Shown one piece after another: positions 1-64,000 of a DNA stretch of 64,000 nucleotides; positions within the stretch are counted from its first letter, which is position 1, and every line of letters begins with the position of its first letter. The DNA is from Muricea muricata. Lineage: Eukaryota > Cnidaria > Anthozoa > Malacalcyonacea > Plexauridae. A program made the translations under genes and the position numbers. The notes under the pieces are model-generated. The model ran no database searches, had not been told where the DNA came from, and was given only the letters and a program-made list of their open reading frames with translations. The stretch is taken from NCBI GenBank assembly GCA_963855995.1, contig OY979718.1, positions 28,119,282 to 28,183,281 on the forward strand. Reading direction: 5' to 3'.

Positions 1-1008
1 GGTCAATAACACGTTCAAAAAATTGTATATTTGCAGGTAGGAACAAATCGTAACGCCGATTAGAAGCGCTACAAAACAAGTTATAGTTCACTATACGATA
101 TAGTTTTCTTCAAAGACAAAGTTATAGTTCATTATACAATAACTATAAGTACGTTCATCAACTCATTTCAAATAATGTTTTACTTCAACAATAGATTTAT
201 GGTCCTTTTAGTCAAGTTCATCTTCAGAATCAGAGAATAAACTTTGACTTTCGGTTTCTTCTAAACTTCTTCCACCATGTGTTCGTGTTCTTTGTCGCCG
301 TTGCTACCGTAACGTTGTTCTTACACCTTGAATTTCTCCGAAATATATGCGAATTTCGTGTTCATTTCATCGATATAAACGCGAATTTCGTGTTAAGTTT
401 AAGTCAGACATGAGACAAAGTAAAAGTTTCGTCGAACATCAATCCATATAGAAAGGACATCAATGCACATGGGTCGGACAAACAGAAGTCGTTAAATTTT
501 CTTCGGTCGGGCAGAATGTCCGGTGCTTTTTTCGTTACGTCGGACAATTTGACGAATGGGTCGAACAATGTCCGTGACCGACCGATATTTTAAGGCCTGC
601 ACAAACATATGATGTACGCATGCGTATAGCTCTCGTACCATGCTTGTAAGCTCCCTTGATAAAGTTTCGATGACATGCTCGCAGCAAGAAACAACACACT
701 CAAGAACATCAAGATGGTCTTACAGTCTCCTGTGAATGTACTCGACCTTGTCAATTTCTAGCTCATACCAAAACCTTTCTGCTTTGCTACATATCCTTTT
801 CAGAGATTGCAGGTATTCTACAATGTCTTTCATTTCTTCGTCGTTGACAGCCTATGGCACGGCAGACTGGACAAATCGATGTTATGTCCAATAGATGACT
901 ATAAGCACGTTTAATATGACGACTTTGTTACTTTAAAATTGGTCACATTGTACCTTTAATGTGATGATGGTACACCTTTCATTTGACCAAGGTGCACCTT
1001 TTAACTGG
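1..1008. other. Intergenic stretch, no gene recognised
   Basis: I see no convincing exon or transposon protein on either strand. There are short degenerate direct repeats: a 'gttatagttca(c/t)tata' phrase near 80 and again near 120, and a 12-base 'gcgaatttcgtg' near 349 and 381. These look like decayed repeat DNA. Confidence 0.5.
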
Positions 1009-1412
1009 TTGGTAGGTAGGTAGGTAAAAGCTTTATTTAAACACGCTAGCCTCGTCAACATAATGCTGATTTCCACGAGGGGCGTCACACAAACAACACA
1101 AAGAAGATAGTTAAGTTAAAAAGTTAAATTTAAAAATACTATTTACAAAAGTAGAACGTATGGCACAGAATCTTGCTCTTACATTTAATTTAGATTTACC
1201 TCTCTTTTGAAACTATCGAGACTGCTTGCCGATTTAGCTGCAAATGAAAGGTCATTCCATAACATGGCGCCGCTGTACTTAAAGCTTCTCCTTAGATGTT
1301 CTGTTCTAGGTCTTGGAATTGTTAAATCATATTCGCTATTTCTAAGATTATATCTATTTTGCATCACATTTCTTTCATAAAAAGATTTTTCCTTTGTCGT
1401 ATTAATAGTCAT
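1009..1412 (-). pseudogene. 3' end of a non-LTR retrotransposon (CR1/L2-like)
   Basis: The minus strand encodes the C-terminal tail of a LINE reverse-transcriptase ORF, about 75 codons ending near 1185. The pattern is YNLR, then DLTIPRPRTE, RRSFKYSGAMLWNDLS and a final SFKRE block. This 'YNLR...RSF.YSGA..WN.L' signature closes the ORF of many CR1/L2/Jockey-type LINEs. Beyond the stop the minus strand runs through a short 3' UTR and ends in about four copies of a TACC tetranucleotide at 1009-1026, the kind of short-repeat tail these LINEs carry. The copy is 5'-truncated, since no fingers or palm motifs are present. A more decayed relative lies near 21.0-21.2 kb and another near 47.2 kb. Confidence 0.75.
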
Positions 1413-1584
1413 GCCGCACTTTTGATTTGAGAAGGTACACGTTTGACATGAAGACGTACACGTTTGATTTGGTGCAGCAAAGTAAATTAGTGACTTAATT
1501 ATAGCCTTACAGAACCTTACAGACCTTGTCAGTTGTCACGGGTTTGGCCTTGTTGAAAACATGGAGGAAAAGACAAAAGGTATA

Positions 1585-3325
1585 CAGTGCGAACCATGGT
1601 ATTAGTTTTATAAAATATTTATGGCGTGCGTATTCAAAATGAGTATTGTTATTCATTAAAACTTACGAACATCATAACAAAGTTGTGAGAAGATGATCGA
1701 TCCTGGCAGTGTTAATATTTTATGTTAGTCACATTACTGAAAAAATATGGCGCTGTTCCATATTTGAGGTGGACCACGCTATTAGTTTTAAAAATATGAT
1801 AACACGATAGGACGTCGTTTTTAACTTAATTAGAAGTGGAAACGACATTCTTTAACCAAAAACAGCATAGGCAACAACAAGAAAATGTTTTAGTTAGAAA
1901 ATAAACGAAACTTGGTGTCATAGTTGAAGGATTTTTCAAAGATTACGTGGAACGGCGGAAAAGAGGGATTCTGGATTTCTAAAATGGATAAGAATGGGAA
2001 GTATTAGGCGTTTGAAGGAGAACTGTTCGTAAATTATCATGATCAACGTCTGTCAACATTTTGAGAAAGTTTTCTTTGCCATATATCTTCAAAACTAGCA
2101 ATGATGGATTCCTGGTAAGCAAATAATAATTCTAAAAGTACCTCCACTGGTGTCGTGTCAAAAAAATGCTTGAGAGCACAACAGAAGTTTGTCCTTTTGA
2201 CGGGCAGACAAAATCAGCATGATAAAGCTTGGAAAATGCATGCATAGGTTAGATTATTGATATTCAATGATGGTAATAATGTGACCGGCGAAGCTAAGGA
2301 GTCAACAACAAAGTTCTAAAGTAAACGAGTTCTGCTGGTAACAGCGGAAATAGAGATCAGAGGTCTCTTTTGCACATTTAGGCACATATGAAGACATGTT
2401 GGTTGCTAATAATACGGATCTGAATGATCCTTCTACCACTTCTTTGGCAGGTACCAAAAACCTTTCATCAGGAGTTCATTTTCCCCGCATTATAGGGCAT
2501 TATCATGTTGATCTCGACTTGTCTGTCTTGTCTGTCTCGACTTGTTGTGCTTTCATGCACTTTTTGCTTAATCCAGTTTCTTCCATGACAGTAGTTAAGG
2601 TATATTTTTAGAATCATTATTGCTTACCAGGAATCCATCATTACTAGCTTTGAAGATATATGGCAAAGAAAACTTTCTCAAAATGTTGACAGACGTTGAT
2701 CATGATAATTTACGAACAGTTCTCCTTGAAACGCTTAATACCTCCCATTCTTATCCATTTCAGAAATCCATAATCCCTCTTTTCCACCGTTCCACATAAT
2801 CTTTGAAAAATCCTTCAACTATGACACCAAGCTCGTTTATTTTCTAACTAAAACATTCTCTTGTTGTTACCTGTGCTGTTTTTGGTTAATTAAAGAACGC
2901 CGTTTCCACTTCCAATTAAGTTAAAAACGACGTCCTATCGTGTTATGGAACCAGTGGCGGATCTAGCGTAAGTCAAAATAAGTTACCACAGCTCATTCTA
3001 GGATATATTTACATTTTAAAATACCTTCAAAGCAACTTCATTGGTTAGATTTTATTCTTTTGAAATTCATAACCTATGACATTGTTCTAAAGTTATTTTG
3101 AATTTAAAATTGAGCTGCTATAATTTATTTTGACTTACCCTGGATCAGCCACTGTATGGAACAGCGCCATATTTTTTCAGTCATGTGACTAACATCAACT
3201 ATCAACATCGCCAGGATCTTCTCACAACATTGTTATGATGTTCGTAAGTTTTAATGAATAGCAATGTTCATTTTGAATACGTATGGCATAAATATCTTAT
3301 AAAACTAATACCATGGTTCGCACTG
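1585..3325. mobile_element. Mariner-type non-autonomous foldback element, 1.74 kb
   Basis: Two long inverted arms (about 1585-2136 and 2602-3325) face each other across a central segment of about 465 bases. The tips are CAGTGCGAACCATGGTATTAG on the left and its reverse complement on the right. Each tip is flanked by TA (1583-1584 and 3326-3327), the target duplication of the Tc1/mariner superfamily. No transposase frame is visible, so the copy would depend on a relative. The arms have diverged by point changes; the left arm has about 35 extra bases near 1766-1800 and the right arm is interrupted by a separate 203-bp element at 2952-3154. Confidence 0.75.
2952..3154. mobile_element. hAT-type MITE nested in the mariner-type foldback
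   Basis: The element begins CAGTGGCGGATCTAGCG and ends in the inverted complement ...TGGATCAGCCACTG, with roughly 30 bases of terminal inverted repeat reading into 'aagtcaaaataa'. It is flanked by a perfect 8-base duplication, TATGGAAC, at 2944-2951 and 3155-3162. An 8-bp duplication with CAG-starting termini is the hAT signature. The opposite arm of the host element lacks the insert, which gives an internal empty site. A lone similar left end occurs at 51437. Confidence 0.85.
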
Positions 3326-3933
3326 TATTAAGAAATTGTGCTAACAATATTCCAATTTTTAAACAGTGAGGGGCCGTTAGCAATAGTAGGTTTAAATCAT
3401 GTTTTAATTAGATCTTTGTGTCAAGGACATGTTCTAAAACGTCATATACCAGATGCTCCCAAATTTAAATATTGGACGCACTAGCGCAGTGTCTGCACAA
3501 TGCATCATCTATTTACATTTAAATATTTCTACTTGTCGAGCCATACACGTGCGAGGTGAGGCATGGGGGTGGTGTTTGTTGCACTCATGAGTCATTAATT
3601 AATTTGGGGGACTTACCGCATCCTACTCGATTCCCCTGATGTCAGGCCATTGCTGGCTGGTAATTGGGCTTGATAATTTGGTTGAGCAAGTTAATAACTA
3701 AGTAGTAGACTTGAACCTCAACTGTTGTCTGTTTACAATGCTTTATGTTTGTGAGCTCTTGTTTTCAGTCAGTGTCAGGAAGATTCCCTTCACATAAAAT
3801 AATTCTTCATATTACTACCATATACGCCCAGAAGGAAGCAATCCAAATGACAGAAACCCAGGTACATACAAGCAACAATATCTAGCACACTAAGGTGCAA
3901 AGCACCCCACTAATTCCGAATTGTTTTTTTTAT
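3326..3933. other. Intergenic stretch, nothing recognised
   Basis: I see neither a plausible exon nor terminal repeats here; base composition is AT-rich like the surroundings. Confidence 0.4.
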
Positions 3934-4172
3934 CTCTCTAACTCCACACAGAGAAGAAATTTTGTCCATGGGAGGGGGCAACTTGATAATAGTTAAGGGA
4001 TGTTTTAACAGGTTAGAATAAAAGATTTTCTGCAAGCATTTTTTGTAAATATTTCCCGGACTGCCATACATTTTCCAGCCCTGTTGCAGTTTAGACATGT
4101 TAAAACATCCCTTCACCATTATCCAGTTGCTCTTCTCCATGGGCAAAATTTCTTCTCTGTGTGGAGAGGGTA
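3934..4172. mobile_element. Foldback MITE (about 240 bp)
   Basis: The arms at 3934-4012 and about 4097-4172 are reverse complements over some 75-80 bases with a few mismatches. Both include 'ccacacagagaagaaatttt' and 'aagggatgttttaaca' or their complements. The roughly 80-base loop is AT-rich. The open frame of about 100 codons that reads through on the minus strand is a by-product of the hairpin and resembles no protein I know. I could not settle the target duplication. Confidence 0.65.
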
Positions 4173-4370
4173 AGGGCAGGGGTTTTAACCTTTTTCTAAT
4201 TAAGCTGACATCCAATAGCTACTGTGAGAACATACAGACCTTTTAACAATAGTGTGGTATAACATCATAACCAATTATTCAGTAAAAAATAGAAGTCAGC
4301 CCATTAAGCTGCAAAGCTTCCCTCCTCAAAAAATAAAACTGTCAGGCATTAGAGAAATAAAAAAAAACAT

Positions 4371-5112
4371 TTGAGAACTGGCTATCGAGTAGGCTATCGC
4401 TCATATACGACGAGAGTGAGTAAAACAACTGTTTTACTATATAGACAACAACTGCCACCAAAAAAACTTCCCAGTGCCGTTATATTTTATTATATAATAA
4501 TACGCGTTCATTCTGCATTTTCATTGGTCGCGAGCTATGTGTTATTAAAGTACACACGCACGGATGACGTCAACTGCTGGCGTGATTTAATTTAGCTAAT
4601 TTATTTCGCGGGTTTTTGCATGATTTTTGTCAATTTTATTATAATATAAAACAAATAGATTTCATTTTTTTTTGTGCTTTTGTACTGTAATGGATCACAG
4701 ATGACGCCATAGCGTGTGAAGAACAAAAAGTCACGCACTCGACTGCGTCTCGTGCGTACTTTTTTGTTCTTCACACGCTATGACGTCATCTGTGATCTAT
4801 TACAGTACAGACGCACGCAAAAATGAAATCTATTTGTTAAATAAAATATACTTATTAGTCAGTTTTTCAATGTAAACAACTTCGCTAATACCGCATAAAA
4901 CACGACATTTTGTTATTTAAAATTATGTTTCAAACAAATTTTTCCAAGTTTTAAATTCTTAAAAAATATAAACGCTTGTTGAACTCAAAAATGAGCACAG
5001 TTTTTGTTATTATAGCAATTCAAAACAATTATAATCTTTTCCAGCTTTCCGAAGACTTATTCAGTGTTAATTCGTAAAAAAATGCAGTTTATACTTGTTT
5101 AGGTGACATTTA
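4371..5112. mobile_element. Dispersed repeat family R1, copy a (interrupted)
   Basis: This shares a long collinear match with 34180-34636: 'ctatcgctc(a/g)tatacgacgagagtg', then 'ttatatagacaacaactgc', 'cttcccagtgc(c/a)gttatattt', and after a 350-base interruption 'taaaatatacttattag' through 'tttatacttgtttaggtgacat'. Both copies lose similarity right after 'ggtgacat', which gives a shared right boundary. No protein frame is visible. The family name is mine. Confidence 0.7.
4488..4840. mobile_element. Dispersed repeat family R2, copy a, inserted in R1
   Basis: This block is missing from the other R1 copy near 34348 but present by itself at 39401-39738, so it is an independent mobile repeat. Shared landmarks are 'cattggtcg', 'gtacagacgcac', 'gatgacgtca' and 'atctatttgtta'. 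Internally, 'cacagatgacgccatagcgtgtgaagaacaaaaagt' recurs inverted about 30 bases later, making a strong hairpin rich in CRE-like TGACGTCA words. Exact ends are uncertain by several bases. Confidence 0.7.
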
Positions 5113-5591
5113 AATCAAGTACTAACCTTCAAAAACTTTATCTAAGTTTATGTGTTGTACGTATGGCCAAGAAAGGCTGCCAAAATGCTCAAAACAAGTT
5201 TTTTGCGATCGTAAATCGACTACTAACGTAAAACTTTAGGCCGCCATCTTGTTTTCTTTACAAGTAGGAGATGCGATAATATTCTACTAGTAGCGAGCCA
5301 ATCAGATTACAGAATATTAAAATACCCGATAGATGGCAGTCTATATAATGATGATGGATATTTAGGTACCTTTTATTAAAATTTGAGATATCCCAATAGT
5401 CCCTTATTATTCGCAATTGTCCCCCTTCCTGTCCTTTCATATTTTGCAGTTTTCGAATAAGGTATAGAATTAAAGTTTCTGATTGTAATCCCTTCCATCC
5501 TAACCGAAATACAAGTTCTCTGTGTAAATTTACAGAATCTAAAGACGATAAGATGTATATTTTTACGTTTTGATTAACTTAGATACAGAAA
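5113..5591 (+). promoter_or_regulatory. Upstream region of rpl31
   Basis: This is the only DNA between the R1 repeat and the rpl31 start codon, so it must hold the proximal promoter and 5' leader. It is pyrimidine-rich near 5410-5450 ('cccccttcctgtcctttc'), which could be a TOP-type start region. I cannot place a transcription start with confidence and see no clear TATA box. Whether the leader carries its own intron is not decidable from sequence alone. Confidence 0.35.
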
Positions 5592-8500
5592 ATGGCGAAG
5601 AAAACCGACAAGAAGAAGAGCCGTTCAACCATTAACCAAGTGGTGACAAGGGAATACACGATACATTTACACAAACGAATTCACGGAATGTAAGTGGCAA
5701 TTTATAACTAAAAGGCCAGTGAGAGTTTGGTCACATGCATCTTCGTGTCTACAAGTAAATATGCCAGAAAATATGTAAGTTAACAACATGTGTGATGATA
5801 ATTGTTGACTGTGGTACAAATTCAACTATATTTCTTGTAGTTTAGCTCACCGCAAATAATTTTAGGCATCCTAAAATTTTCTAAGCTTCACTTTTAACCC
5901 CCTATTGATTAATTCAGACTATTCTGTTGACAGACAGACTGGAAATTTTGAGAACTGTGCGGGTGAGATTTCGAAATGTAATAGAAGATTTATGGATGCT
6001 CACTATATCTCGGTTGTCCAGTACAAACTTTCCACTGAGGAATCAGAGATACACCACTATTTAATACGATTGTGATTTGCTAAATGCATGTCGGAGATAT
6101 CAGGTGTGGAGTGCAGTGTATGCAGTCTGGTACCAAAGCTCCTCAGAACAAAATATTTTTGGCTTTACCTTGTACAACATGATTAATTTCGAGGGTTAAC
6201 CCACAGTTGTTGTTCTGATAGCGTTTGGTGATCATGATTTAATTGGCTGTATAAGAAAACTACGCCATTCCAAAATATGCATCGAGAGTTATTAAACAGG
6301 GAATCGCATTGATAACAGTTCTCTGTTGAGCTGGAGTGAATATCCTGTATGAATATGTGTAAATATGCGTTTGATAATAAATAAATAACTGGTACAAAGC
6401 CTGGACTTATACAAGCCAAAACCTTTGCACAGCATGCTTCCATATGTGGACTTTGCTATCAACAATAGCGATGATGGGCTGTGATTATGCTAGTAATTTT
6501 TTCAGGGGTATTTAGTAGGGGGATGAGGGGTAATTCCTACCCATAAATTTGAAATTCCCATCCAATTCTTGAGAAAGTTCAATTTAGGGGGAAGATCCCC
6601 CCAAGCACCTCAGCTCGCTGTGATGAATTCTTAGTTACTGTACTTGTCATTGATGTAGTGGATTGAAATCCCCCCCCCCCCCCCCCCAATGAAAAATCCT
6701 CAGAAATTTTGGGGAAGCTCCCATCCAACCCCCAAAACCTTACTATTATACCCCTGATTTTTTAATTATTTTTTTGCAACTAGTGGTTTTAAGAAACGTG
6801 CTCCCAGGGCAATAAAGGAAATCCGAAAATTTGCAGAAAAAACCATGGGTACACCAGATGTTCGTGTTGATACTGGTTTAAACAAACAGATCTGGTCTCG
6901 TGGTATCAGGTAGCTATTTTGTATCGACATGTTATGTATATTCTTATTTACCTGAACTAGTAAAGTGAAAGTAGCTGTTACCATACCTAACTAGTTCATA
7001 TGCTCATTAGATTTGTCACAAGTCCCTCGTTTATTGTATGCAACAAAATATTGCGCTCGAGAAATGAAGGAACAAGCAACCTGTGTCAATTGCAAGGTTT
7101 AAATTCAGATTAAGTATTCCGATTCCATAATTTAGGGCTTCCTTATTTTGAAATCCATTCTAACTAAAGTCTTGTGTGTCATATATTTTACAAAATGGTG
7201 TTGAGAATACAGAATAATAATTAAGTCAAAGTGATATCTCCGGAACATTTTTGCTTTGTTGAATCTGGCAATTGCAAGTGACACAAGTTGGTCAATCCCT
7301 CCTATGTCTCAAGCGCAATTTTTACCACTTGCTATAAAAACATTTTGAAAGTTATATAGCGATTAGACACAATTTATGAAACATTTATTAAAAATCGATA
7401 TCAAAGAAATATATGCCGGTATTAATTGATATAGCAGTATGCTGCAATGGTCTAGATATAGCCTAAAAATAGCTAACAACATCAGTTTTTTGTTATACGT
7501 CAAATGTAGTACAGATCTTTTTTACATGTCACTTTAATTTGTGTTCACACTAATAATTTTTGGCATGTAGTTCTAAACTCAGCCGTTTACGGTCGTATAT
7601 TCAGGGTCGCTATAATGACATCTTCCACTGCCAAAAAGTAGATCACAACATAAATATTCTGGTTCGGGGGTAGTATTCAGTTGGGTGGGAAATAAAATAT
7701 CCCTTGAGTGATCAATATCAACTTTTGTGCGACAAAAAGTAATGATTCTTTGTTATAAAAAGTTTGCGATTTGTTGTGGTGACTCTTCATGACTGTATGG
7801 CTGGAAGCAAAACTCGACATGTTATCATCTGACATTTTAGTGCAAAGATGATGTTTTAAATTTGGTAATATTTCAGATATTCAAATGTCAATAGATGAGG
7901 AGAAACCTGTTAAATTTGCAGAGTTAGCTTAATTCTGTAGCTATTTCTGTGAAACTGCAGGGAGAATGAAAAGGAAGGTTTTTCGTGTTTGCTGCAGCTT
8001 TCTTCTCTGTATGCATACCCCGTGCCTTTCTGACAAATAATTTTATATACTAGTTGTATTGGCCTTGCCGTGCTTTTGCTGCAAATTTGTGTAAGTATGC
8101 AGTCATAGTTAGAAACGTTTTTTATCAGTAGACATCACTGTCAGTTGGCGTTTAGATTTCTCCTGTTTATCCGGAATCTTGCCAACATGTTGAGATCTCG
8201 TCTGGCCGATGCAAACGCGGTCATTATAGTCGCATTACATAAGTTACATTCGAAATATATCAAATTCATGAAGAGACATAAGCAATATTAAGTCTAAAAC
8301 AGGCAACTACAATAACTGTCGCTGTATCTTATAGAAATGTACCATTTCGAGTGCGAGTACGTTTGGCGCGGCGTAGAAACGAGGACGAAGATTCCCCACA
8401 CAAATTTTATACACTTGTGACACACGTTCCAGTGGCTTCTTTCAAAGGTGGGCATTAAAATCCATTTCCAGTACGTTCATGTTGTATTACTATTACCGTG

Positions 8501-8869
8501 TGTAAACTAGTTCATGGTCAATATGCCAATTAGTCGAATTAGCAATAATCAACACTACGAATTTCCTGTTGCCAATAAATATAGTCTATACATTACCGCA
8601 GTAAGAGCAAAAGTAAAAGGAATGTATATTTCCAAGTGCCATATGGGATTATAAAAAGTATTTTGATAACTAAAATTCATATATTAATTTTATGGCGGCA
8701 CAAGTTGTGCACATCTTTAAAAAAGTGCCAACGCTCATCAAATGTCCATGTGAACATAATTGTGATGGTTAGATTTTGGTTGATACATGTAATTTATTTT
8801 TGTAATGCTCATGTCGTTTCATTTTTATTTTTAGGCTTGGAAACCAAAATTGTAGAAGCTGATGACTAA
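5592..8869 (+). CDS. rpl31: 60S ribosomal protein L31 (eL31), four exons
   Basis: This encodes the conserved eukaryotic large-subunit ribosomal protein that sits near the peptide exit tunnel. Exons are 5592-5689, 6784-6909, 8335-8447 and 8835-8869. All introns have GT-AG borders, with phases 2, 2 and 1, and the joined frame is 123 codons; human eL31 has 125. Hallmarks in order: a lysine-rich start, then [62 protein letters not shown] and [17 protein letters not shown], ending EADD. The start is fixed by the family's short basic N-terminus and the first in-frame ATG. There is no sign of decay. An AATAAA follows the stop at 8874. Confidence 0.97.
6670..6687. repeat. Poly-C tract, 18 bases, in rpl31 intron 1
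   Basis: An unbroken run of 18 cytosines lies in the first intron of rpl31, in a purine/pyrimidine-skewed stretch with other short C runs (6590-6750). It is likely length-variable and prone to sequencing error. Confidence 0.9.
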
Positions 8870-8873
8870 GTGT

Positions 8874-8879
8874 AATAAA
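8874..8879 (+). terminator. Polyadenylation signal of rpl31
   Basis: A canonical AATAAA hexamer starts four bases after the rpl31 stop codon. A second A-rich word (CAATAATA) and a GT-rich 'gttgttgttgg' follow within 30 bases, the usual order for cleavage and polyadenylation. The 3' UTR would be very short, as is common for ribosomal protein genes. Confidence 0.75.
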
Positions 8880-9708
8880 GTGTTCAATAATACAGTTGTT
8901 GTTGGCTTTTTTTCTTCTCGGAATAGACACGCATTTACTGTTCTGCCTGAAAGTTGACTTAAACGTACTTGTACTTGTTGGTCCTTCAAGTCAAAAATCG
9001 TTTACAGTGTAGCGATATCGCCACAGAAATGAGCTCAAACAAAGCGTTGGTCTTGGCCCACGCGGCATTGTCAACTGTATCGTAATTGGGTCATGTCTCG
9101 CTAAATCTCGATGTTGGGCCCTTAACAACACCATATATACACATAAGTAAACCGCTGACCAAAATTGAAAAGAACGAGACGTGGCCCCATAACCACTTCA
9201 GCATCATAATTATTATACCGTAATTACTATTTGTATATTTGCGGCAGGCGATATTAATGTGAGTATTTACTTTTTTGTCCATGAACTTAAGTTTTTTCGC
9301 AGATGTAGGATAGTAGTTTGCAGCACATTTAAGTACTGCCAGAGTTTTGCCGTAGGCGAACAACCTCCGGCTCTGGCAAAGTAAGTCAAAACTAGCTCCG
9401 CGCGGCTCCTGTTCAGAGCACTAATTGTCCCATGGGCAGACGGAGTAATAATACATATGTATTGTAATGAACTATGCTGCATTAACAAGAATATATGGCA
9501 ATTAGGACAAACGTATTCCTGTTTGAGTTACCTACTATGGCGACAGTACAGAATGGGATTGATGAGAGTTTCTCTTCACCAACACCATCAAAGACGGGAA
9601 CTACGTCCTTTCCTTAGTGGCCGAAGTCCTCGCTCGAATGGGTTTTGATATGGTCTAAAAGAAACAAATTGGCGTACAAATTTAAAGGAAAAGAAAATCC
9701 ATGTATTG
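8880..9708. other. Intergenic stretch after rpl31, no gene recognised
   Basis: Only short frames without recognisable domains occur. Around 9330-9400 there is a weak inverted phrase ('tgccagag...ctctggca'). Nothing supports an exon or an RNA gene. Confidence 0.4.
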
Positions 9709-9951
9709 GTATATGCCATAGAAATAATAGATATAGAATGCGTGCTTGTCAAGTAAACAAGTGACGCTACATTAAAATTCAAAATGGCCGATTTATAAGG
9801 GCAAAATTAAACTCGGCCCCATTGTATTTTGCATGGACCGCTCCTTGTACAAATCCAATATCGCGGATTTATAAGGGCAATTTTTTTAATTTGGGTACCG
9901 GCTAGGTCACCAAGCACGCATTCTATATCTGTTATTTCTATGGTATATGCC
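9709..9951. mobile_element. MITE with ~41-bp terminal inverted repeats
   Basis: The left terminus 'ggtatatgccatagaaata' and the next 20 bases (to about 9749) return inverted at 9911-9951 with three mismatches. Inside, 'gatttataagggcaa' occurs twice in direct orientation (near 9790 and 9868), so the interior contains a partial duplication. No coding sequence is seen, and the target duplication could not be fixed. Confidence 0.7.
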
Positions 9952-10329
9952 CGCCCGTACCATATTTTAACAATCAAACGGGTATTCACAGACAAGTTTC
10001 TCGTCCCTGATATGAATTCGGCTGATCAATATTTTTGTTGAGCAGCCATTGGAAAACACATTGACTCGTATATAACGACAGATACAAATGTTAGATGCAT
10101 TTTGATTTCTCAATGTTGCTTAGCTTGTGTCAGCGTCGTACCCAGGCGCAACCTTTTTATAGAGGTCAGTGACAGTGAAAACACTGAGCATGCAGGGTGT
10201 TGTCCTACACTTTGCGCGCATGGCATTCCCACTGCCACTGATCTATAGAAAAACAATGGAGCGCCTGGCTACGAGGCTGCTCACAGATGACCTTGGTGAA
10301 ACAAATGAGGTTATGCAATAAACAAGGTT

Positions 10330-10450
10330 AACAACTGAGTAACAGCGCGGGCGGAGCCTGGACTCGAATCTGACCCCATAAAAGGTGCAGCATGACATGT
10401 GCCAGCTCATTGTACTAAGTGCAGCTTGTCGGGCAGACATAAGTCGCCAG
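10330..10450 (-). mobile_element. Possible tRNA-derived SINE head
   Basis: On the minus strand 'cagattcgagtccagg' (complement of about 10357-10373) matches the pol III B-box consensus. Some 45 bases upstream of it lies an A-box-like 'tgagctggcaca'. Spacing is tRNA-like but I cannot fold a proper cloverleaf. It could be a decayed SINE or coincidence. Confidence 0.3.
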
Positions 10451-10530
10451 TTTAGATAACTCATAAAATAGAGAATCCCACCCTTAAAACAAGCTTCGGA
10501 ATTGCTTTCCACCGAGCAACTCGGTGTGAT

Positions 10531-10640
10531 AGGTGCAAATGGGTGGTCAGGTCAATACTCGGAGTCGCTAGATGTCTCGTGACCTGAATCCAAGTAATTG
10601 CTACGTTTAGCAAAGTACGACCGACCACCCGTTGCGCCTA
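10531..10640. repeat. Short inverted repeat
   Basis: 'aggtgcaaatgggtggtc' at 10531 pairs with 'gaccacccgttgcgcct' near 10623-10639, leaving about 70 bases between. This may be a small MITE. No target duplication was identified. Confidence 0.45.
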
Positions 10641-11218
10641 ACCATCCACACGTGTAAGTTATGTTACTGTAGGTGTTAACTAGTTGTAAAATGCCAAAAC
10701 TGCGAAACCGAGTGGCAAGAGCTTTTGTGAGGGATAATTATGACGCTAGACGGCCAACATTTATGCATGGCAGAAGCAGTGGAGTAGCTAGAGGTCTTGC
10801 TTGTCATGCTGAGCATGACTTAAATTTTTTCAAACCAAAGTTTTTTTTGGCCATTTTTTTACAAGAAAATGATGAAATGCTTTCGCACGTAATGTCATCC
10901 TCGAAAACAGCTCAGGCGAATCAAATTCCCCGCATTTGAGCGTTCTTTAACCTGCAAACAGGCTGAAGTTTATTTACCTAATCGCAGGCTAGAGCATGAC
11001 TTTTTTTGGGTAATCATGCCCTTTTTTGTCATGATTGCACCTAGAGCATGACTTCCTCTCTATTTTCAACGCATATCATTGGCTAGAATGCTCGCGATGC
11101 ATGCGTAGTTGGTTGAACGAATCGCTCAAGTCATGCTCAGCCGAAATAGCAGGACATTGCAAAAGCAAGGCTTTGTTATTTTATAAATATTCATAAATTC
11201 TCATTTCTTATGAATATG
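10641..11218. other. Intergenic stretch, nothing recognised
   Basis: AT-rich DNA with a word 'gagcatgact' repeated several times (near 10810, 10990 and 11044). One open frame of 88 codons starts near 10673 but has no recognisable domain, and I do not call it. Confidence 0.4.
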
Positions 11219-11508
11219 GAAATCGACACTACTGTGAAACTGTCCCCACATTCGTCCTCACAATCCTCCCCACATTCTCCCCACATTCGCCCCACATTCA
11301 TTATGAGATTATATAAACAGATTAAGACCACCTGCGATACCCTTACTATTTCCAATCATTCGAAAAGCCTTTAACTTTATATCAAGCTTTTAGCATTCAA
11401 AATACTTTCAATTTTAGTCTCTGAAGCAATAATAATTACAGCTGTTGCGACTTATACTTTAAAGGTTAAAATAAAAAAATTACCATTTCTGGGGAACAAA
11501 TTTTCTCC

Positions 11509-14500
11509 ATGTTTCTCTGCAACTTAAATGTCAGTCATTGTAATATATATGATATTAACTGTACAATCAATGAGCAATCTGCCTACGAGTGCTACCAACT
11601 TAATTTTCTAGTTACTTCTTCTACAGAATTTTTTTATTTTCACATAAATGATACAGATTTTTATGCTCATTCCAGCCATATATCACAAGTTCTGGGGAAT
11701 AACTTTTGTCTATGTGTTTTTGCATCTTAAATATCAGTAAATTTGAAACAATATCAGCATTAAATGTGCCAGACGAGTTGGGCATGAGTAACATCAACTT
11801 TATTTTCTAATTACCTATTCTATAGATTTTTTTTATTTTCACATACATGGTAAAAATTTTCATGGTGTTTCTAATAACATATCACTATTTCTGCGGAATA
11901 ACTTTTCTGTATCTGTTTATGCATCCTAAATATCAGTCTTTCTAATATGATATTTAGTGTAAAATCAATGAGCTAACTGCGTATCAGTGATACCAATCTA
12001 ATTTTATAGTTACCTATTCTATAAATTTTCTTTATTTTTGCATATATGATATAGATTTTATGCTTTTTCCAACAATATAGCCCAAGTTCTAGGTAATAAC
12101 TTGTCTGTATGTGTTTATGCATCCTAAATATCAGTCATTGTAATATGATGTTTAGTGTACGATCAATGAGCAAACTGCGTATCATTGCTACCAACCTAAT
12201 TTTCTACTTACCTATTCAATAAATTTTTTTATTTTCACATATACGATATGGATTTTCATGCTCTTTCTAACGATATATAACAAGTTCTGGGGAATAACTT
12301 TTCTGTATGCGTTTTTGCCATGTCAGCCGTCGTAATATGATATTTACAATCATTGAGCCAAATACCAACTTAATTTTCTAGTTACCCATTCTATAAATTT
12401 TTTTTATTTTCACATATATGGTATAGATTTTCATGCTCTTTCTAACGATATATAACAACTTCTGGGGAATAACTTTTCTGTATGCGTTTTTGCAACTTAA
12501 ATGTCAGTCATCGTAATATGATATTTACAATCATTGAGCCGAATACCAACTTAATTTTCTAGTTACCTATTCTATAATTTTTTTGTGTTTTCACATATAT
12601 GGTATAGATTTTCATGTTCTTTCTAACGTTATATCACAAGTTCTAGGGAATAACTTTTCTGTATACGTTTTTGCAACTTAAATGTCAGTCATCGTAATAT
12701 GATATTTACAATCACTGAGCCAAATGCGTACGAGCGTTACCTACTTAATTTTCCAGTTACCTATTCTATTAATTTTTTTTGTTTTCACATATATGATATA
12801 GATTTTTATGCTCTTTCTAACGATATATCACAAGTTCTAGGGAATAACTTTTCTGTACGCGTTTTTGCAACTTAAATGTCAGTCATCGTAATATGATATT
12901 TACAATCATTCAGCCAAATGCGTACGAGCGCTACCAACTTAATTTTCTAGTTACCTATTCTATAAATTTTTTTTATTTTCACATATATGATACAGATTTT
13001 CATGCTCTTTCTAACGATATATCAAAAGTTCTGCGCAATAACTTTTCTGTATACGTTTTTGCAACTTAAATGTCAGTCATCGTAATATGATATTTACAAT
13101 CATTCAGCCAAATGCGTACGAGCGTTACCTACTTAATTTTCTAGTTACCTATTCTATAAATTTTTTTTATTTTCACATATATGATACAGATTTTCATGCT
13201 CTTTCTAACGATATATCACAAGTTCTGGGGAATAACTTTTCTGTATGCGTTTTTGCAACTTAAAAATAGGTCATCGTAATATGATATTTACAATCACTGA
13301 GCCAAATGCGTACGAGCGTACCTACTTAATTTTCCAGTTACCTATTCTATAAATTTTTTTTGTTTTCACATATATGATATAGATTTTTATGCTCTTTCTA
13401 ACGATATATCAAAAGTTCTGCGGAATAACTTTTCTGTATGCGTTTTTGCAACTTAAATGTCAGTCATCGTAATATGATATTTACAATCATTGAGCCAAAT
13501 GCGTACGAGCGTTACCTACTTAATTTTCTAGTTACCTATTCTATAAATTTTTTTTGTTTTCACATATATGATATAGATTTTCATGCTCTTTCTAACGATA
13601 TATCACAAGTTCTGGGGAATAACTTTTCTGTTTACGTTTTTGCAACTTAAATATCAGCCATCGTAATATGATATTTACAATCATTGAGCCAAATACCAAC
13701 TTAATTTTCTAGTTACCTATTCCATATATTTTTTTTGTTTTCACATATATGGTATAGATTTTCATGCTCTTTCTAACGATATATCACAAGTTCTGGGGAA
13801 TAACTTTTCTGTATGCGTTTTTGCAACTTAAATGTCAGTCATCGTAATATGATATTTACAATCATTGAGCCAAATGCGTACGAGCGTTACCTACTTAATT
13901 TTCTAGTTACCTATTCTAGAAATTTTTTTTGTTTTCACGTATATGATATAGATTTTCATGTTCTTTCTAACGATAAGTCATAAGTTCTGGGGAATAACTT
14001 TTCTGTATACGTTTTTGCAACATAAATATCAGCAATCGTAATATGATATTTACAATCATTGAGCCAAATACCAACTTAATTTTTTAGTTACCTATTCTAT
14101 AAAGTTTTTTTGTTTTATCATATATGGTATAGATTTTCATGCTCTTTCTAACGATATATCACATGTTCTGGGGAATAACTTTTCTGTATGCGTTTTTTCA
14201 ACTTAAATATCAGCAATCGTAATATTATATTTACAATCATTGAGCCAAATGCGTACGAGCGTTACCTACTTAATTTTCTAGTTACCTATTCTATAATTTT
14301 TTTTTGTTTTCACATATATGATATAGATTTTCATGCTCTTTCTGACGATATATCACAAGTTCTGGGGAATAACTTTTCTGTATACGTTTTTGCAACTTAA
14401 ATATCAGCCATCGTAATTTGATATTTACAATCATTGAGCCAAATACCAACTTAATTTTCTAGTTACCTATTCTATAAATTTTTTTTGTTTTCACATATAT

Positions 14501-14755
14501 GGTATAGATTTTCATGCTCTTTCTAACGATATATCACAAATTCTAAGGAATAACTTTTCTGTATGCGTTTTTGCAACTTAAATGTCAGTCATCGTAATAT
14601 GATATTTGCAATCATTGAGCCAAATGCGTACCAGCGTTACCTACTTAATTTTCTAGTTACCTATTCTATAATTATTTTTTGTTTTCACATATATTATATA
14701 GATTTCATGCTCTTTCTAACGATGTACCACAAGTTCTGTGGAATCAATGTTCTGT
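11509..14755 (+). repeat. Tandem array, left arm of the foldback
   Basis: Around seventeen head-to-tail copies of one unit are present. Inner units come in two alternating lengths, about 194 and 181 bases; the short form lacks the 'gcgtacgagcgttac' segment. Landmarks per unit are 'gtttttgcaacttaaatgtc', 'tcgtaatatgatatttaca', 'ttttctagttacctattcta' and 'acaagttctggggaataac'. The outermost four or five units are clearly more diverged than the inner ones. Repeated ~70-codon open frames arise because the unit happens to be stop-poor in one frame. The unit length is not a multiple of three, so a continuous repeat protein is not encoded. Confidence 0.9.
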
Positions 14756-17700
14756 ATAATATACGTGAAAATAAAAAAAATTATAGAATAGGTAACTAGA
14801 AAATTAAGTTGGTATTTGGCTCAATGATTGTAAATATCATATTACGATGACTGACATTTAAGTTGCGAAAACGCATACAGAAAAGTTATTCCCCAGAACT
14901 TGTGATATATCGTTAGAAAGAGCATGAAAATCTGTATCATATATGTGAAAACAAAAATATTTATAGAATAGTTAACTAGAAAATTAAGTAGGTAGCGCTC
15001 GTACGAATTTGGCTCAATGATTGTACATATCATATTACGATGACTGACATTTAAGTTAGAAAAACGCATAGAGAAAACTTATTCCCCAGAACTTGTGATA
15101 TATCGTTAAAAAGAGCATGAAAATCCATATCATATACGTGAAAATAAAAAAAAATTATTGAATATGTAACTAGAAAAGTAAGTTGGTATTTGGCTCAATG
15201 ATTGTAAATATCATATTACGATGACTGACATTTAAGTTGTGAAAACGCATACAGAAAAGTTATTCCCCAGAACTTGTGATATATAGTTAGAAAGAGCATA
15301 AAAGTCTATACCATATATGTGAAAATAAAAAAAATTTATAGAATAGGTAACTAGAAAATTAAGTAGGTAACGCTCGTACGCATTTGGCTCAATGATTGTG
15401 AATATCATATTACGATGACTGACATTTAAGTTGAAAAAACGCATACAGAAAAGTTATTCCCCAGAACTTGTGATATATGGTTAGAAAGAGCATAAAAATC
15501 TATACCATATATGTGAAAAAAAAAAATTTATAGAATAGGTAAATAGAAAATTAAGTAGGTAACGCTCGTACGCATTTGGCTCAATGATTGTAAATATCAT
15601 ATTACGATGACTGTCATTTAAGTTGCAAAAACGCATGCAGAAAAGTTATTCCCCAGAACTTGTGATATATCGTTAGAAAGAGCATGAAAATCTATATCAT
15701 ATATGTGAAAACAAAAAAAAATTTATAGAATAGGTAACTAGAAAATTAAGTAGGTAACGGTCGTACGCATTTGGCTCAATGATTGTAAATATCATATTAC
15801 GATGACTGACATTTAAGTTGCAAAAACGCATACAGAAAAGTTATTCCCCAGAACTTGTGATATATCGTTAGAAAGAGCATGAAAATCTATACCATATATG
15901 TGAAAATAAAAAAAATTTATAGAATAGGTAACTAGAAAACTAAGTTGGTATTTTGCTCAATGATTGTAAACATCATATTACGATTGCTGATATTTAAGTT
16001 TAAAAAACGCATACAGAAAAGTTATTCCCCAGAACATGTGATATATCGTTAGAAAGAGCATGAAAATTTATACCATATATGTGAAAACAAAAAAAATTTA
16101 TAGAATAGGTAACTAAAAAATTAAGTTGGTATTTGGCTCAATGATTGTAAATGTCATATTACGATTGCTGATATTTATGTTGCAAAAACGTATACAGAAA
16201 AGTTATTCCCCAGAACTTGTGACTTATCGTTAGAAAGAGCATGAAAATCTTTATCATATACGTGAAAACAAAAAAAAATTATAGAATAGGTAACTAGAAA
16301 ATTAAGTAGGTAACGCTCGTACGCATTTGGCTCAATGATTGTAAATATCATATTACGATGACTGACATTTAAGTTGCGAAAACGCATACAGAAAAGTTAT
16401 TCCCCAGAACTTGTGATATACCGTTAGAAAGAGCATAAAAATCTATACCATATATGTGAAAATAAAAAAAATTTATAGAATAGGTAACTAGAAAATTAAG
16501 TAGGTAACGCTCGTACGCATTTGGCTCATGGATTGTAAATATCATATTACGATGACTGTCATTTAAGTTGCAAAAACGCATACAGAAAAGTTATTCCCCA
16601 GAACTTGTGATATATCGTTAAAAAGAGCATGAAAATCTATATCATATATGTGAAAATAAAAAAAATTTATAGAATAGGTAACTAGAAAATTAAGTTGGTA
16701 TTTGGCTCAATGATTGTAAATATCATATTACGATTGCTGATATTTAAGTTGCAAAAACGTATACAGAAAAGTTATTCCCCAGAACTTGTTATATATCGTT
16801 AGAAAGAGCATGAAAATCTATATCATATATGTGAAAACGAAAAAAATTTATAGAATAGGTAACTAGAAAATTAAGTAGGTAACGCTCGTACGCATTTGGC
16901 TCAATGATTGTAAATATCATATTACGATGACTGACATTTAAGTTGCAAAAACGCATACAGAAAAGTTATTCCCCAGAACTTGTGATATATGGTTAGAAAG
17001 AGCATAAAAATCTATACCATATATGTGAAAATAAAAAAAATTTATAGAATAGGTAACTAGAAAATTAAGCAGGTAACGCTCGTACGCATTTGGCTCAATG
17101 ATTTTAAATATCATATTTCGATGACTGACATCTAAGTTGCAAAAACACATACAGAAAAGTTATTCCCCAGAATTTGTGATATATCGTTAGAAAGAGCATG
17201 AAAATCTATACCATATATGTGAAAACAAAAAAAAATTATAGAATAGGTAACTAGAAAATTAAGTTGGTATTTGGCTCAATGATTGTAAATATCATATTAC
17301 GATGGCTGACATGGCAAAAACGCATACAGAAAAGTTATTCCCCAGAACTTGTTATATATCGTTAGAAAGAGCATGAAAATCCATATCATATATGTGAAAA
17401 TAAAAAAAATTATTGAATAGGTAAGTAGAAAATTAGGTTGGTAGCAATGATACGCAGTTTGCTCATTGATCGTACACTAAACATCATATTACAATGACTG
17501 ATATTTAGGATGCATAAACACATACAGACAAGTTATTACCTAGAACTTGGGATATATTGTTGGAAAAAGCATAAAATCTATATCATATATGCAAAAATAA
17601 AGAAAATTTATAGAATAGGTAACTATAAAATTAGATTGGTATCACTGATACGCAGTTGGCTCATTGATTTTACAGTAAATATCATATTAGAGAGACTGGT

Positions 17701-18123
17701 ATTTAGGATGCATAAACAGATACAGAAAAGTTATTCCGCAGAAATAGTGATATGTTATTAGAAACACCATGAAAATTTTTACCATGTATGTGAAAATAAA
17801 AAAAATCTATAGAATAGGTAATTAGAAAATAAAGTTGATGTTACTCATGCCCAACTCGTCTGGCACATTTAATGCTGATATTGTTTCAAATTTACTGATA
17901 TTTAAGATGCAAAAACACATAGACAAAAGTTATTCCCCAGAACTTGTGATATATGGCTGGAATGAGCATAAAAATCTGTATCATTTATGTGAAAATAAAA
18001 AAATTCTGTAGAAGAAGTAACTAGAAAATTAAGTTGGTAGCACTCGTAGGCAGATGGCTCATTGATTGTACAGTTAATATCATATATATTACAATGACTG
18101 ACATTTAAGTTGCAGAGAGACAT
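14756..18123 (-). repeat. Tandem array, right arm of the foldback (inverted)
   Basis: The same satellite-like unit as in the left arm, in opposite orientation, again with the ~194/181-base alternation toward the centre (for example unit starts at 16383, 16577 and 16758) and diverged units at the outer end. The outermost unit (17902-18123) mirrors the outermost left unit (11509-11730) almost base for base. That argues the whole arm is copied or converted as a unit, rather than two arrays having grown independently. Confidence 0.9.
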
Positions 18124-18595
18124 GGAGAAAATTTGTTCCCCAGAAATGGTAATTTTTTTATTTTAACCTTTAAAGTATAAGTCGCAACAGCTGTAATTAT
18201 TATTGCTTCAGAGACTAAAATTGAAAGTATTTTGAATGCTAAAAGCTTGATATAAAGTTAAAGGCTTTTCGAATGATTGGAAATAGTAAGGGTACCGCAG
18301 GTGGTCTTAATCTGTTTATATAATGTCATAATGAATGTGGGGCGAATGTGGGGAGAATGTGGGGAGGAATGTGAGGACGAATGTGGGGACCATTGTGGGG
18401 ACAGTTTCACAGTAGTGAAATCGACCAAGGTCGACTCTACTCAATAGCGACAGACATTGTCTTTGAGCTTTTGGAGCGATCTTTCGGTTCGCGAAGTCAA
18501 AGTGAACAGAAAGAATAATATGCGTTTTAGCTGTGCTATCTTGATGTCATGCTGATCAAAACAAACGTTGAGTCATCACTACACTTTATTATAAA

Positions 18596-18845
18596 ATGGC
18601 TTCAAAATGTTTGTCGAGCATACTATCAACAGTATTGCTCCGACGCGACGAAATGTCTCTTCACGGTGAACTTCGAGAGGTGATCTTTGGCGAGAATTTG
18701 GAAATGAAGATAGTTTGGATGCAGCAACGTGATTTAATCACTAGCCAAAAAACGCGACATGCGGTTCGGAACAAAGTCTGGTGTGACGGATAGTTCGTGT
18801 GGCGCTGCAAGCGCAAAGGTTGTAAAACAACTATTTCTGCCCAAG
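18596..18845 (+). pseudogene. Possible DDE transposase N-terminal remnant (ISXO2/Merlin-like)
   Basis: A start codon is followed by about 65 codons ending KVWCDG, then an in-frame stop and FVWRCKRKGCKTTISAQDE. The 'W-x-C ... RWRCRRKGC...IS.R.G' pattern is the zinc-ribbon lead of ISXO2/IS1016 (Merlin) transposases. The catalytic domain is absent, and the frame breaks into a Penelope-like remnant near 18845. Recognition rests on one short motif, so this is tentative. Confidence 0.4.
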
Positions 18846-19200
18846 ACGAGAAATAATTTTAAAATGATAGATAAATCTAGACATTGGTCATTGTTATTAT
18901 ATCTAGAATCAATAGCAATTAACAGACACAAGCTTACTTTGAATCACGGGACAAAAGCCTCCAAAGATCTTCTAATATTTAACTGGTATATCATGTTTCT
19001 TCACTGAATGTATATATTCTATAGTATGTAATAAGATCATCATTTCGTTCCTGATGATGACTAAAGAATAGTCGAAACATAGAAATAAAATTTATCATGT
19101 TGTCAATTTTCGGAGTTTCCGTTGTATTGTATTTTATCAAAATACTCAGTGGTTCCCGTAAACATACTTTGAATATCTGTAGTAACATTTATCTGTAATT
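18845..19200 (+). pseudogene. 3' end of a Penelope-like retroelement
   Basis: The plus strand reads KSRHWSLLLYLESIAINR, HKLTLNHGTKASKDLLIF and then a stop at 19005. The '(L)YLES..I.......LN.G.KAS.(D/E)L.IF' pattern closes the endonuclease region of Penelope-like and related retroelements, where it is read as the end of the GIY-YIG nuclease fold. Fewer than 60 bases after the stop comes a hammerhead-type core at 19051-19078, and an 'agaaataaaa' follows. Penelope-like elements are known to carry hammerhead ribozyme motifs near their ends. Only the 3' end is preserved. Confidence 0.6.
19051..19078 (+). ncRNA. Hammerhead-ribozyme-type core motif
   Basis: CTGATGA is followed by a perfect 5-bp stem (GACTA / TAGTC, loop AAGAA) and then GAAAC, which is the conserved core strand order of a hammerhead. 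Stem III can be drawn with upstream TTCTATAGTA at about 19018-19027 pairing to ACATAGAA with one bulged A. That would place cleavage after a GTA. A convincing stem I is not apparent, so activity is doubtful in this copy. Confidence 0.45.
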
Positions 19201-20558
19201 ACTTTGATTGCTGGCAAAGGTTTTTAAATTTGTTTTGCTATTTTTTTAAATTTGTACATTCTCTATTTCAATTTTATATTTTCATTGTCTTAATGAAATA
19301 AGATCTGTTACATATTTATATTTTTGTTCATTTTTAAGCTAGCAGCAATCAGTTTCACTGCCTTATCATGAAAATATTTTAAAACTACTATCTGGTATTG
19401 TCTAACTTTACCATGTTCCTTGTCCATTGTAGCATTTTGAATGGAACTGCTATATCATTGAGGTTTTTAACTTTTGTTTTGCCATTTGGGGAGGGTCAGG
19501 GAGGGGGGTAAAGGGTTAGAAATCAACTGGGATGACCTGAAAAATTGAGCAATTTCATGTCTATGAAATGTCCCAAATAGTTGCTCAATTCTAACCAAAC
19601 TTCTCATGTTGATGAGGCTGCTCGGCAGCTTTTATTTTTTAAGGCTGTCCATGTCGAAATCACGCTGACACCATTTATGTGTATTGTACATGGTTTTGCA
19701 TATGTCGAACAGTTATTGTGTTTCCTTGACATGCTGATGAGCCCTGATATTGCGCGAAACAGTCAAAGACAAAATGTTGTGGTGGTACATTTTCTTCAAT
19801 TTGGCTGAATAAAACTTAAGAAATTAACTGTGTATACTCAGAATCATCTAAAATTTATGCGTAAATTTTGATTTTATCAGAGCCCAAAAAGGCCATTTCC
19901 GACGATCTAGAGGCTCTAAATTTCAAAATTCTCCTAGTCGACGCTACCATGTCGTTGTATCATCACAATATGATCATCACATTGAAAGCTAGCTACGCCA
20001 CTGTGGCAGAAGGTTTGTCCAGTTGTAGTATCAAATCAGTGATAAAAACCCAGGAAATTTAAATGTACACCAGTCAGGGCAAAACCGTGATTTTACTCGA
20101 AACTATTAATGGTATTCAATTGGTTTACTCTATTGTGTGCTTCCAATGGTATTCTTCTGTTTATGTTATTTCCATCAAAGCAAAAAGACGTCGCACACTT
20201 TTAAAACTGATTTTCCTGAATTTATTGATGGTCAATTCGGCGAAAATGTTTAATAATTAACCAACTGTGAACCTAAAAAGAGTTCTGCGCAGGAATCACG
20301 TGACCGGCAAAAAGTACTATTTCTTAGCGCTTTCTCTTTGAATGTTCAAGAACTCGGATAAATGCAAAATTTTTACCGCTTTAAACTCATGGGTTTTTTA
20401 GGCTCAAATCACAGACACCCCTTTTAGATGTTGATAAACCTGCGTTTTAGATTACCTGCATGTTAGTTCGGCTTGAATCTTTCGGTCCAAAGTTCGACCC
20501 TATTGGAAGTCATTTATAAGTTAGTTTGGCAACACAAACTGTACGTGTTGTAAGTGAG
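19201..20558. other. Intergenic stretch, no gene recognised
   Basis: Several open frames of 60-75 codons are present but none has a recognisable domain or a splice-site context that convinces me. A G-rich run 'gggagggtcagggagggggg' lies near 19488. Confidence 0.4.
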
Positions 20559-20663
20559 AGTTAAATACCGAGAAGGAGGGCTGTATGTCATATACAGCAC
20601 CCGAGGACGCGCAGCGTCCGAGGGCTGTATATGACATACAGCCCGACTTTCGAGGTATTTAAC
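20559..20663. repeat. Palindromic MITE, ~105 bp
   Basis: The arms of about 50 bases starting 'agttaaatacc' and ending in the complement '...ggtatttaact' flank a tight turn at 'gacgc-gca-gcgtc'. The central 'ctgtat(g/a)t(c/g)atatacag' is itself palindromic. A few mismatches are scattered in the stem. Transcripts crossing it would form a long hairpin. Confidence 0.75.
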
Positions 20664-20989
20664 TAACTTATTTTATTTTTGAGGAGGTTTTCTAGTAGAA
20701 TCTTTCGACGTTAAACAATTTAAGTCGAAATTCGTCGAGATTTTTCTCCAAGTTTGATCTAATTATTTATTCAAGAACTGTATCTGATATACAGCACGCG
20801 GTACATCAAAGAAAACCGACTCAAATATATAATAATTGTAATTAAAATTTCTTCGAAGACACTAATCTAGTTTTCATGAGAGGCGCCTATCTAACTATTG
20901 ACCGTATAAAAGTATATAAAAACCAAACCCTTTACCCAAACACACCCACCCAATACAACTGATTAATTTTTAAAAGCCGCAAACCACAT

Positions 20990-21170
20990 GTATAGTTACG
21001 TGTACAATTAACTCAAATTGGCTCTTTGAAAGAATGAGTCGATTAAGCAGTTTTTGCTTCATAAGAAAGACCGTTTCATAGAACAGCACCTCTGTATTTA
21101 AAAACTTCACTTAAGAAATTCTTTCTTAGGTTTAAGAATCGATAACTCAGTATCATAACTTCAAATATTG
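20990..21170 (-). pseudogene. Decayed LINE 3' end, related to the copy at 1.2 kb
   Basis: In two minus-strand frames one reads YDTELSILKPKKEFLK, then after a frame change KYRGAVL, a stop, NGLSYEAKTA and an HSFKEPI stretch. This aligns with the terminal block of the LINE remnant at 1185-1412 (YDLTIPRPRTEHLRRSF, KYSGAMLWNDLS, SLDSFKRE). Stops and a frameshift show it is dead. Confidence 0.6.
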
Positions 21171-22109
21171 TATAATTATTATCGCTTTGTGCAGAAAATA
21201 AAATTTAATCAAATTTAATAATCCAATTTAACTTTATATTACTGAAAAATAGTTCAATATGAAAAAATAATACCATGCCTTTATTAAGACGTTAAAAGGA
21301 AATATTGCCTTCTAGCCTGCAAGGTATTTTCTCCATTCGTGTACAATATGAGAAACTCCGGAATATAGTACCGCATGCATACTGGCCAACCCACAAGCAA
21401 ATTAAGGGTGTCGCGCGAAATTTATGACCTGTGAAATTTATGGCCATCGTGGTTCTGCACATGCGCATCACTATGCACACGTTGCTCGGCTCAGATATTT
21501 CGCAACTCGACAAAAACAATTCGTGTGTTTCTTGTTTTGGTTGAAATTTTTCGCTCATTTTTTAATTTTTAAATTGAAACAATCATAGCGACTGGTTATC
21601 AAGGCTACACCCCAAGACATAAAAAGCTACAAAACCTACAATAACAATTTGACCAATTTAAGAAAAAAAATATAGTTGCTGGTAATATACCTGACCCTCA
21701 TGACAATCTTAGAAATAATTGCCACAGTCTAACCAGCTGCTCACAGTATTTTTATGTTTACTTACCATTTGTAAGCACAAGATTTTTGCAGTGATTAAAT
21801 AAAGTTGTAATGTATGGTTATGGTACTGAGCGAGTTTGATGCTTTAAAGGGCGTGAGTGCGCTCGAGAAAATAATCCTAACCCTCTGCAGATTACTGTGG
21901 ATGGCCGGAACATGCTCAATTCCGTTCTTTACGTGTTCAGTTTCTCGCTCGGTACTTGAATATAAGCAGTGCAATTTGATCTGGGGTTTCGTCATGTTAT
22001 ATCATTACATCCAGCGTTCAGACATGAGCCGACAACCGAATGTTCACCAGTTGCCAGTGTGCTAATCGAACACATTTTTAAATTTCATTACTTTCTTTAC
22101 AATGATGCG
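21171..22109. other. Region upstream of the receptor gene
   Basis: No protein is recognised here. The segment just before 22110 should contain promoter and 5' leader for the receptor gene if exon 1 is correctly chosen. I see no unambiguous TATA element. Confidence 0.35.
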
Positions 22110-25100
22110 ATGTTTCGGCCCTTAACTATCCTGATATTGCAGCTACTTCAGTTTACTTCACAAACAAAAGGTGAGTGAATGCGGCTGAGTAAAAGTCGTT
22201 AGGATATATTTCATATATATAGTAACTCGAGACAAATAAAATTGTCGAAAGTATTGTCGTGTAAGCATGAAACTGACTCATCTAGTATCTGTATTCAATC
22301 AGCAAAATGTACTGAATATATTGTATAAATCGTTTTTTAAGCTGATGGAAAAGGCACATCAACGTATTCCGTAATGTTTTACACGGGTCAAGTTTCCATA
22401 TGCTAATGTGTACGCAAGAACTATATAATGCCTTCCGCAAGCAAAATATACAAACATTTCGCAGATCACGGCATCACGTAGAATTCCCATCCATGAATGC
22501 GCGTACAATCATAAATAATATCTTACAATATACATATTTTGTACGTCGATGATGTCGTGTTCCATGTAATTCATGTCGTTTCCTGACAGATCTAGGCAAT
22601 TTCACACAAAACCTTTCTTGTCAGGCCGTCGCTACAAGCTGAATAAATGTTGATCGGCAAAACAATCTTGTAAATATTTCACACTGATTCAATATACATA
22701 CATCGCGTTCATGTTATTTCCCGTTTTCCAAAGCAGGCTGAATAAATAAGATCAACATGATGTATTTGATTACGCTGAGAGCGCGGCCCTGCGCGAGCAA
22801 ATATTTTTGAATAAAATTCGAAGACAAAACGTGGCTGAAAGTCTGGTTCGGATACCTTCGTTCGTACACTGTTTTTACAGCTGCATGATACATACATCGT
22901 TTGAAACCTCTAAAGGTAGGAACATTACATGACATAAGTAATAAGCTAGATATATGCTTCGCAACGACAATCCATAGTTCCAACTGGAACGATATTACAA
23001 TTTCTGAAAACAGGAGGGAGTGAAAACTTTACATTTGCAGTCGTTTGCTGTGGTCAGTGGTAAATCACCAGAGAATAAGTAGATTGTGATGATTGCGACG
23101 CGTTTTACGTCGGCCATATTGGCGGCTTCAATTTTTGACTGACGAAAGTGTAAAGGGGAATCTTCAGATATATAAATATAGCTCAGTGACTCCTCTTCTT
23201 TGTTGGCAATCTCGTTCCCGAACCCGCGATACTTGTACGCGAAAGAGCAAGAGGCGCTGGGATAATCCATAACTTGAAGGCCAGAATGTCGGCATTACTT
23301 GTACTGCGCATGTGTAAAAAGCAACCGCAAACTCTCAACCATTCTGCTGGGCTTCTCCTTTGGAAAGACGGACCATTTATCTAACGTCCGTGCATCACGC
23401 TCATTGGAACTGCGGCTACATAAGTTCATCAGCAGGGTTAAGCTCCGTTGGAACGTATTTCTAAACGGTCATTTGTTGCAGGGGGGCTTCTGGCTTTCGC
23501 TGAAACAAGACGGGCTTCAATTTCCAAATTTCTTGCAGTCCGATCTTCGCCTTTTTGGTTACTACTGACGCAAAGCCTAATGGGTCGAACAACCTCGAAA
23601 TGATGAACGGGATGATTCGTTTCGTGTAGGGTTTCTTTGGCTTCAACTTCACTTCGTATCTGATGGTCTCACTCAGAGGATTCCAAGAAACTCTCAGCGC
23701 TTTAATGCCTTGTTTCCCCTATAGGCTGACTTGGTTCACTCACATTTTGCTTGCAGTGGATTGAGGACTTGACTTAGATGGACCTTGTCTTGCGATGGAA
23801 CAATGCCACTCCTTTGTTTGAAAGCCACTTGATGATTCGTCAATGATTCTCTGAATAGCGTCTTCGTTGATCGACAAGAGGTAATCAGGTCGTTGACATA
23901 TCTGTTTCAATTGATAACGTCTTCTGGTGCGTTTTCACGATGTTCCTCAGCTAATTTCAGCAGCACGTAGCTTGAGACATTAGGGGACGGTTTGTCACTA
24001 AAGGTCACACGAGCAACCTTTTGGTTGACGGTTCTTCAGACGTTCTCATGTGTCCCAGAGAAATCTGTGCACTTGACAGTCGCTTTCGGGCAGGCGAACA
24101 TGCAAGATCATCTTTGAAATGTCCCCCGTAAACGCTACTACTTCTTCTTTAAAGCGAAGTAAAACGCCATGCAAACAGGGACCCTTGCACACAATCCGCA
24201 AAGGGGTGATTTCCTTATCCGCACAATATACTCCATGGTGTGGCAGATAGTATACGAGACCGCTCGCATTCTTTATCTCTGAATATCCAAGTTTTCGTAC
24301 CCATCCATTTCTTTCATATGCGTTGATTGCGTTTGCATAACTCTTAGATTTGATCGGGTTTTTTGTCAAGCTCTTTTCAACAGATTCGAGGCGCCGTTTT
24401 GTCAATAGGTTATTGTTTGGAAGGTCAGCTGGATCTTTCTTCCATGCGAGGCCGATAACGTACCGTCCATTTAGCAGTTTACAGGACGCTTCGAAAAGAT
24501 CCATTGCTTTCTTTCTCTCTCCCGACATTGTTTCTTCTGGACAACTGCAGTTTGGCGCTCGCACTCCGACGGTCTCAAATTCATAGAATACTGCATCAAA
24601 GGATAATTCTTGCATTCTCGCGTACATTTTGCCGTGTGAGCCAAGTCCACTGATTGTACGCTCGGCTTATCCGGTGACATGCATTTTTAAATGAGCCGTT
24701 CTCATGACATTCGACAAATTGTGAATTCAATCAGCTTTGTTTGAATAGATTTGTCTATGAAATTTGAGCGCGTGTGGCACAAGATATGGTTCATTAACTG
24801 ATCGCGACTGAGAATTTTTAAAATTGAGATAAGAATTGAGATTTAATTTAATCTGTATTCAAAGTGGCTGCACAGATTTCATATCTGGAGGCAGAGCATT
24901 CACCTCATTTTTAATTTTTTGATCTCCTGTAAAAATTAAATTCGGGGCAGTGTGCGGTAAATTTTGTCTTTAAAACAGCTAAAAAGAAAGTACTGATCAC
25001 CACTCATCAGGTGGTGTATGTATTTAATTTCATTCAATCAGATCCATTAAATTTCGATCAAGGCCATTTAATTTTAAAAAAGTCATATTTTTTCTTGATA

Positions 25101-28100
25101 TTTTGCGTAATTAGATTAAGTGCACAAATTTCAGTTTAAAAAATACTCACGTGGCACTAAATTATGTGGCCAAAAATCGTTCTGGTGATTTTATTGTAGC
25201 GCGCAAGAGATTGTTGTTTATTTAGACTCTGATACTCTCATACTCAGTAAATTACCTTGTAGCCGTCGTAATTAGCCGTCGTAACTTTTCTAGATATGCT
25301 CTCGGGGCTGTTTCAAAGAAATAATTCCGTGTTTAACGGTGAAAATAAGTAATAACCCATCATCCCCTGCGCGGTTTTAGTTTCGGAAGGGCAACCTTTA
25401 TTGAATTAGCTGTATATTGCTCGAAAAGCAAATGCCGCATACCACAAATATGGGACAAGATGGCTCGACTTATGCAAATTATAATTCAATATGGCGACCA
25501 AATCCGATTATAAAATATATAGGAGAATGAAAATATCAAATTTTTACCTAATTCGTGTAAATATTTTATGCTTACCAAACTCGATATTAGCAGCGGCATT
25601 TAATTTAAGGTTACATTATATGAAAAAATGTTGAAATTACCAATTTTGAGCTTTTTATCGGTTTTTACCAAGTAATTAGCGAGCTTTCGAAATATGCAAA
25701 AAAAAATTTTAAATTTTAAAACGCAAAAGAGATATGGGCAAATGTATTAAAGTTGCTAAATATTTTGCCGCGAAAGTTGCATTTGAGATTGGCATTTTCT
25801 GTTAACACGTTCATCAAAATTATCCGGTCGAGGTGACAGTATGTGGCCATTTGTTTTGCTTTCTACATCAGATCCTATTTCGCATGCTGATACGTAGCTA
25901 TAACACTGATTATGACTCCTGGAAAAGCTAAAAATAAAAAAATACGAATACATTTTGAAAACCTTAGCAGAAAGCGACCGTGGTTCTTGGTTTAATCAGG
26001 AAGAACAGTGGTAGTCAAATGACTCAAGTCACTCAACTACTATGGCTTCAAGTTTAAGCTCCCCGTCTTCTAGCACAAGGAAGCTAAAAGCGAGTAAGCA
26101 GTCCTATTTAAATAATAGCTTTACTGCGTCAAGCGACAGTGAAACAGACTATTCCGGTTCAAGCGAGGAAATCAGCGTGACATTTACAAGTGTGATATTG
26201 CCTATGCGCCAACAAAATAAAATTTACTCGAGAACAAACATTTTATCCAAAAGGGTTTGTTTGCTTGTATTTCCGTCCTCACTATCTGCGTCCGTTGTTT
26301 CAGTTCGTCTCCTTTTAAGCGCAGACGATTATGAGGTTACCTTGCCTTGTTTGCTCTTGCGTTTAGCCGGCATTTTTCCAGTGTTTTGACTTTACCGAAT
26401 GCTAAAAGCACTTTGCCGCACTAGTAAAAGCATTGGTGGAAAGAACACCTTGCCAAATAGCAATTACGAAAGTTGAACCTAATTGGTTAATGATAAATGC
26501 GATTAAAGGATTAAGGAAGTAGGAGGTACAAATGCTAAGTGCCGCTAAAATACCCGCGAAATCTTTGATCGCCTCTGTTTTCTAAAGAGAACTTTGCGCA
26601 ATTCTCAATACAAAGTGAGCTTTCCAGCTCGTACGTTTTAACTGATTTTGCCCAAACTTTGTCACAATATAGGGAGATAGTTAAGGAGTAAAAACGTGTT
26701 CGGAAATTTTTTGTAACGTGATATTTTTTGAGTTATGACAGTTTTTCTCAACGCACTCCCGAACAGAAGGAACACTAAAGTTGCCTGGCTTATATCTCAG
26801 CTATAACGCAACCTGTCAAAAAATGCGTACACGTTTTTGTAACTTGATTATCAGAGATTCGGAAAATGTTAATTTGGAAGTTTCTGCGTAAATCTAGCGA
26901 AGGAGAAAACTCGTCGCGTCCAAGACTGCCGATTCTCAAAAACCACGCGACTATCGCTATAATTTTAAACTCACCTACATGGTTTTAAGTCCCGTATTTC
27001 TACAGCTATCAAGCAATATTTCTGCCAAATTTGCGAGACGTTCCGTTAAAACTGGCTGAATAGTGAATGTTTTTTGTGCCAAAGGCACCAATCATATAAT
27101 GTAACCTCAATTTTGTTCTTCACTCTTTGGTGAGCGGACTTACTCATCAGTCTATTGCCCAACTGATAGAGGATCCGAGGTACCTACGGTTTAACGTCCT
27201 TATCCGAGAAGACGCGAAATGCTTACCATTTACCGATGTTGATGCAAAGGCAGCCCTTTCTGCTCAATTATTTTAAGACCTTGAGTAGTGGTCAGACCAG
27301 GGCTTAAACCCTGCCCCCCCCCCAGCTTGGAAGACAAGAGTGGTGACCACAACACCACACATGACGGTATAATGTGGTCACCACTCTTTCATTCAGCAAT
27401 TAAGGATAGAGGGTGGACTTCGTTTTGCCTCCCCAGTTTTTATTTCCCATTTCCCCAAATTTCTTCTGTGCTGTAGGTATTAAATAATGAAGTAGTAAAT
27501 TAATAAGTAAACTACTAAAAATATTCTGTTTTCCCCGTCTTAATTGAATATAATAACTTGACATTGAGTCAATGCTGTCAGGCTTTGCATTCATATACCG
27601 TAATCTCTCTATTTAGTTCCTCTTCTCAAATAAGCCCCACCCTCTCTCATAAGCCCCCTATATGTTGTTATATTGTTAATATAAATGTTGTGTTGTTATA
27701 TGATATATACTGTGCAATGATTTTTAGTTTATTGCAATTCAAAGAGATAATCTCCATCGCTGGTTTTTTGAGTAATAATTCCGCGTTCTCATATAAATCT
27801 TAATCCAAGCCCTAACCCAAACCCTAATCCTAACCAGCGTTTTATTTGTCATGCTTTAACTTTGATGGACTGAAGACTTGATTAGATTTAGGGCTTGGAT
27901 TAAAATTTAATTTCGCGTTTTGAGAACACGGAATTATTACCTTTTTTAGATGAATAAATAAGCCCCCCCCCTCTTCTCAATTAAGCCCTCCTCTCCAATA
28001 AGCCCCCTCAAAAGGTCCTGAAATGAATAAGCGAGCGAAACATGAATTTAAATAATGTTTTTTAGAGTTTCAAATCATATCAAATAGCAGCACCAAAACC

Positions 28101-31100
28101 ATTAACGATACACTTTACATCTTTTGGAATGTCGGTACAACAAACGGATCGAGTCGAATTTATTTTCAAGTCAAGTACTGTCCACTGAATAACTTTCTGG
28201 AGCGACAAAATTGCAAGGAAATAAATATAACGCTTTGCAATGCTTTCTACCAGAGATTACCAAACATTTCTGGCAGCATTTCAACGCCGCAAGATGAGTT
28301 GGCAGATTACACAAAAATTGGTGATAGCGAGTTATTTGCGAAAAATGTTCCTGCTAGCGTCAGTGGTAAATGGAGCGAAACAAATAACGAGTTTATGTGT
28401 GCTGTACACAATATTGACGAATGTGGCATGGCATACGGAGATTTATTCCCGGGCTCCAACGGTGCAGCTGTTAAAGGTCAAATCTTGATCACTGCATCAA
28501 CTGTTTACGACAGAGAAAAAAAACTTCTCGATATAAAGCAAAACTTAGGTATTGTTTTCTTGTTTACTAATTCAATTGCAAAGTTTTTACATTAATGTTA
28601 TTTTTCCTGCATTCGATGTCGTAGATTAGTCAATATATGAATTAATGTGATCATTTAACAATTAGACAACGAGAACGAGTTGTCTATGAGCTGATAGTCA
28701 ACGAGGGCGCAGCCCGAGTTTACTACCTGTTCAGAGACAACGAGGCCGAGTTGTCTAATTGTTTTAGTATACACTCCTAACCAAAATACAAATTATAAAG
28801 GAAATTGGAAAAAAAATAACCAAATATCAAAAGCTCTAACAATTTCAATCTCGCAATCTTCGCGTGGGACGTTTTGTTTACTTTTTGCAACTACGACAGA
28901 ATCTATGCATCTCGCGAGCCTTAAACATTACAAAACACATCTCATAACCGACATATTTGTCAAGAAAATAACAAAAGAAGTTTTCATAGGCATTGAAGCG
29001 CGATATAAAAACATAAGAGGCCATGAAATGAGCAAAAATTTAAACACTGGTTTAATTATAAACACTACAGCTATATGGCTTCTCGAAATCCTGCTTCATT
29101 TTCCGTTAAAAATGGGTTTGAAATTAACCAAAAAGCAACACTAATTTCGCTCTTGTCGATGAAATAACGCCTGTCGAGAAAATTGCTCTCGTCTGAAATT
29201 CATAAACACAGTTTAACATTAATTATAATATAGCATTTGTAAATTCTGAACGCTGATTGGCTAAGAGCCGTGTTGATATAACTCTATGTCAACACGGAAA
29301 ATTTCCCGTCACTCTTCTGTTAAAGTTGTTTGTGCTATATTATAAAAGAAATATAAAACATTTTTTCCGTATTGATATACAGTCATATCAACACTCGTGT
29401 AAATTGGAAAAACTCGAAATTGTGTGAAAACACAATTCCAAGTTTCCACACAATTTCTCGTTTTTCCAATTTCCACTCGTGTTGATATAACTGTATATCA
29501 ACACGGAAAATGTTTTATATTTCTTAAATTTAAACCAAAAACTCAAAACCTATAAAGGCAGCAATTTTTGGCTGGAAATCTCGAAACATACAAAAAATAT
29601 AATTTAAAATTCTAAAACACCCGTAAAATTTTAGAGTTATAAGCATAAATTTACAGTTAAAGCACGTAAAACACAAAGAAGACCCGGAAAACATGGTTAA
29701 ATGATTATGAGTGACTGTAGTTTTAACGATTTCGCTTGCAGTATAACTAACATTTTCACGCAAATAAAAGTAGATTTATCGTTAATATGTTGTTTAAATG
29801 TTGCTTCTTACCTTTGGAAGTCTTCGGACCCTTTTTTGTAGTCTTTTATGCTCTTGGAATATCCCATTTTTGAGGAATTCCTTCGAAACACTCACCAAAC
29901 AAACTTTTCCCGCCATCTTGTTTTGTTGTTTTTCTCAACCATTGTCTATCACGAATAGACCAATGTTGAGAAACCAATCAAAAGTCTGCATTTGTAATAG
30001 TCCATGACTGAGTGTATACTAATATGGATTAGAACACGGGCTAATTTTTTGTTTTGCCTAGTTTTTGCAACGTTTTGTTGATAGAAAAATCCCTTTGCAG
30101 CCTTTTTATTTTACCTTTCCTTTGCAAATCCATGCGTCGATTTTGATGCTATTCAATAAACTCTATTTGCAAACAATTACATACATATAATATCGATAAA
30201 CTATAGTAGCTCTTCGTTCTTTACATATTATCAGTTCAAGATATAATTATGAAAAAGTAGAAGTACGGGTTTGCCCGAATCGAGCTTATCTAAGTTTACA
30301 CCATAGCAGGTAATGCTAAATTAACTACGTTTTTCAATGATGCCCACGGTGATCTGAACAGATGACGGACAATGATATGTAGGCTATTTGAAGGATGTTA
30401 ATCGAATGATGAACTAAAAGTCCCTTCATGGGGATGATCAATTACATATTCATCAATATTCATTCATTCTATAATTATTCTCCGCAGAAAGTAGTACCGA
30501 TTTTTTTAGAGAATAGCTTTTCTTAACATTTTAGTCCGTCCCTAAAATCGACGAAATATTTTCAAACAAATTTGCTGATGTTATTACCTTCAGTCTTCAA
30601 TGAGATCCGTCTCGATTCAAGGATATGTAATGAATTCACCCCAATGATTATGATCTAATTAGAAAAGATGTAAGTGGAATCAGTTTGCATCTATGTCGTG
30701 CATGCGAAGCTCGATTGACCACAAAATTAGAGATGATCTAGTTCCCCACGAAATGGAACTGTTTGTATTGACATTGTTAGGCCACATAGCAAACCATTTC
30801 TTGTTACAACAGTTTATAGACCGTCAGGTGCATTATCGGAATTTTTGGACCATTTTGACCACTATCAAAGCTACTGATAACAAAAACAAAGAAATGTATA
30901 TACTGAGAAATCTAAACTGTAATATGCTAAAAGAAATAAATATTCTAACTTTCCACTGTATAAAATTAAGTCATTCTACAAATTATATCAATTTCACAAC
31001 AGTAATGTATAAACCTAGTTGAACGAGTAGTATAATCCACCACATTGTTACTTATACACGCCAGAAAAACTTTCCGGATAAAAAAACTCTGTGAAGATTA

Positions 31101-34100
31101 GAAACATCGATGGGACAAAATTTATCATCACAGAGCTGCTAAAGCGAAGTTGCAATATGTGTTTTTTATGTTGAAGATTCTAATGGCATGAGGAAAATTT
31201 GGCAAATATTTTTAGATATCCTTGATAAACATGTCCATTTCAAGACAAGAAACTTAAATCAAAGGAATTCCCTTGGATTGCAAGCAATATTATGAAGCTT
31301 GTATTTTCAAGGGACAATTAGAAAAGTCATTTTATATAAGAAAACCTATGAAATAATTGGTTAGAAAATACATTATAAAACAACTATAGAGATTAAAAGA
31401 CTACTTTTCCACGAAAATAGCTGGTCAAAAATTCGATAATATTATAAAATAGCTTGAAAGAATGCTAACAATTCTTGACGCTTATTAGACCGTCACTTTA
31501 TTTCATTATTTCCCTGTTGAATGAAAAACAACTAGAGCTATACCTGCATGTGTATAAAAATGGTCAACGAAATAATCCTGGGGTGTTAAAATAGTAAACT
31601 CGAAGGTAAATTAAATTGAGAAACTGTCATTGTCCGTATTGTTTTTATTAAAAAGAATAAAAACTGGCATCAAATTTACAGAGTAAAAACAAACCTCAAT
31701 TCATTTTATTAATTGTATTTTCATAGCCAGAAAAAAGCCCTACTTGGTACACACTTTGGTACTAGTTACGTAACTTGTGGTGAGAGTCCAAAGCCTGCCA
31801 GAACATTGCTACAAACATTTCACCGTAGCAAAAAAGGTGGCGGATGTCAATTTTACCAGAATGCATTGCGATCGTTTAAGAAGGCGAATTAACGTCTTTT
31901 GAAGAACGGAATAGAAGACAATTGGTTATTTTCATAGTTGTGATAATATTTGAGATCATTAGCTTTGCTTTTTATCATCTGCTAGCTATTCCTACTTGGT
32001 CCCCGCAATGCACTGTGGTAAATTCGACATTTTTTCCTACAGTGAATTGCTGGCGAATGCAAACAAATTAAAATTTGGCGGACTGAAATATACTTTAGTA
32101 CATTGTCTGCTAATTTGTTAACTTTATTCTACAAAATAGGTCAGAATGCCAGACAAACGTACCGTTATATGTACTGTTGTATACATTTTAACTGTAGCAC
32201 CATCGCGATATCTTAATCAACCAAACCATATTGTGCTGGTTCAAAAGAGCAGAAGCTCTGTCAACGTAAAGTGGAGGGCTTGTCCGTACGACAATCCCAC
32301 TAGCTTCAACATTACTTTCCAAGGCGATGACGGAGAGACATTAAAATGTGTAAGTACTACATATAGTAGTTCCGAGACATAATATGTAACGTGGTGCTGA
32401 ACTATTTGTAGTGTCGTTTAAAGGTTACGCTGTGTTGCTTAGTGAGACTCTTAGTGATCAATTTTTGCAATTGTGCATGCGTTAACAGCATCTGTATTTA
32501 AAAAGCCAAAAGCGCGATCCCTAATTCTTTTTTCCAAGCCGAAGAGTCCGGCCGTATCACGATCTTCTACTTCTGTAACTAAGCATACAAGAAAATAACC
32601 TTCGAAAATTTGAGGGTTCTCTTAAGTGGAAAACATAGTGTAATTTAACAACGCCTGCTAAGTCGTTCACTTCCCTTGCCGAAAAGAAAACGAGCACAAA
32701 ATGCTTGGTATGTCGTCAAAAATGTAAATGAATGACAGATTAGCTTGTCATATACCATATTGCTCGCGGGATTGAAAAAGTTAAACGGCCATTATAAAGT
32801 TCCAATAACATCCAGAGTTAAAGAGATTTTAGAGAGTAACTACAGGCGCCTGGTATATGTTTTGTTAATGGGGTACCAGCGAAATATATGACATGGACGT
32901 TTAACTCCAATATGCTTAAGTCAAGCCAAAAATAGCAACCTATGAAGTTTTCATCGGATCAGTGATCCACATGAAATACTGTAAACCTTTTCACCAGAAA
33001 ACGTTGTAACCAACTAAACAAAGCTTTGTGTAGCAACGAAATAGTATTTTTAATCTTGCCTTCAGGAAAAGCTTAATGTAGAAGACAACTACCGTCGTAA
33101 ATGGGAAAAGGACTGCATTTTTGCTTCGTTGCGGCCATACACAAACTACACCGTCAGAGTCTATTCTCGCGGTATGAAGTCGAAGAGCATCGCTGGTGTA
33201 AAGGCATTTAGGACAAGGGAGCAAGGTATGTGATAATTTAAATCTATCTCCAGAAAGAATTCAAAGAAAGTAGAAGAGACGTGATTGCATCATTATAGTA
33301 GTATTTCTTGTCAGCTCGTGAAACAGTAATCCGACGATAAATTTTGGGGCGCGAATGTCGTCTCCGATACTTGCGTATTTCAATGCTCTTAAGGAGCGAA
33401 ATTAAACAAAATTTGTCCAATACGGACAGTTAGTGGATGGTGTATTTTCGTTGAAACGAACACAGAATGCTGATCGTACACGCAACAAAATATGACGTAT
33501 GCATGTTAAACTGTTGCATGTTAAACTTTAAATAGTCAGCGAAAAGCTAAACACCGCACAAAAAGAAAGTTCCCCCTACATACATCAGAATACATTCTAA
33601 ACAAATGAATCGCTGTTAATCAAACCTAGAACTAATTGGACCTATTCTGGGCATGATTTAAACGGCTTTACACGATTGCACTACGATTTTGTGTTTACCA
33701 ATGAATGGTGAATGAGACGGATCACACTAGCATATTCAGCATATTAATTTTGAAATAGGGTATTTTTGTATTCAATGGGGCTTACTCATTATTGCACGCA
33801 TGTGTGACCCAATTCTTCACACACCATTAAGCAACCTACCATAGGTTCAAGTAGTTCTAGGTTTGATTAACAGCGTTTCATTTGTTTAGAATTTATTCTG
33901 ATGTATTTAGGGGGGAACTTTCTTTTTGTGCGGTGTTTAGTTTGCTAATTATCTTACTGATATTCATTGCTAGTGCTACAAATTCTTTTCTAAGTATACA
34001 TTAGTATTATTTCATTAATATCTTATGATTTTATTGCCCGAAATTAATTCAGCTTGAGAGTAATCATGCCCACTCATACATTCTTGTACGATAGTGCGTA

Positions 34101-37100
34101 CAAAGTGTGCTTGAATTCACGTTTTATACTGCAAAATGAAGTGTTTCTACCTACCAGCATGTGTGTTATTATTTAACAGTTATTCTATGACCTCGAGTCG
34201 TATATGAGGTAATAGCCAACGAGGTGCGTAGCACCGGGTCGCCTATCGCTCGTATACGACGAGAGTGCATGTAGTCAGAGTAGAATAACTGTTTTATTAT
34301 ATAGACAACAACTGCTACCAAAAAAACTTCCCAGTGCAGTTATATTTCAATAAAATATACTTATTAGTTAGTTTAGCAATGTAAACAACTTCAGCTAATA
34401 CCGCATAAACACTACTTATCGTTATTTAAAATTATGTTTCAAACAAATTTTTCCAAAAGTTTCAAATTCTTACAAAAAAAATGTTTTGGGCGAAACAAAC
34501 GCTTGTTGACCTCAAAATTGAGCACAGTTTTTGTTATTACAGCGATTCAAAACAATTATAAACTTTTCCAGCTTTCGGGAGACTTATTCAGAACAATTGG
34601 TAAAAAACTGCATTTTATACTTGTTTAGGTGACATCAATTAGGTCTCAAAATTCAATTTTCTTGTTTCATGATTGCACAAAGCAGCAACAATTTGCTGCC
34701 TGCCGGTCAAGAAAGGGGGGGACTCCCTTTTCACTTTTTCCTTAAAAATTAAATTTACGCCCATAACCTCGTGATAAATACATAAAGTAGCCAGAACTTC
34801 TCAATTGTGATTTATTTTATTTAAATGGACCATTCCCCAATTAGACAAACTTTTAAATTCGAAAACAATTTTAGCACAGTTGGAAAGAGCTTTCTAAATT
34901 TAGTGAAATTGTAAAGTTTGGTTACAAAATATTGTAAAATGTGGAAAATATAGCCCTGTAAAGTTGGCGAATTTTGTATACTTTTGTATTACGAACGGGA
35001 AAGCGTTACCGCTATGTGGAAATGTGGTAACGCTTTTTCCCGCGTAATACAAAAGTATACAAAATTGCTCTCAAATATTTCACCCGCCCTGTTTGTTTGT
35101 TTTGTTATAAAAAAATTGCCTCCCCTTTTCCAACGTAAATTTGATTGGCTCCTCTGTTTTCACAGATTTTTCACTGCTGTTACAGATTTTTGCACCGTTG
35201 TTACAGATTTTTGTACTCTTGTTTGAGATTAAGTGCACTGAAATTGACCAATCACAATCGAGATACCTTTTCTTCTATATTCATTTATTACACTTATTAT
35301 GTAACAAAGCACTTATTTATTAAACCCTTGCAAACTCATTTTGTTTCGCGATCCCGAAACCGTCAGTCTCCCTGGGCGCGAGTACACATATATTTTATCA
35401 TAGTTATTATCATATTTAATAACTAAACATTGATTGAAATATTATAATGTTTACAATTTAATAATTCATTGTTAGTATAGGAAATTACATGGTCCAAGAA
35501 GTATTAATGAAAAATCACGTGCGAAATGTTTATAATACTATATAAATATGTATTATAAATATTTCGCCAAACACAATGTTGATGTTTTTAGTTTTTAAAA
35601 ATCCCACGCCCTGCGAGGCTCGCGATCCGTGCCGATTAATTTTTAATTGGCACACTTTGCTGTATAATGATTAATCTGCACAGTTCTTTGCCAATCGGAA
35701 CCGAATAAACAAAGAAAAATTATATTAAGCACTTAATTGTAGACACCACTTCACGTTTCTATTGCAGCACCATCTTCACCGCCAACGTTTGAGTGTGTAG
35801 TTTGCAAAGAAAACATATTTTCCAATGGCAGCCGGATTGTTAATGTTCGGTGGAAGGTTGGTTGGTTTTAGGTTCTGACAATTTCAAGCGGACCACTAAT
35901 TTGAAAAGTACAACTGGATAGAGCTTCTGCAATGCATAAATAAAGCCAATGGCAGTCATATTGGAGTGACCAGCACAGATGTATGCATACAGTAGCGTTA
36001 TTGATGCATTAGAATAGTTTCTCACAGTTTCGAGGTTTTTCAATTTAGCCTATTTTTTTCTTTTAAATTTGTCTGAGAATAACTAATGGTCACTCCATGA
36101 TAGCCACCTTGAGTTTTGTTATCAAGAGTTTTGAACGTTCTAGAAACCAATGAAAAAGCTCCACCTGTCTTGAGAGTTAAATACAGGAAGGTATTGGCTT
36201 GATAATTTGGCAGTCATTATTATTTTGTGATTTGTAAAAATTTGTCCAATATTAAAATCTCATTTCGTTATAAGTATCCTAGGTCTGACTTCAAAATTAA
36301 AGGTGGATGAATTGAAAAGAAATCAATGCTCTATTCAATTGTAATTTTCAAATCAGTGATCAGAAAGTGGGCCTTTTGCACATGCCGCCTATTTTTTTAG
36401 TCTGGACTGCTAAGTTGCTTTGATAAAGAACGCTTCCAGAACTTTTGCATAAATGCATACTTCTACAATGTTTTATATGCATGGACAATATCGAATTTGA
36501 AATCAATACGTATAATTATTTATCAGTGGTCCTATTTATTTTCTACGATTTTTTTAAAATCTGTTACAGCTACCATCTAAAGACGAAGTCAATGGATTGG
36601 TGCGCCGGACAAATTTAAAATATACCGAGTCAAATCTGGGAAACATGAACAAAACAAAAATTGTAACTTATCCTGGTTTTACAAATGAAGGATCTATCAT
36701 CATTAAAGTTGATATGGAATATCTTGTGCAAGTGCAAATTTGCACGTTAAAAAATCTTTGCAGTGGTTATAGTGATCAAAGGCGTATAATGAAACGTGCA
36801 AACACTTCAGGTAAAGCTCCATTAACGAAAAAACGCGAGCATGTAAAGATCTATAGAGTTTTATATTCACAACAAATAACTTATACTTATAATATAAGAC
36901 GGTAAAATCTGCAATGTGATTGGCTAAGAGCGTGCATCACCACACCATAATGCACGCTGCTATCTTTTAGAGTCTTCAGTACAAACTCGTAAAAAAACCA
37001 GAGAGTTAAAGCGAATTTCACAAAGTTTCGAAAAAAACAACAATTCAATTACATCTAGAAGAAACTTAAACGTTTCTAACGATTTCCAAAATGGTAGGCA

Positions 37101-40100
37101 CTTTTTTAACCTCTCCCTTACGGAGACTGGAGATGGCTCAACATGTTTTATTATCAACTTCCCTTTATTTGTAGATGAGGGTTAAAATTTTGTCATAATA
37201 TCATCGTTACGCTCATTGATTGATTGACTAACAAAGGAAGGATTTGTTACCCCTTGCATTAGTTAATTGCGGGAATTCCCAGGACACTCGTGTCGCCAAT
37301 GCATAGCCTTTCCACATGAAAAGCAGTTTCCGGGTCTAAGTGTGCGCATGGTTAATAGAGTAGATGGTTTGGAAACTCATTAGAATAACAATATAACTCA
37401 TTATCTATGTTGTTCAACGTTTATTCAAAAATATGGTTCTTCATCGTCACGTGTGTATTGTGTTTTTGCCAAATCCACCAATAGGAGTTCTTAAATTACC
37501 CTATTGTTCAGGTCGCGGATGGCTAAATTTCCTAAAACGTTGCTATTGGTTAGTTAGGTGAAAATACAATACGCACGTGACGACGAAGGACCTCATTCCT
37601 GCATAAACCAGAACAAAAACATTGATAATGACTTATATTGTAGTTCTAATGAGTTTCCAAACCATCTAGCTCTATTAACTATGGTGTGCGTTTGTATACA
37701 CTTGATTGTGCTTGAAAAGGACGAGACTGTATGGCAGGCAACCTGATTCTCAGGGTCTTCACCTCCGCTACCCGCGCTACGGCGAAGAGCGTCTTCGCCG
37801 TAGCGCGGGTAGCGGAGGTGAAGACCCTGAGAATCAGGTTGTATGGCAGGTTTCGGTTGTTTAATAACCGCATCTTGTATATTACGGGGCTTTGGGAAAG
37901 AGTTGACTTTCAATTTGGACTTATTTTGTTTTCTCTTTGCTTTCGCTCTGATTTCAGATTTGAAAATGCGCTTTTCGTCTTCCGAATTATCGGCAAGCTC
38001 ATGTTTCTTGTATTCATGAACTGCTACCCAGCTAAACCCCGATTTATCAGCTAGCAGAATATGTTTCTTTCGTTCACGCCTTAACTGCTCACCTTTCTTA
38101 ATCTCCTCTTGTGCTTTGGATATTTCTTTGTGCTGTAAAAAAAACTGACGCTTCGGCCATTGTGTCAATGATTTGAGTGTTGAACTTGAACAGACCCTCG
38201 TTGGCCTTCTTCTTGAGATTGTAAGGCGGAATTCCATTCAGTGCGATTTAGCAAGCGCTCGATTTTGTGCGATCGTTTTCTTTTGAAATGTGTGAGGTCA
38301 AGTAGAACGAATTCATTAGATATGGCTGACTGAATACACTTCAGAAGAAAGCGATCGCAAAATTCCGCGCGCTCGCTAAATTGCACTGAATGGAAATCAG
38401 CCTTAAGGCTCCGTGTATTTAAACAGAGGATAGCAATTTACCGTTGTTCTTCTCGATTTCTTTGCGGATTCTGTTTGTTGTTTGGCCATGATCGAATTGT
38501 GATGAAACAATGGTTTTTTGTTTTTCCAAAATTAGAAGTTTTCCTCGTGGGAGCATGCGTAGAGTGGCCGCACCATGTGTTATATCTACTTGTATACCAG
38601 AATCTGCATTATCCTGCACTGCACCATGCCAAAATATACATTTCTGTCTACTTCATGTTATTTATACGACAGAAAATGAATGTACTCACAGGTTATGTCT
38701 AGACACATGCACCGCTGCATTGTTCATTGTAATTTTTTCTTCATGTGGAATAAAAGTCACACGCGTTTTAAAACATAGTGACAAAAAGCGCACGCTGGCG
38801 TTTGTGCGAAAAAAACTTGACGTACTATAGCTGGCCCAAGGTAGTGATTACAGACAGTGGCGTAGCCAGCCCGACAGTTTAGTCCCGCTATGCAAATTTC
38901 AAGTTATTTTCAAATTATTATCATTATTTATTTCTTTAGAAATTAATTGTTTTCACAGTCAATGAACAGGAAAATATTTGCATAGCGGGACTAATTCGTC
39001 GGGCTGGCTACGCTACTGATAACAGATATTATTATTACCTAGGCTTTCTCTTTACTTTTTGTCGTCAATAAACTTGTATGCGCATTGTATGTTGCTAGTT
39101 CAAAACAGTTGCTTCTACATGACTGTAAAATACAAGCAATCAAGTGTCGTTAACTTTCAATATCTATATTGTTAAAGTCATGTTTTGTTTAGATAATTCA
39201 AAAAAGTTGATGAATATTCGAGCTGTCGTCATTTCATGCAGTGTTTTTATTGTTTTACTTTTAATTCCAGTTTTATGTTGGAGGTAAGGTTTTTTGTTAA
39301 GATATATAATTATTCTAATAATTTAGCGAAATTTAGCTACATGATTTAGACTTTAATCGAGACTATTATATTGTTTTTAGCGGGAATACAAACGTTATTG
39401 AACTTTATACAATAATGAGTGATTTTATACTGAATTTGCATTGGTCGAAAGCTGTGTGTTATTATAGTACAGACGCACAGATGACGTCAGCCAATGATGT
39501 GACGTAGTTGAGGAAATGTTTTCGCGTGTTTTCCTGCAGGTTTATCTGAGCTGTCTTATTGTATCAAACAAATATGTAGACTTTATTTTTTGTCTTTCTG
39601 TACTATAATAGATCACAAAAGGCGTCATTGCGTGCGAAGGACAAAAAGTTACGGCACTCAACTTTCTCTTCGCACACCATGACGTCATATATGGTCTAGT
39701 ACAGTACAGACGCACGCAAAAATGAGATCTATTTGTTAATTGGAAGATTTGTCAGCCGCCATATTGTTTTCTATACTTGCAGAATTTAAGCTAAATTCCT
39801 GTTTGAATGCTGTCAATCAGCTGCTTGGAGAATCTCTTATATCCAACACATGCTTAATTGCAATGAACATAATAATACAATAATTAATCCTTTCTTTTTT
39901 CTCTTATAGAATAAAAGAAAAGAATAAATCTAGGTTAGCAGAACTAGCAGATGTAAAGGTCAGCTTATAAGGACCTTATTTTTCTTCAGAAGGGGTTGGA
40001 TTTTTAAACTGAAAATTTTCCCACTCACATATTTCTTTAATTTACCCATTCCCGATAATTTCAAACAAAATTCATACTGTACTGCAAAATTATGAAAGTA

Positions 40101-40375
40101 TTTCAAATTCTCAAATCTCGCCTTATCTCTCGATTATCTTTATAATATTTTTACTTTAAAGCCGGCTTAGTTAACCAGCTTTTTCTCAAACATAACGACG
40201 AACATATAATGGCAGTTTAATATAATGGAGTCTTTTTGTTTTCTAGTTGTCTGAAAGAAGTTTCTTCGAGACCATTAATTCAGCAACTAATTTAACTTTT
40301 GCAAGCAAAGACTCTTTAACATCATCTACATATCAAGAGCTACCACCAGATGTGGCAGAGGTACAGAAAAGCTAA
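22110..40375 (+). CDS. Type I membrane receptor with FN3 folds, nine exons; candidate gp130/Domeless-like
   Basis: I assembled nine exons: 22110-22170, 28066-28548, 32198-32349, 33066-33225, 35768-35856, 36570-36810, 39193-39283, 39910-39958 and 40247-40375. Intron phases 1,1,0,1,0,1,2,0 all agree and the sum is 1455 bases, 484 codons plus stop. Residues 1-20 are a signal peptide (MFRPLTILILQLLQF...). Residues 21-181 form a cysteine-bearing beta-sandwich-like domain with many NxT/S sites. Residues 182-285 are an FN3 domain starting APS and containing LRPYTNYTVRVYS. Residues 286-395 are a second FN3 starting APSSPPTFEC and containing YLVQVQIC and CSGYS (379-383), a possible degenerate WSXWS. 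About 406-424 is a transmembrane helix (VVISCSVFIVLLLIPVLCW). The 59-residue tail has TYQELP (Y471) and no kinase or clear Box 1. Each FN3 is split by a phase-0 intron and bounded by phase-1 introns, as in class I cytokine receptors. Exon 1 is the least certain because intron 1 is 5.9 kb. FN3 receptors of other classes remain possible. Confidence 0.75.
23440..24660 (-). pseudogene. BEL/Pao retrotransposon pol remnant in receptor intron 1
   Basis: On the minus strand an open stretch of about 190 codons (24627 to 24046) carries GRYVIGLAWKKDPADLPNN, SKSYANAINAYERNGWVRKL, YYLPHHGV and GPCLHGVLLRFKEE with AFTGDISKM. This is the start of the BEL/Pao reverse transcriptase. The normal stretch between 'RIV' and 'CKGPCLHG' is shortened. 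Further on come RVTFSDKPSPN and, after a stop, RYVNDLITSC, where the family has YVDD, so the catalytic Asp is replaced by Asn. Then follow SWNPLSETIRYEVK and SRLFDPLGFASVVTKKAK (to 23461). Stops and frame changes show the copy is dead. No protease, RNase H, integrase or LTRs are recognised nearby. Confidence 0.85.
24661..27119. other. Receptor intron 1 interior, no gene recognised
   Basis: A 115-codon open frame starts at 26042 with a serine-rich, low-complexity N-terminus (TASSDSETDYSGSSEE) and no recognisable domain, and no donor site that would make it an exon. The remainder is AT-rich intron without clear repeats. Confidence 0.4.
27120..27395 (-). mobile_element. tRNA-derived SINE-like retroelement
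   Basis: On the minus strand an A-box-like 'tggtgttgtggtca' (complement of 27344-27357) is followed about 35 bases on by a B-box-like 'gggtttaagccc' (complement near 27299-27311), interrupted by a run of ten G. Downstream comes a unique body that includes 'cggataaggacgttaaaccg' and 'ggatcctctatcagttggg'. The order of pol III boxes then body fits a tRNA-SINE. The CpG of the B-box is lost, so this is an old copy, and the body may derive from a LINE tail. Confidence 0.5.
27601..28005. mobile_element. Two nested MITE-like elements before receptor exon 2
   Basis: The outer sequence has the phrase 'aataagccccc' repeated on both sides (27632-27660 and 27957-28012), a pattern seen in MITEs whose ends read 'aataagccccc'. 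Inside, 27772-27940 is an inverted repeat: 'gtaataattccgcgttctca' and 'ttaatccaagccctaa' return as complements. The telomere-like 'ccctaacccaaaccctaatcctaacc' (27810-27836) is the inner part of this hairpin and is not telomeric. Confidence 0.55.
28655..30020. mobile_element. Dispersed repeat family R4, copy a, in receptor intron 2
   Basis: A long match to 51956-52560 runs collinearly: 'acaacgag(a/g)acga' with 'ttgtctaattgtt', then 'agtata(ta)cact', 'aaagct' with 'tttcaatctcg', 'tttgtttactttttgcaa', 'tcaagaaaataaca', 'ggccatgaaatga', 'atggcttct(c/t)gaaat', and 'cataaacacagtttaaca'. The right end 'agtccatgactgagtgtatact' is the inverse of the left end of the other copy ('tatacactcagtcacggacc'), so the family has terminal inverted repeats. 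A separate hairpin repeat is inserted at 29340-29530. The interior has no recognisable protein. Confidence 0.65.
29340..29530. repeat. Long hairpin of repeat family R3
   Basis: The left arm 'gaaatataaaacattttttccgtattgatatacag' and the next 55 bases return inverted up to '...ctgtatatcaacacggaaaatgttttatatttc'. The loop is 'aaaacacaattccaag'. Arms are about 85 bases with scattered mismatches. A relative lies at 41245-41440. It sits within repeat R4a. Confidence 0.75.
30021..32197. other. Receptor intron 2 remainder, no gene recognised
   Basis: A 109-codon frame starting near 30693 has no domain and no splice context. An imperfect inverted repeat links 'ttttaccagaatgcattgcg' near 31851 to 'cgcaatgcactgtggtaaa' near 32006, perhaps a decayed MITE. 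The acceptor for exon 3 ('ttttaactgtag') closes the intron. Confidence 0.4.
33547..33940. mobile_element. Foldback MITE in receptor intron 4
   Basis: Arms of about 100 bases: 'ctaaacaccgcacaaaaaga' through 'tcaaacctagaacta' at 33547-33645 and their complement at about 33845-33940. The roughly 200-base interior is unrelated to other sequence in the window. A TA sits at the second position of each tip, so a TA duplication is possible but not proven. Confidence 0.75.
34180..34636. mobile_element. Dispersed repeat family R1, copy b (uninterrupted)
   Basis: This matches 4371-5112 but lacks the 350-base R2 insert: here 'gttatattt' runs straight into 'caataaaatatacttattag'. It therefore shows the pre-insertion state. 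It lies in receptor intron 4. A short hairpin, 'gtcgtatatgag...ctcgtatacgac', lies at its left end. Confidence 0.7.
34970..35066. repeat. 97-bp hairpin MITE in receptor intron 4
   Basis: 'aattttgtatacttttgtat' and on to 'gcgttacc' pairs with 'ggtaacgctttttcccgcgt' to 'gtatacaaaatt'. Stem about 40 bases, loop 15 bases, two or three mismatches. It sits 0.7 kb upstream of exon 5. Confidence 0.75.
37343..37690. mobile_element. Foldback MITE in receptor intron 6
   Basis: The left end 'ggttaatagagtagatggtt' (37350) and about 120 further bases, through 'cttcatcgtcacgtgtgtat', return inverted between about 37558 and 37680 ('atacgcacgtgacgacgaag' to 'accatctagctctattaac'). The loop contains 'ccaccaataggagttcttaa'. 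It has landed at the 3' end of a DIRS-like ORF remnant, supplying the apparent C-terminus of the open frame there. Confidence 0.7.
37739..37841. mobile_element. 103-bp perfect palindrome with 9-bp target duplication
   Basis: Fifty bases starting CAACCTGATTCTCAGGGTC are followed by GCG and then by the exact reverse complement of those fifty bases. It is flanked by perfect TATGGCAGG at 37730-37738 and 37842-37850. The sequence is visibly GC-rich compared with its AT-rich host. It interrupts the DIRS-like ORF1 remnant. A palindrome with zero mismatches implies a very recent insertion or ongoing arm correction. The 9-bp duplication would fit Mutator-like elements. Confidence 0.92.
38224..38403. 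mobile_element. Mariner-type MITE splitting the DIRS-like ORF1
   Basis: Terminal inverted repeats of about 60 bases: AGGCGGAATTCCATTCAGTG onwards on the left, and CACTGAATGGAAATCAGCCT on the right, with several mismatches. TA lies immediately outside each tip (38222-38223 and 38404-38405). No coding capacity. Confidence 0.75.
38855..39018. mobile_element. hAT-type MITE, 164 bp, in receptor intron 6
   Basis: Begins CAGTGGCGTAGCCAGCCCGA and ends in the complement ...TCGGGCTGGCTACGCTACTG. The inverted repeat continues inward over 'agt(t)tagtcccgctatgcaaat'. Flanking 8-base words ATTACAGA (38847-38854) and ATAACAGA (39019-39026) differ by one base, consistent with an aged hAT duplication. Confidence 0.85.
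39401..39738. mobile_element. Dispersed repeat family R2, copy b, in receptor intron 7
   Basis: This matches the block 4488-4840: 'catttggtcg'-like start, 'gtgtgttatta(a/t)agtac', 'gatgacgtca', 'gatcacaga/gatcacaaa', 'gacgtcat...ggtct', 'cagtacagacgcacgcaaaaatga' and 'atctatttgtta'. It is not flanked by R1, so R2 moves independently. Ends uncertain by about ten bases. Confidence 0.65.
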
Positions 40376-41244
40376 ACATTTTAAAGTAAGTTCCTCTGTA
40401 CACCAAATTTAAGCTATATAGAACGAGTCAAACATGTCAAAAATATCAAAATTTATTTTTGTTTGTTGTTGCTTCTTAATGTTTAATTTCGGCTCTTCCT
40501 TGCACTTGATACTGCGTGTATTTTATTTTGAACTGTTAAGAAAAAGGATTCGTGTCCTCTGAATAATCTGACCATGCCGTCAATTTGTCATTCTTAATTC
40601 CATGTTTCAAGAGCTAAAATACAGTACATTTTGAGGCGCCCAAAAGAAGCATATTCCATAAACAAAAAGGGTGTTTTTCCATCAAAGTAAAAAGTGTTTG
40701 TTTACAAGCGCACAATAACCCCTTGAGTCGATCTTCACACCATCTTCGCCTGAAATTGAGCTATAATACCAACATTGATGGCTGGCCAAAACATGACCCT
40801 TCCTCTACTTGCTGATGACATACTTGGACTGGAGGACAATGATGTGAAGAGATCAAACATTTAGCCTGTTTGTTCGCTCTATCCGAATATCACATGAATA
40901 TCTATAAAAGCAATTCATTGTCTTGTACTTTCTCGCCAATTTACAACTTTTAAACTCGCGTGCTTCTTGTTAAACAATGGCCTTGTCTTCTTGATCGTTG
41001 TGATTTTTGCAAGACATTGCAACAACATTTTTCCAAAACAATTTTTAAACAAATTGTGTGTGTTTTTGTCCAATGTTTTGTAAGTTTGTATTTGTAACTT
41101 GGACGTTCCTCGTGAAAATCAACACACACTGTTGACCAGCTGGATAACGTCCTTAAAAATAAAGTTTCTATGTATCCGATTTTTATTAAACTTTCACCAG
41201 AGGCTCGTTGGTGCATGTAGAATTAATTACATTTAAGAAATATC
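40376..41244. other. Stretch after the receptor stop codon
   Basis: Contains the receptor 3' UTR; no canonical AATAAA is obvious close to the stop. No other gene is recognised. One 88-codon minus-strand frame near 40950-41216 has no domain. Confidence 0.4.
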
Positions 41245-41440
41245 AAAAAATTTTCCGTGTTGATATACAGTTATATCAACACGAGTGGAAATTGGAAAAA
41301 CGAGAAATTGTGTGGAATACAATTTTATAATACAGCAATGTCAAAAGCCCGAAGGATACGAAAAATTTCCGTTTTTACAAGTGGCGGGAAATTTTCCGTG
41401 TTTACATTGAGTTATGTTAACACGGCTCTTAACCATGCAA
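41245..41440. repeat. Repeat family R3, second copy
   Basis: 'ttttccgtgttgatatacag' and 'ttatatcaacacgagtggaa', then 'attggaaaaacgagaaattg', match one arm of the hairpin at 29340-29530. Here the second arm is shortened. Within the copy, 'ccgtgttgatatacag-ttatatcaacacg' forms a small stem. A related 'gattggctaagagc' border occurs at 29258 and 36919. Confidence 0.6.
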
Positions 41441-41689
41441 TCAGGGTTCAGGAGTCAGCTGAACGGAACTGAATAGTGGAACTCCTAAACTCGAGCAAAT
41501 AATTTGGTCAAATATTTTCGGAATGCTTCTATTGCCAGGACTGTAATACAGTCACTCTTTTTGATAATTCTCTTGTAACAATTGCAAACTTCTTTTCATG
41601 TGGGATACGGATTTTCATCGATTTCGGTATACTGTTGCTGCATACAGATTTACCGGGAAAAGGAATCTCTACTTCAAATGATCTTTCAA

Positions 41690-42995
41690 TGATCAAAACT
41701 TTTTGATATGGGATGGATTTGAAACCTGGTTTGGCTCCGGAGCAGCAAGTATTAGCAAATCCAGGAGTACTTTTAATTCACGTCCCATCGTCATCTTAGC
41801 AGCTGTCAGACCTGTACGCGATTCGTGCGTCGTCGTTCTTTGAGTCAAATGTACCAGAGAGATATGTTGATCCCAAACATGGCCAGTTGATGTTCTAACG
41901 TTCTGTTATAAGAGGTATTGTTCTCGTCTTTGCTTTTTGCTCCGAAAAGACCCCAGCTATTTGGCGTTTCCCGATTCTTCTGCACTCAGTTCTTCTGACT
42001 TTGCTTTGCTTTTCTTATTCAGCCCTTCTCTTTCTTTTTGTCTCCCCCCCCGGTCTCCACGCTTAGGTGATGGGCTACGTCCCGGGCAATGATAGCGAAA
42101 ATGACCTTCCTTTCAACACTTCCAGCATTTCGTGTCGTGAGAATCTTTTGTTCGAGGATTAGCCGGTAATGTTAGGTTTACGACGATCTCTCATTACGGC
42201 TTTTAATTTTTCCATTGACCGTGCAATTTGGTCGCTGACTGCCTCCATTTTCTTAGCGATATCGAGTATAGTTATCGTGACGTCTCGCTGTTTCACCTCA
42301 TCTTCTAACTTTGTTCTTCGAGAGACTCTTGGCCTTTGTTGAAGATTAGCCAGACGAAACGACTCTAGCTCCAACGCGAATTCAAGGGCTCTCTTTTCGA
42401 AAACGTAGCCGTATGTCATCGTCAGGTAAAGAATCGATAAACTGCTCTCGAGCCAAGGTGTCATTAAGGATTGGAGATGCATGCGCCAATCAGGCAAGCC
42501 TTTCAATATCCTTGGCTAAAGCTGGTAACTCCTCATCACGTTGTCTGACTCAATTTTTAAATTTTACTTTAGAAATCTCTGTACGATGCGGCGTAGCAAA
42601 TCAGTTTTCTAAAGCAGCCACTAGTGAACGAAAATCCTGTCCACGGTCACTGGCTAAATTCGCCAAAACTCGTAGCGCTGGTTCCTTGCGGCTAGTTTTC
42701 TATATCACACAACCTATTCATCTCAGCTACGATGCAAAATTGAGCACACTAAACTTCCCACGACGTTTGTCCATCATACATGTTCCGTTTGCCTGTCACT
42801 TTATTTCCCGTTCCATGGACGTAGCAGATTTTCTTAAAGACGCACTTGTCGTCCATTCCTCGCGGGCCGTATATATTGGTGTGGAAATCGTAGGTGTCAA
42901 GGCAAACAGTTTTCCCTGCATGGTCTGAACACGCTGTTAAAGACGCCTTTAAACTAGCTGTTTCCCTTACCAGCCCTTGCTTAACGTTCAATTTT
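41690..42995 (-). pseudogene. Ty3/gypsy retrotransposon remnant: gag joined to end of integrase
   Basis: On the minus strand gag comes first: NMYDGQTSWEV, a stop, CAQFCIVAEMN, then ALRVLANLASDRGQDFRSLV, KVKFKNxVRQRDEELPALAK, LAREQFIDSLPDDDIRLR and, in another frame, ALEFALELESFRLANLQQR. Next is a CCHC zinc knuckle, CWKC-stop-KEGHFRYHC, near 42100-42145, with spacing C-x2-C-x4-H-x4-C intact except that one x is a stop codon. Then, after a jump, comes HVWDQHISLVHL, HESRTGLTAAKMTMGREL (41750-41890), which is the tail region of a gypsy integrase. Protease, reverse transcriptase and RNase H are missing, so an internal deletion has fused the two ends. No LTRs recognised. Confidence 0.8.
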
Positions 42996-43339
42996 TTTAA
43001 TTACCGTTTTGTTTCCATTTAAATCCAATGCTCCTTTTTCGCTTTAATTATCCTGTCGGGGTTGTCAAAAAGTTACGTGCTGTCTTCTAATTAGTGTACA
43101 ACTGATAAAAAATCTAAAGAAATACCGTCTTTTCTAGAGCATGGAAGTTCCTTATTTTACATATTTACTTCCTACTCAATACGCTCTGTTGAGCACATAC
43201 ACAACACACTGTTGAGCACACAAAATATTTTTAAACACTGTCGAAGTGCAAAACACATTTTATCTCATTAATTTCTGCGCCGGTGAACAATTGAAATTCT
43301 TGCCAAATTTAACTCTACCAGAAAAAATTAATTTGTAAC

Positions 43340-43515
43340 AGAGCATACAGAGATTAAACTTCTGATAGCTAGCCAGTGCGTTAAGGAGAGGCCTTCTCCC
43401 CCTTGGCCATTTTTAATAGCCATGATGAGCATTTTAAGGGGGGATGCCTCTTTTTCGCGCACTGGCTAAGCCAGGGCTACGCATGATTAATGAAAGTTGA
43501 GCCTCTGTATGCTCT
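43340..43515. mobile_element. Palindromic MITE inside an older inverted repeat
   Basis: The inner element 43372-43466 (95 bp) starts GCCAGTGCG and ends CGCACTGGC, with TA on both sides (43370-43371 and 43467-43468). Arms carry 'gaggcctt(c)tccccc' and its complement. The outer pair 'agagcatacagagattaaac' (43340) and 'aaagttgagcctctgtatgctct' (43491-43515) is also inverted, so one hairpin seems to have landed in the loop of another. Confidence 0.6.
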
Positions 43516-43869
43516 GGTCTTTAAGCTTGCCTTATGGCATTTAGGTGAAATATTGAATAATTCTCGTTGTTGTCCAGAAACTCTATTCAGCAATTTTTAA
43601 AACACCACGTATATTTTATCTATCAATACACCACAATAAATGCTACCGATGGCCGTAGAATGTAATATTGGCTTTGGCGGGAACGTTACGTTGACAACAA
43701 CAATCTTGTCGAGTGAAAATTTTTTTCAGCTGTGATCGGCACTTGTCGCACTTAGCTTATATGTATTAAAAACTAATTAGATCCTTCTTGGTCTTGGGTG
43801 GTCACAAAATGCCATGTATTTTTATACCTGTATTTATATATATGATACATATATGTGATATGGTATTTA

Positions 43870-44110
43870 TATGCATACATACACGGTGTTCTTCCTGAAA
43901 TCAGAGTGCTCGATACGAGATAGCAGAGCAATATATTTATTCGACTTTCCAAAAGAATTTTACAACTATCGGTAAATCGTTACACGGTGTTTCATGCCTT
44001 TCGGCAATCATCAGACGACTGATTACAACAACGAGAATTACTTTATCAGAAAGATAGACATCGTTTTAAAGCTTTCGACTAGAAACACCGAGTCGAAAGC
44101 TCAAAACAGC
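43870..44110 (-). mobile_element. Penelope-like 3' fragment with hammerhead-type core
   Basis: Read on the minus strand, a perfect 10-bp hairpin (44071-44100; GCTTTCGACT / AGTCGAAAGC) is followed 57 bases on by a hammerhead-type core (43989-44014) and then AT-rich 3' sequence. The hairpin loop holds CGGTGTTTC, the exact complement of GAAACACCG in the core. No coding remnant is visible. The class assignment rests on the core motif and the resemblance to the fragment at 18.85-19.2 kb. Confidence 0.4.
43989..44014 (-). ncRNA. Hammerhead-ribozyme-type core motif, second copy
   Basis: On the minus strand CTGATGA is followed by a stem TGCC-GAAA-GGCA and then GAAAC, the conserved order of a hammerhead core with a GNRA-capped stem II. 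The upstream loop sequence CGGTGT can form stem III with ACACCG; no proper stem I is evident. Confidence 0.45.
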
Positions 44111-45260
44111 AAATTTTAATCCAGAGAACACTGTAAATTGGTATATTTGTATAAATTAAAGTTCCGATAAAATGAGAGCACAAATCTTCAAGACTAGTTA
44201 TAGGACAACGTCGTTAGGCGCAAAAATGTGGAAAACATTAAAGAAGCAAGAAGGCTGATAATATGGGGTATAGTTTTCAACAGTGTCAATTAGTTCCCAG
44301 ATGGATTTACAGATAATGTCCAACTGTTAATGTGGCAAATATCTAATTTAAGCACAGGGCGCAGGAAAAACACACAAAAATGATTCAGATTCTAGCTGCT
44401 GTGTGTAAGGAATAAAAACTACATACCTGTAGTGAATACTACATATAGATATTCATTCTTTAAGTATACCTTTTTGCTGGTCGTCACCGTGTATGAAAAT
44501 AATACAAATATTTGATTTTGATGTCGGTATTTAGACATCATAATCAGTATTTAATTTTATCTCTCCATGAAGGTCATAATGAGTTTTAAATTGTCGTCTG
44601 ACTGACACCATGTCATAATTAGAAACACGTGCAATACCCCAGGTGGAAAATACGAAAATTTAATGGTTTTACACTTGCATGGTTACTACAGCACGACACA
44701 TCGCACCACACTACGCACTACACTTACATTTTCTGAGTGGCGGACAAATTACACTTTATATAATACCTTATTAAATTCTGGTCGTTTAATTGGTTGATTA
44801 TGGTCACGTGATATTAAAAAAAAGTTCCATTTTCGAAGAGTGCAATGGAAAACGTTCCATTGCACTCCTAGCAGTGCAATAGCTTTTTTCATTGCACTCT
44901 CACAATCCCCATCTGTCAAAAAGCTCTTCGTACGGTCTTCGTAATTTACTTAAGCTGGTTTCGGTCTTGAGAGGAATGCGAAATAATCCAAATATTAAAT
45001 TACGACTGAAATGCGTGTTGTTTTAAACGCCAAATAAATTGGTTTTGAAAAACAATAGTCTGGTATTATATAAAACAAATAATGAATGTTTATGAGTGCA
45101 ATGGTAAGAATATTTTCATGAGGCGAAAGATTGATTGTTAATCCATTCAACGAGGCGATAGCCGAATACATTCACTGAACCACACCACACCACACTACAT
45201 TACACTACTAAATTACTTTAATAAAAACAGTAAAACATGTTAGGACTAGAGAATAGAATA
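44111..45260. other. Intergenic stretch with small hairpins
   Basis: No gene recognised. A perfect 13-bp hairpin with a 4-base loop lies at 44838-44867 (gagtgcaatggaa / ttccattgcactc), and the word 'gtgcaat' recurs nearby in both orientations. 'caccacac'-type runs occur at 44711 and 45180. Confidence 0.45.
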
Positions 45261-45262
45261 TA

Positions 45263-45468
45263 CCCATAATGACGTCATTTAGACGACTAAGGCAATATTG
45301 TTCAATGGTAAAAGTAGCAAAATACTTGTGAAAGACTACTTGTGAAATAGATGTTCAATTATATTTGTTTCTCTGGACCGATAAGCAATAATAACCTAAA
45401 AAAACATTTAACAATAGGCCATTTTCAAATAATTTTACTGCTTAACTACTAAATGACGTCATTATGGG
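45263..45468. mobile_element. MITE with 20-bp terminal inverted repeats
   Basis: CCCATAATGACGTCATTTAG at the left end and its exact complement at the right end enclose 206 bases. TA flanks both tips (45261-45262 and 45469-45470). The termini contain a full CRE palindrome, TGACGTCA. No protein is encoded. Probably Tc1/mariner-mobilised, inferred from the TA. Confidence 0.75.
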
Positions 45469-45470
45469 TA

Positions 45471-46316
45471 AGGTCTGTTAAAAGTGTCGTAATTCTAATA
45501 TTGCGGCAGGTGATCCACGGGCTAGCGGCACTTAGCGCCACTCCGCATATAAGTACAAAATCATCTTCCATATGCCGTGGACGTTGGACGGTTTTGTTCA
45601 TTGTAACCATGTAGGAATTTCAAGTGTGGAATCTATATTGACCTTGAAATAAGCTAAAATAATACGACGGAAATTGAATGGTCATTTAGTTTTCAAAACC
45701 GGCAAGAAGAACGAGGAACGCGCTGCATACCAAGTGAACAAAAGCAAAACACCTAGCCTAACCTTAGTAACGTACATGCAAAGTTTGTTGCTTACAGCTG
45801 CCGTTTCTACAAGCATGAAACGTTTTAAAGATAAAATTTAGATTGAAAATAAAAGATTTATTTAACTACTGACATACCTGAGTTATATATTGTAACAAAT
45901 GATTTTTTTTCCAAAAATCGTTCATGCAAATCTTTAATGTTTTTGTCATTTTAGAGAAAAAAAATACAAAATATGATCTTGTTGCCGTGGTGGTTTAACT
46001 ATTTCGAACCACATTCATTAACCTTCAGTTCCTACACCCTTTTCAAAGAATTTATTTTATATAATTAAATGGAATTCCGTATACGGACTTCTGAGAAAAT
46101 AATCAGAAGGGCCACTAGAGTCGAAACCTTTGAAGTTTGTGTCCCTATACGCATGTCGCATTACGCATCTTCATTATGCAGGTTCTGGCCAGTCAATCGC
46201 CTTTTCTGAACTGGTTGCATGTTATAATACCATATTCAAGTATTCGACTCTGCCTCAGGGTTCGCCATCGGCAATTTTTTTCATCGTTATTAATATAAGT
46301 AATGAGACAAATAATT
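45471..46316. other. Intergenic stretch, nothing recognised
   Basis: No exon, RNA gene or terminal repeat is convincing in this AT-rich interval. Confidence 0.4.
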
Positions 46317-47265
46317 TGTGGCATTCCCCATGGAAGTATACTTGGCCCTCTTCTGTTCATCATTTACAGGTATATAAATGATTTGCCAAATTGTCTCAAG
46401 CATATTAGCTACACCTAGAATGTTTGCAGACGACACCAGCCTAACAGCTGTGGGTAAAACATTGGATGAAGATGAGAAGAGGGCTCATGAAGACCTGATG
46501 AATGTCCGAAAGTGGCTCTGTGCACATAAAGTGAGCTTAAATATATAGCCAAAACCGAACATGTCTTAATTGGATCACGGTACATAAATAAAACGGGTAT
46601 ATAGCCAAGAGTTAAATCGCTAATCATTCGATCAAACAAGTAATACACACTAAAGTACTTAGTCTTAGAGTTCAAGTTGACGAGAATTTAAATTGGGAAA
46701 AATAATATTGAGTGCATTGCCAGTAAAATATCGTCCGGTGTTGGAGTGATAAGAAAACTTTAGGATTTTGTTGATCGAAACACCTTGGCATTGGTATATA
46801 ATGCTTTTATTCCACCTCATTTCGATTATTGTTTCGCACACAGTTGGGAAGGCCGGAGTGAACGTCGTCAAAAACTATAAAATAGATCTTCTAGTTCTAG
46901 ACTGATCAAAAGTTTAAAAAATTGACATGGACAGTCTAGTTTGGCTCGTAACTCTCTTGGCTGGATATCGCTTGATGCAAATGAAAGCCAAGTTCATGTA
47001 CAAAGCGGTCAATAATTTGGCTCCTCAAAGACTGTGATATTTTTCAAAATTCAAATACACTCAATGATCATAACTTATGAAGCTCCTCGACTGGGCTCTT
47101 TACTCTCAGGCCTAAACTGAATTCCTAAGAAATAGTTTTAGCTACAGCGGGGCTCGAATATGGAATCAGATACTAGAAAAGCTAACTAGATAAGAAGTTC
47201 GGTATCGTATGATTCGTTTTGTAAAAAGCTTTCTTCCTCGACCATTAATTTTAGAAATTAGTTGC
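46317..47265 (+). pseudogene. CR1/L2-like LINE reverse transcriptase remnant
   Basis: The plus strand reads GIPHGSILGPLLFIIY, YINDLPNCLKH, then MFADDTSLTAVGKTLDEDEK, ...LMNVRKWLCAHKVSLN, a stop, LNWEKYIECIASKISSGVGV, DFVDRNTLALVYNAFIPPHFDY and, near the end, SYSGARIWNQILEKL. These are RT palm motifs (PQGS.LGPLLF..YINDLP and FADDT), the thumb region and the C-terminal signature. The FADD catalytic pair is intact but stops and frame changes kill the ORF; the 5' part is missing. It is the most complete LINE copy in the window. Confidence 0.85.
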
Positions 47266-47734
47266 AACGGCTGCTAATAAAATCATTATTGAATTTATTT
47301 TGTAAATAGTAATATAGTAATAGACTTAATTGACTTAATTAGTAAAAAGATTTATATTGAACTATAGATAAATTAGATTAAAGTCACCATATTTCTAATC
47401 AATATTTCTATGTATATACTATTTTTGTTGTAGCATACACCTCTTTTGGAAACCAGCTGTGAATAGTTGAAAACATTAGTGTGTCTGAATAAAGTTGATC
47501 ATCACATGTGCATACAACGAAATGTTCAACAAAAATAAAATTATAGAATGCTGCAATTGATCAATCAGCTCCAAATGATGCAATTGATGTGTATCGATGA
47601 TTCGATAGCTTCAGAAAAATATTTCAGATTCGGTGTTTGCGTGGTCTATTGAAAGCAAAAGCCAACTTACATCCATTAAACGATTAATGCAAAACTACTG
47701 AGATTTGTCGATCCAATGGCAGTCAATGTTCTGA

Positions 47735-47870
47735 CGGTGATATGAACAATAAGCTAATATGGGATCATCATATAGACGAAGTGGTTAAATCAGCAGGAGG
47801 CTATTTTTTAAAGCGTGCCAACGTTACGTGCATAAACCTGGCAACATTTTCGATATCTGCCACAGATTAG
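47735..47870 (+). pseudogene. Second LINE RT fragment
   Basis: The plus strand reads NNKLIWDHHIDEVVKSAGGY, then FLKRANVTCINLAT. The 'L.W..HI..V..KA....YFL..L.RA.V....L' pattern is the region after the RT palm in several LINE clades. It is short and isolated, and appears to belong to a different LINE lineage from the copy just upstream, which has 'LNWEKYIE..ASKISSGVGVI'. Confidence 0.55.
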
Positions 47871-50154
47871 GTAATAACCAGGCGTCTCACTAAGCAAAAT
47901 TTATGTCGACGATTTGTAAGATGTTTGCGTCAGCCTACGTCAACGCAGTAAGTGCGTTCAGTTTTTGTGTGCGATATATGGCTTTGTGATTTACTATGTT
48001 CTGAACAATAGCTAGCTATATCCTTGAAAGTTTAATTAAAGGAGATGGACAAGACGTACGTTTTAAATATGGCGGCTGTTTTTCAAGGTTCTTAAAACGA
48101 GAACGAATCTACCACCAGGGGCCGGTTTATTTAAGTTGGTTTGTACAAAAGGGCGGACGACTATGCGATGATACACGGTAGTAAACTGTCTGCAATCTGG
48201 CGGTAATGAGTAAACTAGTTCACAGATTAAATTAAGTATTTGAGATTTAGAAAGAATAATGCACATTTTTACGACCTACCATGTTGGGCTCTCTTAAAAC
48301 GGCTTCGCTCATTGCTGCATCGCTCATGAACTATGGCGCATAATAATTCCTTTTTTGTTATGCGCAGAATGGGATGCGCAGACGGTGACAATGTCCCTTA
48401 TCAGTAGCGCTAGTAGTGGCTGTTAAGTAAAATAACTGCAGTTTGATGTCACACGTTGTATTACATGTATATTCAATAAAGTTGAATATCTAGACAAGAG
48501 ATATCTAGACTTAGAGAGGATTTACAATAATTCTACAAAAGAAGTTAATATATTGTAACTCCATATGATCTTTGCAATGCAACCAAGAAATACTTGACAA
48601 ATTTTCGTTTCATAGGCACTTCAAGTTACAACAAATTCCTATCCGAGCAAAGTTAGTAGCAAAGAGTTTATAAATTAGTAAATTTAAAACAGATATTCTA
48701 AAAATAGCATTTTTCCCATGTATGGCTAAATATCAAAAGCAAAAAGCGCCAGCTGTGTTCCTAAGCAGTTTCATTAATAAGCCTTTAGGCTTTACCCTTT
48801 ATCATTAACAGACAATAGACAATATCCTTTAATGAATATTTAATGCGATAATTAAGTTTTAAAATGACAAAATTTCAAGAATGCAGTTTTTCTGGATGCT
48901 GCCTTCACATTAGTTCCTTCTGGTGCGCATACGAAGTTAGTGGACACTACCTAATTCTTAAAATTTAAAATTGTATTAGTCCACATCCGGTAAATATACT
49001 GTATTATTGACTGACCTGCTGAAGAGAGATATTATTAAATCGTAATTACTTAATTAAGTAACGGAAGCTAACCTATGACTACTCCATGTTTACTGCGTGT
49101 GTGTCCTCCACATCCTGTCTGCCCTTCTGTTTGTTGACGAAACTAACATATTTATTGCATGTCTATTTACAGACCCGATGACTCCCAATTTTAATCGAAA
49201 ATTTTAAAGTTTGCTGCTATCTAATCTCGAATGGAAATCATACACACTTAAGAAACTGAAAGTGCATATGAAAGAATTTTTCACTAAAAAATCGACGTAT
49301 TCATTGTTAGGATAAAAACTTCCAGAGATCTTTAGCTTTGAGCACGCCAAAAAGAGAAAAAAAAGCTAGGGTAGAAAAAAGCTGTGTACGAATTAAGGTT
49401 TGTGACGTCAAATCGGGAACGGAAGTAATTTGAGCTCTTGTCTATTCTGTGGTGTTTTGTATAAACCATGCAAAAGTGGAGGCAAAAGGTAGAAAAATTT
49501 GATGAAAATTTGTTTGATTTTACAAGATTTATACTGATATGAATAGTTCAAAGTTATACTACAATGAGACGTTTTCATCTGCTGAACCAGAGCCGGATTA
49601 TGTTGATGACTGCGAAGTTGAAGTGAAGCAGTTTGATGTGGGCGCTATTTCGCCATCGCCGCAAAGCAAGCAAAACAACATCGGCAACACTGTAGTCATA
49701 GCAGTTGCGATTTTTTCGTACAGTGATGAACCCTCTTTTCTTAGGTTTTTGCGGGGAATATCGTACAGAGAGTTTTCTCAACTTTTTTATGAAACTATGG
49801 ATAGGCTTCAATACCATTACTAGCATGCGTATATCAAGCAATACGAACTAAATTGAAAGATAATTCGAATGTATGTTTTGAAGAAGATATTACTATTTGA
49901 ATCTACCTTTAACCGTCTGACCAATCAAAAGCTTTGTTTTACGTTTATTTTCGTTGAAGTTTATTTCCGGCGCGTAAATGTCATGTTTTGTAATAACAAT
50001 TGTTGAAGTTTACTTACCCAAATAGTTGAAGTTTAAACTAGCATATTGCGTATCACAAGAATAATTCTATTTATTACATGAGTAAAGAGATTTATTCATC
50101 GATATGGCTGTGCGTAATAATCGTTCCAAATTAGCAATAGCCAATCGGCATCAA
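47871..50154. other. Intergenic stretch with one unassigned ORF
   Basis: A 94-codon frame at 49539-49823 on the plus strand begins MNSSKLYYNETFSSAEPEPD, is acidic at first and ends FLRGISYREFSQLFYETMDR plus a few residues. It has no domain I know, no adjacent splice site and no partner exon, so it is noted but not called a gene. The rest shows nothing recognisable. Confidence 0.35.
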
Positions 50155-50244
50155 GAACGATAAAATTTCACTCGGTGAAAAATCATCGTTCACGGCCTTT
50201 GACTGGACGAACGATGTTTTTTCACCAGTGAAAATTTATCGTTC
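50155..50244. repeat. Inverted repeat, 90 bp
   Basis: 'gaacgataaaatttcac' and 'ggtgaaaaatcatcgttc' return as 'gaacgatgttttttcacc' and 'gtgaaaatttatcgttc'. The word gaacga / tcgttc caps all four edges, so two hairpin registers are possible. Probably a MITE. Confidence 0.65.
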
Positions 50245-50575
50245 AGTGTTCTGATTGGCTGACCCGAACGTGCAACACCTGCTCGCAGGCTAGTGTAAAC
50301 ATGGAGTCTGATTTTACAAGTATTTTTTTAACTCACCGACCCCGAAAAGAGAGATTTAAGACAATTTCACTGATAAAACAACCACCTAAAATCATAACGA
50401 CGAAATTCGTGGCCTCATTAACTTGAAATAAACCTCATGGTTTCATTTTCAGCAAGAAAACAAAGCAATAAATGGTAAGAAATTCCATTTTAATATTTTG
50501 CTTGAGTATTTGTTTTTGTCAGTAACATATATCCGTATCTTTATACACTCATCTTTATACTCATATAATAAACAA

Positions 50576-50729
50576 ATTACTTCATGGTTGGTTCGTTTGT
50601 ACGATTTTTATTATTCACTCGTTGTGAAGGATCGCTAAACTCACTCGTTCGCTGCGCTCACTCGTTCGTTTAACGATCCTTCACAACTCGTGAATAAAAA
50701 TCGTACGCACTCACCAACCATGAAGTAAT
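50576..50729. repeat. Palindromic MITE, ~154 bp
   Basis: 'attacttcatggttggt' starts the left arm and 'accaaccatgaagtaat' ends the right one. In between, 'gtacgatttttattattcac' pairs with 'gtgaataaaaatcgtac' and 'gtgaaggatcg' with 'cgatccttcac'. The turn contains direct copies of 'cactcgttcg' around 'ctgcgct'. Confidence 0.75.
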
Positions 50730-51955
50730 CTCTATTTAGTAAGACTTTAAGATTTAGTAAGGTGCATGATAAAAACTTATCACAATGATGACGAATTATT
50801 GAAAATGTCGTCCAACTCATTTAAATGACATAAAAAGTTAAAACAAGCAACGTATAATTAAAAACATGACGTTTACGCGGCCAAACGTCATGTAAATAAA
50901 CATAGCTAAAACAAAACATTGATTCGTCACGGTTAGCGATAGATTGCAAATGGCAGTTTTGGCTCTGAATGATAAACTTTTTGAACTATTTTATAAATAC
51001 AAAGTGCTTTTGCACTTTGCCCCAAACCACCTTATTTCTGTTCGACTGTTCTAATAACATAGCCATTGCATGTGAAGGGTTATATACAAAACAAATGCAA
51101 TTATGAAAATTCAGTATCTCAAAATCCTAGTTTGATTACTAAAAACTAATTTAAATAGTTAATTCTTAACCATCTCTCAGCCTGAAATTAAACGAATTTT
51201 ACAACAAATTTAGGCCGCAAGCAAGCTAATTCATCACAGAACAAATTCATGTAAATTGGTAAAATAGATTGAGTCATCTAAATTGTGTTTTTATTGCTAA
51301 ACTAATTACATATCTCTAGCATATTTCGTTCATGAATTTGTTTCGTTATGACTTAGATTCCAATCACAAGCCAGCCTACCTTGATACACCAAGCAATCTT
51401 TTCTAACTCCAGGGAATTTGGGGCAACCAAAAGAGGCAGTGGCGGATCTAGGGGATATATATATACGGTCAGATTTTTCTAAGCATGGGTTTTAAAGAGC
51501 TTTAATTCCGAAATCAAGTCATTAATAGATTTATTTAATTCAATCCGTGTACAAAAAATTATAAAGATCTGAGTTTACGAATTAAAACTCTTTTCAACTC
51601 TCGTATATTTACAGTCTAGCTAAGATTGACCTTTAGGCTTTTAGCTGCGTTTTTAAATGATGATAAGCCGATAGCGTTGCGAAGTAGCAAGACGAAGATT
51701 CTACTACGACCGGAAAAATGTTTTTGGCTGCGCCTTCGGTGTTCAGATACAGCCACGGTCTAAATGTTACTATAAATAGTAACTTAATGAGCTACCTGGA
51801 TACTGTGAATGGTATCCAGCCAATCACAGGGCGCGTGTCTGTGACGTCGAATACACTCTGATACGGTGGCTGTGTTTTGATTGTGCAACAGATAAACTGT
51901 CGAAAACAGGTGCAGATAAAATAGCAACAAAACAGCAAAAGGAAATACGTATTTT
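50730..51955. other. Intergenic stretch with a lone hAT-like end
   Basis: CAGTGGCGGATCTAGGGG at 51437 matches the left end of the hAT MITE at 2952, but I find no matching right end, so it is a truncated copy. An alternating 'atatatatat' follows it. Nothing else is recognised. Confidence 0.45.
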
Positions 51956-52560
51956 ATATACACTCAGTCACGGACCATTTGAAAATTCGACAACGAGGAC
52001 GAATTGTCTATCAGCTGTCTAATTGTTATAGTATATACACTTCTACCAAAAAAATTAACAAATATTCAAAGCTATATAGCACTTCCAATCTCGGAGCTTT
52101 TTGTTTATTTTTCGCAAGTTAATCTCGTGAACATTAGACAACATGACACAGCACAACAGCCGTATTTATCAAGAAAATAACAAGAAAAGTTTTCACAAAC
52201 ACGGAAGCGCGAAATTAAGACATATACGAGACCATGAAATGATTTATTAATTTGTCAACGCGGCTACATGGCTTCTTGAAATGCTACTTCATTTTACGTA
52301 AAAAATGGGTTCAAAATTAACAAAAAAAACCAACAACCATAATTTCCCTCAAATCGATGAAATAATACCTAGCAAGAAAGTTACACTTATCTGGAATGCA
52401 TAAACACAGTTTAACACAAAATTTAAACGATAAACTCAGAAGACAGACAATAACTTATGGCCGAGCACATTAACATAACTTTTTTAGATGACATAAAACA
52501 CCAATACTAGCTCGGCAAACATGGTTATAAATAACTACGAGGAACTGGAATATCAACAGC
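51956..52560. mobile_element. Dispersed repeat family R4, copy b
   Basis: Collinear with 28655-29200 and part of 29560-29720 (for example 'aaaacatggttaaat/caaacatggttataaat'), but lacking the R3 hairpin inserted in copy a. It starts 'tatatacactcagtcacggacc', the inverse of the right end of copy a. Confidence 0.6.
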
Positions 52561-53084
52561 AAATGGATATTTTTCAATCGTTTCGAGGAAATTTCTCAAG
52601 CATACGATCGATATCCGAGAGACTATAAAATAGAAAAGGATCGATCAACATTGAGACGTGGTGGCCGAGGTGAGCCATCTCATAATCTTTTATTTGAATT
52701 GCATTCGACGCGACTGAAATGCGACTCGTGTGAAACAGACCTCAGAGCTAAGAGGTTGCATATATTTCAGAAGTTGTATATATATAATATCTACCCAAAC
52801 GCGGAATGCAAAATTGGAAGTCTAATTTTTGCAATTCAGCCTCATTGTCTGATTTGTTGATTTCATGCACTTTAAATTAAGGGTTGCCGGCTCCTCCGCG
52901 CGCTGCCTAGGTGTTCTGGGAGGGGGGGGGAGGGGGGGGGGAGAAGTGAAATTCCAGTGCAAATATCACTATTCAGTTTACTATTATTAACTTTAATAAT
53001 TTAATTTTCCTAAATATCACAGAAATTGCAATTGTGCAAGACAATGATTTCGATCTTGTTTTCTCCACCGTCTATCGGCTATTG
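52561..53084. other. Intergenic stretch with G-rich tract
   Basis: A nearly pure purine run ('gggagggggggggaggggggggg' type) lies at about 52918-52943. A 69-codon frame near 52651 has no recognisable domain. Confidence 0.45.
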
Positions 53085-53310
53085 CCACCAACAGCCATAT
53101 AGCATTGCGTGACTCTTTATGTGAAAGTAGCGATTACTTTGTTTGCTATTTGCACAATGTCGTGATAAGCATCAGGTGTCAACAGACGGCCCGCATAATT
53201 ATACTCGCGTCGCTTTCACCAGAATTAAAGATGAAAACATCTTTAGGCTAAGTGTTTTTACACATTGAAATATTACTTACTAATTCTAGACGGTGTCAAG
53301 ATTTAATTTA
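53085..53310. repeat. Long-range inverted repeat, left member
   Basis: This segment is the reverse complement of about 59060-59260 with moderate divergence. Best-conserved words are 'ccaccaacag', 'agcattgcgtgac', 'tttgctatttgcacaatg', 'atcaggtgtcaacagacgg', 'tttcaccagaat' and 'taagtgtttttac'. The partner lies about 6 kb away in opposite orientation. Confidence 0.7.
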
Positions 53311-53997
53311 AGTTTAAACAATTAACATGCTTGTGGCTGAAGTTTACATGGATCGAGCAGTCGTGAGATCTGTAAATATATAAGATCGTGAGATCAGTTC
53401 GCTCCCTGACATTTAATGACAACTCGTGGATTTTCTTTACGTGCTCCGCTCAACTTGCTTCTGCATTGCAAAGGAATTTAAAATGGACAGAGTGGGTTAG
53501 AAGCTAGGAATAAACATAATTCAGAAATTTATGATTAATTCATGCTTGCCCCGCTATGTACAAATTTTATAGTCTGCTAACCGAACATGCATACATGCGA
53601 AGTGTTTCAAGAAGCAGTGGTATTGATTTGACAGCTGTCTCGCCGTTTTAAATTAATAATGATCTACAAAAATACGGCCGGTCTTTTTTACTACGGCAAG
53701 ACTTTGTGTTTTTCTAAATCATTAATTCAAAGCAGTCAGAGTTGTTGATTTAATACAACAGCCGATTGCAGCTGATCGGAATTTAAAAGGAGAAAGAATG
53801 TATTTTTCGGATCACCCTGTCCGGAAGTCCCTAAAAAGTGGGTGCTTCCAAATTGCATTCAGACTTGCATTCAGGTCGCAATATATTGTATTAGCATGAT
53901 TGTTCTGGATGCTTTGAGTACTTCGAATTAATTCTGTAAACTAAAAGCTGTAAAATTGATAGGGGGGGGGGGGCTTAATTAGTACACGATACCGGAC
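53311..53997. other. Intergenic stretch, nothing recognised
   Basis: No exon or repeat boundary is convincing. A run of twelve G sits at 53962-53973. Confidence 0.4.
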
Positions 53998-54142
53998 CAG
54001 GGTTGCCAGATCACTGCATTTTTGAGGCCAAATCGTCATTAGTGTAGTCAAGTAAACAAAGAAAACAAAAGGCAAGTACAAAGAAAAACAAAGAGCATTG
54101 TTGAAGATTTGGCCTCAAAAATGCAGTGATCTGGCAACCCTG
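53998..54142. mobile_element. hAT-type MITE, 145 bp, perfect 8-bp duplication
   Basis: Begins CAGGGTTGCCAGATCACTGC and ends in the exact inverted complement. The stem continues over 'atttttgaggccaaatc', about 37 bases per arm without mismatches. Flanked by TACCGGAC at 53990-53997 and 54143-54150. Perfect arms and perfect duplication indicate a young insertion. Confidence 0.9.
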
Positions 54143-54150
54143 TACCGGAC

Positions 54151-55169
54151 CTTGTTGTCCCCGACGGACATCGAGTTCCGTCAGTTTGAGATTGCATTTT
54201 TTTTCACTTTTTTGTACAATATATAAGCTGCCGGAGTTTTTAATTAGATTTGGTATATTATATCACAAATTTAAGTCAAAAAGAGCCACGATAAAACTTA
54301 TTCAATATATCGCGGCATATCGACGATGTCGTGACCATGAGTTACAGATTTAATTATATATGAGAAGTTTTAGAAATATAATTCTCAAACTCATTAATAA
54401 TTCATGATCAAAACACAAAGGAAATCACCACCATATCGTTGTCTTGATACCACGGTAATAAACGTCCATAAATTAACTCAACTTTCGCGTTGAATTTCTC
54501 GCTAAATACAAGTTCGTTTGAGAAGCAATATAATAAACTCGAAATTGTTTGTTACCGGCATCCAAAACACCTCAAAGTGTGTGTAAAAAACTCGACTAGC
54601 GCCTCGTTTTTCAACACACTTTTCGGTGTTTTATACGCCGGTAATAAACGCTCTCTCGTTTATTATATATTACGTAAAGATGTCGGTAATTTTACTGAGC
54701 TTCTGCAGGAATTAAATTGTTTGTTTGAATCAAATACAGGAGTTTGTATGTGTATAGGTGTATGTGTATGTGGGCGCGGGTTCTCGAGTTGAAACAAACA
54801 AACATATTGCCTCGCATAACACGTCTTAACATATGTGAACTAGTACTATTCGTGCTGCGGGACTTCGCCCGCTGCATACAGACACAGTAAATAATTATAT
54901 ATTACTTTTTTTGTTACTATCGTAAAGACGTCAACATCATTCAGTGTTCCATATATTATAATCCTAACATCACTTACACTGGCTTTAACAGTTATAGCAA
55001 ATTGAAAACAATATCAACTTGTCATAGAGGCAAAAAGAATATCGCGCAAAAACGCAATTTGCTTAGTGAATACAAGAAATGCGTCAATCGCATGCATAAT
55101 AAATCAGTATATATTATGTCATGAAGAATCTTGAGGTGAAACAGACTTGTTCTTTTGCCAGTACACTAG
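54151..55169. other. Intergenic stretch, no gene recognised
   Basis: A 100-codon frame near 54490 contains small inverted phrases ('acacctcaaagtgtgtg' / 'cacacttttcggtgt') and a GT-repeat tail, so it looks like repeat DNA rather than a gene. Confidence 0.4.
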
Positions 55170-55215
55170 TATGTATCAATATAACAGAAAACAATCGCTG
55201 CTGTCAGCGTCGGCA
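55170..55215. repeat. Short long-range inverted repeat, left member
   Basis: 'tatcaatata' followed by 'acaatcgctgctgtcagcgtcgg' is the near complement of 58557-58605 ('ccgacgctgacagccgcgattgttt', then 'ttattgata'). The two copies lie 3.4 kb apart in opposite orientation. Confidence 0.55.
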
Positions 55216-56689
55216 AAATACACAGCGTCGGCTATATATTGCATTGGGCTATTTTTGACCTGATATTTTTAATTTAGTTGGTATACAACTTGACAAAAAT
55301 CATATCAAAATTTTGGTCAAAGACCTAATGTATTCTCCAAGTTGCAAATGTGAATGATGTGCGTGTCGTTGTGAATAATATCAATGATATAAGTACAAGA
55401 AGGCCAAGAATTGGAATGCCACTCAACTGGCGGTCTTGCTTGCTTGTCTGCATGCACCTTTTGTTCTTCAAAAGTTAATTAACACACAAGTGGCTCTTAT
55501 CAGCACCTTGGATGCGGATTGCCATACCGTATCTCTGCGAAACTCTTAATTTGCTATGATTTTAACATGTTGACAGGCGATAATTGAGCTGAAAATGCTA
55601 CTGTGGAGTCACGCACGCAAGCATATATGTATCATTTATATTATATATTACATGTATATTATCAATAACTGAGGTGTATAATCATGAAACATCAATCTTT
55701 ACCAACTTTTTAAACTTTAAGGCAGGAATGAAACTTCTTAACGTTCAAGAACTGGTTGACTTTCTCGTCGCGTATTGCTGCCTGTACATTATCTACGGAT
55801 TGCTCATAGTCATACTTATGTTTAGGAGTTTTCATGTTCAAATTTTTTCTGGAATTAAACTAAATCAAACTTCAAAACGCCACAAATTAATTAAAAAAAC
55901 ATCAGAACGTCTTAGTGTTAGATGATGAGAATTATAACACTAAAACTGCCCTCTTATTTGAATTTTATTTATCATTCTTTTTATTATTCTATAATTATAG
56001 ATAATAAACAGTTCAATATTTTTGTCGGACGGTTGAGCTCACCGTCTTAATTGTCAATGTCGATTTTTTTACGTATGTAATCCCCTTACACGAGCACTGG
56101 GGTCTGAGCTCATCGAGAAAATGCGTCTGAGTAAATACGTTAGCGTGTCTTAAGCAAATTTTTAAAATACTTTTGCATGCTATGATCATAGTTGTGATGT
56201 TAAATCAGAGTTTGTTCCTTGGCATTGTAAGTTGTGATGTGAGTTTGATTACTTAAAATGATTTTGATATCACGTTAATATGCAGGGACTCAAGACAGGC
56301 CGTTTCGTGTGTCTTGAATATCCAACATGAAGCTTTATTTATAGTCCTGAGTCAATAATACATGTTAATCTTCAAATATTGGAATGTCGTGTGCGACTTT
56401 GGCCAAGGAGGAAGCTCCTAAAGTCTTGATAATGCGCGAAGCACCAAGTTTCCGTAACCTGTCACCAAGTCACAATAACATAAATATGTTGTGCCAAAAA
56501 AGTCTTTATGATGCATGAGCTAAATCCAGTTAATCTTTTTATCACATTCACAGCTAGTTCAGACTGTTCAGTTCAGGAGTTTGCATTCACAATCTGCACA
56601 CACAAAAATTCTGCGTCTCGTTTCCTGTTAAATCACCAGGAATTTTGTGTCTTGCTATAACTGGTGATATTTGGAGCAGGTTTCGTCTC
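55216..56689. other. Intergenic stretch, no gene recognised
   Basis: A frame starting ATG at about 55728 (MKLLNVQELVDFLVAYCCLY, then a hydrophobic stretch and a basic end) would make a one-helix peptide of about 66 residues. It has no homolog I recognise and no supporting signals. Confidence 0.35.
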
Positions 56690-56962
56690 ATTTTTTATCA
56701 CTGGCGTATTGGTCAGACCACTCGCCTTTCACCTCTAAGGTTCCGAGTTCGATCTCCGTAAGGTGGAATTGAGCCCAGTTCTCATGTGACAAGAGTACAT
56801 TATAGTCAACGCTCTGCCGAAAGTCGTGGGTTTTCTCCGGGTACTCCGGTTTCATCCCACAGGGAACGTTGACAGGGTGGGATGGGTACGGGCCCACAGT
56901 AACTGCCTCACGCTGTTGTGGTGATTCAGCCCCTGTGGCTAAGCTAAATAAAATAAAATAAC
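56690..56962 (+). mobile_element. tRNA-derived SINE
   Basis: The head has a pol III A-box (TGGCGTATTGGT, 56702-56713) and a B-box (AGTTCGATCTC, 56746-56756) at tRNA spacing. A body follows with 'gtcgtgggttttctccggg' and 'tactccggtttcatcccaca', a phrase shared by several animal SINE and LINE tails, and then 'aaataaaataaaataa' at the 3' end. The head has mismatches in the stems and no anticodon arm I trust, so it is not a functional tRNA. Target duplications were not found. Confidence 0.75.
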
Positions 56963-57224
56963 TGCCGAATTTAAATGTAAGATCGGGCGGCCTCAGCAAA
57001 AAAGAGCCTGCGTAGGGGGCTTGCACTGCATTGTCCTGCATTGCGTCTGTACTGTCCAATTGCTTATTATAAATTCAGGCTTCATTTCGGCCTCTCTGCG
57101 GACTGAGTGCGATTGTTTCATGCTGATAAAATGGGTCTAATTTTTCAAGGCCTAGCAAACGGCAATTTCGTTTTTAAAAACTGCTGCTTTACGGCATAAC
57201 GTTTCAAATTTATCACCATTACAG

Positions 57225-57472
57225 ATTATTCCAGAGGACAACAACCTGCATGGTGAACGGTCTTTCATTATTAAAACTCGAGGCCAAGTATGTAAAGCAA
57301 CGTTTTGAATTACATTTACTGATCCGCATCCACGTTGTTATGTTTTTTATAAATCTACTAATGCACATATTTTCTGTTGTTTTTAAGAGGCTTTTGGAGT
57401 TTTAGAACGCAACGTTATTTCGATATGTGTACTCTTCGTGTAATTGTTTAGGAAAATTCCATTGGATTGAAA
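57225..57472 (+). other. Two candidate micro-exons, gene unknown
   Basis: 57225-57287 (63 bases) has 'ccattacag' before it and 'gtatgt' after it. It reads IIPEDNNLHGERSFIIKTRG plus Q in phase 0. 57452-57472 (21 bases, ENSIGLK) has 'gtttag' before and 'gtaagt' after, also phase 0 to phase 0. Good splice sites on both sides of two neighbouring frame-compatible segments are unlikely but possible by chance. The first resembles the edge of a Calx-beta or similar beta-sandwich repeat. I found no partner exons. Confidence 0.25.
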
Positions 57473-58556
57473 GTAAGTTTTTTACAGTCTACTCTGTTGT
57501 GACGTCATAAAATAATAACGGTGTACTCCAATACTCAGAAACTGTAAGGATGCTAGAAAAATTTAGTAACCTATATCACAATTACCTCAAAGGATTTATC
57601 GATAATTCAAAAAAAGAATGCGTACTAAACGATTATTGACCGAGCGTGAGGTCTGTAGTGTGAAATGCTACGCAAATTTAAATCATTATCATTATTCATT
57701 TCTTGAGAAATTAATTCCTTATACGGTCTATAAACACAGAAAAAATTGCATTTATCTGACAAAAAGTCCGGCTGGCTTCGCCACTGAGCTTCACACCTGT
57801 AACTCATGATATCAGTTTCTGAACAAAAACAAAAATCGGCTGAAAACAATTAAATATACTTGTAGTTATAGATTAATTACGCTAGTGAAAGATATACGCG
57901 TCATACCACTGTAACCCATGCACAATATCTAGCTCTATTGTCAGATTAGTGCATGCCTATATGCATACATGGCTATTACGCAGAATTTGTAAACAAGTTA
58001 AAGCTTATCCGTCTATATTACAAATATGTGCATGTCGTAGGAGAAAATCTTACATTTGAGGTTTTTATTTAGGTGAATTGATTTATATTTCTTTGTTTTC
58101 TCAAAAGTCGCATGATGACGCTACCTGGCGTTTTCAACATTTAAAAACTCATTAGACTATTCGAGGAGATCCGATTTGCAGATTTTGACAGATTTTAAAA
58201 TCTCTTGTCATTCTAAATATTCTACCTTTAACTTGGCTCATTGTTCACAACGGGGTACGTTATTCAGTTCTGATTTTTATATCAACTAGCGCGTGGCGAT
58301 TTCAAGTTGCAACGCTGCCAAAGGGACTCAAGTAAGCACGCATCAATACAACAAAAAGTAGTTTTTTAAAGAGATCATTATACTTGATACGTAAGAATCA
58401 TATAGTCTGACTGAGCACACATTCCAAACCCCGTAAAATGCGTTTATGATCAATATTGCGAAATATAAAATATGGTATAAAATATGGTGTAATGTGGTCC
58501 AGCATTTAGAACTAATAATTATGCCCTCCTTATGCCGGAAATAGTGCTTATGATGT
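57473..58556. other. Intergenic stretch, nothing recognised
   Basis: No convincing exon, repeat boundary or RNA gene. A 'caaatttaaatcattatcattattcatttcttgagaaattaatt' phrase near 57675 resembles the interior of the hAT MITE at 38890 and may be a decayed copy without termini. Confidence 0.4.
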
Positions 58557-58605
58557 GTCAATATACCGACGCTGACAGCCGCGATTGTTTTAATTATTGA
58601 TACTC
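58557..58605. repeat. Short long-range inverted repeat, right member
   Basis: Partner of 55170-55215, inverted; about 45 bases with a handful of differences, centred on 'ccgacgctgacagc'. Confidence 0.55.
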
Positions 58606-59059
58606 GTAGCGCTGTTCACTCTTAACATATTTTCATTAAGTCATTTTAAACTGATTAAATTACTGATTTCGCTTTAGCGGCGCTTCCCTTTAGAGTTATA
58701 AGATACATTTAAAAATTGCACTGGACTATAGTACATCTAAGAATAAAGAATTTCTATTCCTGAATATCCTATCACGGTCATTATATAATTATGGTCATTT
58801 TGATTTTAATTTGCAATATTTTATGTCTACATTATTTTCAGTGAATAATCTTCAACCCACAAGTTTCCCAGAGCTTCAATGATGATCAGTTAGAATGAAT
58901 ATTACGTGGTAAACCTTTGTAAGATTTCGTGTTTCATTTTGAGTGGATCCTTGTAAAGCGTTTTGGTAAATCTCTAGCCCCGAGTCATGTAGTGCTCGTG
59001 TACGCATGGCGGAAAATATATATTGTCAGTGTAAAATGAGTCCTAAAAAATAGGACCGC

Positions 59060-59270
59060 CGCGAATTAGAAAATAAATCCGAAAGCGTAAAAACACTTAC
59101 CCCTGGAGGTTTTTTTCGTCTATTTCTGGTGAAAGTGACGCAGGCCATATGACCCGTCTGTTGACACCTGAAGCTTATCGCCAACATTGTGCAAATAACA
59201 AACTGAGTAGTCGACACTTTCACACTACCAGTCACGCAATGCTGTATGACTGTTGGTGGTTTGGCCTTTA
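59060..59270. repeat. Long-range inverted repeat, right member
   Basis: Partner of 53085-53310 in opposite orientation. It shares 'gtaaaaacactta', 'ttctggtgaaag', 'cgtctgttgacacctga', 'cattgtgcaaata', 'gtcacgcaatgct' and 'ctgttggtgg'. No open frame is conserved between the copies. Confidence 0.7.
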
Positions 59271-60229
59271 AAAAATAGAATAGGCAGACGCTAGCATGAA
59301 TTTCTCTGTATATTTTGCCATACATTAGTGTTTTTGGAAGAAAAAAAAATCCCCGAAAGCTTGGTCGTGTTCAAATATTATTTTCCATTGTAAAATATTG
59401 CTAATTTAGCTAGCTCTCAAAGTATAAACATATACCTGAGTAATTTTATGAGTAAATTAATTGTTGTAAAATAAATACCCGCCTGCATGGTGCTGAAGGT
59501 GCTCTAACAAAGATACGAACATAATTTTCGACCGTGCTGGTGAACTTGTTTTTCTACGAAGGTGAAAGATACCGTTCATCAATCAATCAGTGAATTAAAT
59601 GTATGGCTTTTTTTTAGAAAAATGCACAGCTTTTTTACTCAAAAGAATGAGTGTGTGTGCAATTGAATGAATTTGTGTTCAATTTTATTAATCGTCAAGC
59701 GAAATGAGTTTAAACTGAAGTGGCTCGATCCGCATTTAAACTAATAATTACTACATACATATTAGACTTTTCCTTCAGGGGGACTCCCAAATATTTTCCA
59801 ATATAAATATTGTAATCTAATCTAAAAGATGTCCCCAAAAATAACCAGCCTATTATATTTTAAATGTCCGTTGTGATTTCCGAGAAAAAGAAGGAGAAAT
59901 GAACAATCCTTAGAATTCATTTTTTCATGCAGCAGACTTGTAATGAGCGACGTATATATCTGCACCTGAGCGAGCTTAGCCCCTCGGATAATCTCTAATT
60001 TCGTGTGGCTCGTTTATATACGCCATTTCCTGTTTTTGTTCTCATGACAAATCTTTAAGAGCAAGATGAACACAGACATTCATAAACGCATAAAATGGCG
60101 GAAATCCCCGCTCGTGTTAAGGCCCACATGCAACTTTACATTGACTAGATCCAACAAAATGGATCGCGGTTATGGATTGCGTTACCGGGTGCATGTTCTA
60201 TCTTGACAGACTCACATGGCGCTATGTCT
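59271..60229. other. Intergenic stretch, nothing recognised
   Basis: AT-rich; no supportable feature. Confidence 0.4.
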
Positions 60230-60520
60230 CTTTCTTAAATTTCCTACCAGAAAGTAGCAGCAACCCTCTTGTCCGGCGTGAATGATGCAAAAGTCTATGC
60301 TGATCTTCCTGACTATAACAGTCCGTCCGTAATTAGCTACTGCAGAGATGACCTGCTCCTCTTGACTTAGCATAACACTTTGTCTTTGCATGGGGCTGAA
60401 TTAACTGATGGGCACGAATCCAAGCTGGAAAACCCGCAAAAAAGCATTGAAAAGTACTGTTATCTTGTAAAGGAACTAAAAGATAATTATAGATCAGTTA
60501 TTTTTGTCATATATCTATGA
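60230..60520 (+). pseudogene. C-terminal end of another non-LTR retrotransposon
   Basis: The plus strand reads ATLLSGVNDAKVYADLPDYN, SPSVISYCRDDLLLLT, a stop, NTLSLHGAELTDGHESKLEN, then KSIEKYCYLVKELKDNYRSV and a stop near 60518. The 'VYADLP...SP..I....PD.LL......LYI.ELT.G.E.NL......K..KY..L...L...Y..V' pattern ends the ORF of a group of LINEs. It is a different lineage from the CR1/L2-like copies. One in-frame stop and the missing upstream part mark it as dead. Confidence 0.7.
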
Positions 60521-60682
60521 GTTGTTTATTTTTGCTGATGAAAGTATATCCTTACTATCTATGTTTGATAAGCTATATAGGTTTCGACAAAAAGGAGCAA
60601 GATTTCTGTGCAAAACGTATCACGACAATCGCAATCTGAACAATTTATTAATATATGTAAAGTAGTACGGAATGGAAAAACT

Positions 60683-60745
60683 CTGACCTTTAATATTTTT
60701 TCATTCTGATCTTTAATATTTACTCTGATCTTTAATATTATTTTC
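60683..60745 (+). repeat. Short tandem repeat in the LINE 3' tail
   Basis: About three copies of a 16-25-base phrase 'ctctgatctttaatatt', with T-rich variation between them, lie 165 bases after the LINE stop codon. Confidence 0.65.
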
Positions 60746-63602
60746 ATTATCTTATTAATATTTTTTTGTAAATATATATAGTCCTTTAAGCTGATTTTAC
60801 TATATTATAGTTATTGAGATTTATAACTGTATACATAACCTAAAAAATTCAATAAAGTTTTCATTATCATTATTACCTTGAACCTAAAATTCTATTTAAG
60901 TTATGTTCCCTGGGAATTCATTAATTTGTTTTCTGTTGGTCAAAGTGAGTGTCCTATAAAGTTAGTGGCTAACAGAAGTACCCTTGGGACAGCAAAATAT
61001 ATGGCCTTGTCATTTTAACATGTAATGTCGTTGGCACATTGCAATAATTGATTCTTTATACCTCTGTTTCTAGAAATATGAGATACTCTGTATTAATAAC
61101 GTGCTGGAGCGACAACCATTCAGTGAGAAAGTTATTTTAAAAACAATAAGTAAACTACTTCCTGCCATTTGCAACCATGTATGGTTCATTATTCTCTGTT
61201 CATTATTTTCTGCAACCGACTTCGTAACTGGCCTAGAGTAGTGTGTGGGTATCATTGGCATATTTCATTTTTCGCCCGCAATGGTTTCTAATCTGCGCTT
61301 GGGCGGCATAAAAAGAGTTGAACGGGTTGACATATGAAGGTATGATTCACCCATGCTAATCTGAAAATTCTCATTCTCTTGTCATATTGTCAACTCTTCT
61401 TTAGTTGTTGATAAAATGCTATTCGTCGCTATTACAACTATTTTCACATAGATATCGTGTACAACGTGGACGTCTGCAAATGCTTAGTCTTATCTCCATC
61501 CCGCAGAAACGACTTGTGAACTGCAATTCACTGAGACATACGTCAACAACAATAAAGTTCGATGCAGGGGAACGTAAATTGTTGTCTACGCCAATTATCG
61601 CCAAGATAAAAACAAAGCAAAATTAAATTGCTATATTACGGATTGGTGGCGAAGGAAAAACACTCTGCTGTGAATTCAATGAATGTAGTTTACCTAATAA
61701 AAGCTCATAAAGATTGATTCATATAACTATATCTAAACATGCATAATTGGCTGAGTCCTCCGTTTAATAAGAACTGTACAACTATAGCATTTCAAAAGTA
61801 CCAGACATTCACAAAGTTGCTATATTTAGATTCCTTTGGCATTATGCCGTGGGAAATCAGATTGACTGTGATCCTAAAATGTTTAATTCCAACCTTGAGT
61901 CTTAACTTTGTTAAACAGCTCTTTTTAGTACTTCTACGCCGCTAGCAATAACTATCACTCATTATCGCCGAGCAAATGTTGTAAATAACACATCCTTACG
62001 AGATTTATCGTGCAAGCTGTTTAACTTAGTTCGTGTGGCAATTCTGTTTACTTTTATCAGAGCCTATGGTCTTATCAAAGCTTAAGCTTTCGGCTGTCCT
62101 TCCAATTAGACGAGTAAGGCAGGAATTCACTGGGTTCACTCGCATGCTTTCGTTACGCCCATGTCACGGTATATTATAATACACACACGAAATACGATGA
62201 AGATATCGAGATGGATTCATGTGAAAAGCTTAACGCCATAACCACAGAAGTTCTGAATTCCCGAAACACAAATGCACGCAGACTTGTTTTCAATGTAATG
62301 CACAACGAATATAATGCGTATGGATACCCACTCGCGTATAATCAACATTTTCGCTCAAGGCAATAAAATATCACTGAAATGGCGCTAATTTTGCTAATTA
62401 ACCGCAATTCCTGACGAAAAGAAACATTAACCGCATTTTTTCCCTCAATCGCATACAGTAGCCTAAAATATACTCAATAAATTTAGATGTCAATATCTAT
62501 TCGCAATGTCGGGAAATATAATCGGAAATATGTAGTGCGATATAGGTCGTGCATTTTTCAATTTGCACGATATAATTGTGTCTGTCAAATTAACAGTCGT
62601 CTGTAATCCATAAAGAAACAGCTGTAAACTACTTAATAGTCATTGATGAAAACTGCTATATCTGATAAGCCACAATACCGACCAATTTCGGGTTGGCATG
62701 TTGGCATGATTTACCGTATTTGGTTTTACTAGACGGTTGGCTAAAAAGCGCCGAAAAACAGAACATCTTTAATTTATTTACTAATTGGAATGAAAAGAAA
62801 TGGACATGAACGCCCTTATGTACACACGCATGTAGATGCTGATTTGATAGGAACACCCCATGTTTACTGAACCATTCCTTTACGATCACTCGGAATCTCC
62901 CGCGGGTTGAAAAAGGCGCAAAAGCTGGTGCTAATAGCAGGTATCGCCTTTCGGACACGAAATCTGCAGCATCTTTTTGTTCGTATGACCACCCAGCTAT
63001 GCCAAGTATAAGTATTTAATTACTTTAAAATACCGTACAAGTGTCAGTGATATTAATAACGTTTTCTGGGGCATGCCAGCCAAAACTATCATTATATCAA
63101 TATGCAGAGTGGCAAGAATAAGACACGAATAATTCATATTCTATAACCCCGGTCTTGTGATTATAGGAAGGTTGCTTCACATAACAAGTACATAAAAGGT
63201 GTTAAAAGGAGCATAAGCAGGCGATTATTTGAAAAACAAATCAACGCGCGGGGCGTCCGCAAAATCTGCACCTGATAGAATTAAAATGTGAAGGTCAGGC
63301 GGGTCTGTGGAAATGGAATCTTTCAACGCTGGAGCATCATTTGAGCTTAACGATGACACAATTAGAAGGCAGAAGAAGTGCGCATACTAGAAATAAACCT
63401 CTTTTCACAGATATGTGAAACTATTGACAGACTTGAGTCTCAAGTGACAGCTAGCAAACATGCGATTATCAAATTAATTGCCAATTACACTTGTTGTTTG
63501 TCTACCACCTAAATGATTTACACGTTTAAGTGAATCGCTGTTAAATCACAACGTCCGACCGCGTACCAACGTCGGGAATCTGCGCGCATACTGTGAAACA
63601 AA
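60746..63602. other. Region upstream of the transcription-factor gene
   Basis: No exon or repeat is convincing. This 2.9-kb repeat-poor interval just before the gene at 63603 is the likeliest place for its promoter and control elements, which is inference from position and lack of transposons only. Confidence 0.35.
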
Positions 63603-64000
63603 ATGGACCCAATTTTGACTACCGAATCCGTAAGCTTGTCTGAAAAAGCAACGGCATTCTCCATCGACTCACTGATTTCTGCAGAGAAGGAGAAGGACAA
63701 AGGTTAGTGAATATTTATTTGTTTTTGTGAATGGTGTAATCCATTATAAACAATTTATCAAGCATTTGCGCAATTTATAAACAACAAGCTATTGAAGTTT
63801 GACTTAACCAAACGGTGCCATTCTTTATTCAATTCTCCCATTCGCGTTAATAATTCCTATTTTTTCTGAAGACGATAAAGAGCCTAGTAGTCCTTCAAAG
63901 CGAAGTATTGACTGTTCTGCCGACCACGACGTACAAGCAAAGCGACAGAAGTCACGGAGTCACGAAAACGATGAAAACGTTGGCGGTGAAGATACGTGTA
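63603..64000 (+). CDS. 5' exons of a probable eh1-motif transcription factor (T-box or homeobox type), runs off the edge
   Basis: Exon 1 is 63603-63702 (phase 1 end, donor GTTAGT) and exon 2 starts at 63872 after a T-rich tract and 'tgaag'. The frames join without a stop to the window edge, giving 76 residues so far. Residues 17-25 are ATAFSIDSL followed by IS; FSIDSLI fits the engrailed homology 1 (eh1) consensus used to bind Groucho/TLE corepressors. The rest is acidic, serine-rich and contains KRSIDCSADHDVQAKRQKSR, the unstructured lead expected before a DNA-binding domain. N-terminal '(A)F(S)(V/I)(D/E)(S/A)LI' motifs occur in Tbx15/18/22-type T-box and in Msx/Emx-type homeobox proteins. 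No DNA-binding domain lies inside the window, so the class is undecided. Confidence 0.6.

Follow-up and report, generated by a model that had tools for sequence, protein, structure and literature searches.

The stretch of DNA analyzed here, 64 kb in length and hereafter called the window, contains a 7.2-kb element built of two inverted arms of tandem repeats (table 1). On the + strand of the window, GAAATCGAC is found at two sites only, 11219 and 18417, where it forms perfect 9-bp direct flanks, and the 15-mer ACTACTGTGAAACTG occurs once per orientation, at 11228 (+) and at 18402–18416 (−), both at the borders of the element. The inverted ends and identical 9-bp flanks put forward in the original prediction are therefore real features of the locus, and a 9-bp duplication at inverted ends, which is the mobility mark of foldback-type elements, is present in this one copy. 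Given the base composition, the chance of a 9-bp match exactly at the borders is 7.8e-6; it would be 0.003 if the borders could slide by ~10 nt on each side, but this correction is not applicable because the tips fix the borders of the element. Apart from the 9-bp copies, the DNA flanking the element on the left differs from that on the right.

Table 1. Positions of the Features of the 7.2-kb Element in the Window
Feature	Position	Strand	Details or basis
Whole element	11228–18416		7.2 kb, between 9-bp copies of GAAATCGAC
Left target-site duplication GAAATCGAC	11219–11227	+	Exact-match count in window
Left tip ACTACTGTGAAACT, shared inverted end	11228–11241	+	14 nt
Left subterminal minisatellite GTCCCCACATTC	11242–11299	+	Period 11–12, ~5 copies (TRF)
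Left terminal segment	11300–11596	+	
Left outer zone, units L01–L04	11597–12366	+	199, 199, 198, 174 nt
Left inner zone, units L05–L16 and truncated L17	12367–14757	+	L05–L16, 181 or 193–194 nt; L17, 116 nt
Central spacer, in register	14758–14874	−	117 nt; rest of R17 and partial R18
Right inner zone as paired in register	14875–17265	−	R05–R16 and about two-thirds of R17
Right outer zone, units R01–R04	17266–18035	−	199, 199, 198, 174 nt
Right terminal segment, mirror of left	18036–18332	−	
Right subterminal minisatellite	18333–18402	−	11–12 bp, ~6 copies (TRF)
Right tip, inverted copy of ACTACTGTGAAACT	18403–18416	−	
Right target-site duplication GAAATCGAC	18417–18425	+	Exact-match count in window

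Within the window, the tip sequence ACTACTGTG is found nowhere except at both ends of the 7.2-kb element, no second full copy with the same ends was found, and the rest of the window gave short matches only (best E 0.028). The 22-nt pattern of the tip had no match in viral_contigs, nor its 19-nt pattern in genome_contigs, nor a 26-nt pattern of the repeat unit in either collection; these absences carry little weight since both collections hold viral or prokaryotic DNA only. The 473 nt of the left end had no match among phage records, the 15-nt tip searched as a text string had none in the literature, the tip was matched to no named transposon family, and no empty insertion site came up.

Coding Potential and Neighboring Elements

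The element contains no ORF of at least 150 aa, no transposase gene was found in it, and the longest stop-to-stop frame that overlaps it measures 87 aa. A 73-aa frame is open in many of the inner units, with a frame of 47 aa in others, and its candidacy as a protein was examined over 25 inner units: the changes at codon positions 1, 2, and 3 number 34, 31, and 28, and the variants comprise 72 replacement, 18 silent, and 3 stop changes (expected fractions 0.735, 0.244, and 0.021). Given this even spread over codon positions and these near-expected variant classes, the variants of the frame look neutral, and it was rejected as a protein candidate. The element looks non-coding. At the scale of the window, 10 ORFs selected from the 38 stop-to-stop ORFs of at least 90 aa were compared with Pfam, and none scored above the curated cut-off.

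Two ORFs of the window, 24046–24666 (−) and 37593–38237 (−), look like retroelement remnants although neither has a Pfam family above the cut-off; some relatives have Pfam domains of the reverse-transcriptase, protease, or zinc-knuckle type. Both match proteins of a 370,294-nt ENA contig at 99%, with small differences, and this contig possibly represents another haplotype of the same species. Their named matches are from the octocoral Paramuricea clavata (both ORFs) and from the sea anemone Actinostola sp. and the tunicate Styela clava (one each).

The window also holds a smaller inverted-arm element at 1582–3328, in which 1582–1762 pairs with 3155–3328 at 88% and 1799–2140 with 2603–2946 at 93%; its ends are CAGTGCGAACCATGG, with TA adjoining on both sides, and we take it to be Tc1/mariner-like. 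Nested inside it, at 2952–3154, lies a MITE-like insertion that starts with CAGTGGCGGATC, is partly palindromic (67%), and is flanked by the 8-bp duplication TATGGAAC; this insertion is presumably hAT-like. Short full-length palindromes of 67–97% identity occur at 4650–4838, 29346–29525, 37347–37683, 37739–37841, 38855–39018, 50576–50729, and elsewhere, and give the impression of a region rich in MITE-like foldbacks. Of 30 inverted-repeat segments listed, 5 had possible flanking duplications of 7–11 bp in a loose scan.

Organization of the Arms and Their Center

From the outside inward, each arm consists of a tip, a short run of 11–12-bp repeats (5 or 6), a terminal segment, and the tandem units, of which an anchor search found 17 on the left and 18 on the right, the innermost one being truncated in each arm. 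The original prediction had noticed the inverted tips and missed the 11–12-bp minisatellite, the repeats of which are likely candidates for transposase-binding iterons. It was also right about arms of tandem units, whereas the single unit length of ~190 bp that it gave does not hold: the outer units follow the series of lengths listed in table 1, and the inner ones are mostly 194 or 181 nt, the difference being a 13-bp insertion. Inside the left terminal segment, the stretch 11347–11596 can be recognized as a unit that has decayed: over 220 aligned bases, it keeps 75% identity to the consensus of the inner units, with a score of 133, whereas none of 200 shuffles scored above 50.

When the arms are paired in register, the left one covers 11228–14757 (3,530 nt) and the right one 14875–18416 (3,542 nt), and with the split at 14757, their alignment of 3,501 columns shows 95.1% identity. 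Five internal indels of 12–13 bp separate them (gaps below 4 nt being left out of this list), and the order of unit lengths differs between the two. The inversion point lies at ~14757, and the remainder of R17 and the partial R18, which make up the spacer, run up to it. In a shifted register, with L17 paired to R18, the stem closes on a 48-nt loop (14703–14750). The fold of the 651 nt across the center, taken as single-stranded DNA, agrees with this L17/R18 pairing and reaches −224 kcal/mol, whereas 20 shuffles average −50 kcal/mol, a difference of 45 standard deviations in favor of the real sequence. The two long inverted arms of the original prediction are thus present, but its absence of spacer is not, since 117 nt or a 48-nt loop, depending on the register, remain between them; "near spacer-free" is a fair description. 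The center of the palindrome is imperfect. Overall, a large palindrome is present in the sequence, nearly but not wholly spacer-free, and its long inverted termini made of internal tandem repeats are the structure by which foldback elements are recognized.

Inverted duplications with next to no spacer are also a known class of assembly or library artifact, in which a folded-back read makes a second arm out of the first, and the palindrome described here is read from assembled sequence. However, such a copy sits poorly with arms that differ by ~5%, by five internal indels, and by the order of their unit lengths, and with outer ends placed between identical 9-bp copies in different flanks, so that we regard an artifact as very unlikely.

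Similarity among the Repeat Units

The 33 units longer than 150 nt were compared with one another and placed in a tree. The mirror pairs formed by units 1–4 are 100, 98, 99.5, and 98.3% identical; for L01–L03 and R01–R03, the next best match among the other full units reaches only 78–83%, and for unit 4, it reaches 92.5% (L) and 94.3% (R). From unit 5 inward, the best partner often lies at another position or within the same arm. In the tree, two cross-arm pairs are offset by three units, L13/R10 (99/95) and L14/R11 (99/96), the 99% being ultrafast bootstrap values, and R06, R14, R09, and R15 form a one-arm group, the support of which (93/88) is under the mark for strong support; support is below 80 on 15 of the 29 inner branches. 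These shifted cross-arm pairs, together with the one-arm group, point to gain and loss of units.

Between the arms, 13 of 1,139 sites differ in the outer zone, against 18 of 543 in the inner cross-arm pairs L11/R07, L13/R10, and L14/R11 (Fisher p = 0.003), these three pairs having been chosen as the best-matching ones, a choice that works against a difference between the zones. This contrast fits a recent conversion of the outer zone but is no proof of one, because the inner pairs are possibly not positional counterparts and the sites are not independent of one another.

Three other accounts of the arms are not supported. Pairing the inner arms unit by unit in a fixed register gave a mean identity of 0.922–0.939 over 13 offsets, with the best at −3 and none strongly ahead. 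Separate histories of the two arms would cluster the L and R labels on the tree, where they are unclustered (13 changes, against 11.3–11.4 in shuffles). Finally, an origin of the palindrome by snap-back from the last left unit would make L17 the expected partner of R18, but the best match of R18 is L08 (52), ahead of R08 and L09 (50) and of R10 and L17, which tie (48). In favor of a snap-back, L17 and R18 have one base in common that is absent from all other inner units, and the two strands show a short near-match there (TCTGTAT vs. TCTATAT).

Occurrence of the Unit in Public Sequences

With the translated unit as a probe (it is not taken for a gene), a protein search limited to E ≤ 1 retrieved 89 clusters with 321 member sequences, all 89 candidates being retained (weakest 5.1e-14) and all coming from ENA. 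The longest contigs listed for each cluster have 42 different sizes, from 11 kb to 3.8 Mb, and the 370,294-nt contig mentioned above is absent from the contigs listed for the unit. Judging from these matches, the unit is a dispersed repeat, and the clusters may come from one species, from two haplotypes, or from several species. These dispersed units may belong to further copies of the 7.2-kb element. Cluster P0165, considered as a possible edge of a second copy, scores higher to the inner unit (205) than to the outer one (186). Within the range P0079–P0167, the 20 of 89 clusters that were read out comprise at least two unit types by translation, EPNAYERYL and EQNAHERYQ; the latter includes P0096, which has 84 members, is listed with one contig of 2,200,137 nt, and may correspond to long arrays.

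A dispersed satellite would also be compatible with an array that was inverted in place, with the tips and the 9-bp match arising by chance or secondarily. This reading is very unlikely, because it leaves without explanation the exact mirroring of tips, iterons, and terminal segment at both borders, next to a perfect 9-bp direct flank.

Discussion

The anatomy of the element, its 9-bp duplication, the mirror identity of its outer units, the turnover of its inner units, the lack of any sign of coding selection, and the occurrence of its unit on many contigs constitute the observed basis of our interpretation, drawn from a single full copy known from assembled sequence. On this basis, the locus very probably carries a non-autonomous foldback DNA transposon, inserted here as one copy and mobilized in trans, most likely by a transposase of the Mutator/Rehavkus type. 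The 9-bp duplication at inverted ends argues for a transposase that inserts with a 9-bp stagger, and this enzyme would act in trans, as the element itself yielded no gene. A transposase made elsewhere would recognize the inverted ends (tip and 11–12-bp iterons), excise the element as double-stranded DNA, and insert it with this stagger. The inverted non-coding arrays would have grown out of the subterminal segment through unequal exchange, which predicts a decayed outermost unit and inner units that are alike, as observed. The kinship of the arms could stem from an inverted duplication or from arm-to-arm conversion, with inner units later turning over in each arm. The original prediction saw in the replication instability of such a palindrome a real puzzle for its persistence and spread. 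This puzzle is softer than claimed, with arms ~5% apart, 12–13-bp indels between them, and a center that departs from a perfect palindrome; this divergence and these indels would reduce hairpin formation, and the palindrome would be no bar to spread because movement as double-stranded DNA needs no hairpin.

As to the enzyme, the Mutator/Rehavkus (MULE) class is the most likely one by analogy: 9 bp fall in the ~8–11-bp range of duplications of the Mutator superfamily, and the element associates, as Rehavkus does, a 9-bp duplication with satellite or minisatellite sequences in or beside inverted termini. A foldback element mobilized by a transposase of another superfamily (e.g., P/Galileo-like, hAT-like, or Merlin-like) seems unlikely to us. 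hAT duplications are of 8 bp and Merlin ones of 8–9 bp, so that the size found here speaks against the former and does not tell against the latter. It also differs from the 7 bp described for Galileo (PMC3573991). In favor of an enzyme of this kind, Galileo belongs to the P superfamily (PMC3573991), and a foldback structure may, according to the Tetris paper, emerge independently in several lineages (PMC4079207).

If the reading as a trans-mobilized foldback transposon is right, the element offers a large and well-preserved case, from what is perhaps an anthozoan genome, of foldback transposons that carry and spread satellite-like arrays. The unit-by-unit comparison of its arms, which separates zones of high arm identity from zones of unit turnover, also gives a way into the making and maintenance of long inverted arms. 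A more speculative extension, which we consider possible though rather doubtful, is that the element works as a satellite factory under two regimes: arm-to-arm conversion, perhaps via a hairpin or during transposition, would keep the outer ~1.1 kb of each arm nearly identical, and the inner ~2.4 kb would turn over freely, while transposition seeds inverted arrays genome-wide.

Comparison with Known Systems

The likenesses to Tetris and Rehavkus concern their described structure. Tetris, a foldback element of Drosophila virilis, carries units of ~220 bp in inverted termini and has duplications of 8–10 bp; its termini, up to 1,735 bp long, comprise outer flanking, inner, and middle domains, its units also form satellite-like arrays, and a place in Mutator is suggested by its authors (PMC4079207). 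Like Tetris, the element described here is non-coding and has long inverted termini with an outer domain followed by tandem units; unlike Tetris, it has arms of ~3.5 kb, 17–18 units, and hardly any middle. In Tribolium castaneum, Rehavkus-1_TC is a 9.5-kb transposon with a 164-bp satellite in inverted termini, in arrays mostly of 5 and 8 monomers (PMC10218199). Our element shares with it the satellite in inverted termini and with Rehavkus the 9-bp duplication, but it has no transposase, and its arrays are of other sizes. For Rehavkus, PMC6446971 describes 9-bp duplications and a PHD-finger transposase, as well as termini of 26–400 bp and a minisatellite that precedes the 3′ terminus, a plan that resembles our element less than the Tribolium description does; the consulted portion of that source draws the group from insects and annelids only and gives duplications of 9–11 bp for its Mutator groups.

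Subfamily F of Galileo has tandem units of ~210 bp, the number of which can vary between ends and is two or three in the described copies; its duplications are of 7 bp, and its termini reach ~1.26 kb (PMC3573991). It thus resembles our element by inverted termini of units in the ~200-bp class and by unequal counts per end, and differs from it by the 9-bp duplication, the 17–18 units, and the ~3.5-kb arms found here. The THAP domain of the Galileo transposase is described as binding sites near the end and inside the tandem repeats, and in the text available, binding of tandem repeats by the transposase is untested in print for Foldback and Phantom. Tm1, a Mutator/foldback element of Meloidogyne placed in Mutator by its authors, leaves duplications of 8–10 bp, mostly 9, and has composite termini with short tandem repeats (~14-bp units), the two termini of one element being on average 93.15% identical (PMC3169594). 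The 9-bp duplication, composite termini with short repeats, and highly alike arms are common to both elements, but the tier of ~190-bp units has no counterpart described for Tm1 in the portion of PMC3169594 at hand. Nothing closer appears in the available portions of PMC4298943, PMC13359780, or PMC2872659 (coral MITEs), and the cnidarian, coral, and octocoral literature holds no such element among the matches listed, most subscription journals and probably Repbase Reports being outside this literature.

The foldback reading of the original prediction and its likeness to FB and Galileo were apt. In contrast, Tetris, Galileo F, and Rehavkus-1_TC contradict the shorter repeats that the prediction attributed to known elements, and its claim to novelty fails since all three have units of comparable length in inverted termini. 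The element is unusual in its size: each arm counts 17–18 units and is twice the length of the longest termini of Tetris, and there is hardly any middle. The arms of Drosophila FB, which can also be long, stand outside this comparison. The element is therefore a new, unusually long, and almost spacer-free member of an already known foldback kind, and not a new class of element.
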